DNA of 64,000 bases from Gillisia mitskevichiae (lineage in GTDB: Bacteria > Bacteroidota > Bacteroidia > Flavobacteriales > Flavobacteriaceae): assembly GCF_003634585.1 (NCBI RefSeq), contig NZ_RBLG01000001.1:992001-1056000 (forward strand), in the 5' to 3' direction. Shown piece after piece: positions 1 through 64,000 of the stretch (within the stretch, counting starts at the first letter, position 1; every line of letters begins with the position of its first letter). The position numbers and the translations under genes were made by a program. The notes below the pieces were generated by a model that was not told where the DNA came from, did no database searches, and was given only the letters and a program-made list of their open reading frames with translations.

Positions 1-1
1 A

Positions 2-2545
2 GTTGTTCTTTTAACTCAATCTTTTGCGAGCCCATCTACTTCAAAATTAATTAATGAGTTTTCTGGTAAATTCGGGAATGCACGTCACGTTGTATATGAT
101 ACAGTTTCTGATGATGCTGCGTTAACTGCTTACCAATCTAAATATGGATCTAGAGCCTTAGCTAACTATGACTTCTCTAAAGCTGGAACAATTGTTTCGG
201 TTGGTGCAGATTTCTTGGGAGATTGGCAAGGTGGTGGATATGATGCTGGTTATGCAAAGACAAGAACTCCTGAAAAAGGAAAAATGTCTCGTCATATTCA
301 GTTCGAATCTAATATGTCTTTATCTGGAGCAAATGCAGATAAGCGAGTTCCAGTTACTCCAGCACAACAACGTGCGGTTTTAGCTGCTTTATACGGATAT
401 GTTTCTGGAGCTTCTTCTAGCGGTAACCTTTCTAGTAAATTGGACGATGCAGTAGTAAAGGCTGCTTCGCAATTAAGAAAAGCAGGAAGTAAAGGGGTGG
501 TTGTTTCTGGTCTTCCAGATGCAGATGCTCAAACATTAGTTTTAGAGATCAATGAGGCTTTAGGTAGCCAAGTGATGGATACTGCTAATCCAAAAATGAC
601 TCGTCAAGGAGATGCTGCTGCTGTTACCAAGTTGGTAGAAGATATGCAGAATGGAAGCATTGGTGCAATTTTAATTGCAGGGGTGAATCCAGCATATAGT
701 TTGCCAAATTCAAAAGAATTTGTAAAAGCATTAAAAGATATTGAAGTTTCTGTGGCTTTCTCAATGAAAGAAGATGAAACTGCTAAATTGTGTAAATTCA
801 TCGCTGCTACTCCTCATTACTTAGAGAGTTGGGGTGATGTTCAATTCACAAAAAATAATTTCAGCTTGATGCAACCTACTATCAGACCTTTGTTTGATAC
901 TAGACAGTTTCAAGATTGTATTTTAAAGTGGACCGGATCTGATAAATCTTATTACGAGTATATCAAGGAAACTTGGAGCTCTTTAGGTACAGATGCTTGG
1001 AATACTGCATTGCATGATGGTGTTTTTGAAGGTACTGCTCCTGCTTCAGGCGCAACTTCTGCTCCAGAATTTGTAGGTGCTACAATCAATATAAGTAGTG
1101 CGGTTCGTAATTTAAGTGCTGCTTCAGAAGGTAAAGGTTTTCAATTAAGCCTTTATACAAAAACAGCTATGGGAGATGGGCAACAAGCCAATAACCCTTG
1201 GTTACAGGAAATGCCAGATCCTCTTACAAGAGCGTCTTGGGATAACTATTTAACAATGTCTAGAGAAGATGCAGATAAACTGGGTCTTATCAATGAGAAT
1301 GTTGCAAATGGTGCCTTAAATGGTAGCTATGTAAACATTACTATGGATGGTGTGGAAGTGAAGAAGGTTCCTGTTCTTATTCAACCGGGTCAAGCAAAAG
1401 GATCTGTAGGTCTTGCTTTAGGTTATGGTAAGAAAGAAGCAATTCAAGAAGAAATGCAGGTAGGTGTAAATGCCTATCCTTTATATAAAGATTTTAGCTC
1501 TATTCAATATGTGAATATTGAGAAAGCTAGCGGAATTCATGAGTTTGCATGTGTTCAGTTGCAAAATACGCTTATGGGTCGTGGAGATATTATCAAGGAA
1601 ACTACCTTGGAGATCTTTAACACGAAAGAAAAGAATGCATATAACAAAACTCCAGAAGTTTCTTTAAATCATGTTGAAACCATGGTTACTTCACCAGAGG
1701 TGGATCTTTGGGAGAGTTTTGATAGAGAGATAGGACATCACTTTAATCTTTCTATAGATTTAAATGCATGTACTGGATGTGGAGCTTGTGTAATTGCTTG
1801 TCATTCTGAAAATAACGTTCCTGTTGTTGGAAAAGAAGAGATAAGAAAATCTAGAGATATGCACTGGTTGCGTATAGATAGATACTATTCTTCTGAAGAT
1901 AGTTTTTCTGAAGACATAGAAAAGAAAGAAGATATTTCTGGATTAGGTGAGTCATTGACTCAGTTAACAGAAATGGAAGCTCCGGCAGATAATCCTCAAG
2001 TGGTTTTCCAGCCGGTAATGTGTCAGCACTGTAACCATGCGCCATGTGAAACTGTATGTCCTGTTGCGGCAACATCACACGGTCGTCAGGGTCAGAACCA
2101 AATGATCTATAACAGATGTGTGGGTACAAGATATTGTGCTAACAACTGTCCTTATAAAGTGCGTCGTTTCAACTGGTTTAACTATACTAAAAACGATGAG
2201 TTTGACTACCATATGAATAATGACCTTGGTAGAATGGTATTGAATCCAGATGTTACTGTTCGTTCTAGAGGGGTTATGGAAAAATGTTCTATGTGTATTC
2301 AGAAAACACAAAAAACGATCCTTGATGCTAAACGTGATGGAAGAGTTATCGAAGATGGTGAATTCCATACAGCTTGTTCTGCAGCATGTGATAAAGGCGC
2401 TATGGTCTTTGGAGATGTGAATGACAAGTCAGCTAAGATCGTTAACAAGGTGGAAGATAAGAGAATGTATCACTTATTGGAATCTGTAGGAACTAAGCCA
2501 AATGTGATGTATCAAACTAAGGTTAGAAATACTTCAGAAGCTTAA
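2..2545 (+). CDS. actB: Alternative complex III molybdopterin-like/Fe-S subunit ActB (5' partial)
   Basis: The reading frame is already open at base 2, so the gene begins upstream of the window; 847 codons are visible. The first part matches the molybdopterin oxidoreductase-like domain of ActB, which in this family is known to lack Mo cofactor. The last ~280 residues are a ferredoxin-like domain carrying four Cys clusters: CTGCGACVIAC (near 1767-1800), CQHCNHAPCETVCP (near 2018-2062), CVGTRYCANNCP (near 2113-2151) and a CSMC...CSAAC set (near 2285-2395). These fit the Fe-S chain that passes electrons from quinol towards cytochrome c. actC follows 36 bases downstream in the same direction. A TTG at 215 is internal and not a real start. 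Confidence 0.93.
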   Translation, partial: VVLLTQSFASPSTSKLINEFSGKFGNARHVVYDTVSDDAALTAYQSKYGSRALANYDFSKAGTIVSVGADFLGDWQGGGYDAGYAKTRTPEKGKMSRHIQFESNMSLSGANADKRVPVTPAQQRAVLAALYGYVSGASSSGNLSSKLDDAVVKAASQLRKAGSKGVVVSGLPDADAQTLVLEINEALGSQVMDTANPKMTRQGDAAAVTKLVEDMQNGSIGAILIAGVNPAYSLPNSKEFVKALKDIEVSVAFSMKEDETAKLCKFIAATPHYLESWGDVQFTKNNFSLMQPTIRPLFDTRQFQDCILKWTGSDKSYYEYIKETWSSLGTDAWNTALHDGVFEGTAPASGATSAPEFVGATINISSAVRNLSAASEGKGFQLSLYTKTAMGDGQQANNPWLQEMPDPLTRASWDNYLTMSREDADKLGLINENVANGALNGSYVNITMDGVEVKKVPVLIQPGQAKGSVGLALGYGKKEAIQEEMQVGVNAYPLYKDFSSIQYVNIEKASGIHEFACVQLQNTLMGRGDIIKETTLEIFNTKEKNAYNKTPEVSLNHVETMVTSPEVDLWESFDREIGHHFNLSIDLNACTGCGACVIACHSENNVPVVGKEEIRKSRDMHWLRIDRYYSSEDSFSEDIEKKEDISGLGESLTQLTEMEAPADNPQVVFQPVMCQHCNHAPCETVCPVAATSHGRQGQNQMIYNRCVGTRYCANNCPYKVRRFNWFNYTKNDEFDYHMNNDLGRMVLNPDVTVRSRGVMEKCSMCIQKTQKTILDAKRDGRVIEDGEFHTACSAACDKGAMVFGDVNDKSAKIVNKVEDKRMYHLLESVGTKPNVMYQTKVRNTSEA

Positions 2546-2581
2546 AAATTAAAATTAGTAAAGAATCAATTATAAAAGGAT

Positions 2582-4375
2582 ATGTCTCATTACGAAGCAC
2601 CTATTAGAAAGCCTTTAGTTACCGGGGATAAGACCTATCACGATGTAACCATAGATGTGGCTGCACCGGTTGAAGGTCGGGCGAATAAACACTGGTGGAT
2701 AGTTTTTTCTATCTCACTTATCGCTTTTCTTTGGGGAGTAGGTTGTATAATTTATACCGTTTCTACTGGAATTGGAACTTGGGGATTAAACAAGACCGTT
2801 GGTTGGGCTTGGGATATTACCAACTTTGTTTGGTGGGTAGGAATTGGTCACGCAGGAACACTTATTTCTGCAGTATTATTACTGTTCCGTCAAAAATGGA
2901 GGATGGCAATTAACCGTTCTGCGGAAGCTATGACCATTTTCTCTGTTATGCAGGCGGGATTATTCCCAATTATACACATGGGGCGTCCATGGTTAGCATA
3001 TTGGGTATTACCAATACCAAACCAATTTGGTTCGTTATGGGTGAACTTTAACTCTCCTTTACTTTGGGATGTATTTGCAATATCTACGTACCTATCTGTT
3101 TCCCTTGTATTCTGGTGGACAGGTTTGCTTCCAGATTTTGCAATGATTAGAGATAGAGCTATTACTCCATTTAATAAACGCATCTACGGAATTCTATCTT
3201 TTGGATGGAGCGGACGAGCAAAAGACTGGCAACGTTTTGAGGAAGTTTCCTTAGTACTTGCAGGTTTGGCAACTCCTTTAGTGCTTTCGGTACACACTAT
3301 TGTATCCTTTGATTTTGCTACTTCGGTAATTCCGGGATGGCACACAACTATCTTCCCACCATATTTTGTTGCTGGGGCGGTATTCTCTGGATTTGCAATG
3401 GTGAACACACTTTTAATCATTATGAGAAAAGTGTCTAATCTTGAAGACTATATCACAATACAACATATTGAATTAATGAACATTGTAATTATGATTACAG
3501 GTTCTATCGTTGGATGTGCCTATATTACAGAGCTGTTTGTTGCTTGGTATTCTGGTGTAGAATACGAACAATATGCTTTCCTTAACAGAGCTACAGGACC
3601 TTATTGGTGGGCTTATTGGGCGATGATGACGTGTAACGTTTTCTCTCCACAATTCATGTGGTTCCCTAAATTAAGAAGAAGTATCATGTTCTCTTTCTTT
3701 ATTTCTATTATAGTAAACATCGGGATGTGGTTTGAGCGTTTTGTAATTATTGTGACTTCATTGCACCGTGATTACTTACCATCTTCTTGGACAATGTTCT
3801 CTCCTACTTTTGTAGATATCGGTATCTTTATTGGAACCATAGGATTCTTCTTTGTATTATTCTTATTATATGCTCGTTCTTTCCCAGTGATCGCACAAGC
3901 AGAAGTAAAAACGATCTTGAAGTCTTCTGGAGCTATGTATAAGAAATTGCGTGCAGAGCATGGAGATCATGCAGATCATCGAAATGTTGCATTTATGGCA
4001 GAGCCAGCAGCAAATGAAGCTACTGGTTTGCACAATAAAGTGAATGACGATTTAGATAATGATATGCATGAAGAAACTGTTAATGCAGATGGACTAACAA
4101 CTTCAGAATTTCAAAAAGATCAATTAGATCAAATGCTTTCAAGAATTGGAGTATACGATCCTGCAACTCAAACTGCAAACGATCTTACTAAATTAAAAGC
4201 TACTGGACCAATGTTACAGCAACGTTTGCACCAGGTAGGAATTTACACTTTTGCTCAAGTAAGTAGATTAGAATCTATAGATTTTGAATTATTGAATGAG
4301 CTTATCGAGAATTTCCCTTCGGAAACTATGAGAGAAGATTGGATTGCTCAGGCAATTAAACTTAATAATAACTAA
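2582..4375 (+). CDS. actC: Alternative complex III NrfD-like membrane subunit ActC with extra C-terminal domain
   Basis: A 597-residue NrfD/PsrC-family integral membrane protein, the presumed quinol-site and proton-handling subunit of alternative complex III. About ten hydrophobic helices fill residues ~35-445. After these comes a His- and acid-rich linker (~450-530), then residues 533-597, which read like a helix-hairpin-helix/SAP-like module (LTKLKATGPMLQQRLHQVGI followed by a short helical repeat). This tail has no obvious role in electron transfer and is described as a separate finding. The gene lies between actB and actD, with only 5 bases before actD, so it is clearly in the operon. Confidence 0.93.
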   Translation: MSHYEAPIRKPLVTGDKTYHDVTIDVAAPVEGRANKHWWIVFSISLIAFLWGVGCIIYTVSTGIGTWGLNKTVGWAWDITNFVWWVGIGHAGTLISAVLLLFRQKWRMAINRSAEAMTIFSVMQAGLFPIIHMGRPWLAYWVLPIPNQFGSLWVNFNSPLLWDVFAISTYLSVSLVFWWTGLLPDFAMIRDRAITPFNKRIYGILSFGWSGRAKDWQRFEEVSLVLAGLATPLVLSVHTIVSFDFATSVIPGWHTTIFPPYFVAGAVFSGFAMVNTLLIIMRKVSNLEDYITIQHIELMNIVIMITGSIVGCAYITELFVAWYSGVEYEQYAFLNRATGPYWWAYWAMMTCNVFSPQFMWFPKLRRSIMFSFFISIIVNIGMWFERFVIIVTSLHRDYLPSSWTMFSPTFVDIGIFIGTIGFFFVLFLLYARSFPVIAQAEVKTILKSSGAMYKKLRAEHGDHADHRNVAFMAEPAANEATGLHNKVNDDLDNDMHEETVNADGLTTSEFQKDQLDQMLSRIGVYDPATQTANDLTKLKATGPMLQQRLHQVGIYTFAQVSRLESIDFELLNELIENFPSETMREDWIAQAIKLNNN

Positions 4376-4380
4376 TTAGG

Positions 4381-4905
4381 ATGGCATCAAAAGTAATACA
4401 CGCTATTTATACCGATGATGATTTATTGCTACAAGCAGTAAAGCAAGTTCGTGACGCCCGTTACCACATCGCAGAGATTTATACACCATTTCCTGTTCAT
4501 GGTCTAGATAAAGCAATGGGACTAGAACCAACTCGTTTGGCAATAGCTTCTTTTATTTATGGATTAATAGGAATGTCTGTAGCGATCCTAATGATGAATT
4601 TTATAATGATCTCAGACTGGCCTCAAGATATTGGTGGGAAACCAAGTTTTAGCTTTTTACAAAACTTACCTGCCTTTGTGCCTATTATATTTGAATTAAC
4701 AGTGTTTTTTGCGGCTCACTTAATGGTAATTACTTTTTATATGAGAAGTAAATTATGGCCTTTTAAAGCTGCTGAAAATCCAGATGTAAGAACTACAGAC
4801 GATCATTTCTTAATGGAAATTGATGCATCGAACCATAGTGTAGAAGAACTTTCTAAGTTTTTATACAATACTGGAGCTCTTGAAATTAAATTAATTGAAA
4901 ATTAA
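4381..4905 (+). CDS. actD: Alternative complex III subunit ActD (DUF3341)
   Basis: A 174-residue protein of the DUF3341 family, the ActD subunit. The N-terminal ~55 residues are soluble and ferredoxin-like in pattern (IYTDDDLLLQAVKQVRDA, then the typical EIYTPFPVHGLD). Two transmembrane helices follow at about residues 55-80 and 100-122, then a short soluble tail. In known alternative complex III structures ActD is a small membrane-anchored subunit without cofactors. It is 5 bases after actC and 8 bases before actE, which supports co-translation within the act operon. Confidence 0.9.
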   Translation: MASKVIHAIYTDDDLLLQAVKQVRDARYHIAEIYTPFPVHGLDKAMGLEPTRLAIASFIYGLIGMSVAILMMNFIMISDWPQDIGGKPSFSFLQNLPAFVPIIFELTVFFAAHLMVITFYMRSKLWPFKAAENPDVRTTDDHFLMEIDASNHSVEELSKFLYNTGALEIKLIEN

Positions 4906-4913
4906 TTAGAAGA

Positions 4914-5600
4914 ATGAAAAGTTTATTTCATAAATCAATAGTTTTATTCTTAGTTGTAGTCACAGCTACCTCTTGTTTTAATAAGGATAAGCCAAACTAT
5001 CAATATTTTCCAGATATGTATGCGCCGGTTTCTTATGAAGCTTACGGGGAGTACGACGTTTTCGCCAATGGGCAGGAAGCTAAATTACCAGTAGAAGGTA
5101 CTATTCCTCGTGGATGGTCTCCATACGCTTATGAAAACACTAATGAAGGATACGAGCAGGCTAAAGCGCAATTAAAAAATCCGCTTCCTTATTCTGAAAA
5201 AAATATTGCTGCAGGACAACAGTTGTACACTATTTACTGTGCAGTATGTCATGGAGATCAAGGGAATGGAAAAGGGATCTTAGTAGAACGCGAAAAAATA
5301 TTAGGAGTACCGAGTTATGATGATGCGGGAAGAGCAATTACTGAAGGTAGTACATATCATGTAATGTATTACGGTTTAAACTCTATGGGATCTTACGCAT
5401 CTCAAACAACTATAGAAGAACGTTGGCAAATAGATCACTATGTAATGAAATTGAAAGGAACCCTAGAAGGGAAGCCGGAAAGAGAATTTCAGAGTGATAC
5501 GGCTTCTGTTAAAAAGAATCTAGTTCCTGCTATTAATGCTGATGCTACCGCTTTAGGTGCTAAGGCTAATGCCGGACAAGACGAAGAAAGTACAAACTAA
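4914..5600 (+). CDS. actE: Alternative complex III mono-heme cytochrome c lipoprotein ActE
   Basis: A 228-residue periplasm-facing cytochrome c. A lipoprotein signal ends at Cys21 (VVVTATSC), so the protein should be lipid-anchored. One heme c site, CAVCH, lies at residues 109-113, and a downstream Met within YGLNSMGSYA is the likely sixth ligand. It passes electrons from ActB to the oxidase or to soluble carriers. The C-terminal ~40 residues are Ala/Asn/Gln-rich and probably disordered. It is followed after 26 bases by actF. Confidence 0.92.
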   Translation: MKSLFHKSIVLFLVVVTATSCFNKDKPNYQYFPDMYAPVSYEAYGEYDVFANGQEAKLPVEGTIPRGWSPYAYENTNEGYEQAKAQLKNPLPYSEKNIAAGQQLYTIYCAVCHGDQGNGKGILVEREKILGVPSYDDAGRAITEGSTYHVMYYGLNSMGSYASQTTIEERWQIDHYVMKLKGTLEGKPEREFQSDTASVKKNLVPAINADATALGAKANAGQDEESTN

Positions 5601-5626
5601 AAATAACTGCACTTAGATATATTAAT

Positions 5627-7003
5627 ATGTACACGCTATCAAGTAGATTAAAATTAACCGCGATCATTTTTATGATCGTTGGAGCTATTGGCCTTGTTTA
5701 TGGCTTTATTGCTGCCCCAGATACTATAGAAGATGTAAAGGAAATGATGGCTGCAGATGCACACCATGGTTCCGAAGAGGTTGCAGTTGTAGAAAACGAT
5801 ACTCATCTTGAAAACCCTGAGCATGCTGAAGAATCGCATGTTACTGCTGAAGGGCATGAAGGACAAGAAGCTCACGGCGAGGAAGCTAGTCATGGGGACG
5901 AGCATTATGAACACATATTGCACCAATTGCAGAATAAGCCTTGGGCTGCTGTATATATTGCTGCATTTTTCTTTTTTATGATCGCTCTTGGTACAATGGC
6001 ATTTTATGCAATTCAACAAGCAGCGCAAGCGGGATGGTCTCCTGTCTTGTTTAGAGTAATGGAAGGAATTACGGCTTATTTATTACCAGGAAGTATCATT
6101 ATGTTCGTACTTCTTGCGTTATCAGGATTCCATTTCAATCATTTATTTATTTGGATGGATCCGGAGGTTGTAGCTCACGATGAACTTATTCAGAATAAAA
6201 CAGCATATTTAAATGTGCCATTTTTATTGATAAGAGCAGCTATCTATATTGCAGGATGGAACATCTTTAGATATTTAATGAGAAGAAATTCTTTAAGATT
6301 AGATGAAGCTACAGATGATAGATTACATAAAACAAACTTTAAACTTGCAGCTGGATTCTTGGTATTCTTTTTAGTTTCAGAATCTATGATGTCTTGGGAT
6401 TGGATCATGAGTGTAGATCCGCACTGGTTTAGTACTTTATTTGGATGGTATGTATTTGCAAGTATGATAGTATCTGCGGTTACAATGATCGCATTGGTTA
6501 CTATTTACCTTAAATCTAGAGGATTTTTAGAATATGTAAATGATTCTCATATCCATGATTTAGCAAAATTCATGTTTGGATTCAGTATTTTCTGGACGTA
6601 TCTTTGGTTCTCACAATTTATGTTGATCTGGTATTCGAATATCCCAGAAGAAGTAACGTATTTTATAACAAGAATAGATGACTATACTTTACCGTTCTTT
6701 GGAATGGTTGTAATGAACTTCGTGTTCCCTGTATTGTTACTTATGAATAGTGATTATAAACGAATTAATTTGTTTGTAATTATGGCTGGAATTATCATTC
6801 TTTGTGGCCATTATATGGATATTTATGTAATGATCATGCCTTCTACAGTTGGAGAGTCATGGTTTATAGGAATCCCTGAGATTAGTGCTTTATTGATGTT
6901 TGCAGGATTGTTTGTGTTTATTGTATTTAGTGGACTTACAAAAGCTCCGTTATTACCGAAACGCAATCCGTTTATTAAGGAGAGTAAACATTTTCATTAT
7001 TAA
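5627..7003 (+). CDS. actF: Alternative complex III membrane subunit ActF
   Basis: A 458-residue multi-spanning membrane protein of the ActF family, a paralogue of ActC. After the first helix (~residues 8-28) comes a strongly acidic, His-rich loop at about 43-105, with segments such as EGHEGQEAHGEEASHGDEHYEHILH at lower complexity than its surroundings. About nine further helices follow. In this family the subunit contributes to proton movement and stabilises ActC. It ends the act part of the operon, and coxB begins 30 bases later with no terminator between them, so act and cox are probably transcribed together. Confidence 0.9.
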   Translation: MYTLSSRLKLTAIIFMIVGAIGLVYGFIAAPDTIEDVKEMMAADAHHGSEEVAVVENDTHLENPEHAEESHVTAEGHEGQEAHGEEASHGDEHYEHILHQLQNKPWAAVYIAAFFFFMIALGTMAFYAIQQAAQAGWSPVLFRVMEGITAYLLPGSIIMFVLLALSGFHFNHLFIWMDPEVVAHDELIQNKTAYLNVPFLLIRAAIYIAGWNIFRYLMRRNSLRLDEATDDRLHKTNFKLAAGFLVFFLVSESMMSWDWIMSVDPHWFSTLFGWYVFASMIVSAVTMIALVTIYLKSRGFLEYVNDSHIHDLAKFMFGFSIFWTYLWFSQFMLIWYSNIPEEVTYFITRIDDYTLPFFGMVVMNFVFPVLLLMNSDYKRINLFVIMAGIIILCGHYMDIYVMIMPSTVGESWFIGIPEISALLMFAGLFVFIVFSGLTKAPLLPKRNPFIKESKHFHY

Positions 7004-7033
7004 TAAAAGATTGTTTAAAGAAGAAATAAAAAA

Positions 7034-8188
7034 ATGACTGTATTTTTAATAATCATTGTAATAGCACTTTTTGCCGTAACTGTATGGCAAATGTCCAAGA
7101 TATTTGATCTATCTCGAGACACTACTCATACAGATTCTTCACAAATTGCAAATGAAAAAGACAATAAAGTAAATGGGTATCTAATGCTCATGTTCGTGGT
7201 CTTTCTATATGTTATTTCTATTTACTGTTTCTGGCATTACAGTAAATTCTATTTGCCAGAAGCTTCATCTGAACACGGTAGTGAAGTAGATAACTTAATG
7301 TTTATCTCTATTGCACTTATTATGTTCGTGCAAGTGCTTACTCAAGGATTACTTCACTGGTTCGCTTATAAGTATCGTGGTGAAAAAGGTAAAAAAGCTT
7401 TGTTTTTTGCAGATAATGATAAACTAGAATTTATCTGGACTATTATTCCTGTTATTGTTTTAGCTGGTTTAATTATCTATGGTTTATTCACTTGGTCTGA
7501 TATTATGAATATCAACGAAGAGGATGATCCTTTAGTAATAGAAATTTATGCTTATCAGTTTGACTGGAGAGCGAGATATTCTGGAGAAGATAATACTCTT
7601 GGAAAAGCGAACGTTCGTTTTATTCAAGGGGTGAATCAACTTGGGGTAGACGAAAGTGATTCTTACGGGAATGACGATGTAATTATAAATGAATTGCATT
7701 TACCTGTTGGAAGACCTGTATTATTCAAGTTTAGATCTCAAGATGTTTTACACTCTGCATTTTTCCCTCACTTTAGAGCGCAAATGAATGTGGTTCCAGG
7801 TATGATCACTCAGTTCGGTTTTACTCCAACGATCACTTCTGAAGACATTAGAGCAAGTGAATACATGGTAGAAAAAGTTGCAAGAATTAATGAGATCAGA
7901 AAAGAGAAGTCTAAAGAATTAATGGCAGCTGGAGAAGTGCCTTTAGATTCTTATGAATTTGATTATTACTTGCTATGTAACAAGATTTGTGGTCAAGGTC
8001 ACTATAATATGCAAATGAAGATAGTTGTTGAAAGCGAAGAGGATTATAATGCTTGGATGAAAGAACAACAAACCTTTGGTGAAACCATGGCGGCACAAAA
8101 AGAAACGAAGGAAGATGTTCCTGTAGAGTTGGAAGAAGCTCCTATGGAAACAGAAGAGGTAGCAGTAGTTGAAAAAAAGAACAATTAA
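7034..8188 (+). CDS. coxB: Cytochrome c oxidase subunit II
   Basis: A 384-residue heme-copper oxidase subunit II. Helices lie at about residues 2-22, 48-68, 85-108 and 133-153, so there is one more N-terminal membrane segment than in the simplest form. The CuA site is complete: His240, then Cys315, Cys319, His323 and Met326 in CNKICGQGHYNM. The aromatic electron-entry motif QFDW is at about 175-178. The protein accepts electrons from cytochrome c and passes them to subunit I. The last ~45 residues are Glu-rich and there is no fused cytochrome c domain, which suggests that ActE or a separate cytochrome is the donor. Confidence 0.95.
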   Translation: MTVFLIIIVIALFAVTVWQMSKIFDLSRDTTHTDSSQIANEKDNKVNGYLMLMFVVFLYVISIYCFWHYSKFYLPEASSEHGSEVDNLMFISIALIMFVQVLTQGLLHWFAYKYRGEKGKKALFFADNDKLEFIWTIIPVIVLAGLIIYGLFTWSDIMNINEEDDPLVIEIYAYQFDWRARYSGEDNTLGKANVRFIQGVNQLGVDESDSYGNDDVIINELHLPVGRPVLFKFRSQDVLHSAFFPHFRAQMNVVPGMITQFGFTPTITSEDIRASEYMVEKVARINEIRKEKSKELMAAGEVPLDSYEFDYYLLCNKICGQGHYNMQMKIVVESEEDYNAWMKEQQTFGETMAAQKETKEDVPVELEEAPMETEEVAVVEKKNN

Positions 8189-8206
8189 AAGTAAAGATTA
8201 AGAGAT

Positions 8207-10033
8207 ATGTCAGCAGTAGGACACGCAACGGTAGCTCACGCACATGATGACCATGGTCATGACCATCATCATAAGCAAACCTTTATAACAAAATATATTT
8301 TTAGTACAGATCATAAGATGATTGCTAAGCAATATCTTATTACTGGACTGTTAATGGGTATCATTGGGATCGCAATGTCGGTTCTATTTAGAATGCAGTT
8401 AGCATGGCCAGAACAATCTTTCTGGATCTTCGAAGCATTATTAGGTAAATGGGCTCCAGGAGGAGTTATGACACCTGAAATTTATTTAGCTTTAGTTACT
8501 ATTCACGGTACCATTATGGTATTCTTTGTACTTACAGCAGGTTTAAGTGGTACATTTAGTAACCTCTTAATTCCATTGCAAATTGGTGCAAGAGATATGG
8601 CATCTGGTTTTTTGAACATGGTCTCTTACTGGTTATTCTTTTTATCTAGTGTAGTGATGTTAAGTTCTTTATTTGTTGAGGCTGGACCAGCATCTGCAGG
8701 ATGGACAATTTATCCTCCTCTAAGTGCCTTACCTCAAGCAATTGGTGGATCTGGTATGGGGATGACACTTTGGTTGTCTTCTATGGCTATTTTCATTGCG
8801 TCTTCTTTAATGGGATCTTTGAATTACATAGTAACTGTGATAAACCTTAGAACTGTTGGTATGTCTATGACTAGATTACCTCTTACAATATGGGCGTTCT
8901 TTGTAACTGCTATTATTGGTGTGGTTTCTTTCCCAGTTTTACTTTCAGCAGCATTATTGCTTATCATGGATAGAAGTTTTGGAACTTCCTTCTTCTTAAG
9001 TGATATCTTTATTCAAGGAGAAGTTTTAAGTCATCAAGGTGGTTCTCCTGTATTATTCGAACACTTATTCTGGTTCTTAGGACACCCGGAAGTATATATT
9101 GTAATCTTACCTGCAATGGGTCTGGTTTCAGAAATTATGGCAACCAACTCTCGTAAACCAATTTTTGGATACAGAGCGATGATTGCTTCTATCTTGGCAA
9201 TTGCATTTTTATCTACAATTGTTTGGGGTCACCACATGTTTATCTCAGGGATGAATCCATTCTTAGGATCTGTGTTTACCTTTACAACATTGTTAATTGC
9301 AATTCCATCTGCAGTAAAAGCATTTAACTGGATTACGACTCTTTGGAAAGGGAATCTACAAATGAATCCAGCCATGTTATTTTCTATTGGTTTCGTTTCT
9401 ACCTTTATCACTGGTGGTTTAACTGGAATCATATTAGGAGATAGTACGCTAGATATTAACGTTCACGATACGTATTTTGTAATTGCTCACTTCCACTTGG
9501 TAATGGGTATCTCTGCACTTTATGGATTGTTAGCTGGGGTTTACCACTGGTTCCCTAAGATGTTTGGAAGAATGATGAATAAGAACCTTGGTTTTGTTCA
9601 CTTCTGGGTAACGGCAATTGGAGCATACGGAGTTTTCTTTCCAATGCACTTTATTGGAATGGCTGGATTACCAAGAAGATACTACACGAACACAGCGTTC
9701 CCGTATTTCGATGATCTTGCAGATGTAAATGTGGTTATTACTGTATTTGCAATTATTACTGCAGCAGTACAAATAGTATTCTTATGGAACTTCTTTAGCT
9801 CTATTTTCTTCGGAAAGAAAGCTACAATGAATCCTTGGAATGCAACTACTTTAGAATGGACTGCTCCAGTAGAGCATATCCACGGAAACTGGTACGGAGA
9901 AATTCCATCAGTATACAGATGGCCTTACGATTATAGTAAGACAAATGAAGATGGAGAATATCCAATTCCAGGACAAGATTTTGTTCCACAAAACATTCCA
10001 CTTCAGGAAGGTGAAGAGGAAATGAATCATTAA
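8207..10033 (+). CDS. coxA: Cytochrome c oxidase subunit I
   Basis: A 608-residue heme-copper oxidase catalytic subunit. All metal ligands can be seen: His100 and His430 for low-spin heme a, His428 for the high-spin heme, and His293, His342 and His343 for CuB. Tyr297 in GHPEVY is the cross-linked tyrosine typical of A-type oxidases. The first ~23 residues are unusually His-rich (HAHDDHGHDHHHK). It is 18 bases downstream of coxB and followed by a clear terminator. Subunits III and IV are not here but about 20 kb away at 29893-31880. Confidence 0.96.
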   Translation: MSAVGHATVAHAHDDHGHDHHHKQTFITKYIFSTDHKMIAKQYLITGLLMGIIGIAMSVLFRMQLAWPEQSFWIFEALLGKWAPGGVMTPEIYLALVTIHGTIMVFFVLTAGLSGTFSNLLIPLQIGARDMASGFLNMVSYWLFFLSSVVMLSSLFVEAGPASAGWTIYPPLSALPQAIGGSGMGMTLWLSSMAIFIASSLMGSLNYIVTVINLRTVGMSMTRLPLTIWAFFVTAIIGVVSFPVLLSAALLLIMDRSFGTSFFLSDIFIQGEVLSHQGGSPVLFEHLFWFLGHPEVYIVILPAMGLVSEIMATNSRKPIFGYRAMIASILAIAFLSTIVWGHHMFISGMNPFLGSVFTFTTLLIAIPSAVKAFNWITTLWKGNLQMNPAMLFSIGFVSTFITGGLTGIILGDSTLDINVHDTYFVIAHFHLVMGISALYGLLAGVYHWFPKMFGRMMNKNLGFVHFWVTAIGAYGVFFPMHFIGMAGLPRRYYTNTAFPYFDDLADVNVVITVFAIITAAVQIVFLWNFFSSIFFGKKATMNPWNATTLEWTAPVEHIHGNWYGEIPSVYRWPYDYSKTNEDGEYPIPGQDFVPQNIPLQEGEEEMNH

Positions 10034-10054
10034 AGATTCAATAAAATATAAACT

Positions 10055-10085
10055 AAAAGCCTTTTCATTTGAAGAGGCTTTTTTC
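10055..10085 (+). terminator. Intrinsic terminator after coxA
   Basis: An AAAAGCC...GGCTTTTT hairpin with a five-base loop and a trailing T run starts 21 bases after the coxA stop. It closes the act-cox operon and separates it from ruvB. Confidence 0.75.
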
Positions 10086-10145
10086 TTTTATCTTTGTTTG
10101 CATCAGCTTTGCTGAAACTATCAACAATAGAATTTCATTTATCTC

Positions 10146-11168
10146 ATGAACGAGCATCTAGACCCAACCGGTGAGAATTTTTCTTCAGAAGAATTAGATA
10201 TAGACAGAGCATTACGTCCTCTCAGTTTCGACGATTTTGCCGGGCAGGATCAAGTACTGGAGAACCTTAAGATCTTTGTTGAAGCAGCCAATCAACGTGG
10301 GGAAGCTTTAGATCACACCTTATTCCACGGTCCTCCGGGACTTGGTAAGACCACTTTAGCGCATATTCTTGCCAATGAGCTGCAAGTTGGTATAAAAGTG
10401 ACCTCGGGTCCTGTTATAGACAAACCAGGAGATCTTGCAGGATTGCTTACCAATCTTGAAGAGCGAGATGTGCTTTTTATAGATGAGATCCATAGATTAA
10501 GTCCGATTGTTGAAGAATATCTTTATTCTGCAATGGAAGATTACAAGATAGATATCATGATCGAGACCGGGCCAAATGCCCGTACTGTGCAGATCAACTT
10601 AAATCCATTTACACTTATTGGTGCTACTACTCGTTCTGGACTGCTTACTTCCCCAATGAGAGCAAGGTTTGGAATCTCTAGCCGACTACAATATTATACT
10701 ACAGAATTACTTTCAACCATTCTTCAGCGTAGTGCAGATATTCTAAATGTGCCTTTGTCCTTGGACGCAGCTATTGAGATTGCTGGACGTAGTAGAGGGA
10801 CACCTCGTATTGCAAATGCTTTATTGCGCAGAGTTCGGGATTTTGCACAGATAAAAGGAAATGGTAAGATAGACATGGAGATCGCAAAATATAGTCTTAA
10901 GGCTTTAAACGTAGATGCTCATGGCTTAGATGAAATGGATAATAAGATATTAACCACCATCATAGACAAGTTCAAAGGCGGGCCAGTAGGTATTTCTACA
11001 TTAGCCACTGCAGTAAGTGAAAATGCAGAAACTATTGAAGAAGTATATGAGCCATTTTTAATCCAACAAGGATTTATTTTTAGAACTCCAAGAGGTCGCG
11101 AAGTAACCGAAGCAGCTTACAAACACTTAGGAAGAATTAAAGGTTCTACTCAAGGCGGACTTTTTTAG
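10146..11168 (+). CDS. ruvB: Holliday junction branch migration ATPase RuvB
   Basis: A 340-residue RuvB at normal family length. Walker A is GPPGLGKTT (residues 62-70) and Walker B is FIDEIH (111-116). The sensor region GATTRSG and the C-terminal winged helix (from about 260) are present. RuvB drives branch migration with RuvA, whose gene is 7 kb downstream at 17186. The gene has its own space after the coxA terminator. Immediately after its stop lies the first of the two hairpin repeats. Confidence 0.96.
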
Positions 11169-11182
11169 AATTGAATTTTCGA

Positions 11183-11208
11183 TGTCAGGCTGAGCGCAGT
11201 CGAAGCCT
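11183..11208 (+). repeat. 26-nt hairpin repeat, left copy
   Basis: The element begins TGTCA, then a 5-bp stem AGGCT...AGCCT encloses the 12-nt loop GAGCGCAGTCGA. It lies 14 bases after the ruvB stop. The same unit occurs inverted at 11576-11601. The two differ at four bases only, all in the stem and all compensated. It is GC-rich compared with the flanking DNA. Confidence 0.85.
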
Positions 11209-11240
11209 ATTATAAATTTGTTCTTAACTTAATAGGTGTT

Positions 11241-11555
11241 ATGTATTGCTATTCAGTATATATTTTAAGATGCAACGATAATTCTTACTATACTGGAATA
11301 ACTAATAACATGGAGAGAAGACTATCTGAGCATGATGATGGATTGAATTCTAAATGTTATACATTCAAACGACGGCCATTAAAATTAGTTTTTGAAAAAG
11401 AGTTTGGAAATGTTTTACAAGCAATTAGTTTTGAAAAGAGATTAAAAGGTTGGTCTAAGGCGAAAAAGGATGCTTTAATTAAAAATGAATTCGAAAGATT
11501 GCAAGTTCTTTCCGAGTGTAGGAACGCTACACATTTCAAGTTTAAGCCAGATTAA
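11241..11555 (+). CDS. Small GIY-YIG domain endonuclease
   Basis: A 104-residue single-domain protein of the GIY-YIG (UPF0213/COG2827-like) type. The first strand pair reads YSVYILRC...YYTGITN, the catalytic-type Arg lies in NMERRLSEH (about residues 24-32), and the metal-binding Glu lies in ISFEKRLKGWSKAKK (about 62-76). No extra DNA-binding domain is visible apart from the basic C-terminal helix. The family cuts DNA, but substrates of these small members are poorly defined. The gene is flanked by inverted hairpin repeats at 11183-11208 and 11576-11601, which suggests the hairpin is its substrate or that the unit moved as a block. Confidence 0.85.
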   Translation: MYCYSVYILRCNDNSYYTGITNNMERRLSEHDDGLNSKCYTFKRRPLKLVFEKEFGNVLQAISFEKRLKGWSKAKKDALIKNEFERLQVLSECRNATHFKFKPD

Positions 11556-11575
11556 TTTAATTCATCTTAATGAAG

Positions 11576-11601
11576 ACACTTCGACTGCGCTCAGTGTGAC
11601 A
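11576..11601 (-). repeat. 26-nt hairpin repeat, right inverted copy
   Basis: Read on the minus strand it begins TGTCA, with stem ACACT...AGTGT around the same 12-nt loop GAGCGCAGTCGA found in the left copy. Positions 6/25 and 7/24 of the unit changed from G-C and G-C to C-G and A-T, so pairing is preserved. It lies 20 bases after the GIY-YIG stop and 21 bases before the P450 start. Confidence 0.85.
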
Positions 11602-11622
11602 TTAATAAATAATTTTCAAATA

Positions 11623-12951
11623 ATGAAGTCTAAAATACCCCAAGTTTCATTTCTAAAATTTTTAAAGCATGCCTCAAATATCTTAAAAAACCCGCTACCC
11701 TTTCATCATAATAATTTTGAAGAGCATGGAGATACCTTCAGATTAATTATTGGTCCAGGGAAATCTGTGGTCTTTTCAAGAGATGCTTATTTAGCTGAAT
11801 ATGTACTTCAAAAAAATCAGAAGAATTATACAAAATCCCCTATCCAGACCAAAGATCTTGTAAAATATGTAGGTCGAGGCTTATTAACATCCGAAGGGGA
11901 ACATTGGAAAAAGCAACGAAAGTTAATTCAGCCTGCATTCCATAAAAAGCAACTCACTTTGTTGCTAGATAGTATTCATAAAGCAATCATTACCGAACTA
12001 AATAAAATTGAAACCGATACCGAAATAGATATTTTTCCGGTATTTAATGATCTAGCTTTCCAAACGGTAGTGAAGTCTTTATTCAGCAGTGCTGTGGGAG
12101 ATAAAGATATTGCCCGATTGCAATATATTACGGAAGCTGCTCAAAAAATGCTGGTGAAAGAACTTCGTCAGCCGTTTTTAAGTCTGTGGTTTAAATATGG
12201 AGGAGAAATTAAAAAGCATACCGATCTAACGGATGAAGCCCGCGTAATTCTTAAGAAACTGGTAGATCAAAGAAAAGAAAGTGGTATTCGAGAAAATGAC
12301 CTTTTAGATATGCTACTTGATGCTAGGTATGAAGATGGAAACGAAATGGACGAAGAACAACTAATAGATGAGATCTTGATCCTTTTCACCGCTGGTCATG
12401 AAACAACTTCTAATGCTCTCACTTTTGCAGCCGAACTACTTGCAAGAGATCCAGAGTCTCAACAAAAGATCTTTGCGGAAGTTGTAAAAGCAAAACAGGA
12501 AACAGATTCCTTAATGGCATTTATTCAAGCTTGTAGTTATACAAAAAAGGTGATAGAAGAAACTATGAGGTTGTATCCGCCTGCTTATTTTATAGACCGA
12601 GTTAATCTTGAAGCCGATTCTTTTGAAGGTATGGAGATCCCGAAAGGTTCTAATCTATTGTTTTCATTTTATGAGATCCATAAACATAAAGCACATTGGA
12701 AAGATCCAGAAAAATTTGATCCCGAAAGATTTTCAAATTCAGACCCTTATTTACACACGCCATTTTATGCCCCTTTTGGAGCAGGGCCAAGAAAATGCAT
12801 TGGGAATAATTTTGCGATGTTCGAAATGATATTGGCGGTTGCGGAATTAATCGAGAAATATAAGATCGCTCCAAAAACAACTCCAATAGAAATTCTCCCG
12901 TTGATCACCTTGAAGCCTAAAAACGCAATTTTAAGGTTTCAAAAGAGATAG
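11623..12951 (+). CDS. Cytochrome P450
   Basis: A 442-residue soluble bacterial P450. The I-helix oxygen-activation motif is AGHETT (about residues 257-262), the K-helix ExxR is ETMR (313-316), and the heme-binding loop is [10 protein letters not shown] with Cys392 as the thiolate ligand. The substrate cannot be predicted. The open frame extends 46 codons upstream to 11485, but that extension runs through the repeat and overlaps the GIY-YIG gene, so the ATG at 11623 is preferred; it matches usual P450 N-termini. No redox partner gene is adjacent. queG starts 5 bases after the stop, so the two are probably co-transcribed. Confidence 0.93.
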
Positions 12952-12956
12952 TAATA

Positions 12957-13877
12957 ATGTTGCAGAAAGCTAAATATTCTGAATTGATAAAATCTGAAGC
13001 TAAACGCCTCGGATTTATGTCTTGTGGCATTTCCAAAGCTGAATTTTTGGAGGAGGAAGCCCCGCGTTTAGAAAAATGGTTGAAACTGAATATGCATGGA
13101 GAAATGAGCTATATGGAGAATCATTTCGATAAACGTTTGGATCCTACCAAATTAGTGTCTGGATCTAAAAGCGTGATCTCTTTACTGCTAAATTATTATC
13201 CCTCAGAGTTTCAAAGAGAAGATACTTTTAAAATAAGCAAATATGCTTATGGCACAGATTATCATTTTGTGATCAAGGATAAGCTCAAACAGCTTCTTCA
13301 ATTTATTCAGCAAGAAATAGGAGAAGTAGATGGGCGTGCATTTGTAGATTCGGCTCCGGTTTTAGATAAAGCTTGGGCTGCGAAAAGTGGATTAGGCTGG
13401 ATAGGTAAAAATTCCAATCTACTTACCAAACAGGTTGGCTCTTTCTATTTTATAGCAGAGCTTATTGTAGATCTGGAATTGGAATATGATCTGCCGGTTA
13501 CAGATCATTGCGGAAGTTGTACTGCCTGCATAGATGCTTGCCCAACCCAGGCAATCGTAGAGCCTTATAAAGTAGATGGCAGCAAATGCATTTCCTACTT
13601 CACCATAGAATTGAAGAATGAGTTACCAAACTCTTATAAAGATCAGTTCGATGATTGGATGTTTGGTTGTGATATTTGCCAAGATGTATGTCCCTGGAAT
13701 AAGTTCTCAAAATCCCATAACGAACCCTTATTCGATCCAAATCCACAAGTTTTGACTAATGATAGAAAAGATTGGGAAGAGCTTACCAAAGAGACTTTCA
13801 ATGAAATTTTCAAGAAATCGGCTGTTAAACGAACCAAATTTGAAGGTTTAAAACGAAATATAGATTTTTTAAAGTGA
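12957..13877 (+). CDS. queG: Epoxyqueuosine reductase QueG
   Basis: A 306-residue QueG, the cobalamin-dependent enzyme that reduces epoxyqueuosine to queuosine in tRNA. The N-terminal catalytic domain carries the conserved [13 protein letters not shown] block (~129-141). The bacterial ferredoxin part has Cys185, 188, 191 and 195 ([11 protein letters not shown]) and Cys238, 241 and 245 (CDICQDVC), together with Cys211, enough for two [4Fe-4S] clusters. Length is slightly short because the C-terminal HEAT-like repeat seen in some QueG proteins is absent. The stop directly abuts the stop of the convergent gene on the other strand. Confidence 0.95.
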
Positions 13878-14678
13878 TTATAAAATTACGGTTTTCAGGA
13901 AATAAGTGGAGATAGATTCACCGTTTTGATTTTTAGCAGCCTCCGAAACTTTCATGGTATTTAAAAATGTTGAAAGTTTTTTGATGATTTTTTCACTCTT
14001 GCAAACCACCAAGGAATTGGAAACCTTTCCATTTGGTTCTATTTGAAAATAGATTTTAATTTTCATTTCATCTTTTCGTTCTCTTGATAATGATTTAGAA
14101 GTTTCTAAAAAATTAAGAATACGTCTAATTACAAGATCTTCAAAACATGATTCATTTCCACTGGAATTACATTCTTTAAAAGAAGGAGGAGTGGCGGCAT
14201 CTCTAAAAGCAATATTTGGACCTTCGGTTTCCGTTGGGCGCCCTGAATATTCTGAGAATCCCTCAGTTTCGTTTATCATAGTTCTTTTAAAACTAATTGG
14301 AGTCACGTAACGCATATCCACTGCTAATCCTTTAAGAGTAGCTGGTGATTGGATTTTTAATTTTCTTAATAATTTATAAGACTCTTTTTCTAAGGTTTTA
14401 TTTGTTGTTCTAATCTTAATATCCTTGATCTCCCCAGAAGCCGAGATTACAAATTGTGCATATGCCTTAGCAGAAGTGTGTTTTACAAGGTTTACAATAT
14501 CAATATTTTGCTCGATATAATTTTTTAAGTCTTCCTGAAAGCAGTCTATGCTTGGTTCTTCACAATCTTCTATAATTGGTAAGCTGTCTACATCTTGAGA
14601 GTTATATACCTTAGTCTGAGCATTAAGAGCTAGATTTGCTATGAGTACGAACATAAAAGAAAATGTAAAGGCTTTCAT
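13878..14678 (-). CDS. Secreted protein with two TonB C-terminal-like modules
   Basis: A 266-residue exported protein when started at 14678, where a clean signal peptide begins (MKAFTFSFMFVLIANLALNA); the frame opens seven codons earlier. The mature part seems duplicated. Each half starts with a proline and a close Cys pair (PIIEDCEEPSIDCF and PPSFKECNSSGNESCF), followed by a TonB-C-like strand pattern (FVISASGEIKDIKI; FQIEPNGKVSNSLVV). It has no transmembrane anchor or proline spacer, so it is not an ordinary energy transducer. Function is unknown. The same module occurs in TonB (25808) and the RemB-like protein (26667). Confidence 0.7.
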   Translation of the reverse strand: MKAFTFSFMFVLIANLALNAQTKVYNSQDVDSLPIIEDCEEPSIDCFQEDLKNYIEQNIDIVNLVKHTSAKAYAQFVISASGEIKDIKIRTTNKTLEKESYKLLRKLKIQSPATLKGLAVDMRYVTPISFKRTMINETEGFSEYSGRPTETEGPNIAFRDAATPPSFKECNSSGNESCFEDLVIRRILNFLETSKSLSRERKDEMKIKIYFQIEPNGKVSNSLVVCKSEKIIKKLSTFLNTMKVSEAAKNQNGESISTYFLKTVIL

Positions 14679-14783
14679 AATTGATGCTTTAAATGGCAAT
14701 ATATAAGCTAAAGATTAATTCTTGTGAACTTAGATAAGTTTTTTATTAATTAAAATAATTTTCCTGAAGCAAGATTAGCTTGT

Positions 14784-14791
14784 TACATTTG
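14784..14791 (+). promoter_or_regulatory. Probable -7 element for maeB
   Basis: TACATTTG matches the Bacteroidota TAnnTTTG -7 box and lies 25 bases before the maeB start. No good TTG -33 box is present at the usual distance, so support is moderate. Confidence 0.4.
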
Positions 14792-14816
14792 TGCTTCCGC
14801 CCAAAAAAATAAGATT

Positions 14817-17108
14817 ATGAGTAAGGATAGTAAAAGGAGAGAGGCTTTAGTTTATCATGCTAAACCAAAACCAGGGAAAATTGAAGTTGTGCCAACTAAG
14901 AAATATTCAACACAAAGGGATCTTTCCTTAGCATATTCCCCAGGAGTGGCCATTCCTTGTTTAGAAATAGAAAAAGATAAAGAAAACGCTTATAAATATA
15001 CTGCTAAAGGGAACTTAGTTGCCGTAATTACAAATGGTACCGCAGTTCTTGGTTTAGGAGATATAGGGGCTTTAGCGTCAAAACCTGTTATGGAAGGTAA
15101 AGGTTTGCTTTTTAAGATCTTTGCAGATATAGATGTGTTTGATATAGAGGTAGATACCAAAGATATTGAATCCTTTATTCAGACGGTGAAAAATATTGCT
15201 CCCACCTTTGGAGGAATCAATTTAGAAGATATTAAAGCTCCTGAAGCTTTTGAAATCGAGCGTAGATTAAAAGAAGAGCTTGATATTCCAGTAATGCATG
15301 ACGATCAGCATGGAACGGCAATTATCTCTGCTGCTGCCTTACTTAATGCTTTAGAGATTTCTAAAAAGAAAATAGAAAAGGTTAAAATAGTGATAAGTGG
15401 AGCAGGAGCTGCTGCAGTTTCATGTACTAAACTTTATAAGGCTTTTGGAGCAAAAGCAGAGAATATTGTAATGTTGGATAGCAAAGGAGTTATTCGTGCA
15501 GATAGACCTAACCTGTCTCTAGAGAAACTTGAATTTGCAACCAAAAGAAAAATAGACACGCTGAAAGAAGCGATGAAAGATGCCGATGTTTTTCTAGGTC
15601 TTTCAATCGCAAATATTGTAGATGTGCCAATGCTGAAGAGTATGGCAAAAAGGCCAATCGTCTTCGCAATGGCTAACCCCGATCCGGAAATTGAATATAA
15701 TCTTGCCGTTTCCGCACGTAAGGATATCATTATGGCAACTGGAAGAAGTGATCATCCTAATCAGGTTAATAATGTACTCGGATTCCCTTATATTTTTAGA
15801 GGGGCTTTAGATGTTCGAGCTACTAAAATTAATGAAGCTATGAAAATGGCTGCCGTAAAAGCCCTGGCTGAGATGGCTAAAGAACCAGTACCAGAACAGG
15901 TAAATATTGCATATGGAGAAACTAAATTAAATTTTGGTCCAGAATATATAATTCCAAAACCTTTTGATCCAAGATTAATATCGAAAGTTCCACCGGCGGT
16001 TGCAAAAGCGGCGATGGAAAGTGGTGTAGCCAAAAGCCCTATCCTCGACTGGGAACGCTACGAAGAAGAATTGCTGAATAGAATGGGGAACGATAACAAG
16101 ATCTCCCGTTTATTAATGAATCGAGCAAAAATGAACCCTAAAAGGGTGGTTTTTGCTGAAGCAGATCAGTTGGATGTTCTAAAAGCAGCACAGATCACTC
16201 AAGAAGAAGGAATTGCTATTCCAATTCTTTTAGGCAGAAAAGATGTGATTATTGAATTGATGAATGAAATAGATTTTGATGAAGATCTTGTTACGATCAT
16301 CGATCCAAAATCTGACGATGAGAAAGTTCGTAGAGAAGCTTATGCAGATGTCTACTGGAAATCGCGATATAGAAATGGAGTAACGAAATACGATGCGCAA
16401 AATCTACTACGAGAGCGAAATTATTTTGCTGCAATGATGGTGAACGTAGGGGATGCAGATGCTCTTTTATCTGGTTATTCTAGAGCTTATCCTACGGTGG
16501 TAAAACCAATGTTGGAGTTAATTGGAATGGCAAAAGGAGTAGATAGAATTGCAGCTACTAACCTAATGAATACCTCTAGAGGACCGCTTTTTATTAGCGA
16601 TACCTCAATCAATATAGATCCATCTGCAAAAGATTTGGCTAAAATAGCAATGATGACTGCTAAAACGGTGAAATTATTTGGAATGGAGCCAGTAGTGGCG
16701 ATGATCTCTTATGCCAATTTTGGATCCTCTAAAAATGAACGCGCTAGAAAAGTGAAAGAGGCAGTTGCCATTTTACATAGATCAAATCCAGAACTGATAG
16801 TAGATGGTGAGATCCAGACAGATTTTGCTTTGAACAAAGAGATGCTTCAAAGTAAATTCCCTTTTTCCAAATTAGTAGGTAAGAAAGTAAATACCTTGAT
16901 TTATCCTAATTTAGAATCGGCAAATGGCACTTACAAATTATTGAAAGAAATGAATAATGCCGACTCAATTGGACCAATTATGATGGGAATGAGAAAGCCT
17001 GTTCATATTTTACAGTTAGGAGCAAGCGTAGAAGAAATAGTAAATATGGCTGCCGTGGCCGTAGTTGATGCTCAGGAAAAGGAAAGAAAGGAAAAATCTT
17101 CAAAATAG
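14817..17108 (+). CDS. maeB: NADP-dependent malic enzyme with phosphotransacetylase-like domain
   Basis: A 763-residue MaeB-type malic enzyme, converting malate to pyruvate and CO2 with NADP reduction. Residues ~1-420 hold the malic and NAD(P)-binding domains, with the dinucleotide fold IVISGAGAAAVSC near 192-204 and the metal/substrate region MHDDQHGTA near 160-168. Residues ~430-763 are a phosphotransacetylase-like domain, which in this family usually regulates activity (acetyl-CoA response) and has no proven catalysis. The length is typical of the fused form. It is transcribed divergently from the TonB-module protein gene. Confidence 0.94.
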   Translation: MSKDSKRREALVYHAKPKPGKIEVVPTKKYSTQRDLSLAYSPGVAIPCLEIEKDKENAYKYTAKGNLVAVITNGTAVLGLGDIGALASKPVMEGKGLLFKIFADIDVFDIEVDTKDIESFIQTVKNIAPTFGGINLEDIKAPEAFEIERRLKEELDIPVMHDDQHGTAIISAAALLNALEISKKKIEKVKIVISGAGAAAVSCTKLYKAFGAKAENIVMLDSKGVIRADRPNLSLEKLEFATKRKIDTLKEAMKDADVFLGLSIANIVDVPMLKSMAKRPIVFAMANPDPEIEYNLAVSARKDIIMATGRSDHPNQVNNVLGFPYIFRGALDVRATKINEAMKMAAVKALAEMAKEPVPEQVNIAYGETKLNFGPEYIIPKPFDPRLISKVPPAVAKAAMESGVAKSPILDWERYEEELLNRMGNDNKISRLLMNRAKMNPKRVVFAEADQLDVLKAAQITQEEGIAIPILLGRKDVIIELMNEIDFDEDLVTIIDPKSDDEKVRREAYADVYWKSRYRNGVTKYDAQNLLRERNYFAAMMVNVGDADALLSGYSRAYPTVVKPMLELIGMAKGVDRIAATNLMNTSRGPLFISDTSINIDPSAKDLAKIAMMTAKTVKLFGMEPVVAMISYANFGSSKNERARKVKEAVAILHRSNPELIVDGEIQTDFALNKEMLQSKFPFSKLVGKKVNTLIYPNLESANGTYKLLKEMNNADSIGPIMMGMRKPVHILQLGASVEEIVNMAAVAVVDAQEKERKEKSSK

Positions 17109-17133
17109 CGCTGTTTTCGGGTGTTTTAAAGAC

Positions 17134-17163
17134 TTGGAGCTCTGTAATATTTTAGTACATTTG
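17134..17163 (+). promoter_or_regulatory. Promoter for ruvA-sprA
   Basis: TTG at 17134-17136 and TACATTTG at 17156-17163 are separated by 19 bases, matching the Bacteroidota -33/-7 consensus. It lies 22 bases before the ruvA start. sprA follows ruvA by only 17 bases, so it is probably driven from here too. Confidence 0.55.
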
Positions 17164-17185
17164 AATACTAATATTTTTACAATTC

Positions 17186-17773
17186 ATGATTCATCACCTT
17201 CGAGGGCAATTAATAGAAAAAAATCCTACGCACGTTGTAGTTGAATGCAATGGCGTAGGTTATTTTTTACATATCTCTCTACATACCTTTGCATTATTGA
17301 GAAATGCTTCTGAAGCCATTAGCATTTTCACACACTTACAAGTAAAAGAAGATTCCCAAACTCTATTTGGATTTATGGAGAAATCTGAACGAGAATTGTT
17401 TAGGTTGCTTATCTCTGTTTCTGGTATTGGTGCTAGCATTGCACGTACCATGTTATCTTCTTTAGATCCCAAACAAATTATGGATGCTATTGCTTCTGGG
17501 GATGTTTCAACGATCCAAAGCATTAAGGGTATTGGAGCAAAAACAGCTCAACGAGTGATTTTGGATCTTAAAGACAAGGTTTTAAAGGTCTTTGGAGAAG
17601 GGGAGATTTTCGTGTCTCAGAGCAATACAAATAAAGAAGAAGCGTTATCTGCCTTAGAGACTCTGGGTTTTGCGAGAAAATCTGCCGAAAAGGTGGTAGA
17701 CCGTATTATGAAAGAGGCTACAGAAGACCCTACCGTAGAAACTATAATAAAATTAGCATTAAAGAATTTATAA
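17186..17773 (+). CDS. ruvA: Holliday junction DNA helicase subunit RuvA
   Basis: A 195-residue RuvA, the tetrameric junction-binding partner of RuvB. The N-terminal OB fold reads MIHHLRGQLIEKNPTHVVVE. The two helix-hairpin-helix motifs are at about residues 71-85 (LLISVSGIGASIA) and 106-121 (IQSIKGIGAKTAQRVI). The C-terminal RuvB-interacting three-helix domain starts near 148 with EALSALETLGF. A typical flavobacterial arrangement places it just upstream of sprA and separate from ruvB. Confidence 0.95.
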   Translation: MIHHLRGQLIEKNPTHVVVECNGVGYFLHISLHTFALLRNASEAISIFTHLQVKEDSQTLFGFMEKSERELFRLLISVSGIGASIARTMLSSLDPKQIMDAIASGDVSTIQSIKGIGAKTAQRVILDLKDKVLKVFGEGEIFVSQSNTNKEEALSALETLGFARKSAEKVVDRIMKEATEDPTVETIIKLALKNL

Positions 17774-17790
17774 ATTCATACTAACAAATC

Positions 17791-20700
17791 TTGAGGAATA
17801 ATTACTTGAAACTACAATTAACATCTCTGTTTGGGATTTTTTGGTTATTTGTCTCTTCTCCTAGTTTACATGCTCAAGATACACTTGCAGCTCAAGATTC
17901 CATCCGCACAGGTTATGCTACCGGTACTTTGTCTTTGCCAAACCCTGCAAGTATTGTTGCAGGATACGAGTACGATCCAATTCTTAATAGATACATTTAT
18001 ACTGAAAAATTAGGAGCTTATAATCTGTCCATTCCTCTAATTTTAACGACAGAGGAATATCAAGAGTTGGTGATACAGGAGGAGATCCGAAATTATTTTA
18101 AGGAAAAGAGCAATGCCATCTCAGAAAATAGAGAAGGAGATCCAGAAGCTCAACAGGATCTTTTGCCAAGTTATTATGTGAATTCAGGTTTTTTTGAGAG
18201 CATTTTTGGAGGAAAAGAAATAGAAGTAGTGCCTCAAGGTAGTGTTGCTATGGATCTTGGACTGCTATTTACAAAACAGGATAATCCTTCTTTTTCCCCA
18301 AGAAATAGAAGTAATCTCACATTTGATTTTGATCAAAGGATCCAGCTTAGTCTACTGGGGAATGTAGGTACAAAATTAAAGGTACTCGCAAATTACGATA
18401 CAGAGTCTACTTTCGACTTTCAGAACCAGTTGAAATTGGAGTATACTCCTAATGAAGATGATATCGTACAAAAAATTGAAGTTGGTAATGTGAATATGCC
18501 ACTTAATAGCGCGCTTATCCAGGGTGCACAAAGCTTGTTTGGTTTTAAAACGGAACTGCAGTTTGGTAAAACCAGAGTTACAGGAGTTTTTTCTGAACAA
18601 AAATCAGAACGAAGAACTGTAAACGTGGAGGGCGGAGCTACAGTAGAAGAATTCGAGAAATTCGCTATAGATTACGATCAGGACAGGCACTTTTTCTTAT
18701 CACATTACTTTAGAGATAATTATAATCAAGCACTTCAGAATTATCCCTTTATTAATAGCAATATTCAAATTCAACGAATTCAGGTTTGGGTTACTAATCG
18801 CACAAATAATATTCAGAATTTAAACGATACCCGAAATATTGTTGCTATTCAAGATCTTGGGGAGACTAATATTCCTGGTAATATAGGTTTAAATAATCCT
18901 CCTGCTGGCTTTTTTAATACCGCACAAGGAGCTTTTCCCAATAACCCAAACAACGATTTTAACCCTTTTGGAATAACCGGTCCCGGAGAATCTATTTTAA
19001 CTCCTGCAATTCGGGATATATCTACTGTTCAAAGTGGTTTCGGGGGAGTAGTGGTTTCTGAAGGACAGGATTATGCAAAGCTTGAAAATGCCAGACAATT
19101 AAAACCCAATGAGTTCACTTTTGATCAGCGACTTGGTTATATAAGTCTTAACCAACGATTAAGTAATGATGAAGTTTTAGGGGTTGCTTTTCAATATACG
19201 GTCAATGGGCAAGTATATCAGGTTGGAGAATTCGCAAATGATGGTGTAGATGCTAATACTCAGGCAGAAGTTGATGGCGCTAGGATCAATCAGAACTTGG
19301 TGGTAAAGATGCTAAAGAGCACAGTAACCAATGTGAGTGAGCCGGTTTGGGACCTTATGATGAAAAACATCTATGCTTTAGGTGCTTTTCAATTAGAACG
19401 GGATGATTTCAGATTAAATATTTTATATACAGATCCGCAACCGCAAAACTATTTATCTCCAGCTCCTGGATCTGGAAATCCGTTACCAGAAGATGTTGCT
19501 GAAACTACCTTGCTACGTGTATTTAATCTAGATAAATTAAATACCAACAACGACCCTGTGAATGGGGGTGATGGCTTTTTTGATTATGTCCCAGGTATTA
19601 CGATCAACCCACAAAACGGCTTGGTTATTTTTACTACAGTAGAACCCTTTGGAGAGTATTTATTCGATAAATTGGATAATACTCCTAATGGTGGAGGGGA
19701 AGATTACGACATACCGGAATCTTATAATGATAATCAGCGAGAATATGTTTTTAGGTCTTTATATCGAACTACCAAAATTCAGGCAGAGCAAGAAGATGCC
19801 GATAAGAATAAATTTCAGTTAAAAGGAAGATACAAATCTTCTCAAGTAGATGGGATCCCTGTTGGATTTAACCTGCCGCAAGGTTCTGTAACTGTAACTG
19901 CCGGAGGGCGAGTGCTTCAAGAAGGAGTAGATTATGTAGTGAATTATCAATTAGGAAGAGTGCAAATTATAGATGACGCTTTATTAGCTTCAGATATTCC
20001 TATACAAGTATCTACAGAAAATAATGCTCTTTTTGGACAGCAGTCTAAAAGATTTACGGGGATTAATATAGAGCACCAATTCAATGACAAATTATTAGTT
20101 GGGGGTACATTTTTGAATTTAAAAGAACGTCCACTAACTCAAAAAGCCAATTATAGTTACGAGCCTGTTAATAATACTATCTACGGATTAAATGCTGCCT
20201 ATAGTACAGAAGTGCCGTTTTTAACCAGATTGGTGAATAAGCTACCAAATATTGATACCGATGTTCCTTCTAATTTTTCTATTCGTGGAGAATTTGCCTA
20301 TTTGCAGCCGGGAGCACCACAGGTAAATGATTTTGACCAAAAGGCAACTACCTATATAGATGATTTTGAAGCATCACAAACTTCTATATCCATAAACAAT
20401 CCTTTAAGTTGGGAGCTTTCTAGTGTGCCTTTAGATTTTGGAGGAGAGCTAAGTAACGGAGATCTGGCCGCAGGATATAAAAGAGCAAATTTATCTTGGT
20501 ATACTATAGATCCAATTTTTTATAGCAGTAGAAGACCAAGTGGAATTACAGATGCAGACCTTTCTAATTTTGCTACAAGAAGGGTTTTTCTAAACGAAAT
20601 ATTTCCTAATACAGATGTGATCCAAGGACAGCCACAGGTTATTTACACAATGGATCTTGCATTTTCACCAAGTATGCGTGGACCATATAACTATAATCCA

Positions 20701-23700
20701 GCTGCTGCAGGTGGAAATACTTTAAACAATCCTAAAGAAAATTTTGCAGGTATTTCTAGAGCGATCACTTCTACCAATTTTGAACAGACCAACGTAGAAT
20801 TTATTGAATTTTGGATGATGGATCCTTTTATTTATTCTGAAAATGCTGGGAATACTGGTGGAACGATCAGTTTTAACTTAGGTAATATATCTGAAGACGT
20901 ACTTAAGGATGGTAGAAAACAATATGAAAATGGACTTCCACAAGATGGGGGAGCTCAAAATACGGTAAGTACTACATTCGGAAAAGTACCGGCAGATCAA
21001 TCCTTAATATATGCATTTGATACTCAAGGGCAGGAACGGGTTAATCAAGATGCAGGTTTTGATGGTTTAGGAGATGCGGAAGAAGCCTTGAAATTTTCAG
21101 CATTTAGTAATCTACCAGATCCTTCTGCAGATAATTACGAATATTTTTTAAATAGAGATGGGAGTATCCTAGATCGTTATAGAAATTATAATGGAACCGA
21201 AGGGAATTCTCCAACAGAACTAACAGATACCAACAGGGGAAATACAACTTTACCAACTACCGAGGATCTCAACAGAGATAATACTATGAATACTATTAAT
21301 AGTTATTTTCAGTATGACGTAAAGATCTTTCCAGGAATGAATGCTTCTAATAGCCCTTATATTACAGATGTTAGGGAGGTGGAAGCTCCGTTGCCTAATG
21401 GACAAGATCTTCCCGTTAGATGGATCCAATTTAAAGTGCCAATTTTTGAGCCAACAGAAACCAAAGGTGGAATTGCCGATTTTAGATCTATCCGATTTAT
21501 GCGACTTTTCTTAACAGACTTTCAGCAAGAAACTGTGTTGAGATTTGGAACTATGGATCTGGTACGTGGAGATTATAGAAGATACAATCAAAGTTTAGAT
21601 CCGGATAATCTAAATCAGCCAGTAGAAGAAGGAACTTTGTTTGAGGTTTCTGCCGTAAATATAGAGGAGAACGAAAATAGGGAGCCAATTCCTTATGTAT
21701 TGCCTCCTGGGGTGAACAGAGAAGAGTTATTCAGTAATAATTCTAATATCCGCCAGAATGAACAATCGCTTTCTATTAGAACTTGCGATCTAGAACCACA
21801 AGATGCTAGGGCGGTTTATAAGAATTTCCAAGTGGATATGCGCCAATATAAGAATTTGGAAATGTTCCTTCATGCCGAATCTTTTGTGAATGAGATCGCT
21901 TTAAAAGATGGGCAATTAATTGCTTTTGTAAGAATAGGAACCGATTTTACAGATAATTATTATCAAATTGAAATACCTCTAACGGCAACCTTGCCTGGTG
22001 CAACTTCTGCAGATGAGATTTGGCCAGAAGCTAACAGGCTTTTATTAGAATTAGACCTGTTGCAACAAGTGAAAACTAAAGTTTTGGGTGAGCCTTCACT
22101 GGTTCCTACTGAGTTGAATTATTTTAATGAAGACTTAAGTATCGCTAATTCTAATGATCCATATGAAGTTGGACAACTTAGAATTGGGATCAAAGGAAAT
22201 CCGAGTTTTGGAAATGTGAGATTAATGATGCTTGGGGTAAAGAATGGAAGTCCAGAGAATACCGCGTCTGATATATGCGGGGAAGTGTGGTTCAACGAAT
22301 TGAGATTGTCGGATCTAGATAATCAAGGAGGTTGGGCAGCAATTGTAAATATGGATACTAATATAGCCGATTTTGCTACAGTTTCTGCAACAGGAAGAAA
22401 AAGCACGATTGGTTTTGGAGCTTTGGAAGAAGGTCCTAATCAAAGAAGTAGAGAAGATCTTCAGCAATATGATGTAGTTACCAATATAAACGCAGGGCAA
22501 TTATTACCAAAAAAATGGGGAGTTCAAATTCCATTTAACTATAGCCGTGGCGAGGAGTTGATCACACCTAAATACGACCAAGAATTTTTGGATCTAGAAC
22601 TTCAAACTAGATTAGATGATATTACAGATGCAGATGAGCGCGATCTTGTGAGAGAACAATCTGAATCTTATACTAAAAGACAGAGTGTAAATCTTATTGG
22701 TTTACGAAAGGACCGAGTAGGAGATAAAAAACCGATGCCTTATGATATAGAGAACTTTGCATTTTCTAGTTCTTACAACCAGGTAGATCATCGTGATTTT
22801 GAAATTGAAGATGCACTTAGTCAAAATGTAAGGTTAGGAGCAACTTACGATTATGGCTTTTTGCCATTAACGTTAGAGCCTTTTAAAAATATAAAAGCCT
22901 TAGATAGCAGTGATTATTATTCTTTAGTGAAAGATTTTAATGTGAATCTTTTACCTACCAATCTTTCTTTTGGATCTAATATTTTTAGACAATATAATGA
23001 GCAAAAATTTAGAGAGTTATCTTTAAATGAAAATGATATAGGGATCCCAACCTTGTATCAGCGAAATTTTGTTTTCGACTGGCAATACCGCATAAATTAT
23101 AATTTAACTAAATCCCTTCAGTTTAGTTTAAGCGCAACTAACAATAGATTGGTAAGGAATTATTTTACTGAAGATAATTTTGTAGATAATAGCGTGGGCA
23201 TATGGGACGACTTTTTTGAAGTAGGAACTCCAAATCAGCATTTTCAATCTTTACAAGTGAATTATGAGCTGCCTTTCGCGAAGATCCCAATTTTAGAATT
23301 CATTAAAACTACCTATTCCTATACAGGAGATTTTCAATGGCAGCGTGGGTCTCAAATCTACGATCAGTTGGAAGGGATTCCAGATCTAGGAAATTCAGTG
23401 CAAAATTCAAGCATTCATCAGATCAATGCAAATATGGACATGCAAGGTTTGTATAAATATTTAAACCTAGTGCCTAAAAAATCTACTGCAAACTCAATTA
23501 AAGCACGCAGTGCTGCTGTGCCAAAATCGCCTAATGAGAAAGCGGAAGCTGAGGTAAAAGCTCCAAAATCTGATAAAGCTTATAACACTGTATTAGGTTT
23601 AGTGACTGCTATTAAACGAGTGCAATTAACTTACCGAGAAAATGAGGGGATCTTTTTGCCTGGATATACACCTAGTATTGGGTTTTTGGGAACACTTAGA

Positions 23701-24924
23701 CCTACAACTGGATTTATTTTAGGAAGCCAAAATGATGTTAGAGGTATTGCTGCTAGAAATGGATGGTTAACCATGTATCAGGAATTCAATCAGCAATATA
23801 CTTCGGTTCAAAATAAGCAATTGGAGATGCAGGCTTCATTGAGTTTAATTCCAGATCTTACTATAGACTTAAATGCGAGCAGAATATATTCAGAAACTTA
23901 TAATGAAAATTATAAAATCAATCCAACAAGTTTAGAATATCAATCCCTGAGTCCTTATAGCTTTGGAAACTTTAATATCTCTACGGTTTTAATTAAGAGT
24001 GCTTTTCAACAAAATGATCAGGAATTTTCGGAAACCTTTCAGGATTTTAGAGATAATAGATTGGAAATTGCGCAACGATTGGCATCCGAAAATGGAAGGG
24101 ATCTCAATGAAGTAGACGCAGATGGTTTCCCTGTTGGTTATGGAAAAACGAATCAGGCTGTGTTATTACCAGCATTTCTTGCCGCCTATACTGGGCAAAG
24201 TGCATCTTCTGTAAAATTGGGAGCTTTTAGAAATGTGCCAATTCCTAATTGGGATATTAAATACACAGGGTTAATGAGATTAGACTGGTTCAAAAAGAAT
24301 TTTAAAAGATTCTCTTTAAGCCATGGATATAGAGCTGGATACACGATCAATCAGTTTCAATCTAATTTAGATTATAATTCTAGCAATCCTTATGAATTTA
24401 ATCAGGCCAATAACTTTAAGAACAAACTATTATTTGCGAATATCAACCTAACCGAACTGTTTAGCCCGCTTGTAAGATTAGATATGGAGACTAAAGAAGC
24501 TATTAGAATATTGGCTGAAATAAAGAAAGACAGAACCATGTCTCTAAGTTTCGATAATAATCTATTAACCGAGGTAAAAGGGAATGAGTATATATTAGGT
24601 TTGGGATATAGAATAAAAGATTTTAAGATCACGACCAATCTTGGAGGGAAACAACGGGTGCTAAGTAGCGATCTTAACTTTAAAGCTGATGTAGCTTACC
24701 GAAAAAATATTAATATCATTAGATATCTAGATCTAGATAATAACCAAGTGATCGCTGGACAAGACCTGTGGGCAATTAATTTTGTAGTAGATTATGCAAT
24801 CTCTAAAAATTTGACAGCCTTGTTTTATTATGATCACACGTTCTCTGAATATGCTATTTCTACTGCTTTCCCTCAAACAACTATTCGTTCTGGATTTACA
24901 TTGAGATATAATTTTGGAAATTAA
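17791..24924 (+). CDS. sprA: Type IX secretion translocon / gliding motility protein SprA
   Basis: A 2377-residue protein matching SprA (Sov), the very large outer-membrane beta-barrel that forms the T9SS translocation channel and is needed for gliding adhesin export. A signal peptide ends at about residue 28 (SSPSLHA|QD). The rest is rich in aromatic-ended beta strands and ends RSGFTLRYNFGN, a good outer-membrane C-terminus with large barrel and plug regions. An in-frame TAA at 17782 and no nearby ATG leave TTG at 17791 (or TTG at 17806) as the start. The TTG at 17791 is preferred for its longer basic n-region. Confidence 0.95.
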   Translation: MRNNYLKLQLTSLFGIFWLFVSSPSLHAQDTLAAQDSIRTGYATGTLSLPNPASIVAGYEYDPILNRYIYTEKLGAYNLSIPLILTTEEYQELVIQEEIRNYFKEKSNAISENREGDPEAQQDLLPSYYVNSGFFESIFGGKEIEVVPQGSVAMDLGLLFTKQDNPSFSPRNRSNLTFDFDQRIQLSLLGNVGTKLKVLANYDTESTFDFQNQLKLEYTPNEDDIVQKIEVGNVNMPLNSALIQGAQSLFGFKTELQFGKTRVTGVFSEQKSERRTVNVEGGATVEEFEKFAIDYDQDRHFFLSHYFRDNYNQALQNYPFINSNIQIQRIQVWVTNRTNNIQNLNDTRNIVAIQDLGETNIPGNIGLNNPPAGFFNTAQGAFPNNPNNDFNPFGITGPGESILTPAIRDISTVQSGFGGVVVSEGQDYAKLENARQLKPNEFTFDQRLGYISLNQRLSNDEVLGVAFQYTVNGQVYQVGEFANDGVDANTQAEVDGARINQNLVVKMLKSTVTNVSEPVWDLMMKNIYALGAFQLERDDFRLNILYTDPQPQNYLSPAPGSGNPLPEDVAETTLLRVFNLDKLNTNNDPVNGGDGFFDYVPGITINPQNGLVIFTTVEPFGEYLFDKLDNTPNGGGEDYDIPESYNDNQREYVFRSLYRTTKIQAEQEDADKNKFQLKGRYKSSQVDGIPVGFNLPQGSVTVTAGGRVLQEGVDYVVNYQLGRVQIIDDALLASDIPIQVSTENNALFGQQSKRFTGINIEHQFNDKLLVGGTFLNLKERPLTQKANYSYEPVNNTIYGLNAAYSTEVPFLTRLVNKLPNIDTDVPSNFSIRGEFAYLQPGAPQVNDFDQKATTYIDDFEASQTSISINNPLSWELSSVPLDFGGELSNGDLAAGYKRANLSWYTIDPIFYSSRRPSGITDADLSNFATRRVFLNEIFPNTDVIQGQPQVIYTMDLAFSPSMRGPYNYNPAAAGGNTLNNPKENFAGISRAITSTNFEQTNVEFIEFWMMDPFIYSENAGNTGGTISFNLGNISEDVLKDGRKQYENGLPQDGGAQNTVSTTFGKVPADQSLIYAFDTQGQERVNQDAGFDGLGDAEEALKFSAFSNLPDPSADNYEYFLNRDGSILDRYRNYNGTEGNSPTELTDTNRGNTTLPTTEDLNRDNTMNTINSYFQYDVKIFPGMNASNSPYITDVREVEAPLPNGQDLPVRWIQFKVPIFEPTETKGGIADFRSIRFMRLFLTDFQQETVLRFGTMDLVRGDYRRYNQSLDPDNLNQPVEEGTLFEVSAVNIEENENREPIPYVLPPGVNREELFSNNSNIRQNEQSLSIRTCDLEPQDARAVYKNFQVDMRQYKNLEMFLHAESFVNEIALKDGQLIAFVRIGTDFTDNYYQIEIPLTATLPGATSADEIWPEANRLLLELDLLQQVKTKVLGEPSLVPTELNYFNEDLSIANSNDPYEVGQLRIGIKGNPSFGNVRLMMLGVKNGSPENTASDICGEVWFNELRLSDLDNQGGWAAIVNMDTNIADFATVSATGRKSTIGFGALEEGPNQRSREDLQQYDVVTNINAGQLLPKKWGVQIPFNYSRGEELITPKYDQEFLDLELQTRLDDITDADERDLVREQSESYTKRQSVNLIGLRKDRVGDKKPMPYDIENFAFSSSYNQVDHRDFEIEDALSQNVRLGATYDYGFLPLTLEPFKNIKALDSSDYYSLVKDFNVNLLPTNLSFGSNIFRQYNEQKFRELSLNENDIGIPTLYQRNFVFDWQYRINYNLTKSLQFSLSATNNRLVRNYFTEDNFVDNSVGIWDDFFEVGTPNQHFQSLQVNYELPFAKIPILEFIKTTYSYTGDFQWQRGSQIYDQLEGIPDLGNSVQNSSIHQINANMDMQGLYKYLNLVPKKSTANSIKARSAAVPKSPNEKAEAEVKAPKSDKAYNTVLGLVTAIKRVQLTYRENEGIFLPGYTPSIGFLGTLRPTTGFILGSQNDVRGIAARNGWLTMYQEFNQQYTSVQNKQLEMQASLSLIPDLTIDLNASRIYSETYNENYKINPTSLEYQSLSPYSFGNFNISTVLIKSAFQQNDQEFSETFQDFRDNRLEIAQRLASENGRDLNEVDADGFPVGYGKTNQAVLLPAFLAAYTGQSASSVKLGAFRNVPIPNWDIKYTGLMRLDWFKKNFKRFSLSHGYRAGYTINQFQSNLDYNSSNPYEFNQANNFKNKLLFANINLTELFSPLVRLDMETKEAIRILAEIKKDRTMSLSFDNNLLTEVKGNEYILGLGYRIKDFKITTNLGGKQRVLSSDLNFKADVAYRKNINIIRYLDLDNNQVIAGQDLWAINFVVDYAISKNLTALFYYDHTFSEYAISTAFPQTTIRSGFTLRYNFGN

Positions 24925-24935
24925 TTGATAGCTGT

Positions 24936-24965
24936 TTGAACAGACCCAAGAATAAATTAACTTTG
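24936..24965 (+). promoter_or_regulatory. Promoter for gcvH
   Basis: TTG at 24936-24938 and TAACTTTG at 24958-24965 are spaced by 19 bases, the expected Bacteroidota -33/-7 geometry. The ATG of gcvH is 23 bases further on. Confidence 0.55.
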
Positions 24966-24988
24966 TGCACCTAGAAAAAAATAAATTT

Positions 24989-25369
24989 ATGAATATACCA
25001 CAAGAATTAAAGTACACCAAAGATCACGAATGGGTGAAAATCGATGGGAATGTTGCCACAATTGGCGTTACAGATTTCGCTCAAGGAGAACTTGGTGATA
25101 TAGTATATGTTGAAGTGGAGACTGTAGGAGAGACTATGGAACGCGAAGAAGTTTTTGGTACTGTAGAAGCCGTAAAAACTGTTTCAGACCTATTTTTACC
25201 TCTTGCTGGGGAGATCATAGAATTTAATGAAAGTCTTGAGGATACTCCAGAAAAGGTGAATACAGATCCTTATGGGGATGGATGGATGGTAAAGATCCAG
25301 ATTTCTGATGAAGATGAGATCGCAGGTTTAATGAGTCCGGAAGAATATAAAGAACTTATTGGCGGCTAG
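24989..25369 (+). CDS. gcvH: Glycine cleavage system H protein
   Basis: A 126-residue lipoyl carrier protein that shuttles the methylamine intermediate between P, T and L proteins. The start at 24989 gives the conserved N-terminus MNIPQELKYTKDHEWV; the frame reaches back to a GTG at 24965 that overlaps the promoter and is rejected. Lys63 in VEAVKTVSD is the lipoylation site. The C-terminal GDGWMVKI block is intact. No other gcv genes are in the window. The stop overlaps the next gene by 11 bases. Confidence 0.95.
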   Translation: MNIPQELKYTKDHEWVKIDGNVATIGVTDFAQGELGDIVYVEVETVGETMEREEVFGTVEAVKTVSDLFLPLAGEIIEFNESLEDTPEKVNTDPYGDGWMVKIQISDEDEIAGLMSPEEYKELIGG

Positions 25370-25763
25370 ATTAATTTTAATAATTGCGGTATTTTATACC
25401 ATTTTTATAAGCTATTTGTCCTTAATTCAATTAGGAAAGATCTCTCTTGGAGATTTTAATCCTACAGATAAAATGATGCATTTAGGTGCATATTTTGTAT
25501 TGGGTTTTGTTTGGTTTTTTTACTATTTGTTTAAAAATCAGGATAAGAGCATTAGATTTAAGGGTTTTTTTAACATTTCAGTTTTAATTATACTATTTGG
25601 TATGTTAATTGAGGTTTTACAAGGAGCTCTTACAGATTATCGAGACCCGGATTGGGCTGATATACTGGCAAATAGTATCGGAGTTTTATTGGCGTTAGGC
25701 ATGTGTCTGGGATTTTTAAAATTCTTTAAACGCTTAAAACATAAGATTAATTCATTTTTATGA
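25359..25763 (+). CDS. VanZ-like membrane protein
   Basis: A 134-residue protein with four predicted membrane helices (about residues 3-22, 38-58, 68-88, 105-125). It carries the VanZ-family signature between helices 3 and 4 (ALTDYRDPDWADILANSIG). VanZ relatives affect glycopeptide sensitivity in some Gram-positives, but the role in Bacteroidota is unknown. It starts with TTG inside the end of gcvH, an 11-base overlap that suggests translational coupling. Confidence 0.8.
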   Translation: MAARLILIIAVFYTIFISYLSLIQLGKISLGDFNPTDKMMHLGAYFVLGFVWFFYYLFKNQDKSIRFKGFFNISVLIILFGMLIEVLQGALTDYRDPDWADILANSIGVLLALGMCLGFLKFFKRLKHKINSFL

Positions 25764-25807
25764 AAAAATATTTTACTTTAGCAACCCTTATTAATTAGTA
25801 TCGAATT

Positions 25808-26530
25808 ATGAAACCCAAGAAAAATCCGAAAGCCGATTTAACAAAGCGTAGCGTTCTCTTTCTTCAGTTAGGGCTTATTTTAGTCCTATTTCTTGCTTGG
25901 CAAGGTATAGAATGGAAGACCTATGATAAAAGTAATATAGATCTTGGTCAATTAGACCTAGGTGATCTAGATGATGAAGAAATTCCAATCACGGAAATTC
26001 TGAACACGCCACCACCACCACCACCACCGCCACCAGCACCGGAAATAATTGAGGTTGTTGAAGATGAAGAAGAAGTAGAGGAAGATGTAATTGAGTCTAC
26101 AGAAACTAATCAAGATGAGATCGTTGAGGTTAAAGAGGTTGTTGAAGCACCAGTTGAAGAAGTGATTGCAGATGTACCATTTGCTGTTATTGAAAATGTG
26201 CCGATTTTCCCAGGTTGTGAAAACTTGAGTAATAACGACCAAAGAAAGAAATGTATGAGTGAAAAGGTTCAGGAATTTGTGAACCGAAAGTTTAATACAG
26301 ATCTAGGGAGCCAGTTAGGGCTTTGTGGAGTAAATAGAATTATTGTTCAATTTAAGATCGATAAGAACGGTAATATTACAGATGTTCGTTCTCGTGCACC
26401 ACACCCAAGATTAGAGCAGGAAGCTGCTAGAGTAATTAATGCATTGCCTAAAATGCAACCAGGTAAGCAGAGAGGTAAGCCAGTTGGGGTTATGTACTCT
26501 TTACCAATTGTTTTCCAAGTACAGGATTAA
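25808..26530 (+). CDS. tonB: Energy transducer TonB
   Basis: A 240-residue TonB. One N-terminal membrane helix (about 16-32) is followed by an acidic stretch, a run of nine prolines (68-76), an acidic Glu/Val-rich spacer reaching across the periplasm, and a C-terminal TonB_C domain (about 150-240) with VQFKIDKNGNITDV and the YSLPIVFQV end. A Cys pair, FPGCENLSNNDQRKKC, precedes the C-terminal domain, a feature shared with two other proteins in this window. It transmits ExbB/ExbD energy to outer-membrane receptors; exbBD genes are not in the window. A hairpin terminator follows. Confidence 0.93.
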   Translation: MKPKKNPKADLTKRSVLFLQLGLILVLFLAWQGIEWKTYDKSNIDLGQLDLGDLDDEEIPITEILNTPPPPPPPPPAPEIIEVVEDEEEVEEDVIESTETNQDEIVEVKEVVEAPVEEVIADVPFAVIENVPIFPGCENLSNNDQRKKCMSEKVQEFVNRKFNTDLGSQLGLCGVNRIIVQFKIDKNGNITDVRSRAPHPRLEQEAARVINALPKMQPGKQRGKPVGVMYSLPIVFQVQD

Positions 26531-26550
26531 AACACTTTAAAATTATATAG

Positions 26551-26585
26551 AATTCCCATTCTGCCTTGCAGTTTGGGAATTTTTT
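26551..26585 (+). terminator. Intrinsic terminator after tonB
   Basis: AATTCCCA pairs with TGGGAATT, and an inner CTGC/GCAG stem is stacked within. A T run follows. The hairpin lies 20 bases after the tonB stop. Confidence 0.75.
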
Positions 26586-26599
26586 AGTTTGTAGACTTC

Positions 26600-26632
26600 T
26601 TGTTCTAAAGAATAAAAAATTTGGTATCTTTC
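26600..26632 (+). promoter_or_regulatory. Possible promoter for the RemB-like gene
   Basis: TTG at 26600-26602 and TATCTTTC at 26625-26632 are 22 bases apart. The last base of the -7 box departs from the consensus G. It lies just after the tonB terminator and 34 bases before the next start. Confidence 0.35.
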
Positions 26633-26666
26633 GCCTGTTTCAACCTATAATATTCGTATTCCCTCT

Positions 26667-28769
26667 ATGAAGTATTTTGGATTTCTGCTGCTTTATTTTA
26701 TATCCTACAATGCATTTCCGCAAGACGGATTTTCTGAATTTGAAACTTATCCATCTTTTTCTAATTGTTCAGAAGTAGATTTTAATGCAGAGGAAACATG
26801 TTTTAAAAATACCTTGATGCAATTGTTTACCGATAATTTTCAATTGCCTGCAAAGGTTTCGGAAGAGAATTATAAAGGAGAAGCTATAGTTCTTTTTGAA
26901 GTTACTAAAGAAGGAAAGTTCAAAGTTCTTTATATAGATGCTATCTATTCAGAATTAAAAGAGGAGATTCAACGAGTTTTTGAAGAACTTCCTATTATCT
27001 CCCCAGCCACTTATAATGGCAATCCAACTTATGCCCAGTTTAGATTTCCTTTAAAGATCCCTTTAGGATATACCAAAATGTTGTCTCCTTCCGCCGAAGC
27101 AATTACCACAACAGAAAATAGATCTGTTCAAAAGAAAAAGTCACTTACAGAATATGATAGTATAGTTTCTGAGCCATTTATTAGCAAAATAAATTCTAGT
27201 AATTTGTTTGTGCCGCTTTCTCATGAGCGCTACAATAGGTTTGATGCGGAGATGAATAGGGTTGGAAATAATAGTCACACTGCCACTAAGCCTTATATCT
27301 ACAATGAAGTTTCTAAATATTACGATTTTGATGCCGAATTTAAGCAAGGCAAAGCTCGTAAAGCCTGGGTAGGTAGAAAGATATGGGATGAGCACTTAGT
27401 AACTTTTCAGGGAGAGAATTATTGGTTTACTGGAGATGTAGTTGTAGATCTACAAGTAGGAAAGGATTTTCAGAGTGATGTTGCATTTACCTATAATAAT
27501 ACCCGAGGTGCTATTTTTCAGGGAGGATTGGGGAAGAATTTTAATTTCTACACAGTGGTTTTTGAAAGTCAAGGTCGCTTTGCCGATTATTTTAATAGAT
27601 ATGCAGAGAGTATTGATCCATTTGGTGGAAACCCAGCGATTATTCCGGGGAGAGGGATTGCAAAGGAATTTTTAGAAGATGGATATGATTTTCCTGTAGC
27701 TGAAGGTTATTTGTCTTATAAAGTTTCAGACTTCTTTAATGTGCAGTTTGGTCATGGAAAGAATTTTATTGGCGATGGTTATCGGTCGTTGTTAATGAGT
27801 GATATTGCTAGTCCGTATCCATTTTTAAAATTTAACACCAGTTTTTGGAAACTTAAATATACCAATACATTTATGTCTTTGCGTGATGTGCGGGAAGAAG
27901 TGTCTGCGGAAGGTTCTTATAGAACTAAATATATGGCAAATCATTACTTGAGTTTGAATCTTACTAAAAGATTTAATCTTGGTTTATTCGAATCTGTGAT
28001 CTGGCAAAATGATAATGGGCGCGGTTTCGATGTTAATTATTTGAATCCGGTGATTTTTTATAGATCCATAGAGTTTTCTACTGGCGCTAGAGGGGGAAAT
28101 GCAATTATTGGGCTCACAGGAAAGTATAAGTGGAATGATCAGATCAATCTTTATGGACAGTGGGTGATCGATGAATTTTCTACAGAAAAGATCTTTGGCG
28201 GCAATCAAAGCTGGAAGAATAAATTAGGCTACCAGTTAGGCGTTAAATACTTTGATGCTTTTAATGTGCCAGATCTTTATTTACAAGCTGAATACAATCA
28301 AGTTAGACCTTATACGTATTCTCATAATTCTGTTGTATTAAATTACGGACATAACAATCAATCTCTTGCGCACTTGTGGGGCTCTAATTTTAGGGAGATT
28401 ATAGGGATTGCTAGATATAGAAAAGACAGGATATTTGGTAGTGCTAAAGTGATCTATGGGAAACGTGGTTTCGATTTCGATGATGGAAGTGATGATAGGT
28501 ATTATGGCGGTAATATTTACCGAAGTGAACGGGATCGTGCTTTTGAGGATGGTGTAAAAATTGGGCAAGGAAATACTACCAACACTTTCTTTTCTGAAGT
28601 AGAAGCAGGGTATATTATTAATCCGGTGACCAATCTAAAACTATTTGGAAGTCTTATTTATAGAAATTTTAATCCGCAGGTAAATACCGACCTTATTTCA
28701 AAAGAGAGTACAGTTTGGTTAAATGTGGGAATTAGAACAGATATATTTAATTGGTATTACGAATATTAA
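26667..28769 (+). CDS. remB: RemB-like gliding-associated outer-membrane protein
   Basis: A 700-residue secreted protein with a signal peptide ending near residue 18 (YNAFPQ|DG). Residues ~25-135 form a TonB-C-like module with a Cys pair (SNCSEVDFNAEETC) and strand pattern VLFEVTKEGKFKVLYI. After a linker, residues ~190-700 look like an outer-membrane beta-barrel with alternating aromatic strands and a C-terminal NWYYEY. The overall plan and the YNRFDAEMNR region resemble the proteins called RemB in flavobacterial gliding studies. The symbol is by recognition only and needs checking. The barrel half alone could also be taken for a Wzi-like capsule protein. Confidence 0.6.
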   Translation: MKYFGFLLLYFISYNAFPQDGFSEFETYPSFSNCSEVDFNAEETCFKNTLMQLFTDNFQLPAKVSEENYKGEAIVLFEVTKEGKFKVLYIDAIYSELKEEIQRVFEELPIISPATYNGNPTYAQFRFPLKIPLGYTKMLSPSAEAITTTENRSVQKKKSLTEYDSIVSEPFISKINSSNLFVPLSHERYNRFDAEMNRVGNNSHTATKPYIYNEVSKYYDFDAEFKQGKARKAWVGRKIWDEHLVTFQGENYWFTGDVVVDLQVGKDFQSDVAFTYNNTRGAIFQGGLGKNFNFYTVVFESQGRFADYFNRYAESIDPFGGNPAIIPGRGIAKEFLEDGYDFPVAEGYLSYKVSDFFNVQFGHGKNFIGDGYRSLLMSDIASPYPFLKFNTSFWKLKYTNTFMSLRDVREEVSAEGSYRTKYMANHYLSLNLTKRFNLGLFESVIWQNDNGRGFDVNYLNPVIFYRSIEFSTGARGGNAIIGLTGKYKWNDQINLYGQWVIDEFSTEKIFGGNQSWKNKLGYQLGVKYFDAFNVPDLYLQAEYNQVRPYTYSHNSVVLNYGHNNQSLAHLWGSNFREIIGIARYRKDRIFGSAKVIYGKRGFDFDDGSDDRYYGGNIYRSERDRAFEDGVKIGQGNTTNTFFSEVEAGYIINPVTNLKLFGSLIYRNFNPQVNTDLISKESTVWLNVGIRTDIFNWYYEY

Positions 28770-28946
28770 CAGTTATTGCATTCTCTTATTAAAAACGAAC
28801 TTATTAAGTTAGTTTATTTCAATAACAATGAGAGATTATGATAAATACTGATTAAAGATAGGGCTCCTTGTCTAAAAAGCTCATTGGTCTATAAATCTAT
28901 ATTTTTTTGAGTAGGTAATCTTCTGAAAATTAACTTTTTCACATTC

Positions 28947-28976
28947 TTGTTAAAACACAATTAAGAAGTATCTTTG
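28947..28976 (+). promoter_or_regulatory. Promoter for the ctaB-cytochrome oxidase assembly operon
   Basis: TTG at 28947-28949 and TATCTTTG at 28969-28976 with 19 bases between them match the consensus exactly. The 221-base gap 28770-28990 otherwise holds nothing recognisable. Confidence 0.55.
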
Positions 28977-28990
28977 CGCCAAATATTAAA

Positions 28991-29902
28991 TTGCTTTTTT
29001 TGAGTAATACAAGCGTACATACCCCTTCTATATCAGTACTTTCAGATTTTAAAGAGATCACTAAAATGCGATTGGCAATTAGTGTGGTTTTTTCATCTGT
29101 GGCGGGATATTTTTTGGGAGCAGAAGTGGTGAATTTTGTTACCGTTTTATTATTGGCAATTGGTGGATATTGCATGGTAGGCGCTTCTAATGCTTACAAT
29201 CAAATTATAGAGCGAGATCTTGATGTTTTGATGGATCGCACAAAGAATAGACCAATCCCTGCGGGGAGAATGTCTGTAAACACTGCATTTATTATTGCAA
29301 GCAGTCTTACCGTTATTGGTTTGATAGTTCTGTATATAATTAACCCTAAAACAGCTATGTTTGGGGCAATTAGCATCTTTCTGTATGTTAGTGTTTATAC
29401 TCCACTTAAAACTAGAACTCCTTTATCTGTATTTGTTGGAGCCTTTCCTGGAGCTATTCCTTTTATGTTAGGTTGGGTTGCAGCAACTAATGAGTTTAGT
29501 ATAGAGCCTGGAACGCTATTCATGATCCAGTTCTTTTGGCAATTCCCTCACTTTTGGGCTATTGGTTGGTGGTTGTTTGATGATTATAAAAAAGGTGGGT
29601 TTTTTATGTTGCCTACAGGAAAAAGAGATAAAGGGACGGCTATTCAAGTCATCTTGTATACAGTTTGGACAATTTTGGTATCCTTAATCCCAGTTTTTGG
29701 GGTTACAGGAAGACTCTTCCTTACTCCTTATGCAGGGGCTATTATTTTAGTGCTTGGTTTAGGTATGTTGTATTATGCATTCAAATTATATAAGAATCGT
29801 GATGCGATCTCAGCTAAAAAATTAATGTTTGCTAGTGTGTCCTATATCACACTTTTGCAAATTGTTTATGTATTGGATAAATTTTTAAGAGAATGGATAT
29901 AA
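28991..29902 (+). CDS. ctaB: Protoheme IX farnesyltransferase (heme O synthase)
   Basis: A 303-residue UbiA-family prenyltransferase making heme O from heme B, the precursor of the heme A in the oxidase. The first prenyl-diphosphate motif is seen in NQIIERDLDVLMDRTKNRP (about 68-87) and about eight membrane helices are present. The start is uncertain: TTG at 28991 or TTG at 29000. Neither is an ATG, and the first ATG lies inside the conserved region. It overlaps the next gene by ten bases and heads a respiratory block that continues to 34150. Confidence 0.92.
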   Translation: MLFLSNTSVHTPSISVLSDFKEITKMRLAISVVFSSVAGYFLGAEVVNFVTVLLLAIGGYCMVGASNAYNQIIERDLDVLMDRTKNRPIPAGRMSVNTAFIIASSLTVIGLIVLYIINPKTAMFGAISIFLYVSVYTPLKTRTPLSVFVGAFPGAIPFMLGWVAATNEFSIEPGTLFMIQFFWQFPHFWAIGWWLFDDYKKGGFFMLPTGKRDKGTAIQVILYTVWTILVSLIPVFGVTGRLFLTPYAGAIILVLGLGMLYYAFKLYKNRDAISAKKLMFASVSYITLLQIVYVLDKFLREWI

Positions 29903-30474
29903 CACAAGAGACCCGTAGTTACAAAATTGGCAGAGCCAAAAAAATGATGCTATGGTTTGGTATTGCAAGTATGGTAATGATGTTTGCAGGAATAACCAGT
30001 GCCTATGTGGTAAGTAAGAATAGACCAGACTGGATTTCCGATTTTGAATTACCAGAGACCTTATATTGGAGCACCCTGGTTATTATTATTAGTAGTATCA
30101 CATTTATGCTTGCTAAGAGAGCTATTTTAAAGGAAAGTCGGTCACAAGCTACTGTGATGTTATTAACTACATTGGCTTTGGGAATATTATTTGTGGATCT
30201 ACAATTCCGAAGTTTTTCAGAAATTATAGCATCAGGTTATTATTTTACAGGAAGTGAGAGCACAATTACTACTTCCTTTATTTATGTAGTTGTTTTATTG
30301 CATCTTGCCCACCTTACGGCAGGCTTAATAGTACTTTTGGTTGTAATTTATAACCATTTTAAACAACGATACAAAAAGGGTCAAATGCTTGGAATTGAGC
30401 TAGGTGTCACCTTTTGGCACTTCTTGGATGCGCTCTGGGTTTACCTGTTTGTATTTTTATATTTCTTTAGATAA
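29893..30474 (+). CDS. Cytochrome oxidase subunit III-type protein (short)
   Basis: A 193-residue member of the heme-copper oxidase subunit III family with five helices, ending in the conserved FWHFLDALWVYLFVFLYFF. It overlaps ctaB. A second, longer subunit III gene follows 45 bases later, so the pair probably arose by duplication and both may enter one oxidase. The N-terminus lacks the first two helices of classical seven-helix subunit III. Confidence 0.88.
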   Translation: MDITQETRSYKIGRAKKMMLWFGIASMVMMFAGITSAYVVSKNRPDWISDFELPETLYWSTLVIIISSITFMLAKRAILKESRSQATVMLLTTLALGILFVDLQFRSFSEIIASGYYFTGSESTITTSFIYVVVLLHLAHLTAGLIVLLVVIYNHFKQRYKKGQMLGIELGVTFWHFLDALWVYLFVFLYFFR

Positions 30475-30519
30475 TAAATTTGCGTATTTTTGCCCATCAT
30501 ATAAAATCAAATTCTTCAT

Positions 30520-31500
30520 ATGGAAGCTACTGTTATTAGAACAGGCACCGAAGGTAAAACCTGGGGCGGTGGAAATGAGCCATTAAAGGCTAGTTACGGT
30601 AAAATGATGATGTGGTTCTTCATCGTTTCTGATGCACTTACATTTTCAGGATTCTTAGCTGCTTACGGTTTTTCAAGATTTAAATTCATAGATTCTTGGC
30701 CTATTGCCGATGAAGTGTTTAATCACTTCCCGTTTTTGCATGGAGTAGACGCTCCTATGTATTATGTAGCGTTTATGACGTTCATTCTTATTTTCTCTTC
30801 TGTAACTATGGTACTGGCAGTAGATGCTGGTCATCATATGAAGAAAGGTAAGGTGACCTTGTATATGTTTCTAACCATTATTGGAGGAGCCATCTTCGTA
30901 GGTTCACAAGCATGGGAATGGAAGAATTTTATTAAAGGTGAATATGGAGCAGTAACTACTAACGGAGGAAACATTCTTCAGTTCGTAGATGCAGATGGGA
31001 AACGTGTTGCTATCGCAGATTTTGTGGCAGAATTACCTGTTACTAGAGTAGCTAATCAGAGAAATAATGGGATTTGGTTTACAGAAAATGAAACTGTATC
31101 TGAATATACTATTGAAGAAGTAAAAGCTGGTTTTGCTGCAAATGAAAACATTTTAGTTAGAACTAAAATATTCGATGAGAATGGCGAAAAAACGATACTT
31201 TCTAGAGAGGAATCTATTAGTAAACTAAACGCTGAAGCTATTGGCGTGGTTCAAGGAGCTAATCTTACAGAGAATGAATACGGCCCACCCTTATTTGCAG
31301 ATTTCTTCTTCTTTATAACTGGTTTCCACGGATTCCACGTTTTATCTGGAGTTATAATTAATATCATCATCTTTTTCAATGTGATCTTAGGGACATACGA
31401 GAGAAGAGGAAGTTATGAAATGGTAGAAAAGGTTGGTTTATACTGGCACTTTGTAGATTTAGTTTGGGTATTTGTATTTACATTCTTTTACCTGGTTTAA
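30520..31500 (+). CDS. ctaE: Cytochrome oxidase subunit III (with long periplasmic insertion)
   Basis: A 326-residue subunit III. The helices are conventional, but about 100 residues between the EWKNFIKGEYG segment (~131-141) and the ENEYGPPLFADFFFFITGFHGFHV core (~248-272) form a soluble insertion. The C-terminal YWHFVDLVWVFVFTFFYLV is the family signature. A TATTTTTG box at 30485 upstream could be an internal promoter, though no -33 box is at the right distance. It works with CoxA/CoxB encoded near the start of the window. Confidence 0.9.
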   Translation: MEATVIRTGTEGKTWGGGNEPLKASYGKMMMWFFIVSDALTFSGFLAAYGFSRFKFIDSWPIADEVFNHFPFLHGVDAPMYYVAFMTFILIFSSVTMVLAVDAGHHMKKGKVTLYMFLTIIGGAIFVGSQAWEWKNFIKGEYGAVTTNGGNILQFVDADGKRVAIADFVAELPVTRVANQRNNGIWFTENETVSEYTIEEVKAGFAANENILVRTKIFDENGEKTILSREESISKLNAEAIGVVQGANLTENEYGPPLFADFFFFITGFHGFHVLSGVIINIIIFFNVILGTYERRGSYEMVEKVGLYWHFVDLVWVFVFTFFYLV

Positions 31501-31517
31501 TTCTGAAATAAATAAAA

Positions 31518-31880
31518 ATGGCACATAGTACTACACATCACCACGAGTCTAATACCAAAAGAATTTGGTTTGTTTTTGCCCTACTTTCTGTAGTTACAAT
31601 AGTAGAGGTAATCTTAGGGATCATTAAACCTGATTTCCTTGTAGACACAACGTTCCTTGCAATGAAGTTGCTTAACTGGATCTTCATTATACTTACTATT
31701 TATAAAGCATATTATATTGCGTGGGCATTTATGCATTTAGAAGGAGAATCTAAAGGCCTTCGTAGAGCTGTTGTTTGGTCATCGATCTTTTTAATAAGTT
31801 ATTTGATGTTCATTTTATTAACAGAAGGAGATTATATCTTCGATGTTTATAAGAACGGTCAGGTAGCCTGGGATTTTTAA
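31518..31880 (+). CDS. Cytochrome oxidase subunit IV-type protein
   Basis: A 120-residue protein of the CyoD/COX4-like small membrane subunit family with three helices (about 17-37, 48-72, 84-104). The N-terminus is His-rich (MAHSTTHHHESNTKR). Such subunits stabilise the CuB site during assembly in related oxidases. It closes the first part of the block and is followed by a strong terminator. Confidence 0.82.
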   Translation: MAHSTTHHHESNTKRIWFVFALLSVVTIVEVILGIIKPDFLVDTTFLAMKLLNWIFIILTIYKAYYIAWAFMHLEGESKGLRRAVVWSSIFLISYLMFILLTEGDYIFDVYKNGQVAWDF

Positions 31881-31907
31881 TATTCTACTATAAGTTAAAA
31901 GCATAAG

Positions 31908-31937
31908 AAAAGACGGTTATTTAAAACCGTCTTTTTA
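31908..31937 (+). terminator. Intrinsic terminator after subunit IV
   Basis: AAAAGACGGTT pairs with AACCGTCTTTTT around a short AT loop, followed by T's. A TACTTTTG box at 31936-31943 abuts it and could start the next transcript, although no TTG -33 box is present. Confidence 0.8.
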
Positions 31938-31965
31938 CTTTTGTAACCCGTAACAACACGGCTTT

Positions 31966-32610
31966 ATGAAGAAATTTTTAATACTCGGCGTTTTATTCTT
32001 ATTACCTATAGTTGCCTATTTATTCTTTTCTTCTGGAATAAATAATTTTGCTAAACTACCTGTACTTACAGAGCAAGTAAAAGATATACGAGATCTAGAG
32101 AATAATAGAGATTCAATTGTAAGCTTTCAAAATAAAATTAGCATAGTTGCTTTCTTTGGCAATGATCTGGCTGCGTTAAAAGGAAACACATTTAATCTGG
32201 ATAAAAAAATTCTAGAGAAGTTCTATAAATTTGATGATTTTCAATTTGTGATCATTCTTCCAAATCAAGCTAAGTTGCAATCACAACAATTTGTATCGGA
32301 GTTTAACAACATCACTAATTCCAATTATTGGAGTTTTGTGTATGCAGAGCCAAGTGAGATCAAAGATGTTTTTAAAAGCTTTAAAACAAATTTAGAATTA
32401 GATTCTAACCTGCAAACTCCATACGTTTTTATAATAGATAAAGATTCTAATTTAAGGGGGAGAGATGATGATGAAGATGGACTGCTTTATGGTTACGATT
32501 CTAGATCTGTTTCAGAATTAGGTAATAAGATGAATGATGATATTAAAGTGATCTTAGCAGAATACAGATTGGCTTTAAAGAAATATAATTCCACAATAAA
32601 TAAGAAGTAA
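31966..32610 (+). CDS. SCO-like thioredoxin-fold protein lacking cysteines
   Basis: A 214-residue protein with one N-terminal membrane anchor (about 3-22). The body looks like a SCO/thioredoxin-fold domain, with SIVAFFGNDLAALKG where SCO proteins have the CxxxC loop and YVFIIDKDSNLRGRDDD late in the domain. It contains no cysteine at all, so it cannot bind copper or do disulfide chemistry in the SCO manner. It ends where the canonical SCO gene begins (stop and start overlap by one base). It could be a structural partner or assembly scaffold. The family assignment is an inference. Confidence 0.65.
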   Translation: MKKFLILGVLFLLPIVAYLFFSSGINNFAKLPVLTEQVKDIRDLENNRDSIVSFQNKISIVAFFGNDLAALKGNTFNLDKKILEKFYKFDDFQFVIILPNQAKLQSQQFVSEFNNITNSNYWSFVYAEPSEIKDVFKSFKTNLELDSNLQTPYVFIIDKDSNLRGRDDDEDGLLYGYDSRSVSELGNKMNDDIKVILAEYRLALKKYNSTINKK

Positions 32611-33335
32611 TGAACAACAAATCTTATATAGGGATATCCTTAGTAATATTAATTTTTGGTATCATCTTTATACCAAAGATCATAGATAGGATCACTAATG
32701 ACGAAGTTGTGAAAAATGACCGTTTGAATATAGGTAAAGGTCTTACAAATTCAGATGAACTTTCTTATATAGAATTATATGGGGAAAATAAAAAAGTTCC
32801 GGATTTTAAGTTTGTGAACCAAAATGGTGATACTATCTCTAATAATGATTATTTGGGAAAAGTATATATAGTAGAATTTTTCTTCACAACCTGTCCATCT
32901 ATTTGTCCGATTATGAACAAGAATTTGGTAGAGGTTGAAAATGAGTTAGGGGAGAATAAAGATTTTGGAATTGTTTCTATTACTATAGATCCAAATCATG
33001 ATACTCCAAAGGTGCTTAAAGAATATGCCGAAAATTATGAAATTGATAATCCTAATTGGAATTTTTTAACCGGAGATAAAGAAGCTATTTATTCATTGGC
33101 AAATAAAGGTTTTGGGATCTTTGCTAATACAGATAGTACAGTTCCTGGAGGATTTGCCCATTCTGGTTTATTCGCATTGGTAGATAGAGAAGGTTATGTG
33201 CGTTCCCGCTTAGATAAATTTGGAAATCCAATTATCTATTATAAAGGATCTATAGAACGTGGAGCTTCTGTTCTAGAAGGAGAGGAAGAACCACAAATAG
33301 ATATTTTAATAGAAGATCTTAAAAAACTATTATAA
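32610..33335 (+). CDS. SCO1/SenC-family copper chaperone for cytochrome oxidase
   Basis: A 241-residue membrane-anchored SCO protein that delivers copper to the CuA site of subunit II. The anchor is at about residues 6-22. The copper motif TTCPSICP (Cys95, Cys99) and the distal His184 in GGFAHSG are present, and so is the ITIDPNHDTP block. It is 1 base from DUF420 downstream and overlaps the cysteine-free paralogue upstream, suggesting a tightly coupled assembly cassette. Confidence 0.93.
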   Translation: MNNKSYIGISLVILIFGIIFIPKIIDRITNDEVVKNDRLNIGKGLTNSDELSYIELYGENKKVPDFKFVNQNGDTISNNDYLGKVYIVEFFFTTCPSICPIMNKNLVEVENELGENKDFGIVSITIDPNHDTPKVLKEYAENYEIDNPNWNFLTGDKEAIYSLANKGFGIFANTDSTVPGGFAHSGLFALVDREGYVRSRLDKFGNPIIYYKGSIERGASVLEGEEEPQIDILIEDLKKLL

Positions 33336-33869
33336 ATGGTAAATAATAAAACAGATAAAATTGCGGTTCCTATAATAATAGCCCTTTCAATACTTATCCC
33401 TATTGTAGTTATTATTTTAATGTATTTACCAGAACGCTATAATATTTTTGGAACCCAATCTGGTACATTTCCTTTTTTTCATGCTGTTCTTAACGGAAGT
33501 ACTGCATTGTTGCTTACTGTTGGGTATTTTCTAATGAGCATTAAAGAATACAAATGGCACAGAAATATTATGATCATGGCATTTGTGCTATCATCTGTTT
33601 TTTTAGTGAGTTATGTGATCTCCAAGATCAGTAACGAGCCAGTTCCTTATGGAGGAGAAGGAATACTACGTTATCTCTATTTCTTTATTCTTATAACTCA
33701 TATTATACTTTCTGCAATTATAGTTCCTCTAGTATTGTTTACTATGTATCGTGGGTTGTCTGGGCAATATAATAAACACGCAAAAATTGCACGTTGGACA
33801 TTTCCAATCTGGTTGTATGTTTCAGTAACCGGAGTTTTGGTGTATGTTTTTATGTGGCCGTACTATTAA
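33336..33869 (+). CDS. DUF420 family membrane protein
   Basis: A 177-residue protein with five helices and the DUF420 pattern, with histidines in HAVLNGSTA, WHRNIM and THIILS lying in membrane segments. Family members sit in oxidase gene clusters in many bacteria and are suspected heme or copper assembly factors. It begins one base after the SCO stop. Confidence 0.82.
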   Translation: MVNNKTDKIAVPIIIALSILIPIVVIILMYLPERYNIFGTQSGTFPFFHAVLNGSTALLLTVGYFLMSIKEYKWHRNIMIMAFVLSSVFLVSYVISKISNEPVPYGGEGILRYLYFFILITHIILSAIIVPLVLFTMYRGLSGQYNKHAKIARWTFPIWLYVSVTGVLVYVFMWPYY

Positions 33870-33922
33870 TTTTTATAAATTTATAGTGGTGAATTTTCTG
33901 AATTAATTCTGAATAAGTTGAA

Positions 33923-34150
33923 ATGAAAATTAAGTCGATTATCCTATTATTTTTATTTACTATGATGCCAATTTTGGCGGAAGCACAATGTGCAATGTGT
34001 AGGGCAGTATTGGAAAGTGAAGGCTCTGAAGCTACAGCGAAAGGGATAAATGATGGAATTGTATATTTAATGATCTTCCCATATGTGCTTATTGGAGGTA
34101 TAGGTTTTTTCATTTATAGATCTCTTCGGAATAAAAAAACTACCGACTAA
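33923..34150 (+). CDS. Small CxxC membrane protein in the oxidase cluster
   Basis: A 75-residue protein with a signal-like N-terminus (residues 1-21), a CAMC motif immediately after it (QCAMC, about 23-26), and one C-terminal helix (about 46-67). It should sit in the membrane with the CxxC near the periplasmic face. I do not recognise a named family. The position at the end of the SCO-DUF420 cluster suggests copper or thiol work in oxidase assembly. Confidence 0.7.
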   Translation: MKIKSIILLFLFTMMPILAEAQCAMCRAVLESEGSEATAKGINDGIVYLMIFPYVLIGGIGFFIYRSLRNKKTTD

Positions 34151-34283
34151 CCTCTTAATGTTCAGTTAAAATTTAACAGTTTCATAACAAATAGTACTGT
34201 AACAATTTTAACTAGTTTTGGTCTAATGCTTATACCTGAGTATGGAACCTTAGTCTAGATCGGGTATTTCTAACTTTAGGAGT

Positions 34284-34985
34284 ATGATCGAAATTAAAAA
34301 TTTGCACAAATCTTATAAAATGGGGAGTAATTCTCTTCATGTTCTCAAGGGAATTAATTTCAGTGTGGCAGAAGGAGAATTAGTCTCAATTATGGGTTCT
34401 TCCGGTTCTGGTAAATCTACACTTCTAAATATTCTTGGGATGCTGGATGAAGCAGATTCTGGCACCTATACACTAGATGGTCTTCCTATTAAAAATCTAA
34501 ATGAAAAGATCGCGGCTCAATACCGCAATAAATTTTTGGGTTTTATATTTCAATCTTTCAATCTCATCTCTTATAAAAATGCGTTAGATAATGTGGCTTT
34601 GCCATTGTATTATCAAGGTATAAAACATAAAGAGCGGGTAGATATCGCTATGAGCTATCTGGAAAAAGTTGGTTTAGCAGATTGGGCAGGACACCTTCCA
34701 AACGAACTTTCTGGAGGACAGAAACAGCGGGTTGCCATTGCACGAGCATTGGCATCTAATCCAAAAGTCTTATTAGCAGATGAACCTACCGGAGCTTTAG
34801 ATACCAAAACTTCTTATGAAGTGATGGATTTGATCCAAGGAATAAATGATGAAGGAAGAACAATCCTAATTGTTACTCATGAGCACGATATTGCAGAAAT
34901 GACAAAAAGAATTGTGAACTTAAAGGATGGAGTAATAATAGACGATTCTAAAGTGAACCAAGTAAGAGCATTAAGTAATGTTTGA
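34284..34985 (+). CDS. ABC transporter ATP-binding protein (MacB/LolD type)
   Basis: A 233-residue ATPase. Walker A is GSSGSGKST (38-46), the signature is LSGGQ (142-146), and Walker B is VLLADEPTGALD (162-173 region). It belongs to the MacB/LolD/FtsE class that powers MacB-fold permeases, not classical importers. Its stop overlaps the start of the first permease by 8 bases. It opens a six-gene export cassette reaching 41307. Confidence 0.93.
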   Translation: MIEIKNLHKSYKMGSNSLHVLKGINFSVAEGELVSIMGSSGSGKSTLLNILGMLDEADSGTYTLDGLPIKNLNEKIAAQYRNKFLGFIFQSFNLISYKNALDNVALPLYYQGIKHKERVDIAMSYLEKVGLADWAGHLPNELSGGQKQRVAIARALASNPKVLLADEPTGALDTKTSYEVMDLIQGINDEGRTILIVTHEHDIAEMTKRIVNLKDGVIIDDSKVNQVRALSNV

Positions 34986-36225
34986 TCTAGAAAGATGGCA
35001 AGAGATATTTGAAACGATAAGCAAAAATAAATTGCGTACGTTTCTTACCGGGCTTTCTGTAGCATCGGGAATCTTTATATTGGTAATTCTATTAGGAATT
35101 GGCCAGGGAATGCAGAATGGAATCTCAAATGAATTTGAACGTGATGCTTCTAACATGTTATTTGTTTGGACCAATGTTACTTCCAAAGAGTATAAGGGTT
35201 TAAATCCAGGGAGACAGATCACTTTAAAAAATGATGATTATAATCACACCGTTAATAAATACGAAGATCAATTAGAGTATAAATCTTCTGTTTTTAGAAT
35301 CTGGAGCGGACTTGTGAATTATAAGAAGGAGTCTGGAAATTATAGAGTAGAAGGGGTTTGGCCAGATTTTCAATTCTTGGAGAATGCTAGCATGACTCAG
35401 GGACGTTTTCTTAATTATAAAGATAATGATAATGTAGAAAAAGTGGTTGTTCTTGGAAATAAGGTTAAGAACGATTTGTTTAAGAATGGAGAAGATGTAA
35501 TTGGGGAATATGTACAGATTTCCAATATTAATTTTAAGGTTATTGGGGTGTTCTCCGATCCAGGAGGAGAACGAGAAGAATCACGAGTATTTATTCCCAT
35601 CTCTACCGCACAAAAAGTGTTTAATGGGGGAAATAATATAAGAAACCTAGCATTTACCCTTCCACAAAGAGAAAATTTTGAACAAGCATTAGCAGAGTCA
35701 GAACAATTTTCTGAGGAATTAGTTACTTATTTACAAGAAAAACATTCTGTTGCACCAGATGACACAAGGGCAATCACTGTAAACAACAGCTTAGAGAATA
35801 TGAAAAGATTCTATGATCTTAATAAGATGATCAAGATATTTTTCTGGGGAGTTGGTATATGTACAATTATAGCAGGAATTGTGGGGGTTAGTAATATTAT
35901 GCTCATCATTGTTAAAGAACGTACTAAAGAGATTGGAATTAGAAAAGCTCTAGGTGCTCAACCACTAAGTATAATTGGGATGATCCTTCATGAATCTATT
36001 TTTGTTACCACTATTTCAGGTTTTATTGGACTCATTACCAGTTTAGCTCTATTGGAATTTGTAGGACCCCTAATAGAGACAGAATATATTGCCAATCCAT
36101 CTGTGAACTTTAATGTAGCCTTAACTACTGTATTTATTTTGGTTCTGGCTGGAGCTATTGCAGGATTTTTTCCAGCTTGGCGGGCTGCCAGAATAAAACC
36201 TATAATCGCTTTAAGAGACGAATAA
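34978..36225 (+). CDS. MacB-type ABC permease (first of two)
   Basis: A 415-residue permease with the MacB architecture: a first helix at about 20-42, a large periplasmic domain (MacB_PCD, to about 285), then three helices with the FtsX signature, IVGVSNIMLIIVKERTKEIG then RKALGA. It ends one base before the second permease. The two permeases are related but clearly different, so a heterodimer is likely. Confidence 0.92.
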   Translation: MFDLERWQEIFETISKNKLRTFLTGLSVASGIFILVILLGIGQGMQNGISNEFERDASNMLFVWTNVTSKEYKGLNPGRQITLKNDDYNHTVNKYEDQLEYKSSVFRIWSGLVNYKKESGNYRVEGVWPDFQFLENASMTQGRFLNYKDNDNVEKVVVLGNKVKNDLFKNGEDVIGEYVQISNINFKVIGVFSDPGGEREESRVFIPISTAQKVFNGGNNIRNLAFTLPQRENFEQALAESEQFSEELVTYLQEKHSVAPDDTRAITVNNSLENMKRFYDLNKMIKIFFWGVGICTIIAGIVGVSNIMLIIVKERTKEIGIRKALGAQPLSIIGMILHESIFVTTISGFIGLITSLALLEFVGPLIETEYIANPSVNFNVALTTVFILVLAGAIAGFFPAWRAARIKPIIALRDE

Positions 36226-36226
36226 T

Positions 36227-37489
36227 ATGTTTAGTAGAGATAAATGGAGCGAAATATTAGAAGCCTTAACCTCAAATTGGTTTAGGACTATCCTTACCGC
36301 CTTTGGTGTGCTTTGGGGAATATTTATATTAGTTATACTCTTAGCCGCAGGAAAGGGATTGGAGAATGGTGTAAAACAAGGTTTTGGAGGTATTGCAACC
36401 AACTCGATGTTTATGTGGGCACAAACCCCATCTAAGCCATATAAGGGTTTGCCAAAAGGGAGGCGTTATAACTTTAAGATAAGTGATGTTGCTGCCATTA
36501 AGCAAAATGTACCAAATTTAAAATATGTGTCACCCAGAAATCAGTTAGGTGGGTTTGGGGGAGCAAACAATGTAGTGCGCGGACTTAAAAGCGGAGCTTT
36601 TAATGTCTATGGGGATTATCCGGAAGTTATTAAGCAAGAACCCATGGATATAACATCGGGAAGATTTGTCAATTATTCCGATATAGAACAAAATAGAAAA
36701 GTAGCAATTCTTGGTGCTGGAGTGATCAATGATATGTATGATCCCGGGGAGGAAGTTATTGGCTCTTATATAAAGGTTAATGGAGTGAACTTTATGGTAA
36801 TAGGCACCTATAGAAAAAAGGGAAATAACGGAAACCCAGAAGAGAATCAAAAACAGATCTATGTGCCATTTACTGCTTTTTCTCAAGCTTTTAATATGGG
36901 AGAAACCGTTGGCTGGATGTCTATAACTGCTGAAGATGGTTCTTCAATAACCGATTTAAAAACCCAGATCTTCGATGTTATAAAATCTAGGCATAGCATT
37001 CATCCAGAAGATGATAGAGCTATTGGTAATTTTGATCTTTTTCAGGAATTCAGCAAGATCAACGGCTTATTCATTGCCTTAAAAGCGGTGGCCTATTTTG
37101 TAGGGATCTTGGTCTTATTATCTGGAATTATTGGAATATCCAATATCATGCTAATAGTTGTAAAAGAACGCACCAACGAGATAGGAGTTCGTAGAGCCTT
37201 AGGTGCTACGCCATGGGACATTAGAGGTCAAATTTTAATGGAATCTATCTTTCTAACCATCATTTCTGGAATGTGTGGAATAGCTTTAGCAACCGGAATA
37301 ATTGCTCTGGTGAATATGCAGTTAGATGGGGTGGATACTTCAGAAATGATGTTTGCCAATCCAAGTGTAGATCTTGGGGTAGTATTTATTGCACTTAGTA
37401 TTTTAATAATATCTGGACTTTTGGCAGGATTAATTCCAGCGCAAAATGCTATTAAGATCCAGCCCGTTGACGCATTAAGAACAGAATAA
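36227..37489 (+). CDS. MacB-type ABC permease (second of two)
   Basis: A 420-residue paralogue of the preceding permease with the same topology: helix 1 at ~19-43, a periplasmic domain, then three helices with IIGISNIMLIVVKERTNEIG and RRALGA. It probably pairs with the first permease and the shared ATPase. In MacB systems the permease works by mechanotransmission to drive TolC-dependent export and does not form a substrate channel through the inner membrane. Confidence 0.92.
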   Translation: MFSRDKWSEILEALTSNWFRTILTAFGVLWGIFILVILLAAGKGLENGVKQGFGGIATNSMFMWAQTPSKPYKGLPKGRRYNFKISDVAAIKQNVPNLKYVSPRNQLGGFGGANNVVRGLKSGAFNVYGDYPEVIKQEPMDITSGRFVNYSDIEQNRKVAILGAGVINDMYDPGEEVIGSYIKVNGVNFMVIGTYRKKGNNGNPEENQKQIYVPFTAFSQAFNMGETVGWMSITAEDGSSITDLKTQIFDVIKSRHSIHPEDDRAIGNFDLFQEFSKINGLFIALKAVAYFVGILVLLSGIIGISNIMLIVVKERTNEIGVRRALGATPWDIRGQILMESIFLTIISGMCGIALATGIIALVNMQLDGVDTSEMMFANPSVDLGVVFIALSILIISGLLAGLIPAQNAIKIQPVDALRTE

Positions 37490-37516
37490 CAATAAATTGA
37501 TTAATACCATTTTAAA

Positions 37517-38635
37517 ATGAAGAAAGTAGTTACAGTAATAATTCTAATAGTTATCGCCATTTCATTCGTTGGTGCTTTGTATTATTTATTTCAAAAAAAT
37601 CAGGAGGATCCTGTGGTTTATCAAACCGAGACTCCGAGCAAGCAAGATATTGTAAAGAAAACTGTAGCTACAGGAAGCATCGTTCCTAAGGAAGAGGTGC
37701 TAATAAAACCAAATATCTCTGGAATTATAGACGAGATCTATATTGAAGCTGGAGATGCTATAAAATCTGGTGATCTTATTGCTAAAATAAGGGTGATCCC
37801 GAATGTGTCTTCTTTACAAAGTGGAAAAGATGGAGTTGCTACGGCTAAGATCAATTTAGATACTGAGAAAAAACTATACGACCGTCAAAAATCTCTTTTT
37901 GATAAAGGGGTGATCTCTGTAAACGATTGGGACAACGCACAAGTTGCTTACCAAAGATCGCTTCAGAATTATAGATCTGCACAACAGAATTATGAAATTA
38001 TAAAGACTGGAACCACCAGTGGGCTAGGAAGCTCGGCAAATACGCTTATTAGATCTACTATAAATGGAATGGTATTAGACGTGCCGGTAAAAGAAGGGAA
38101 TCAGGTTATAGAAAGTAATAATTTTAATGACGGAACCACCTTAGCCACCTTGGCAGATGTGAATAATATGATTTTCGAAGGAAAAGTAGATGAAAGTGAA
38201 GTTGGTAAGATCAAGGAAAATCTTCAATTAGAAATTACTATAGGGGCAATAGAGAACAAAAAGTTCGACGCGGTTTTAGATTATATCGCCCCAAAAGGAA
38301 TCAGTGAGAATGGAGCCATTCAGTTCAATATCAAAGGAACCCTTAATAAAGCTGATACCACATTTATTCGGGCTGGTTTAAGTGCAAACGCCTCTATTAT
38401 TCTTGCTAAAGTAGTAGATGCTTTGGCTATAAAAGAAGCTCTTGTACAGTTTGATCCTAAAACACAAAAACCGTTTGTGGAAGTAATGACCGGCGATCAA
38501 GAATTCACAAGGAAAGAGATCGAACTTGGAGTTAGTGATGGAATATATGTTGAGGTTTTAAAAGGAATTTCAGAGAACGATAAGATCAAGGTTTGGAACC
38601 AGATTAAACCCGCTCAAGCCATGAATAACAACTAG
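37517..38635 (+). CDS. Periplasmic adaptor (MacA/HlyD-like), first
   Basis: A 372-residue membrane-fusion protein. The N-terminal anchor is at about 4-24, then a biotinyl-lipoyl half-motif (KPNISGIIDEIYIEAGDAIK), an alpha-hairpin (about 110-165), a second lipoyl half (TINGMVLDVPVKEGNQVIE) and beta-barrel and membrane-proximal parts. It should bridge the MacB-type permeases and TolC. It differs from the second adaptor at 40030. Confidence 0.9.
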   Translation: MKKVVTVIILIVIAISFVGALYYLFQKNQEDPVVYQTETPSKQDIVKKTVATGSIVPKEEVLIKPNISGIIDEIYIEAGDAIKSGDLIAKIRVIPNVSSLQSGKDGVATAKINLDTEKKLYDRQKSLFDKGVISVNDWDNAQVAYQRSLQNYRSAQQNYEIIKTGTTSGLGSSANTLIRSTINGMVLDVPVKEGNQVIESNNFNDGTTLATLADVNNMIFEGKVDESEVGKIKENLQLEITIGAIENKKFDAVLDYIAPKGISENGAIQFNIKGTLNKADTTFIRAGLSANASIILAKVVDALAIKEALVQFDPKTQKPFVEVMTGDQEFTRKEIELGVSDGIYVEVLKGISENDKIKVWNQIKPAQAMNNN

Positions 38636-38694
38636 TTTCATTTTTTGTGTAACAACTTCCTAATATCATAGACCAATCCTTCACAATCTTAATT

Positions 38695-40026
38695 ATGAAA
38701 AAATCAATTTTACTTGCTTGCTTATTTTTAATTTCCGCAGTGGTGACTGCGCAAACTAAAAAGTGGACTTTGCAAGAATGCGTAGTATATGCTTTAGAAA
38801 ACAATATCTCTATCAAACAATCGGCTTTAGATATAGAAGCTGCCGATATAGAACGTTCAGATGCCATCGGGAACTTTATTCCATCTTTAAATGCACAGGT
38901 TTCTGCTTCCAGTAATGGTGGTTTAAGTATTAACCCAACTAATAACAGATTTGAAAATACTAGGTTCACTTCCCTTTCTGGAGGAGCTTCTACATCTTTA
39001 ACACTTTTTGATGGACTAAGAAACTTAAGACAATTAGAGCGTGCTAAGCTTTCAAAACTTTCTAGTCAATACTCCTTGGAACAAATGAAGGACGATATTG
39101 CTCTTTTTGTAGCTAATTCGTACCTACAAGTTCTTTTCAACAAACAAAATTTAGAGGTTTTAAAATCTCAAAGCACTATTACTCGGGACCAACTAAAAAG
39201 AACTCAGGATCTAGTAGATGCTGGAGTGCTACCAAAGGGAGATCTTCTGGAAATTCAAGCAACCGCTGCTAATGAACAACAGCGAATTATAGTTGCAGAA
39301 AACAACATTCAAATATCACTAATTAGTCTTGCTCAATTATTATTGATTAAAGATTACCAGAATTTTGACATTGTAGAAGCAGATTATGAGATCGTTGGAA
39401 ATGAAATCTTAGCGAATTCTCCTTACGAGCTTATTGAAAAAGCGAAAGAGGAGCGTTATGAAATTAAAATTGCTGAAGAACAAAAATTGATCGCAGAGAA
39501 AGATGTTCAAATTGCCAAAGGTGCTTATTTACCAACCCTTTCTGCTTTCTATAATTACAATACTCGTTATGCAGATAATGATAGCTTCAACAGAGATTTC
39601 ACACAACAATTATATGAAAACGATGGAACTTCTTATGGGCTTCAACTAAGCATTCCAATTTTAAATGGTTTTGCTACAAGAAATCAGGTGAAGCGAAATA
39701 TGATTAATGTAGAAAGAGCAGAGTATCGTTTGGAACAAGCCGAATTAGACTTGGAAGCAAATGTATACCAAGCCTATGTAGATGCTCAAGGAGCCTTGAA
39801 GGCTTATGAAGCAGCACAATCTGCACTAGAGGCACAAGATCAAGCTTATTTGTATGCTACAGAACGTTTTGATGTTGGACTAACCAATGCATTCGATTTT
39901 AGTCAGTCTAAAGTAAGACTGGAAAATGCACAAACAGAATTATTGCGAACTAAGTACGATTATATATTCAAATTAAAGGTGATCGAGTTATATTTTGGAA
40001 TCCCGGTAACCGATCTTAAATTTTAA
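38695..40026 (+). CDS. TolC-family outer-membrane efflux protein
   Basis: A 443-residue TolC-like protein with a signal peptide (MKKSILLACLFLISAVVTAQ). It has the usual two outer-membrane-efflux repeats, each a long coiled-coil helix pair with membrane beta strands, seen at about 24-220 and 235-440. It provides the exit duct for the adaptor-permease complex. Only 3 bases separate it from the second adaptor. Confidence 0.92.
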   Translation: MKKSILLACLFLISAVVTAQTKKWTLQECVVYALENNISIKQSALDIEAADIERSDAIGNFIPSLNAQVSASSNGGLSINPTNNRFENTRFTSLSGGASTSLTLFDGLRNLRQLERAKLSKLSSQYSLEQMKDDIALFVANSYLQVLFNKQNLEVLKSQSTITRDQLKRTQDLVDAGVLPKGDLLEIQATAANEQQRIIVAENNIQISLISLAQLLLIKDYQNFDIVEADYEIVGNEILANSPYELIEKAKEERYEIKIAEEQKLIAEKDVQIAKGAYLPTLSAFYNYNTRYADNDSFNRDFTQQLYENDGTSYGLQLSIPILNGFATRNQVKRNMINVERAEYRLEQAELDLEANVYQAYVDAQGALKAYEAAQSALEAQDQAYLYATERFDVGLTNAFDFSQSKVRLENAQTELLRTKYDYIFKLKVIELYFGIPVTDLKF

Positions 40027-40029
40027 ATC

Positions 40030-41307
40030 ATGAAGAAAAAAACACTTATTATTATTGGTGTAATTGCAGTTTTATTAATAGTTGTTCTTGTAGTAGGGAA
40101 AAAAGCCGGTTGGTTTGGTGCTTCAGGAAACTTTAAAGAAGTGGAGATCACAAAGATCGAACCTTTGGAAATTATTGAAACTGTTTCTGCTACGGGTAAA
40201 ATTCAGCCAGAGATTGAAGTAAAACTTTCTTCTGAAGTATCTGGAGAAATTATTGATCTTCCAATTGTGGAAGGACAAATGGTAGAAAAAGGGGATCTTT
40301 TAGTTCGTGTTAATCCAGATATTTATCAGTCTAATTTGCAGCGATCTAGAGCAGGACTTCAGAATGTAAGAGCAAATTACGCACAATCTGAAGCAAGTTT
40401 AAAAGAAGCTAAATCTAATTTTGATAGAAATAAGACCTTATTTGATAAAGGGATAATTTCTAAGGCTGAATGGGACCAGATAGTTGCTGCTTACGAACGT
40501 TCTGAAGCTTCCAAAAATGCAAGTTATTATAGCATGCAGAGTGCTGCAGCAACAGTTACCGAAGCTACAGATAACTTAGCTAGAACAAGTATCTATGCAC
40601 CAATGCGTGGAACTATCTCTAAGTTGGATGTGGAGCTTGGGGAACGAGTTGTTGGAACTCAACAAATGGCAGGAACCGAAATTATGCGAGTTGCTAACCT
40701 TTCTAAAATGGAAGTGGAAGTAGATGTAAATGAGAACGATATTGTTAAAGTATCTGTTGGAGATAGTACTAAAGTAGAAGTAGATGCTTACTTAAAAAGA
40801 GAATTTAAGGGAGTGGTTACGGAGATCTCTAATTCTGCAATTCAAGGTTTAACTGCAGATCAGGTAACAAATTTCAAAGTAAAGGTTAGAATATTAGACT
40901 CTTCCTATAAAGATCTTTTAGAAGGAAAATCAGAAAATTATTCTCCTTTTAGACCAGGAATGACGGCTACTGTAGATATTATTACCCGTAGAAAAAGCAA
41001 TGTAATTGGAGTGCCAATTAGCGCTATTGTTATCAAAAATGATACTACTACCACAAAATCTTCAGCTAAGAGTGAAGAGAGTAAAGAAAATTTAGATCAA
41101 AAATTTGAAACTGTCTTTGTAAAAGACGGAGATAAGGCTAAATTGCGCGTTGTTAAGACGGGGATCCAGGACGATAGAAATATCGAAATTCTTTCAGGTT
41201 TAAAACCAGGAGAGATCGTGATCACAGGACCTTATAATACGGTTACAAAATCTTTAAAATCTGGAGATGAGGTAACTTTACTAAAAGAGGAAAAACCTTC
41301 AGAATAA
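40030..41307 (+). CDS. Periplasmic adaptor (MacA/HlyD-like), second
   Basis: A 425-residue membrane-fusion protein with an anchor at about 6-25, a lipoyl half-motif (SSEVSGEIIDLPIVEGQMVE), a helical hairpin (~95-180), a second lipoyl half and a beta-barrel domain. A Ser/Lys-rich insert (about 337-358) interrupts the membrane-proximal domain. It is longer than the first adaptor. Two adaptors plus two permeases suggest a hetero-assembled export pump, or two alternative pumps sharing one TolC. Confidence 0.9.
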   Translation: MKKKTLIIIGVIAVLLIVVLVVGKKAGWFGASGNFKEVEITKIEPLEIIETVSATGKIQPEIEVKLSSEVSGEIIDLPIVEGQMVEKGDLLVRVNPDIYQSNLQRSRAGLQNVRANYAQSEASLKEAKSNFDRNKTLFDKGIISKAEWDQIVAAYERSEASKNASYYSMQSAAATVTEATDNLARTSIYAPMRGTISKLDVELGERVVGTQQMAGTEIMRVANLSKMEVEVDVNENDIVKVSVGDSTKVEVDAYLKREFKGVVTEISNSAIQGLTADQVTNFKVKVRILDSSYKDLLEGKSENYSPFRPGMTATVDIITRRKSNVIGVPISAIVIKNDTTTTKSSAKSEESKENLDQKFETVFVKDGDKAKLRVVKTGIQDDRNIEILSGLKPGEIVITGPYNTVTKSLKSGDEVTLLKEEKPSE

Positions 41308-41317
41308 ATAAATACTA

Positions 41318-41974
41318 TTGTCTACAATACTTTGCATAGAAACCGCTTCCACCAATTGCTCTGTTGCAATTGGTGTGAACGGTAAATTACTTGCACTAAA
41401 AGAAGATTATGATTCCAGCTATTCTCATGCAGAAAGGCTACATAATTTTATAAAAGAGATCCTAGAAGAAAACGATCTAAAACTCTCCAACTTAGATGCG
41501 ATTGCAGTTAGTAAAGGTCCGGGTTCTTATACAGGTTTAAGGATAGGTGTTTCTGCTGCTAAAGGTTTATGTTTCTCATTAGATCTCCCATTAATTTCTG
41601 TGCCAACTCTAAGCTCTTTAGCATATCAGGTTGAAAATGAGGGTACCATTATTCCTATGATGGATGCGCGGCGTATGGAAGTTTATACCGCTGTATTCAA
41701 CAAAGAAAAGGAACAGATAGGAGAGACGTCTGCGAAAATATTGGATGCAGGATCTTACAAGGAATATCTAGATGAACAGGTAGTTTACTTTATTGGGAGT
41801 GGCGTAGAGAAATTTCAGAAAATATGTGAGCATCCAAATGCTCGATATATAGAAAATGTATTGCCGTCTGCAGTTCAAATGGTTGCTTTGGCAACTATTA
41901 AATACAAAAAAAGCGACTTTGAGGATGTCGCTTATTTTGAACCTTATTATTTAAAAGATTTTATGGCAGGCTAG
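41318..41974 (+). CDS. tsaB: tRNA threonylcarbamoyladenosine biosynthesis protein TsaB
   Basis: A 218-residue TsaB, the dimerising partner of TsaD in t6A37 tRNA modification. It is an ASKHA-fold protein with the start LCIETASTNCSVAIG and the PGSYTGLRIGVSAAKGL block (about 68-84). An in-frame TAA at 41309 and no ATG before the conserved start leave TTG at 41318 as start. It follows the export cassette by 10 bases and is convergent with the MscS gene. Confidence 0.93.
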   Translation: MSTILCIETASTNCSVAIGVNGKLLALKEDYDSSYSHAERLHNFIKEILEENDLKLSNLDAIAVSKGPGSYTGLRIGVSAAKGLCFSLDLPLISVPTLSSLAYQVENEGTIIPMMDARRMEVYTAVFNKEKEQIGETSAKILDAGSYKEYLDEQVVYFIGSGVEKFQKICEHPNARYIENVLPSAVQMVALATIKYKKSDFEDVAYFEPYYLKDFMAG

Positions 41975-41976
41975 AA

Positions 41977-42834
41977 TTAACTAATCCCTTCCTCTTTACC
42001 TGATTTATCTGAATGATTATAAAAATGCACATCTCTTTGTGGAAATGGAATTCCTACTCCAGCTGCTTCTAATCGTGTTTTTGCTTCTTCAATTGTGTAC
42101 CAATGGCAATCCCAGAAATCCTCATTATACGCCCAGAAACGTAAGGATAGATTTACTGCGCTATCTGCAAGTTCTGTAACTACAACCTGTGGCGCAGGAT
42201 CTTTAAAGATCTTTTCCTGCTCGGTCATAAGATTAACAAGGATATCTTTAGCTTCTTTTATATTACTGTCGTAGGAAATACCAATTGTAATGGCATCCTT
42301 TCTCTTACCTTCTACAGTGTAATTTATAATATTATCGTTGGTAAGCTGCCCGTTTGGGATCACTGCTAATTGATTTCCGAAAGTGGTTAATTTCGTATAG
42401 AATAACGAGGTTTCTTGTACGGTTCCAGATACGCCCTGAGCTTCAATAAAATCTCCTATTTTAAATGGTTTTAAAATAATAATAAGCACTCCGCCAGCAA
42501 AGTTAGATAAGGAACCTTGTAGAGCTAAACCAATAGCCAAACCAGCTGCTCCAATTATTGCTACCAAAGAAGTGGTCTCTACACCTAATTTGGTGATCAC
42601 TAAAATAAACAGAATGATCTTAAGAGTCCAATTTGTAAGAGTTGTAACAAATTTCTCTAGAGTTTCATCGTAATCTTTTTTATCAAAGAACTTTCGAATG
42701 TACTTCACGAAGATATTAATAAGCCATAATCCAAAGACCAACAAGAAGATGGCATAAAGTAGACTCGGAAGAAAGTCGATAAATTTATCCGAATATTCTG
42801 TTGCGTAAGTCTCCCAATTGTCTAAGTATTTCAT
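41977..42834 (-). CDS. Small-conductance mechanosensitive channel (MscS family)
   Basis: A 285-residue MscS-like channel. Two outer helices (about 20-42 and 62-85) precede the pore helix TM3, rich in Gly/Ala (VAIIGAAGLAIGLALQGSLSN, about 92-112). The beta domain follows with FKIGDFIEAQGVSGTVQE, then the alpha/beta cage. It protects cells against hypo-osmotic shock. It is close to the standard E. coli MscS length. Confidence 0.93.
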   Translation of the reverse strand: MKYLDNWETYATEYSDKFIDFLPSLLYAIFLLVFGLWLINIFVKYIRKFFDKKDYDETLEKFVTTLTNWTLKIILFILVITKLGVETTSLVAIIGAAGLAIGLALQGSLSNFAGGVLIIILKPFKIGDFIEAQGVSGTVQETSLFYTKLTTFGNQLAVIPNGQLTNDNIINYTVEGKRKDAITIGISYDSNIKEAKDILVNLMTEQEKIFKDPAPQVVVTELADSAVNLSLRFWAYNEDFWDCHWYTIEEAKTRLEAAGVGIPFPQRDVHFYNHSDKSGKEEGIS

Positions 42835-42908
42835 ATGATTTAATTTTTTACAAAAAAAAAGCTTTTAATACGGAATTGATAATTTCTGCTGTTTAAGTAT
42901 TGTTAAAT

Positions 42909-44942
42909 CTATTTAATTAACTCTAATACTGAAATTATTGTTTTTACTGGTAACTGGCAGGCACCATTTGAGCAAACATAGATAAGATCTTCACCTTCTG
43001 TAAATCTTTGCTCTAAAAGCGGTAAGCATTCGTCTGCTGTTTCCGATCCCGCTATCAAAATATTTGGAAGATAATGTGAATTCAATTCTTTAAGTAGTTT
43101 CAGAGCATTTGGCCCCATAATAACTACTTCATAAAAATTGTGTTTAAAATTAAGTTCAAGGTTCAACCAATTGGAATAACCTTGGGGATAATCTTCAAGC
43201 TGTGGCTTTACGGCTCTTAACATTTCCTCTGAAATTTTGTAAAAATCTTCCTTCCCGAAATATTTGGAAAGTTTAAATAGATTATGTGCCATTACCGAAT
43301 TTGAGGCAGGGATCACATTATCTGATAGCTCATAATTTCGGGTAATAAGTGGCTCGTCTTTTTTTGAAGTAAAGTAAAATAAGCCAGTTTTTGGCTCGTG
43401 GAAATTCTGAATACTATACTCTGTGAGTTCTTTCGCAAAGCTGAGCCAGATAAGGTCTAAGGTAACCTCATATAATTTTATGCAAGCTTCAATTAAAAAA
43501 GCATAATCTTCTAAATAGCCATTAATTGAGCTTTCTCCGTTTTTATAAGACCGATTAAGATTTCCTTCAGCTTGGTATAGGTGCCTTTTGATGAAGGAAG
43601 CGTTTTTAAGCGCAATTGCTAAGTAATCTTTATTCTGGGTAATCTTATAAGCATCTACATAACCGGAGAGCATTAAAGCGTTCCAGGAGGTTAGTTGCTT
43701 GTCGTCTAATCTAGGTTTTTCTCGATTATTTCTTTTACTTAAAAGAGTCGTAGTCCAATTTTTCTTCATTTGGAAAAACTCAGCGGCATTTAATTTATTT
43801 TTTTCTAAAAAAGGAGCATTTTCCTCTGTTCGTATTAAGACATATTCATTATGTTCCCATTTCCCATAAGAATTCACATTGTAGTATTCTTTAAAAAGGG
43901 GGAACTCATTTTTTAATAAAGCTTTAAGTTCATCTATTTCCCATACATAAAAAGCTCCTTCTTTAAGTTTACCGTTTTTATTAATACTATCTGCATCTAA
44001 GGATGAATAAAAAGAACCCTCTTTAGTAGTGAGGTTGTTTTTTATGAATTCTAAAGTTTGTACCACAACTTCTCTGTACCAATTTATTTTAGTTAATGCA
44101 AAAGCTTTACTATACAAACTTAACATTTGGGCATTATCGTACAACATTTTTTCAAAGTGGGGGATATGCCATTTCTCGTCTACAGAATATCTTGAAAAAC
44201 CTCCTTCAATATGATCGTAAATGCCACCAAATGAAATTTTAGTTAAACTCTGTTTTACAAAATCTTCAATATTCTTTTTTTTATAAAGTTGAGAGTATTT
44301 CAGTAAAAATTCAAAATTAGAAGGGATTACAAATTTCGGGGTCTGTTTTGTGCCTCCATATTTCCAATCGAAGTTCTGTTCTAATTTCTCTAAAATAAGA
44401 TCTAGATCTAAAACACTCTCCAGAGTGGAAGGTTGGGGGATAAGTTGCATGTTATTTAATCCTGCTCCTAACTTCTCTGCGTATTCATATAATTTTTCAG
44501 GCTGTTCTTTGTAGAGTCTGGCAATCTGTAATAGGGAACTTTTCCAAGTTTCTTTTTTAAAATAGGTGCCACCCCAAACTGGCCGGCCATCAGGCAGAGC
44601 AACAATATTCATTGGCCACCCTCCGCTGCCAGTCATAAGCTGCACTGCACTCATATATACCATATCTATATCTGGGCGCTCTTCTCTATCTACTTTAATG
44701 CTATAATAATGAGAGTTCATGATCTCTGCAGCTTCTTCATCTTCAAAACTCTCATGTTCCATTACATGACACCAGTGGCACGCAGCATAACCAACACTTA
44801 TTATAATTAATTTATTGTCTTTTGCAGCCTTATCTAAAATCTCCTGTCCCCATGGACTCCAGTTTACTGGATTGTGAGCATGTTGTAAAAGGTATGGGCT
44901 ACTTTCTTTAATGAGTGAATTTGTATGCTTTTCTGATTTCAT
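42909..44942 (-). CDS. DUF255 thioredoxin-domain protein (YyaL/SPATA20-like)
   Basis: A 677-residue protein with an N-terminal thioredoxin-like DUF255 domain (about 1-165) bearing CHWC (Cys55-Cys58) in AACHWCHVMEHESF, then an (alpha/alpha)6-barrel-like region similar to glycan-processing folds. Family members are annotated as thioredoxin domain-containing, with function unknown. The frame extends 12 codons upstream to 44978, but the ATG at 44942 gives the family N-terminus (NSLIKESSPYLLQHAHNPVNW). Confidence 0.9.
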   Translation of the reverse strand: MKSEKHTNSLIKESSPYLLQHAHNPVNWSPWGQEILDKAAKDNKLIIISVGYAACHWCHVMEHESFEDEEAAEIMNSHYYSIKVDREERPDIDMVYMSAVQLMTGSGGWPMNIVALPDGRPVWGGTYFKKETWKSSLLQIARLYKEQPEKLYEYAEKLGAGLNNMQLIPQPSTLESVLDLDLILEKLEQNFDWKYGGTKQTPKFVIPSNFEFLLKYSQLYKKKNIEDFVKQSLTKISFGGIYDHIEGGFSRYSVDEKWHIPHFEKMLYDNAQMLSLYSKAFALTKINWYREVVVQTLEFIKNNLTTKEGSFYSSLDADSINKNGKLKEGAFYVWEIDELKALLKNEFPLFKEYYNVNSYGKWEHNEYVLIRTEENAPFLEKNKLNAAEFFQMKKNWTTTLLSKRNNREKPRLDDKQLTSWNALMLSGYVDAYKITQNKDYLAIALKNASFIKRHLYQAEGNLNRSYKNGESSINGYLEDYAFLIEACIKLYEVTLDLIWLSFAKELTEYSIQNFHEPKTGLFYFTSKKDEPLITRNYELSDNVIPASNSVMAHNLFKLSKYFGKEDFYKISEEMLRAVKPQLEDYPQGYSNWLNLELNFKHNFYEVVIMGPNALKLLKELNSHYLPNILIAGSETADECLPLLEQRFTEGEDLIYVCSNGACQLPVKTIISVLELIK

Positions 44943-44959
44943 AAATAGATATCTAAAAT

Positions 44960-45020
44960 AAAAAAAAGCTAATAACAAGAATTTGAGTCTGATAGACTTT
45001 GAAATAACTTGTTATTAGCT
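44960..45020 (-). terminator. Nested-hairpin terminator after dodecin
   Basis: A perfect 13-bp inverted repeat, AGCTAATAACAAG at 44967-44979 and its complement at 45008-45020, encloses an inner AGTCT/AGACT hairpin with a three-base loop. On the minus strand it is followed by a T run, so it terminates the dodecin transcript. Confidence 0.7.
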
Positions 45021-45044
45021 CTATATTTTTCTGAAGAAAATTTT

Positions 45045-45245
45045 TTAATTCACCTCAAAAGAAATTTTAACGTTAACACGATACTCGGTTAAATTTTCAC
45101 CTTGCACTCGTGCACTTTGATCTTTTATATAAACAGATTTGATATTTTTTACCGTTTTGGCTGCATGCACTACGGCATTTTTAGCTGCATCTTCCCAACC
45201 TTTACTAGAGGTTGCCATTACTTCAATCACTTTAATTACTGGCAT
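45045..45245 (-). CDS. Dodecin flavin-binding protein
   Basis: A 66-residue dodecin, a dodecameric flavin storage/buffer protein. The family pattern is clear: IKVIEVMATSSKGWEDAAKN, and late VNVKISFEV. The usual flavin-stacking Trp is present in SKGWEDA. It is a single-gene unit with its own terminator. Confidence 0.92.
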   Translation of the reverse strand: MPVIKVIEVMATSSKGWEDAAKNAVVHAAKTVKNIKSVYIKDQSARVQGENLTEYRVNVKISFEVN

Positions 45246-45354
45246 AATTTTTCTTTTAAATTGGTTATTATTAATACCTATCTAAGTTACTAAATTATAT
45301 ATTTATAGCTTATAAAGCTTTGTTAAATGCTTTGCCTTTAAAGGATTAATAAGC

Positions 45355-46281
45355 TTATCCGTTTACGGCTTCAACATATTCTACCTGCCCTTTAAGCATA
45401 TCTCTCATCATAGTTTCAATTCCATTTTTAAGTGTTGCTGTAGAAGACGGGCAACCGCTACAAGCTCCCTGTAATATAACTTTTACGGTTTTTGTCTCTT
45501 CATTATAAGAATCGAACATTATATTTCCTCCATCACTGGCAACTGCAGGTTTAATATATTCTTCCAAAATATCTATCACCTGTTTAGAAACAGGATCCAG
45601 ATTCTCTGTAGAAGTAGGGGCGTTTGTTTGCTTTTCAACATTCTCTGTTTCGGTCCCGGTTTTAAGAGTTTCTTTTAAGACAATATCTTTTCCCGCTTGT
45701 ATGTATTTAGTAATGAATTCTCTCAATTCCATTGCGATCTCATCCCAATTAGCGATGTCAAATTTATTAATAGAGATATAATTCTCATCAATAAAGATCT
45801 CTTTTACAAAAGGAAAATTAAATAACTCACGAGCAATTGGAGCATTCGCGGTAGCATCTATATTTTTAAATTCGGTAGGAGCGATCACTAACTTTTTATT
45901 GGCAACAAATCTCATAACCGAAGGATTTGGTGTAGTTTCCGCATAGACCGTTACTGGAACTTTTTTGGAAGGAGTTGCGGTATCTTCTTCTTTTATTATA
46001 ATTCCATCATTATTCAAGTAGTCTAATAATTGCTCTGAAACCTCTTCCTGCACATCTGCCCACTCTATTATATTATACTTTTCTATTGCTATAAAGTTTT
46101 GTGCAATAAAAACGGTTTTAACAAATGGTAAGTGAAAAAGTTGCTGTGCCAAGGGAGATTTTTGGGCCTCTTCAATATTCCCAAACTCAAAGCTTTCATG
46201 CCTAGTTAGAAACTGATTGGTCTCAAATTTAAGGATAGCCGAATTTGAGGTTGGTTCTATATTTATTGTATATGTATTCAT
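45355..46281 (-). CDS. Nfu/NifU-family Fe-S carrier with duplicated N-domain
   Basis: A 308-residue protein. Residues ~3-90 and ~110-200 are two homologous Nfu N-terminal-like domains (each with an F/LPFVK-FI-NYI/FIAI pattern), and residues ~225-305 are the NifU C-terminal domain with the cluster-binding CSGC in QGACSGCPSSTATLKNG. This domain carries and transfers [4Fe-4S] clusters. ATG at 46281 is preferred over a TTG two codons earlier. A TAATTTTG box on the minus strand at 46298-46305 may be part of its promoter. Confidence 0.9.
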   Translation of the reverse strand: MNTYTINIEPTSNSAILKFETNQFLTRHESFEFGNIEEAQKSPLAQQLFHLPFVKTVFIAQNFIAIEKYNIIEWADVQEEVSEQLLDYLNNDGIIIKEEDTATPSKKVPVTVYAETTPNPSVMRFVANKKLVIAPTEFKNIDATANAPIARELFNFPFVKEIFIDENYISINKFDIANWDEIAMELREFITKYIQAGKDIVLKETLKTGTETENVEKQTNAPTSTENLDPVSKQVIDILEEYIKPAVASDGGNIMFDSYNEETKTVKVILQGACSGCPSSTATLKNGIETMMRDMLKGQVEYVEAVNG

Positions 46282-46429
46282 CTTCAATATTTTGTTGCAA
46301 AATTACTAAAACAAAGTGCGGTAATCTATATATTTACAATTGTTATTCTGGTTAAGTATAGAGTCTTACTTTATATTTCGGGTATTCTGAAGTCATAAAG
46401 CTGAAAGTGCTTTTAAAATTATTTTATTA

Positions 46430-47428
46430 ATGAAATTAGGTCTTTACACTAGTTTTTTGGTCACGTTTTTTATGATAATTACCTCGAATGCACAAGAGGT
46501 AATACCTACTTATTCAGATTACTTAACAGACAACTTATACTTATTACACCCATCTATGGCAGGTGCTGCCAATTTTAATAAAATTAGGCTTACAGCCAGA
46601 CAACAGTGGTTTGACGTGAAAGATGCTCCGAGTTTACAAACTTTAAGTGTTAATGGAAGAGTTAGCGAGAAAATAGGAATTGGAGGTATTGTTTTTAATG
46701 ATAAGAATGGAAATTATTCTAAACAAGGGGCTTATGCAACTTTAGCTTATCATTTATTACTATCAAGGAGTGAGTTAGATCTTAATCAATTTTCTTTTGG
46801 TATAAGCCTAGGCGTTATACAGCACAGTTTAGATCAGTCCGGGTTTACAGATTTTGATCCACTTATTGGTGGTGGTAATCCTTCAGATATTTATGCAAAT
46901 ATGGATGTTGGGATGTCTTATTATTATTTAGATTTTTTCGCCCATGCAACAGCCAAAAATATTCTTCCTGTTAAGAGGGATCTATTCTATTCTGATGCCG
47001 TACCTAGTAATCAGCGTAAGTATTTGTTCTCCACGGGTTATATTTATACTAAAGATAATAGTGATTGGAGTTTTGAGCCTTCTATATTATTTCAGTTACG
47101 AGAACAAACTGCAGAAAAATCAATAGATGCTAATTTAAAGGCATATAGGACATTAGAGTTCGGTGATATTTGGGGAGGAATCTCCTATAGAAGAAGTTTT
47201 GAAGGTGCGGAGTATACTACAGATGGTTCTAAAATTGAAAATCAACAACTTCAATATGTAACTCCATTTGTTGGGCTGGAATATAAAAAATTCCTTTTTG
47301 CTTATACCTATTCGCATCAAATAAATTCTATTGTTCTTAGCAATAGCGGCTTTCATCAAATTACTTTAGGTTACAATTTTGGAAGAGATCGAGGCAGATA
47401 CGATTGTAAGTGTCCAGCAATTAACTAA
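46430..47428 (+). CDS. PorP/SprF-family outer-membrane protein
   Basis: A 332-residue beta-barrel of the PorP/SprF family, linked to type IX secretion and often to surface attachment of a partner adhesin. A signal peptide is at about 1-21. The family start IPTYSDYLTDNLYLLHPSMAG and the strand ...GFHQITLGYNF near the end are seen. Usually such genes follow a large adhesin gene; here none is adjacent, so the partner lies elsewhere or this is a stand-alone copy. The last two bases overlap the stop of the convergent murI. Confidence 0.88.
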   Translation: MKLGLYTSFLVTFFMIITSNAQEVIPTYSDYLTDNLYLLHPSMAGAANFNKIRLTARQQWFDVKDAPSLQTLSVNGRVSEKIGIGGIVFNDKNGNYSKQGAYATLAYHLLLSRSELDLNQFSFGISLGVIQHSLDQSGFTDFDPLIGGGNPSDIYANMDVGMSYYYLDFFAHATAKNILPVKRDLFYSDAVPSNQRKYLFSTGYIYTKDNSDWSFEPSILFQLREQTAEKSIDANLKAYRTLEFGDIWGGISYRRSFEGAEYTTDGSKIENQQLQYVTPFVGLEYKKFLFAYTYSHQINSIVLSNSGFHQITLGYNFGRDRGRYDCKCPAIN

Positions 47429-48219
47429 AATTCTAGATAAGACACTTTTTTAAGGTCATCGCCTTCAGCATGAACTAGCTTTGATAAAATAATGGGATCT
47501 GCATTACTAAAAAGTAGGTGACTGGGGGTGTTTTTAGAATCGCTCATTAGATCGTTTTCTAATAATACCTTTTTGGTTTGTCTTGCTACAGCTTCTCCAG
47601 AATCTATAATGGTTACTCCGCTTGGTAAGATCTCTTTTAAACCTGGGAGAAGATAGGGGTAGTGGCTACATCCTAGGACTAGATAATCTATCTTAGCATC
47701 TAACATGGGTTTTAAGAGTGTGGTTAGTAACTCTTTTATTTCCTCAGAATCTTGTTTTCCTTGTTCTATTAGGTTAACCAGTCCATTTCCAACCACCTCT
47801 ATGATATTTATGTTTTTGGAGTACAACTCCGAGGTTTTTGAAAATAATTTGCTAGACAATGTTCCCTTTGTGGCGAGGATCCCAATAGATTTTGTTTGAG
47901 ACTTTAAAGCAGCGGGTTTAATTGCAGGTTCAATTCCTATAATTGGAAGGGAATAGGTAGTTCTTAAAACTTGGATCGCATTAGTGGTTGCAGTATTGCA
48001 GGCTACCACAATAATTTTACAACCCATTCCTATAAGCTTTTCAGTATTTTTTTTACTTAAAGCTATAATCTCCTCAATAGGTTTTTCTCCATAAGGAGCA
48101 TTTTTACTATCTGAGAGATAGATGCTGTTTTCTCTTGGTAATAACTGGATAACTTCATTCCATATAGAAGTTCCACCTACGCCAGAATCAAAAAAACCAA
48201 TAGGATTAGAATTACTCAT
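47425..48219 (-). CDS. murI: Glutamate racemase
   Basis: A 264-residue MurI making D-glutamate for peptidoglycan. The two catalytic cysteines are present: Cys74 in VVACNTATTNA and Cys184 in LVLGCSHYPYLLP. The N-terminal GFFDSGVGGTSIW block is intact. It lies downstream of the ompH genes but after a strong terminator, so it probably has its own promoter. Confidence 0.95.
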   Translation of the reverse strand: MSNSNPIGFFDSGVGGTSIWNEVIQLLPRENSIYLSDSKNAPYGEKPIEEIIALSKKNTEKLIGMGCKIIVVACNTATTNAIQVLRTTYSLPIIGIEPAIKPAALKSQTKSIGILATKGTLSSKLFSKTSELYSKNINIIEVVGNGLVNLIEQGKQDSEEIKELLTTLLKPMLDAKIDYLVLGCSHYPYLLPGLKEILPSGVTIIDSGEAVARQTKKVLLENDLMSDSKNTPSHLLFSNADPIILSKLVHAEGDDLKKVSYLEF

Positions 48220-48231
48220 TAGTACAAAAAT

Positions 48232-48262
48232 AAAAACTGCGCTTCAAGGAAGCGCAGTTTTT
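48232..48262 (-). terminator. Strong hairpin terminator between ompH and murI
   Basis: AAAAACTGCGCTT pairs with AAGCGCAGTTTTT, a perfect 13-bp stem with a 5-base loop and T runs on both strands, so it can work in either direction. It ends the porG-to-ompH operon. Confidence 0.85.
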
Positions 48263-48283
48263 AGAAATATTATTTAGAAAATA

Positions 48284-48793
48284 TTACATTCCTAATTCTT
48301 TCTTTACATCTGGCATTAGATTAAAACCATCTGCCATGATCACACCAGCTCCATTAGAAGAGTCTAAAACGTAATCATATCCTTTTGCTCTTGCAACTTT
48401 TTGGATCGCAACACGAGCTTTTTCGTACACAGGCTTTAAAAGATCAAGTTCTTTTTTCTGAAGATCTTGTTGTGCTTTTTGTCCATGTTCTTGAATTCTT
48501 CTTTGAGTTCCTTGTAATTCCTGAGCTCTTTTTGCATTTTCTTCTTCTGTCTTAGTGGCAGCTTCAGATTCGTAACGTTGCATTGTTTTTTGAGCTTCAG
48601 TCATCATATCTCTGATCTCTGCATCGTAAGTCTTTTGTAATTTCTCTAATTGTCCCATTGCTTCTTTATAAGAAGGCATGGTTTCAACCAATTCTTGAGA
48701 TGCAATATGAGCTACTTTAGATTGTGCATTTGTAAAAGCTGTTGCTCCAATCATTAAAGCTACTGCTATAAAAAGGGTTCTAAATTGTTTCAT
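48284..48793 (-). CDS. OmpH/Skp-family periplasmic chaperone (short)
   Basis: A 169-residue Skp-like chaperone with a signal peptide (ALMIGATAFTNA|Q). The central part is a long charged coiled coil (about 40-115), the tentacle arms that hold unfolded outer-membrane proteins. It is encoded last in the operon behind bamA, a very common arrangement. Confidence 0.92.
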   Translation of the reverse strand: MKQFRTLFIAVALMIGATAFTNAQSKVAHIASQELVETMPSYKEAMGQLEKLQKTYDAEIRDMMTEAQKTMQRYESEAATKTEEENAKRAQELQGTQRRIQEHGQKAQQDLQKKELDLLKPVYEKARVAIQKVARAKGYDYVLDSSNGAGVIMADGFNLMPDVKKELGM

Positions 48794-48837
48794 TTTTAAT
48801 GTATTAATTGTTAAGTGTTAAAGGTTTGCGTTATTAA

Positions 48838-49662
48838 TTAATCGTTATCTTTAGTTTTCATTTCTTCAATCTTTCTCTTCCGAACTTCATCAATAGAATC
48901 TTTTTTACGTTGTCTATCGGCTAGAACTTTCGCTCTTCGTTCGTCAAATTCTCTTTGCTTTACAGCTCTTATAGAATCTTTTTCTAGTTTTCTTGCTTCT
49001 AAAAGAGCTTCTCTTTCGTCTTGTACAGCTTGAACGGCTTGTTGCTTTTCAGCAATTTCCTCATCCTCTTCTACAGTACGATTTTCTTCAATCTCCATTT
49101 CAGCAATCTCACCTCTAGAATTCAATTGTTCTCTTTTAGATGCTCTAGTAATGATTCTTAAAACTTGATCGCTAATGTTATGTTTTTCTGCTGAAAAAAC
49201 CATTCCAACATTAGAAGTTCTATCAAAAATATAATCATAATTCCTTTGAGTCCCAATTTCTTGGATCGCATTAAAAACTTGATCTTGTATTGGTTTAATT
49301 AATTGTTTCTTCTGAAGTAAAAAGTCTCCATTAGACCCAAAACGTTTTTGTTGATACTCTGCGATCTTAGATTCTTCAAAAGCAATTGTTGCTTCTCTTT
49401 CTTCAATAAGTTCCTTTGTTAATAAAGGTCTTTCTTGTTCTAGAGCAATTTGCATTGTTTGCACTTTCTTTAAATCTCTATCCAACTCCAATTTCCAATT
49501 CTGAACTCGTTCTTCTAATTGAGCAGAAGCTTCTTGATATTCAGGAACATTTGCCAAGATAAATTCCATATCTATATAAGCGATCCTATTAGGTTTCTGA
49601 GCCTGAACTAATGGCTGAAATCCTGCTAAAAAAACTAGTAGAATAAAAACTTGACGTTTCAT
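48838..49662 (-). CDS. OmpH/Skp-family periplasmic chaperone (long)
   Basis: A 274-residue Skp-like protein with signal peptide (about 1-21). Residues ~25-170 match the ordinary OmpH fold. A further ~100 residues are extremely charged and Arg/Lys/Glu-rich, with repeats like KQREFDERRAKVLADRQRKK, predicted helical. This tail makes it unlike its short neighbour. It sits 31 bases after bamA. Confidence 0.9.
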   Translation of the reverse strand: MKRQVFILLVFLAGFQPLVQAQKPNRIAYIDMEFILANVPEYQEASAQLEERVQNWKLELDRDLKKVQTMQIALEQERPLLTKELIEEREATIAFEESKIAEYQQKRFGSNGDFLLQKKQLIKPIQDQVFNAIQEIGTQRNYDYIFDRTSNVGMVFSAEKHNISDQVLRIITRASKREQLNSRGEIAEMEIEENRTVEEDEEIAEKQQAVQAVQDEREALLEARKLEKDSIRAVKQREFDERRAKVLADRQRKKDSIDEVRKRKIEEMKTKDND

Positions 49663-49693
49663 AGTATTGCTATTAGAAATAATCGTGCCAAAC

Positions 49694-52330
49694 CTAGAAT
49701 TGCTGCCCGATTATAAAGTGAGTTTCCCAACCATTAGGTGATGATGCTCCTGGAACAGGATCAAATCCGTAACCAAAATCAATTCCTAATAATCCAAATT
49801 GCGGCATAAAGATTCTTAATCCAGCACCAGCAGATCTGTTTAGTTGGAACGGATTAAAATCTCTAAAATTATCATAAGATGCTCCACCTTCAATAAACAT
49901 TAAACCATATATAGAAGCAGCTGGCTTAAGTGTAATTGGATATCGTAATTCCAAAGAATATTTATTATAGATAGTAGCTCCATCTGGATTGCTCGCCTGG
50001 CTAAAACTAGTTCTATCTAAAGGCACTAAAGATTGGTCTGGATATCCTCTTAGAGCAATGCTTTCTCTTCCATCCAAACTATAAGATCCCATTCCATTTC
50101 CACCTAAATAGAAACGTTCGAAAGGAGGAATTCCACGATCATTATTATAAGCACCTAGAAATCCATATTCGATACCCGTTTTTAAAACTAATGGACCTTT
50201 TGGCCCTAAATTAAATAGGGTAGTGTACCATGCAGCATCAAATTTAATTTTATAAAACTCTAACCATTTAAATTTTTCCTGATCTATTTTAGATTGATCT
50301 CCTACAGGCTCATCGCCAGGTCTTAATCTTAATCCATCTGAATTTAATAGGTTTCCGTTGTCATCTTCTAATTGGAACTCTCTTTGGTTCTCTAAATCAT
50401 TATAATCTGTTCCATTCCAAAGTGAATAAGGAGGTGTGAATTTTGCAATAAAATTAAACTCAGATCCAACTGTTGGAAAGATTGGGTTAATTCCCTTACT
50501 GTTTCTGCTTAAACCTAAGGTGTAAGTTAGGTTGTTTGAAAACCCGTCCCCAAAAGTAAATAACTGAGTATTATAGTTATTTAGATCGTATCTCTGAAAT
50601 CCTACAGATTGAGATAAGGTGAAATAATCATCTGGCCATTGCAATCTTTTTGCTAAACCAACATTCACTCCTAGTATGTCAAAACTTTGTGATTTATCTG
50701 CTTTTCCTCTTATTGGGTCGTAAAGAAACTGTCTTGTGTAAGAAAACGAAGTAGATAAGCTCTTAGGTTTTTTTCCACCTAACCACGGCTCTACAAAAGA
50801 TAAGCTATATGTTTGGTAGTAAATACTCGCCTGTGCTCTTAAGGATAATTTTTGACCATCACCCATTGGAATTGGCTGGTATGCATCTTTATCGAAAATT
50901 CCAGCTATAGAGAAGTTGTTAAAAGATAAACCTAAGGTTCCAATAAAACCACCACCACCATAACCACCTTGCAACTCTATTTGACTTGCTCCAGCTTCTA
51001 CAACAGCATATTCCATATCTAGAGTACCACTATTAGGATCTACATTTAAGAAATTTGGTGCTACATTTTCTGCATCAAAAAATCCTAACTGACCTATCTC
51101 TCTAATAGTTCTTACTACATTCTCTTGACTGTATTTTTGACCTGGTTTAGTACGTAGTTCACGATAAATTACGTGATCCTTAGTTTTTGTATTTCCTACT
51201 ACACTAATTTTATTAAAATAAGCCTCTTTACCTTCTACAATTCTTATTTCGAAATCAATTGTGTCATTATAAACTTTGGTTTCAACAGTATTTATTTGAG
51301 CGAATAGATATCCATTGTTTTTATATAAGTTGGCAATATCTTGAGAGTCTGGTTTAGATTGATCCGAGATCCTTTTTTCTAATAATACACCATTATATAC
51401 ATCCCCTTTGTTTATTCCTAAAGCTCTAGTAAGTAAATCATCCGAATACACTACATTACCTATGAAATCTATATTTCCAATATAATGTTTGCTTCCTTCT
51501 TCTACCTGCAGTTGTAAAGCAACAGTTTTGGGGTCATTTATAATTAAAGTATCAGATACAATTCTCGCGTCTCTATATCCGTTTTCCTTATACTTGTTTA
51601 CAACTTTTTCCTTATCTGCTTCAAAATCATCATAATTGAACTTAGATCGTTTCCAAACTCTAAAGAAGTTCTTCTCTTTGGTATTGCTCATTGCACCTTT
51701 AAGCTTAGCATCGCTTAACTCTTCATTACCAATGAATTCTATATTGCTTACTTTAACTTTTTCTCCACGATCTACATTAACAACCATATTTACCTTATTG
51801 GTGCCAGTGGTGTCCACAATAGAGGTAGTATTAATGACTACTTTAGTATTAAAGTAACCATCTTTTTTATACTTGTTCTCTATGTAATTTTTAGTGGTGG
51901 TTGTAAGGTTTTCGGTCACCTTTGATCCCGGAGTTAAAGAGTTCTCCTTTATAAGTTCTTCTTGTGTGGCTTTTTTCTTGATTCCTTGAATTCTTACCTC
52001 TGCTAATTCTGGAACTTCTTGAATTTCAAGTTCAAGATCTGCAACATTACCTTCGATGTTAGTAACGTAAAAATTAATATCACTAAAAAGACCAAGATCC
52101 CATAATTTCTTTAGGACCTTACTAATTTTATCTCCCGGAATAAAGATCTCATCGCCAGATTTTAGGCCTGTAAAGGCTATTACAGTTTGTTCATTATAAC
52201 TAACTGTACCTGTTACTTCAATTTTCCCAATTGTATATTTACTTCCTCCACCTAGCGGTAAATCTTGTGCCTGAAATGATAGGGTATACAAAAAACAAAA
52301 TGCCAAAAGGCTTAAAAACTTTTTGGACAT
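49694..52330 (-). CDS. bamA: Outer-membrane protein assembly factor BamA
   Basis: An 878-residue BamA when started at the ATG at 52330, which gives a proper signal peptide (MSKKFLSLLAFCFLYTLSFQAQ); the frame reaches back to 52366 inside uppS. Five POTRA domains occupy about residues 30-440, followed by the beta-barrel. The conserved ALRGYPD motif (the (V/I)RG(F/Y) loop 6 motif) is present, and the end HFIIGQQF is a good barrel C-terminus. It inserts beta-barrel proteins into the outer membrane. uppS is 7 bases upstream. Confidence 0.95.
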   Translation of the reverse strand: MSKKFLSLLAFCFLYTLSFQAQDLPLGGGSKYTIGKIEVTGTVSYNEQTVIAFTGLKSGDEIFIPGDKISKVLKKLWDLGLFSDINFYVTNIEGNVADLELEIQEVPELAEVRIQGIKKKATQEELIKENSLTPGSKVTENLTTTTKNYIENKYKKDGYFNTKVVINTTSIVDTTGTNKVNMVVNVDRGEKVKVSNIEFIGNEELSDAKLKGAMSNTKEKNFFRVWKRSKFNYDDFEADKEKVVNKYKENGYRDARIVSDTLIINDPKTVALQLQVEEGSKHYIGNIDFIGNVVYSDDLLTRALGINKGDVYNGVLLEKRISDQSKPDSQDIANLYKNNGYLFAQINTVETKVYNDTIDFEIRIVEGKEAYFNKISVVGNTKTKDHVIYRELRTKPGQKYSQENVVRTIREIGQLGFFDAENVAPNFLNVDPNSGTLDMEYAVVEAGASQIELQGGYGGGGFIGTLGLSFNNFSIAGIFDKDAYQPIPMGDGQKLSLRAQASIYYQTYSLSFVEPWLGGKKPKSLSTSFSYTRQFLYDPIRGKADKSQSFDILGVNVGLAKRLQWPDDYFTLSQSVGFQRYDLNNYNTQLFTFGDGFSNNLTYTLGLSRNSKGINPIFPTVGSEFNFIAKFTPPYSLWNGTDYNDLENQREFQLEDDNGNLLNSDGLRLRPGDEPVGDQSKIDQEKFKWLEFYKIKFDAAWYTTLFNLGPKGPLVLKTGIEYGFLGAYNNDRGIPPFERFYLGGNGMGSYSLDGRESIALRGYPDQSLVPLDRTSFSQASNPDGATIYNKYSLELRYPITLKPAASIYGLMFIEGGASYDNFRDFNPFQLNRSAGAGLRIFMPQFGLLGIDFGYGFDPVPGASSPNGWETHFIIGQQF

Positions 52331-52337
52331 GTTTGTA

Positions 52338-53075
52338 TTAACTAATCTGCTCACTGGTTTTTCCAAATCTTCGTTCTCTCGTTTGATAATTATAAATGGC
52401 TTCGTACAAATCTTCTCTACGAAAATCAGGCCATAAAATCGGACTAAAATATAACTCTGCGTATGCTATTTGCCATAATAAAAAGTTACTAATCCGTTGT
52501 TCGCCACTAGTACGGATAAGTAAATCTACGTCTGGTAAATTTTGGGTGTAAAGATGCTGATTTATAATTGATTCATCAATAGCATCTAAAGATAATTCGT
52601 CATTTTTTACTTTTAGACTAATATCCTTAATTGCATGAATCAATTCTTCCCTAGAGCCATAGCTTAAGGCTAAAGTAAGGGTCATTCTATTGTTGTCTTT
52701 AGTTTTTTCAATTACTTCATTAAGCTCTTTTTGTGCTTTTCTAGGGAGTGTGTGGAGATTTCCTATTGCAATTAGCTTAATGTTATTTTTAATGAGTGTT
52801 TTTATTTCTTTCTTTAAAGAAGTAACTAATAAACGCATTAAAGTATCCACTTCCAGCTTTGGTCGGTTCCAATTTTCTGTTGAAAATGCATATAAAGTTA
52901 GATTTTCAATACCTAATTCTGCAGATCCTTCAACTACATCCCGAACAGCTTTTGTGCCTTCTTCATGTCCAAATGCACGTAAAAATCCTTTTTGTTTTGC
53001 CCATCGCCCATTCCCATCCATAATAATGGAGATGTGTTTTGGTAAGCTTTCTAGATTGATTTTTTCTTTGAACAT
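52338..53075 (-). CDS. uppS: Undecaprenyl diphosphate synthase
   Basis: A 245-residue cis-prenyltransferase supplying the lipid carrier for peptidoglycan and surface sugars. The catalytic Asp20 lies in IIMDGNGRWAKQKG, and the distal RTSGEQRISNFLLWQIAYAE block is present. It is one base from porG upstream and 7 bases from bamA downstream, so the three are one transcript. Confidence 0.96.
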   Translation of the reverse strand: MFKEKINLESLPKHISIIMDGNGRWAKQKGFLRAFGHEEGTKAVRDVVEGSAELGIENLTLYAFSTENWNRPKLEVDTLMRLLVTSLKKEIKTLIKNNIKLIAIGNLHTLPRKAQKELNEVIEKTKDNNRMTLTLALSYGSREELIHAIKDISLKVKNDELSLDAIDESIINQHLYTQNLPDVDLLIRTSGEQRISNFLLWQIAYAELYFSPILWPDFRREDLYEAIYNYQTRERRFGKTSEQIS

Positions 53076-53076
53076 T

Positions 53077-53784
53077 CTATATATTACAGTAACATGGTTT
53101 TTTTCCGAACGTAAAGGTAAAGCTTACACCTGAAAATACATACCAGTCTGTAGTATTTGTGTTTCCAAATTCTCTAGGTGGATCTCTTCTGGTAAGTAAT
53201 TCTTGAGGATTACTCCCGTCAATATTATCGGTAAAGGTATAGCGAAGCCCAATTTCGAAGGCTCCAATAATTTTTGGGGTTACAGTTTTTTTGTATCCAA
53301 ATATGATAGGGATAGAAAATTCCCAATTATCACCTTGGGGTTCTAATTTACCAGGGTTAGGACGATCGGCATCTAAATAATGATGATTTGAGTTAAAATA
53401 ACTTATTCCAGTGTATAGATATGGAGTGCTTTGTGGTACAGCATCATGAAGATCGAAAGAATAAAAATTAAATTCTAATCCTAAAGATGCCTCTGCAATG
53501 TGGTTTGTAAAGCTATAGCCTCGTTGTTGTCTTCTTACTTCGTTAGATGAAGCATCATCTGCTTGGATTTCGGCATATAATAAACTAAATCTAAAACTGT
53601 GGCGATCGCTCCTGTTCCATTTAACTATTCCTCCTCCCACAAGAGTGTTCGGATTTATAAATGAAGATTTACCTACATCTCCAATATAGTTGGCGCCACC
53701 AATAAATGGACCTATTTCGAAGGTTTGGGCAACAGTAGAATTGGAGAAAGCAAACAGAATAATTAGTAATAACAGGTGCCTCAT
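53077..53784 (-). CDS. porG: Type IX secretion outer-membrane protein PorG
   Basis: A 235-residue protein (DUF6089/PorG family) with a signal peptide ending at about residue 19 (STVA|Q) and an eight-stranded barrel-like pattern, ending WYVFSGVSFTFTFG. PorG is a T9SS outer-membrane component. The family start EIGPFIGGANYIGDVG is typical. It heads the porG-uppS-bamA-ompH-ompH operon, so secretion and barrel assembly are co-regulated. Confidence 0.9.
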   Translation of the reverse strand: MRHLLLLIILFAFSNSTVAQTFEIGPFIGGANYIGDVGKSSFINPNTLVGGGIVKWNRSDRHSFRFSLLYAEIQADDASSNEVRRQQRGYSFTNHIAEASLGLEFNFYSFDLHDAVPQSTPYLYTGISYFNSNHHYLDADRPNPGKLEPQGDNWEFSIPIIFGYKKTVTPKIIGAFEIGLRYTFTDNIDGSNPQELLTRRDPPREFGNTNTTDWYVFSGVSFTFTFGKKPCYCNI

Positions 53785-53801
53785 AGGTTTTTAAAAGTTT
53801 G

Positions 53802-53833
53802 CAAATATAGTAATATTGTTTACCCCGTAACAA
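53802..53833 (-). promoter_or_regulatory. Promoter for the porG-uppS-bamA-ompH operon
   Basis: On the minus strand TTG (complement of 53831-53833) and TATATTTG (complement of 53802-53809) are 21 bases apart, fitting the Bacteroidota consensus, 17 bases before the porG start. Confidence 0.5.
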
Positions 53834-53884
53834 TTTGGGGATTTTTGTATATCTCTATTAACAAATATTGTAGGGTTTTATTGT

Positions 53885-54769
53885 CTAATTACGTTTGTCT
53901 TCGCCCCATAAAAGCTTTTTTCTAAGTGTTTCTAGAAAACTGTCCTTTTCTATTTCCACCATGCTAATTGTGAATGGAGCAATTCTAATAGTGATCTCTG
54001 TAGCATTGCTTAGGGTTGCAATACGGGAGTCCATAGATACTAAATAAAAGTCTTCTCTTCCAGATATCCTTAGGGTTATTTTGGTATTATCCTTTATAAC
54101 AAGAGGTCTTGCATTTAAATTATGAGGTGCAATCGGTGTTATTACCAAAGCTTTAGTGTCTGGAACAATAACCGGGCCACCACAACTTAATGAATAGCCT
54201 GTAGAACCGGTAGGGGTAGAGACTATTAATCCATCGGCCCAGTAGGAGGTTAGATATTTGTCATTTAACCATGTTTCCACCGTGATCATAGAGGTAGTGT
54301 TTTTTCTACTTACCGCTATTTCATTCAATGCATAATTTGTTTCACCAATTTCTTCGCTGGAAGGATTGGTTTCAATACATAACACAGTTCTTTCGGAGAT
54401 CTCATATTTCTTGTGAAGTATGGATGCAATGCTTCTCTTGATTTCTTCTTTCTGAATAGTGGCAAGAAAACCGAGCCTTCCTGTATTAATACCCAATATA
54501 GGAATGTTAAGATCTTGAATATAATTGATGGATTTCAAAATAGTTCCATCTCCACCAATACTAAAGAACAGATCGTAAGTAGAATCCAATTCTTTGAAAG
54601 TGCTGAAATGATTGTAATCCTTGCTTAATATCTTATGATCGTGAATAAGGTCTAGAAAGTTTTTTTCAATACATACCTCAATATTTTCCTGGTTTAGAAT
54701 GTCAAAAAGTTCTTTTATATAGATGCCAGAATCTTTGTGATAAAACTGACCATAAATCCCTACTTTCAT
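53885..54769 (-). CDS. nadK: NAD kinase
   Basis: A 294-residue NadK forming NADP from NAD and ATP. The catalytic GGDGT is at residues 72-76 followed by GINTGRLGFLA, and the sugar-binding TGSTGYSLSCGGP block (about 190-203) is present. It begins two bases after the CBS protein stop. Confidence 0.95.
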   Translation of the reverse strand: MKVGIYGQFYHKDSGIYIKELFDILNQENIEVCIEKNFLDLIHDHKILSKDYNHFSTFKELDSTYDLFFSIGGDGTILKSINYIQDLNIPILGINTGRLGFLATIQKEEIKRSIASILHKKYEISERTVLCIETNPSSEEIGETNYALNEIAVSRKNTTSMITVETWLNDKYLTSYWADGLIVSTPTGSTGYSLSCGGPVIVPDTKALVITPIAPHNLNARPLVIKDNTKITLRISGREDFYLVSMDSRIATLSNATEITIRIAPFTISMVEIEKDSFLETLRKKLLWGEDKRN

Positions 54770-54771
54770 TT

Positions 54772-55428
54772 TTATATATTAAGGTACTTGTCCAAATATC
54801 TGGAGCGCTCTTTTAAATTTTTGCTATAAAGGTCTTCTTGGTGTTCAGAAACAATTGTGTACCCATACCTTCTAAGGGTTTGTAATATTTCATTTAATCC
54901 AGATGAATTTACTTTTACGGTAATTTGAGTAAGATCATTTTCTTGTGAAGAAACAAACATTCCTGAAATTCTCGCGTTTTGAGATTCAATGATCTGGCCA
55001 ATTTGGCTAAATGAATAATCTAAACTTCCTTTTTCTAAAACAACAATGCCACCTGGCTCATTTAGAAAGGGGGTTTCATTAAACTTATGTAAGATATCGC
55101 TTAGCTCTAAATAGCCTAAATATTGATTCTCTGAACCTAAAACAGGTAAAATATTTGCTTGATTTTGAGCAAAAGTTTCTAAAGTATCCAGCCAATTGTC
55201 AGATTCCCTAGCGTAAAATCCTTCTAGGGCATATTGATAATCAACCAGAGTTTTTTCAGCATCAAAACATCTTACATCATTTTCAGACACACAACCTAGA
55301 TAAACACCATCCTTTCCAACAGGCATATGAGAATACGTAAGCTCATTGAATTTTTTCTTTAGATCGCCTATCTTTTCCGTGATCTGGCAGATTTCCATGT
55401 CATTTACTATGTAACTTTCAATACTCAT
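54772..55428 (-). CDS. CBS-pair protein with ACT-like C-terminal domain
   Basis: A 218-residue cytoplasmic protein. Residues ~1-125 form a CBS pair (CVSENDVRCFD; LPVLGSENQYLGYLELSDIL). Residues ~128-205 look ACT-like (GGIVVLEKGSLDYSFSQIGQIIESQNARI...ITVKVNS). Such proteins sense adenine nucleotides or small metabolites. The position between pdxJ and nadK is common in Bacteroidota but the function is not known. Confidence 0.82.
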   Translation of the reverse strand: MSIESYIVNDMEICQITEKIGDLKKKFNELTYSHMPVGKDGVYLGCVSENDVRCFDAEKTLVDYQYALEGFYARESDNWLDTLETFAQNQANILPVLGSENQYLGYLELSDILHKFNETPFLNEPGGIVVLEKGSLDYSFSQIGQIIESQNARISGMFVSSQENDLTQITVKVNSSGLNEILQTLRRYGYTIVSEHQEDLYSKNLKERSRYLDKYLNI

Positions 55429-55519
55429 AATTCCTCTTCATTTTAATGCAAATTAATTAAAATAATATTCAATAAGGCATCTGCATCTTTGTATTTTTGT
55501 TAATTCAAAGCCAAATACA

Positions 55520-56236
55520 ATGACCCATTTAAGTGTAAATATCAATAAAATTGCCACACTAAGAAATGCCAGAGGTGGGAATGTTCCAAATTTAGTTCAA
55601 TTCACAAAAGATATAGAATCTTTTGGAGCTCAAGGAATCACCGTTCACCCTAGGCCAGACGAGCGCCATATTAGATATCAGGACGTCTTTGATCTTATGC
55701 CTGTGGTGACAACCGAATTTAATATAGAAGGAAACCCGATCCCAAAATTTATAGATCTGGTTTTAAAATCCAGACCTGCGCAGGTGACTTTGGTTCCAGA
55801 TGCGGTAGATGCCATCACTTCCAATTCGGGTTGGGACACTATTAAACATAAAGAGTTTTTAAAAGAAGTTATTTCAGAATTTAAGAGAAATAATATTAGG
55901 ACCTCCATATTTGTAGACCCTAATTTGAAAATGGTGGAGCATGCGGCTGCTACTGGTGCAGATAGAATAGAATTGTACACGGAAGCCTATGCAGATGAAT
56001 TTGCAAAAGGGAATAAGGAAGCTGTAAAAATATATACAGATTGTGCTAATAAAGCCATTGAAATGGATCTTGGTTTAAATGCGGGTCATGATCTTTCCTT
56101 GCAAAATATTCAATATTTCAAACAGAACGTACCTGGCTTACTAGAGGTTTCTATCGGGCATGCTTTGATAACAGAATCTTTGTACTTTGGTTTAGAAGCA
56201 ACAATTCAGAAGTATTTAAATTTATTAAAAGGATGA
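55520..56236 (+). CDS. pdxJ: Pyridoxine 5'-phosphate synthase
   Basis: A 238-residue PdxJ catalysing the last ring-forming step of the DXP-dependent vitamin B6 route. The start LSVNINKIATLRNARGGNVP, the catalytic HPRPDERHI (about 42-50), and GLNAGHDLSLQNI (about 194-206) are characteristic. A TATTTTTG box at 55492-55499 is a possible -7 element without a good -33. It overlaps the following hydrolase by four bases. Confidence 0.95.
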   Translation: MTHLSVNINKIATLRNARGGNVPNLVQFTKDIESFGAQGITVHPRPDERHIRYQDVFDLMPVVTTEFNIEGNPIPKFIDLVLKSRPAQVTLVPDAVDAITSNSGWDTIKHKEFLKEVISEFKRNNIRTSIFVDPNLKMVEHAAATGADRIELYTEAYADEFAKGNKEAVKIYTDCANKAIEMDLGLNAGHDLSLQNIQYFKQNVPGLLEVSIGHALITESLYFGLEATIQKYLNLLKG

Positions 56237-56997
56237 TTAAATTAAATGCTACTGTTATAGGGGAAGGTACTCCCTTTTTAATTCTTCATGGATTTTTGGG
56301 GATGAGCGATAATTGGAAAACTCTTGGAAGTAAGTTTGCCGACAAGGGATTTCAAGTTCATCTGTTAGATCAGCGAAATCATGGTAGAAGCCCTCATACT
56401 TCAGAAATGAATTATCAGGCAATGTCTCAGGATATCAAAGACTATTGTGAAGAGAATGATTTAACAAATATTATTTTATTAGGACATTCCATGGGCGGGA
56501 AAGTAGCTATGCAGGTTGCAGGTGATTTCCCAGATTTACTTCAAAAACTTTTGATTGTAGATATTGCTCCAAAATATTATGCTCCGCATCATCATGAAAT
56601 ATTAGAAGGTTTAAAAGCTTTAGATAATGAAGTGATTAAATCTAGGGGAGATGCCGAAGATTTCTTGGCTAATTTTATTCCAGATAAAGGTACTCGACTC
56701 TTTCTTCTAAAGAATTTATATTGGAAAACGAAGGAAAAGTTGTCTCTAAGACTTAATCTGGATGTTTTAAGTGAGTCTGGAGAAGAAATTGGACTGGCAC
56801 TTCCAGATAATATTATTTTCATCAAACCTACTTTATTTATTCGAGGAGGAAAATCGGGGTATATTTCTAAAGAGGATGAGCCCCTAATATATAGGCATTT
56901 TCCTAATGCTAGAATACAAACAATAGAAGGAGCTGGGCATTGGGTTCACGCTGAGAAAATTTCGGAATTTTTTAAGATTGTAGTAGATTTCATTTAA
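56233..56997 (+). CDS. Alpha/beta-fold hydrolase (YbfF-like esterase)
   Basis: A 254-residue alpha/beta hydrolase. The nucleophile elbow is GHSMGGK with Ser86, the oxyanion-type HGF motif is at about 19-21, and the catalytic His is in GAGHWVHAEK near residue 238. It resembles the YbfF/PHB-depolymerase-like acyl esterases, but the substrate is unknown. It overlaps pdxJ by four bases (ATGA). Confidence 0.9.
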   Translation: MIKLNATVIGEGTPFLILHGFLGMSDNWKTLGSKFADKGFQVHLLDQRNHGRSPHTSEMNYQAMSQDIKDYCEENDLTNIILLGHSMGGKVAMQVAGDFPDLLQKLLIVDIAPKYYAPHHHEILEGLKALDNEVIKSRGDAEDFLANFIPDKGTRLFLLKNLYWKTKEKLSLRLNLDVLSESGEEIGLALPDNIIFIKPTLFIRGGKSGYISKEDEPLIYRHFPNARIQTIEGAGHWVHAEKISEFFKIVVDFI

Positions 56998-57009
56998 ACT
57001 TTGACGTTA

Positions 57010-57029
57010 TTATTATGTATGCATAATAA
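57010..57029. promoter_or_regulatory. Inverted repeat upstream of the FadL gene
   Basis: TTATTATG and CATAATAA form an 8-bp inverted repeat with a four-base centre, 14 bases upstream of the -33 box. It could be an operator, or a weak transcript end of the hydrolase gene; no T run follows. Confidence 0.4.
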
Positions 57030-57043
57030 ATTGCATCAATTCC

Positions 57044-57073
57044 TTGCGTAATTTATAATTTATGCTAATTTTG
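57044..57073 (+). promoter_or_regulatory. Promoter for the FadL-SGNH operon
   Basis: TTG at 57044-57046 and TAATTTTG at 57066-57073 with 19 bases between them fit the Bacteroidota consensus. The start codon is 38 bases further on. Confidence 0.55.
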
Positions 57074-57111
57074 AAGCATCCATAAAAAACAAAATAAACT
57101 CAAATTTAATT

Positions 57112-58362
57112 ATGAAAAAACTATTATTTCTAGCGGTGTTCGCGTTGACTACCGCAGTAACCTATGCGGGAGGGTATCGTGTGAGTTTGCAGGGTCAGCG
57201 TGCCTTAGCAATGGGACATACCGGAGTAGCGGTGGTGAACAGTGCAGAGCTAGGATTCTTTAATCCAGCGGGATTAGTCTATTTAGAGAATAAGATAAAC
57301 GTATCTGTTGGTGGGTTTGGTGTATTTTCAGATGTAGTCTATCAAAATGAACAAACGGGAGATGTTGCAAGAACAGATAGTCCTATAGGAACTCCGTTGT
57401 ATTTATATGCGTCTTATAAGGTAACCGATTGGTTAACTGCAGGTTTAAGCGTTTACACTCCGTATGGAAGTTCTGTAGAGTGGGAAGACGATTGGGCAGG
57501 TTCTCATCTTGTTAATAACATAGACCTTGCTGCAATATATATTCAGCCATTATTATCTTTCAAGCTAAATCAATATTTTAGTGTTGGAGGTGGACCTATC
57601 TATGTTACAGGAAGTGTTAATTTCAATAGAAATTTAAATAGAACATTGTCTGATATTGATGGGAATAGATCTGAAGTAACTGTGGATGCAACAGGTGTTT
57701 CTAACTGGGGATGGTCTGCTAGTGCAATGTTCTCTCCAGCCGATAATTTAAGAATTGGATTTAATTATAGATCTGAAATTATTTTGGAAGCTAAAGATGG
57801 TGAAGCAGATTTTGAAAATATTCCAAATTCTCCTGCAACTCCATTTGCAGATACTAGATTTGATGCAGAGCTTCCTTTACCAGCTGAACTTACTGTAGGT
57901 CTTTCTTACGAATTCGCTGATAAATGGTTGTTCGCTTTTGATTATAACATGACATTTTGGAGTGTTTACAAGTCTTTAGATATCGACTTTGCAAATCCTA
58001 GTATTCCAGATTCTAAGAACCTTAGAATGTATGAAGATTCTTCAGTGTATAGATTTGGTCTTCAATACGAAGCAAATGATATGTTCACTTTAAGAGCTGG
58101 ATATTATTTTGATGAATCTCCAGTGCAAGAAGGATTCTTTGCTCCAGAAACTCCTCGTAATGATTCTAATAACTTCACAGCTGGTCTTTCTGTAAATGTA
58201 AATGATCATTTTGCTATAGATGCTTCTTTCTTATATTCTAGATTTAAGGAAGTAAATGCATCTTATGATTCTTACTTAGAAAATGGACAGGCTGTTCCTT
58301 TTGGAGGAACTTACAAGTCTAGTGCGTTCGTGCCAGGAATTGGAATAACTTATAAATTATAA
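57112..58362 (+). CDS. OmpP1/FadL-family outer-membrane transporter
   Basis: A 416-residue FadL-like barrel with signal peptide (about 1-19). The hatch-region motif GQRALAMGHTGVAVVNSAELGFFNPAGLVYL is split over residues ~28-58 and carries the hallmark NPAG. FadL proteins take up long-chain fatty acids or other hydrophobic compounds. The downstream lipoprotein hydrolase, 19 bases away, suggests the pair processes and imports a lipid. Confidence 0.92.
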   Translation: MKKLLFLAVFALTTAVTYAGGYRVSLQGQRALAMGHTGVAVVNSAELGFFNPAGLVYLENKINVSVGGFGVFSDVVYQNEQTGDVARTDSPIGTPLYLYASYKVTDWLTAGLSVYTPYGSSVEWEDDWAGSHLVNNIDLAAIYIQPLLSFKLNQYFSVGGGPIYVTGSVNFNRNLNRTLSDIDGNRSEVTVDATGVSNWGWSASAMFSPADNLRIGFNYRSEIILEAKDGEADFENIPNSPATPFADTRFDAELPLPAELTVGLSYEFADKWLFAFDYNMTFWSVYKSLDIDFANPSIPDSKNLRMYEDSSVYRFGLQYEANDMFTLRAGYYFDESPVQEGFFAPETPRNDSNNFTAGLSVNVNDHFAIDASFLYSRFKEVNASYDSYLENGQAVPFGGTYKSSAFVPGIGITYKL

Positions 58363-58381
58363 TAGTAAACCAGATATTAAA

Positions 58382-59947
58382 ATGAAAAATTATATAAAAT
58401 ATTTACCATTTCTGGCATTAGGAGTTATTTCTTGCGAGCCAGAATTAGACAACCCAGTAGATGAAGCTGGATTTTATACCAATGGAGAAGCGGACTTTTC
58501 AAATTATGTTGCTTTAGGGAATTCTCTTACTGCAGGATACGCAGATGGGGCTCTTTATATTACAGGACAGGAGAATTCTTATCCTAATATTATGGCTCAG
58601 CAATTTGCTAAAGTTCAGGAAACTCAATTATTCACACAGCCTTTAGTTAATGATAATTCTGGTGGATTATTACTGGCAGGTAATCAAATTGCATCTAATA
58701 GAAGAGTTTTAGCATTTGGTGTAGATGGTAGCCCATCTCCTCAAATTTATACAGGGATGCAACCAACTACAGATATTACAAATGTATTGTCTGGATCTTT
58801 TGGTAACATGGGTGTTCCCGGAGCTAAAAGTTTTCATTTAATAACTCCTAATTATGGAGATGTTTCTGGAGTTCCTGTTGGAACTGCAAACCCTTATTTT
58901 GTAAGATTTGCTTCTAGCCCAAGCTCGACTGTTCTAGCCGATGCTGTAGCGCAGAACCCTACTTTTTTCTCAGTTTTTATTGGGAATAATGATGTGTTAA
59001 GTTTTGCAACTTCCGGTGGAGTTGGTGTAGATCAAACAGGGAATTTAGATCCTTCTACGTATGGGCCTAATGATATTACAGATCCACAAGTATTTGCTTC
59101 AGCGTATTCTACGATTGTAAATGCTATGGTTGGAACTGGTGCAGATGGAGCCTTAGTTAATTTACCAAATGTAACTTCTATTCCATTCTTTACCACAGTT
59201 CCAAATAATGCATTGGTTTTAGATGCAGCAACAGCGGCCAATCTAACAGGATTTTTTCAAGCGGTTGCAGGAATTTTTGCACAAGGAGCAATTCAGCAGG
59301 GTGTAGATCCAGCAGTAGCTCAAGGTCTAGCTGCGCAATACGCACTTACATTTAACGAGGGTCCTAATAGATTTTTAATAGATGTTCCAGTTTCTCAAAC
59401 AAATCCATTAGGGTTTAGACAAATGACCGCAGATGAGTTATTAGTTCTAACAATAAACCAAGGAGCTTTAGCTCAAGGATATGGTTCAGTTGTTCTAACT
59501 CCAGAGGTTATGCAGGTTTTAGGTTTACTTCAAACAGGAGGTCAACCAACACCGGCACAGGCTCAGTTAGTTTTAGATGCTGTTAGCGGTATAGACGATA
59601 AAGATGCTTTAGATAAAGATGAATTAACTATGATTTCTACTGCACAAGCTAACTACAATGCAACGATTAAAGCCTTGGCTCAAGCGAATGGTTTGGCCTT
59701 TGTGGATGTTCAGGCAACTTTAGCACAAGTTGCTAACGGAGGTATTCCTTTTGATGGGGGAGTTGTTAGTTCTCAGTTTGTAACTGGAGGTGGTTTTTCT
59801 TTAGATGGGGTTCACCCAACACCAAGAGGTTATGCTTTGGTGGCAAATACTATTATAGATGCTATTAATGCAACTTACAAGTCTAGTGTTCCCAAAGTGA
59901 ATATTGGATCTTATGGAACTGTTACCTTGAGTAATGATGTTCAATAA
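58382..59947 (+). CDS. SGNH/GDSL-family lipoprotein hydrolase
   Basis: A 521-residue lipoprotein, with the lipobox Cys at residue 18 (GVISC). The nucleophile block is ALGNSLTAGY with Ser48, the oxyanion Asn lies in FIGNNDVL (about 198-205), and the Asp-His pair is DGVH (475-478). It resembles GDSL esterases with an extra internal region (about 210-420) rich in Ala/Gln and no known motif. It follows the FadL gene in one operon. Confidence 0.88.
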   Translation: MKNYIKYLPFLALGVISCEPELDNPVDEAGFYTNGEADFSNYVALGNSLTAGYADGALYITGQENSYPNIMAQQFAKVQETQLFTQPLVNDNSGGLLLAGNQIASNRRVLAFGVDGSPSPQIYTGMQPTTDITNVLSGSFGNMGVPGAKSFHLITPNYGDVSGVPVGTANPYFVRFASSPSSTVLADAVAQNPTFFSVFIGNNDVLSFATSGGVGVDQTGNLDPSTYGPNDITDPQVFASAYSTIVNAMVGTGADGALVNLPNVTSIPFFTTVPNNALVLDAATAANLTGFFQAVAGIFAQGAIQQGVDPAVAQGLAAQYALTFNEGPNRFLIDVPVSQTNPLGFRQMTADELLVLTINQGALAQGYGSVVLTPEVMQVLGLLQTGGQPTPAQAQLVLDAVSGIDDKDALDKDELTMISTAQANYNATIKALAQANGLAFVDVQATLAQVANGGIPFDGGVVSSQFVTGGGFSLDGVHPTPRGYALVANTIIDAINATYKSSVPKVNIGSYGTVTLSNDVQ

Positions 59948-60010
59948 AATTTACTAATAACATTCTTCCTTAAAAGAATGGATGATATTAATTAAATCAC
60001 AAAAACAAAG

Positions 60011-60038
60011 ACGCCGGATTTATTCCGGCGTTTTTTTT
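60011..60038 (+). terminator. Intrinsic terminator after the SGNH gene
   Basis: ACGCCGGA pairs with TCCGGCGT around TTTAT and is followed by eight T's. It is very GC-rich for this sequence. Confidence 0.85.
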
Positions 60039-60076
60039 GCATTTTTGTGAGATAATCAACCACTAAAATTTAATAG

Positions 60077-60418
60077 ATGAAGTTTCTAATACGTATTCTT
60101 TTAACCGCAGTCGCGGTAGTTTTGCTAGCAAAATTTTTACCAGGAGTAACAGTTGCAGGATATGTTACTGCAATTATTGTTGCTGTTGTGCTGGCTATTC
60201 TTAATTTAATAGTAAAGCCAATTCTTGTAATATTAACTTTGCCAGTTACCGTTATAACTTTGGGCTTGTTTTTGTTAGTTATTAACGCGGTTATAATCCT
60301 TCTAGCAGATGCATTTGTAAGTGGGTTTGGAGTAGATGGTTTTTTAATAGCCCTTATATTTAGTTTGCTGTTATCTCTTTTGCAAACTATATTATATTCT
60401 GTATTGGGATCAGATTAG
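60077..60418 (+). CDS. Four-helix membrane protein (phage holin family IV-like)
   Basis: A 113-residue, highly hydrophobic protein with four helices (about 4-20, 27-50, 56-77, 88-110). It matches the small family annotated as phage holin superfamily IV / YvlD-like. There is no phage context here, so the holin name is only a label, and its function is unknown. Confidence 0.82.
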   Translation: MKFLIRILLTAVAVVLLAKFLPGVTVAGYVTAIIVAVVLAILNLIVKPILVILTLPVTVITLGLFLLVINAVIILLADAFVSGFGVDGFLIALIFSLLLSLLQTILYSVLGSD

Positions 60419-60448
60419 AAGAGTGCTGTAATTCAGCAGTTTGAAACT

Positions 60449-60478
60449 TTGAGAACAATCTAAAAATGTGTACTTTTG
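60449..60478 (+). promoter_or_regulatory. Promoter for tig
   Basis: TTG at 60449-60451 and TACTTTTG at 60471-60478 are 19 bases apart, matching the consensus, 26 bases before the trigger factor start. Confidence 0.55.
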
Positions 60479-60504
60479 CACACCAATTTTTATAATACGT
60501 TACA

Positions 60505-61827
60505 ATGAATATTACTAGAGAGAATATTGATGAATTGAATGCGATAGTAAAAGTAGATATCGCGAAAGATGACTACATAGAAAAAGTAGATAAGATCTTA
60601 AAAGATTACAAAAAGAACGCGAATATACCTGGATTTAGAAAAGGGCATGTTCCAATGGGGATGGTGAAAAAGCAATACGGTCAAGCTGTATTAGTAGATG
60701 AGGTGAATAAATTATTGCAGGAAGCTTTAAATAAATATTTAACCGAAGAGAAGTTGGACGTTCTTGGTAATCCTTTACCTAAAGAAAAAGAAAATTTTAA
60801 TTGGAATCAGGATAACTATAGTTTTGAATTCGAGTTGGGTTTAACTCCGCAATTCGATGTAAACTTAAAAACTAAAAAACCAATTACTCATTATAATATC
60901 GTTGCTGGAGAAGAGATGATCAACAATCAGATCACTCATATTCAAAAACAATATGGGAAATTGATATCTAAAGAGGTTGCTGAAGAAGGAGATGTTATTG
61001 CGGGAACTTTTGTGAACGAAGAAGAGAATATAGATAATGCTGGTACGATTTCTTTAGACCAAGTAAAAGGGAAAAAGAACATCAGTAAACTAGTTGGAGC
61101 TAAAAAAGGAGATGTAATTACCCTAAAGACTAAAGGTCTTTTTGAAGATGATCATCAATTAGAAAAAGTTCTTAATCTAGAGCACGATAGAATACATGAT
61201 CTAGATGTTGAGGTTACTCTTACTGTAACGGAAATTAATCATCAGGAATCTGCAGAGCTAAATCAAGAATTATTCGATAAGCTTTTCCCAAATTCAGAAG
61301 TGAAGGATGTGGATGGTCTTAAAGAAAAGATCAAAGAAGATGCTGCAAAACAATTTCAGCAACAAGGAGATCAACAATTATTAAATGATGTAACTGAAGC
61401 TTTAATTGAGAACAATAAATTTGATCTTCCAAAAGAATTTCTTCAGAAATGGATCCGTACTGCGGGAGAGAAGCCATTAACTGAAGAAGAAGCTAAAGAA
61501 GAATTTATTAAGAGCGAGCATGGTCTTAGATTTCAATTGATCGAAGGGAAATTGATTCGTGAGAACAAATTGGAAGTTAAGTTTGAAGATCTTAAAGAAT
61601 TCACTACTGCTAGAATTAAGGAACAAATGGCTCAATTTGGCCAGATGGACCCTGCAGAAAAAGAATTGGATGAGATCGCTGCACGTGTACTTTCAAACCA
61701 AGATGAGATCAAGCGTTTATCTGAGCAATTGATGAATGAAAAGCTCTTAGGTTTCTACAAAGAAAATATCGATTTAAAAGAAAAAGAGGTTACTTACGAA
61801 GACTTTGTTAAAGAGATCTACAAGTAG
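60505..61827 (+). CDS. tig: Trigger factor
   Basis: A 440-residue ribosome-associated chaperone. The ribosome-binding loop is GFRKGHVPMGMVKK (about 43-56). The N-terminal domain is followed by a PPIase-like domain (about 145-235) that is poorly conserved compared with proteobacterial trigger factors, then the C-terminal helical arms. It precedes clpP and clpX, the classic tig-clpP-clpX order. Confidence 0.94.
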   Translation: MNITRENIDELNAIVKVDIAKDDYIEKVDKILKDYKKNANIPGFRKGHVPMGMVKKQYGQAVLVDEVNKLLQEALNKYLTEEKLDVLGNPLPKEKENFNWNQDNYSFEFELGLTPQFDVNLKTKKPITHYNIVAGEEMINNQITHIQKQYGKLISKEVAEEGDVIAGTFVNEEENIDNAGTISLDQVKGKKNISKLVGAKKGDVITLKTKGLFEDDHQLEKVLNLEHDRIHDLDVEVTLTVTEINHQESAELNQELFDKLFPNSEVKDVDGLKEKIKEDAAKQFQQQGDQQLLNDVTEALIENNKFDLPKEFLQKWIRTAGEKPLTEEEAKEEFIKSEHGLRFQLIEGKLIRENKLEVKFEDLKEFTTARIKEQMAQFGQMDPAEKELDEIAARVLSNQDEIKRLSEQLMNEKLLGFYKENIDLKEKEVTYEDFVKEIYK

Positions 61828-61854
61828 ACTTTCTTATAATTTATACATATCTTT

Positions 61855-61884
61855 AAGGCGTTAAACCAATGGTTATAACGCCTT
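61855..61884 (+). other. Hairpin between tig and clpP
   Basis: AAGGCGTTAAACC pairs with GGTTATAACGCCTT around AAT, with one mismatch. It is GC-rich at its base but followed by ATTTAC and not by a clean T run, so it could attenuate or process the tig-clpP transcript without fully terminating it. A TATCTTTA box overlaps its start. Confidence 0.5.
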
Positions 61885-61913
61885 ATTTACTTAAATAGAG
61901 AATATAAACAGTT

Positions 61914-62591
61914 ATGGATTACGGAAAAGAATTCGAAAAATACGCCATTAAAGATCATGGTGTCAACGGGAACTATTACGATAAGATAATTACTAGTATG
62001 AACCCAATGGGGATGACCCCAAATATTATTGAAGAACGCCAAATGAATGCTGTGGCAATGGACGTTTTTTCAAGATTAATGATGGACAGGATCATCTTTT
62101 TAGGTACTGGCATCAACGATCAAATAGCTAATATCATTCAAGCACAACTTTTGTTTTTAGAAAGTACAGATGCTTCCAAGGATATCCAAATATACATTAA
62201 CTCTCCAGGAGGAAGTGTGTATGCTGGATTAGGGATTTATGATACTATGCAATTTATTAAGCCAGACGTGGCAACTATATGTACAGGAATGGCAGCATCT
62301 ATGGGTGCAGTATTGTTATGTGCAGGTCAAAAAGGAAAACGTAGTGGATTGCCTCATTCAAGAGTAATGATACACCAACCTTTAGGAGGAGCACAGGGAC
62401 AAGCGAGTGATATAGAAATTACAGCACGCGAGATCTTAAGCTTGAAAAAGGAATTGTATGATATTATTGCTAAGCACAGTGGGCAGTCTTATGAAAAAAT
62501 AGAAGAAGATAGCGATAGAGACTTCTGGATGAAAGCAGATCGTGCTAAAGAGTACGGAATGATAGACGAAGTTCTAACTCGCGATAAATAG
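61914..62591 (+). CDS. clpP: ATP-dependent Clp protease proteolytic subunit
   Basis: A 225-residue ClpP serine peptidase. The catalytic Ser129 is in [11 protein letters not shown] and His154 in [12 protein letters not shown]; the Asp lies in the SDRDFWM segment near 202. An N-terminal ~35-residue extension is probably a processed propeptide. It forms a tetradecamer fed by ClpX, whose gene is 72 bases downstream. Confidence 0.96.
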
Positions 62592-62663
62592 AATAACGTA
62601 GGATACCGCTAGGATATTTCTTATATTCTAGAAATCAGTATCAACAATTTGAAATTGAAAGAA

Positions 62664-63896
62664 ATGGCGAAAGATGATTTAGAATGTTCCTTTTGTGGAA
62701 GGAAAAAACCAGAAACTGATCTCCTGATCGCAGGTTTAGATGCACACATTTGTGATAAATGTATCGAGCAGGCTCATGGGATAGTTTTAGAAGAATCAAA
62801 ACAAGGAGGTGCAAAGGAGCTTTCATCAGATTTGATGTTAAGCAAGCCTAAGGTTATAAAAGCTTTTTTAGATGAATATATCATAGGACAGGAAGCAACT
62901 AAAAAAGTGATGTCTGTAGCTGTTTATAATCACTACAAAAGATTATTGCAACCTAAAAGAGAAGATGATATTGAGATCCAAAAGAGTAATATCATTATGG
63001 TAGGGGAGACCGGAACAGGGAAAACCTTAATGGCCAAAACTATCTCTAAAATGCTTAATGTTCCGTTGGCAATTGTAGATGCTACAGTATTAACGGAAGC
63101 TGGATATGTAGGAGAAGATGTAGAAGGAATTCTTACTAAACTTTTACAAGCAGCAGATTATAATGTTGAAAAAGCACAACGCGGAATTGTTTTTATAGAT
63201 GAAATAGATAAGATCGCTCGTAAAAGTGATAATCCATCTATTACCAGAGATGTTTCTGGAGAGGGCGTTCAGCAGGCTTTATTAAAGTTGTTGGAAGGAA
63301 CTACCGTGAATGTTCCGCCAAAAGGAGGAAGAAAACATCCAGACCAGAAATTCATTGAGGTAGATACAGAAAATATTCTTTTCATTGCTGGAGGAGCTTT
63401 TGATGGTATTGAGAGGAACATAAGTAAGCGTTTAAATATGCAAGCTGTTGGATTTAGTGCTTCACAAAGTGAAGATAAAATTGAACGTACCAACCTTTTA
63501 AAATATATCATTCCGAAGGATCTTAAAGATTACGGGTTAATTCCTGAAATCATCGGTCGTTTGCCAGCTCTTACCTACATGGATCCTTTGGACGAGGAAA
63601 CTTTAAGAGCAATTCTTACAGAACCTAAAAATGCTATAATCAAACAATACCAAAAGTTGTTTGAAATGGATGAGATCTCTTTTGAGATCACCGAAGATGC
63701 ACTTAACTACATTGTAGGGAAAGCGGTAGAATACAAATTAGGAGCTAGAGGATTAAGATCTTTATGCGAAGCTATTTTAACCGATGCTATGTTTGAAATG
63801 CCTGAAGGTGAAGAGAAAGAGTTAGTGGTTACAAAAGAATATGCAGAAGATAAATTGAATAAATCTACTATTAGCAAACTGAAAGCAGTTTCTTAA
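62664..63896 (+). CDS. clpX: ATP-dependent Clp protease unfoldase subunit ClpX
   Basis: A 410-residue AAA+ unfoldase. The N-terminal zinc-binding domain has Cys8, Cys11, Cys30 and Cys33. Walker A is GETGTGKT (114-121) and Walker B is GIVFIDEID. The ClpP-docking loop of the IGF type is present as VGFSA. The frame extends five codons upstream to a TTG, but the ATG at 62664 gives the conserved N-terminus [13 protein letters not shown] terminator follows. Confidence 0.96.
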
Positions 63897-63916
63897 TCTG
63901 TACTTATAATCTTTAT

Positions 63917-63951
63917 AAAAAGCCATCTGTATTTTTATAGATGGCTTTTTT
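63917..63951 (+). terminator. Intrinsic terminator after clpX
   Basis: AAAAAGCCATCT pairs with AGATGGCTTTTT across an AT loop, with a T run, 21 bases after the clpX stop. A TATCTTTA box at 63954-63961 may begin the next transcript. Confidence 0.8.
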
Positions 63952-63981
63952 ATTATCTTTAATTCTAAACTATTTAAGGTC

Positions 63982-64000
63982 ATGAAAGAATCAAACAACA
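63982..64000 (+). CDS. Start of a possible next gene (partial)
   Basis: An ATG at 63982 opens a frame reading MKESNN before the window ends, after a plausible promoter box. Only six codons are visible, so the product cannot be named. Confidence 0.3.

Follow-up and report, generated by a model that had tools for sequence, protein, structure and literature searches.

In RAYT (TnpA-REP) systems, a small nuclease gene is flanked by inverted palindromes that carry a conserved 5' tetranucleotide, as described in two papers (PMC2817692, PMC8266576). Palindromic repeats tagged with GTAG or CGTC occur in several phyla, those with CGTC including repeats of Bacteroidetes, according to a further paper, in whose main text a word search found no word beginning with GTCA or GIY (PMC3733652). 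The text of a 2006 survey of the GIY-YIG superfamily (PMC1564403) gave no match to 'palindrom' in a word search. No coupling of GIY-YIG or UPF0213 proteins to REP, RAYT, REPIN or repeats was found in titles and the beginnings of abstracts, a search field outside which most subscription papers lie, and a literature search with the letters of the repeat described below returned unrelated titles only. To our knowledge, the REP systems described so far rest on one enzyme fold. A paper from 2025 reportedly describes Ssn, a GIY-YIG nuclease of Neisseria that acts site-specifically on single-stranded DNA, at a site repeated in the genome, and that has numerous homologs.

Here, a GIY-YIG nuclease gene and two inverted hairpins that enclose it are compared with these systems. 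We give a probability of about 0.75 to the explanation, taken as a whole, that the gene and its two hairpins constitute a REP-nuclease pair in which a GIY-YIG enzyme takes the place of a Y1 transposase.

The GIY-YIG gene and its flanking hairpins

The window, which is the whole 64,000-nucleotide stretch of DNA that was analysed (G000:C1:992001-1056000), belongs to the 3.59 Mb genome of Gillisia mitskevichiae, which its relatives place in the Flavobacteriaceae. The locus within it is organized as follows:

10146..11168, + strand: ruvB, the conserved left neighbour (Pfam)
11183..11208, + strand: left hairpin, with an outward-pointing TGTCA tag, stem AGGCT/AGCCT and core GAGCGCAGTCGA
11241..11555, + strand: GIY-YIG nuclease gene, 104 amino acids, hairpin class A-T, UPF0213-like fold
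11576..11601, - strand: right hairpin, with an outward-pointing TGTCA tag, stem ACACT/AGTGT and again the core GAGCGCAGTCGA
11623..12951, + strand: cytochrome P450 gene, the right neighbour (Pfam)

The original prediction placed a 104-residue GIY-YIG gene between inverted hairpins in a ruvB-P450-queG neighbourhood; the gene at 11241-11555 lies between hairpins at 11183-11208 and 11576-11601, and the neighbourhood is confirmed by Pfam. The protein matches PF01541 with 68.3 bits, compared with a cut-off of 22.6, and PADLOC and NCBIfam gave no informative match. Its predicted fold (pLDDT 88.6) matches UPF0213 and, more weakly, Slx1, and the closest solved relatives by both sequence and fold are UPF0213/Slx1 GIY-YIG proteins (PDB 1zg2, 1ywl, 7cq2). 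According to PDB titles, Slx1-Slx4 acts on branched DNA; the Slx1 chains are larger than the window protein. Residues Y17, G19, R27, H31 and E65 are invariant in 20 proteins. Positions Y17, R27, H31 and E65 are presumably those of the GIY-YIG active site, and the protein, with PF01541 and these presumed catalytic positions conserved, is a member of the GIY-YIG superfamily.

RAYT proteins are Y1 tyrosine transposases of the IS200/IS605 family, whereas the window protein has a GIY-YIG fold and matches PF01541 only. By its defining domain, the window system is not a RAYT. The likeness lies in the arrangement of flanking inverted palindromes, the tagged 5' end and the presence of several gene-palindrome pairs per genome.

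The stems of the left and right window hairpins are unlike in sequence and each is self-complementary, with the fifth stem pair of both taking in the last A of the tag. The hairpins share 12 conserved nucleotides, as had been predicted; this segment is, however, the hairpin core GAGCGCAGTCGA and not simply a loop. The exact 16-mer CTTCGACTGCGCTCAG occurs at two places in the genome, both at the window gene. When up to three mismatches are allowed, it is found at 23 places in the genome, compared with two for the reversed control, and some of the 21 looser places surely arose by chance; the window holds two such matches versus 0.11 expected from shuffles. The pattern of the hairpin family has 22 copies in this genome.

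Hairpins are concentrated at one subfamily of GIY-YIG genes

Homologs were sampled as 90 match rows at E <= 1e-12, distributed over 58 of 149 genomes of the family. Four of the 90 rows were left out, and the 86 genes used (from 56 genomes, the window gene included) were analysed together with as much as 10 kb of flanking sequence per side; 67 of them have intact reading frames. Of the 86 homologs, 77 have within 250 bp a general hairpin, defined as a stem of at least 4 bp around GAG...TCGA. Its density is 5.1 per kb near the gene versus 0.05 per kb at a distance of 4-9 kb, where it is about 100-fold rarer, and seven control motifs occur near the same 86 homologs at 0-0.05 per kb. The link between hairpin and gene is therefore not coincidental.

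Since the GAG...TCGA motif was chosen after inspection of the same 86 loci, it was tested separately on a held-out set. This set comprised the best 80 of 536 loci from named genomes, picked for likeness to the subfamily, of which 79 were used after the duplicate L174 had been dropped. Within 300 bp, the hairpin is present at all 50 Flavobacteria-like genes and at 27 of the 29 others among these 79 from the best 80 of 536. The corresponding densities in this selection are 5.5 and 4.5 per kb and drop to 0.035 and 0.049 per kb at distances of more than 1.5 kb, and six control motifs reach 0-0.24 per kb near the same best-ranked genes. The 29 loci labelled other than Flavobacteriaceae form the cleaner part of the set, with some of them belonging to other Flavobacteriales. 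Metagenome-assembled genomes (MAGs) labelled Nitrospirae, Nitrospinota, Spirochaetales, Deltaproteobacteria and Eremiobacterota are among the sources of the 27 hairpin-bearing others, and such labels can be wrong. Genes from two MAGs labelled Rhodobacteraceae and Saprospiraceae (L176 and L181) are 99% identical to each other, and the Rhodobacteraceae-labelled one is 94% identical to a Flavobacteriaceae gene beside ruvB; the two contigs, with their Flavobacteriaceae-like ruvB neighbours, are probably binning errors, to judge from these identities. A repeat scattered independently of GIY-YIG genes had been named as the outcome that would speak against the original prediction; the hairpin is instead concentrated at this subfamily.

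The sides on which hairpins occur were counted for 159 genes, after six of 165 had been dropped for flanks shorter than 150 bp. A classified hairpin lies within 300 bp on both sides of 94 of the 159 genes, on the left only of 37, on the right only of 12 and on neither side of 16. By contrast, RAYT genes are described as always located between two inverted REPs. The nearest flanking pair is outward-pointing in 61 of the 94 cases and arranged otherwise in 33.

The folding energies of the window hairpins are unremarkable relative to shuffles (z -0.32 and -0.04) and cannot serve as evidence of a hairpin; the hairpin call therefore rests on covariation. This was assessed in 251 distinct short-core-class copies near genes, picked without a stem requirement. 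Watson-Crick pairing holds for 94, 92, 90 and 83% of the copies at stem pairs -1 to -4, compared with 53, 49, 26 and 29% when shuffled, and all four pair types are present at pairs -3 and -4. Family-wide covariation is confined to these four stem pairs. The bases of the TGTCA tag are 79-90% conserved and pair no more than expected by chance. GTCA, found in 315 of 386 hairpins, differs from the GTAG or GTGG reported for RAYT/REP. Where GAG faces TCGA, the core may form a tandem G.A mismatch; a mismatched stem is also a feature of RAYT/REP, in the E. coli type.

Hairpin class follows the protein clade

Four core classes, A-T, A-C, B and C, were scored, with labels assigned by author-written regular expressions. 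On a tree of 192 proteins, in which further palindrome types and 'none' were pooled as one group, the hairpin class needs 37 changes versus 93.3 when shuffled, with 0 of 200 shuffles as low; the tree has few columns and many unresolved forks, and near-copies help the change count. For 134 of 148 genes, the class agrees with that of the nearest foreign protein less than 95% identical, where 28% would be expected (17 of 165 genes, which have no classified hairpin, were excluded). In the 11 genomes with several classes, such agreement is seen for 28 of 29 genes, among which are three tandem pairs; another three genomes each have two genes that belong to a single class. Therefore, it is the protein, and not the host, that the hairpin follows. 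The protein positions that are informative of class lie mainly in the C-terminal tail, in a signal that still contains shared descent, and they set class A apart from B and C and hardly separate A-T from A-C. Across many bacteria, each enzyme clade tends to bring its own hairpin, a correspondence which suggests that the hairpin is the recognition target of the enzyme.

The genome of the window holds two further members of the subfamily. One of these paralogs (C1:796309) has flanking hairpins of another class, TCGAGCGGAGTCGAGA, and the second (C2:956197; L091, G000:C2:946400-966300) has an in-frame TAG stop and is located amid many hairpins of a third class, B (CTGAGCCTGTCGAAG). Seven other GIY-YIG matches are present in the genome; for the five that have loci (L004-L008), roughly 1.5 kb of surrounding DNA contains no hairpin of this kind.

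Among more distant GIY-YIG homologs, the GAG...TCGA hairpin is found at one of 30 loci (L281-L310). The flanks of 26 of these were compared with each other, four being left out, and many of the 26 share other palindromes between both flanks, several of them GTCA-tagged, in a comparison that had no control. The palindromes in this comparison without a control are of the GTCAT-CTGAACTTGTTTCAG, GTCATTCCTG-GGCAGGAATC and GTCATTGCGA types. Different small GIY-YIG genes are located near tRNA genes at L005 (C1:534694-537915 of the window genome), L293, L299, L300, L301 and L306, with tRNAs labelled by ARAGORN as Asn, SeC, Val and Arg; L295 joins this set by sequence only. These genes have direct repeats on both sides that resemble pieces of tRNA or a terminator and are not hairpins, and they may represent a further GIY-YIG unit that is linked to tRNA genes. 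At L104, L107, L131 and L139, in genomes G013, G148, G108 and G128, copies of GIY-YIG genes lie next to each other and are accompanied by repeat arrays.

Outward hairpin pairs at dispersed sites

REPIN-like pairs were defined by outward tags and a spacer of 8-38 bp. There are 45 outward pairs in 25 of the 149 genomes, compared with eight inward pairs in eight genomes; three of these inward pairs adjoin GIY-YIG genes. The outward pairs resemble the gene-free inverted pairs (REPINs) of RAYT genomes. Pairs that are alike occur at separate sites in three genomes: at four in G125 (85-97%), three in G024 (90-94%) and two in G138 (95%). The likeness reaches beyond the pair and, in G125 and G024, continues into a palindrome that surrounds it. 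Thus, inverted outward pairs are repeated at dispersed genome sites, as REPINs are, possibly as parts of a longer repeated unit. To judge from these copies, it is probably the hairpin pairs, and not the gene, that disperse. Four genomes that have no close homolog (G019, G080, G084 and G098) account for nine of the 45 outward pairs, five of them in G084; therefore, either the gene was lost there or another source made the pairs.

The outer palindrome around the outward pairs of G125 and G024 (L331-L337) is of a similar type, AGAGGCTGTCTAAAAA...TTTTTAGACAGCCTCT, and resembles a bidirectional terminator, the loop of which may be a target.

The dispersed pairs bear on an Ssn-like role, in which the protein is a site-specific single-stranded DNA nuclease and the hairpins are marks in the genome, for control of uptake, replication or repair, that do not disperse. 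Such a role has the recognition step in common with the REP-nuclease explanation and differs from it in the purpose of cutting. It is favoured by the shared nuclease superfamily and the repeated target sites reported for Neisseria, by the gene being an old resident that is conserved together with its hairpins, and by modest copy numbers (22 in the window genome). However, the near-identical REPIN-like pairs at four sites of G125 and three of G024 point to dispersal, and the genes are patchily distributed, being present in 58 of 149 genomes. We take this role seriously as a possibility, and would sooner bet against it than for it. Ssn, as reported, resembles the window system in having a GIY-YIG enzyme and a repeated genomic site; in the window system the repeated site is observed and the cleavage is predicted. 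Set against the reported description of Ssn, the covarying stem, the GTCA tag and the clade-specific cores belong to the window system. The novelty of the window system is uncertain, because the Ssn family may cover these genes.

The gene as an old resident near ruvB

The original prediction also proposed a possible self-contained mobile unit; as a recently mobile one, the gene and both hairpins would transpose together. Such a unit would be in keeping with the outward inverted flanks of 61 of 94 genes and with the patchy presence of the family in 58 of 149 genomes. Within the genus, ruvB was found in 15 genomes, the window's included, and the gene lies within 1.5 kb after ruvB only in the window genome; in 11 of the 14 others, a P450 gene follows ruvB at a distance of no more than 1 kb, without the GIY-YIG gene, as a mobile unit might leave them. 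One of these gene-free ruvB-P450 intervals is about 40 bp long, and in a sister genome (L143) a lone GTCA hairpin is located between ruvB and the P450 gene, where the window has its left one. One dispersed pair of genes in G106, 87.7% identical, is the nearest approach to gene copies at unrelated sites.

Against recent mobility, 22 of 165 loci, which come from several genera and include the window, have the gene no more than 2 kb from ruvB, in a sample that favours window-like genes; gene and ruvB are co-oriented in 21 of the 22. Because other genera hold the gene at that place, the gene-free intervals in sister genomes, which the original prediction had suggested comparing as empty sites, are best read as losses, although a return of the gene to that site is conceivable. 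Pairs of genes from different genomes share at least two flanking proteins in nine of nine cases at 90% identity or more and in 34 of 66 at 80-90%, and the other four of the five same-genome pairs that are at least 80% identical are local tandems. No target-site duplication or clean insertion of a gene unit was found at the loci compared; neither clean insertions nor identical copies at unrelated sites, which characterize IS-like mobile elements, were seen. A recently mobile unit is thus unsupported, and we regard it as quite unlikely; the gene itself is mostly not mobile and is an old resident near ruvB.

A recent insertion with target-site duplication is unsupported, the ruvB locus being common to several genera, and the long direct repeats beside some genes, considered as large target duplications, for the most part contain hairpins or hairpin arrays.

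The absence of flanking repeats from orthologous loci had been named as evidence against the coupling; all 22 ruvB-locus genes carry class A-T hairpins, 15 on both sides and seven on one. Their stems are as in the window: on the left, 18 of 21 nearest hairpins have GGCT, and on the right, 14 of 16 have CACT or GGCT.

Hairpin copies track the GIY-YIG gene

The class-A pattern is present in 46 of 58 genomes with the gene versus 29 of 91 without it, with medians of seven and zero copies. The association has a Fisher p of 1.5e-8 over 149 genomes, nearly one per genus and uncorrected for kinship. The reversed pattern was found in 0 of the 149 genomes. Y1 domains occur in 49 of these genomes; PF01797 has no match in the window genome at E <= 1e-5. 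The hairpin is near the Y1 transposase gene at one of 20 loci, and no genome-wide correlation between Y1 transposases and hairpin copies was found (p 0.16, 149 genomes). In Y1-free genomes, the link to the GIY-YIG gene persists (28 of 46 versus 9 of 54, p 8e-6). Since the copies track the GIY-YIG gene and not Y1, the comparison with RAYT/REP stands, with a nuclease of a different fold; the predicted link between a non-Y1 nuclease and inverted hairpins of its own is supported by the concentration of hairpins at this subfamily and by the class A-T hairpins at all 22 ruvB-locus genes.

At least five repeats are present in 11 genomes without a close homolog, and three of the 11 have no homolog even at E <= 1e-6. 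Diverged homologs were considered as an explanation for these repeats and rejected: they are present in eight of the 11 repeat-rich and seven of 11 repeat-free genomes (22 of the 91), and 29 of 30 of their loci have no GAG...TCGA hairpin.

In a reading at the level of RNA, the hairpins would flank the transcript and the protein would bind or cut its own mRNA as autoregulation. The hairpin edges are indeed close to the start codon (median 32 bp) and the stop codon (median 19.5 bp). However, hairpins occur genome-wide in both orientations, also away from the gene, and Rfam has no match over 11000-11750, which makes autoregulation very unlikely. That the hairpins belong to another enzyme, of the Y1/RAYT kind, or are ordinary terminators to which the GIY-YIG gene is incidentally adjacent, can be dismissed as extremely improbable: Y1 domains in 49 of 149 family genomes and the location of dispersed pairs inside terminator-like palindromes agree with it, but the hairpin at one of 20 Y1 loci, the lack of correlation across the genomes and of Y1 in the window genome, and the clade-specific matching to GIY-YIG proteins, including 28 of 29 genes within genomes, do not. 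The Y1 transposase was accordingly rejected as the true partner of the hairpin.

Proposed mechanism and implications

In the preferred explanation, a REP-nuclease pair on a GIY-YIG enzyme, the protein would recognize the hairpin as folded single-stranded DNA with a 5' GTCA tag, a paired stem of free sequence and a fixed GAG...TCGA core, and would nick at or near the hairpin, close to the tag. Each protein clade would have its own core class, A-T, A-C, B or C. The C-terminal tail is a candidate reader of the difference between class A and classes B and C, and not of that between A-T and A-C. The gene would stay at its old locus, being mainly inherited and lost, while outward gene-free pairs of about 70 bp, of the REPIN-like kind, would be what disperses in the genome, driven by the enzyme. 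GIY-YIG enzymes hydrolyse DNA and are not known to form a covalent intermediate; joining would therefore need host repair. Because of the dispersed pairs, a role of cutting in the spread of hairpins is ranked somewhat ahead of one in DNA uptake or upkeep.

More broadly, GIY-YIG enzymes may be a second, independent kind of REP nuclease, convergent with RAYTs, in which GTCA-tagged single-stranded DNA hairpins are read clade by clade and spread in a REPIN-like manner in several phyla, with further subfamilies using other palindromes. We advance this generalization tentatively, at slightly less than even odds. If it is true, clade-level matching between another fold and its own hairpins would be a case of convergent domestication. 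The widespread GTCA-tagged repeats, for which no partner enzyme was found in the literature searched, would then have one, and the family would provide a natural set of single-stranded DNA nucleases whose specificity is readable from the neighbouring DNA.
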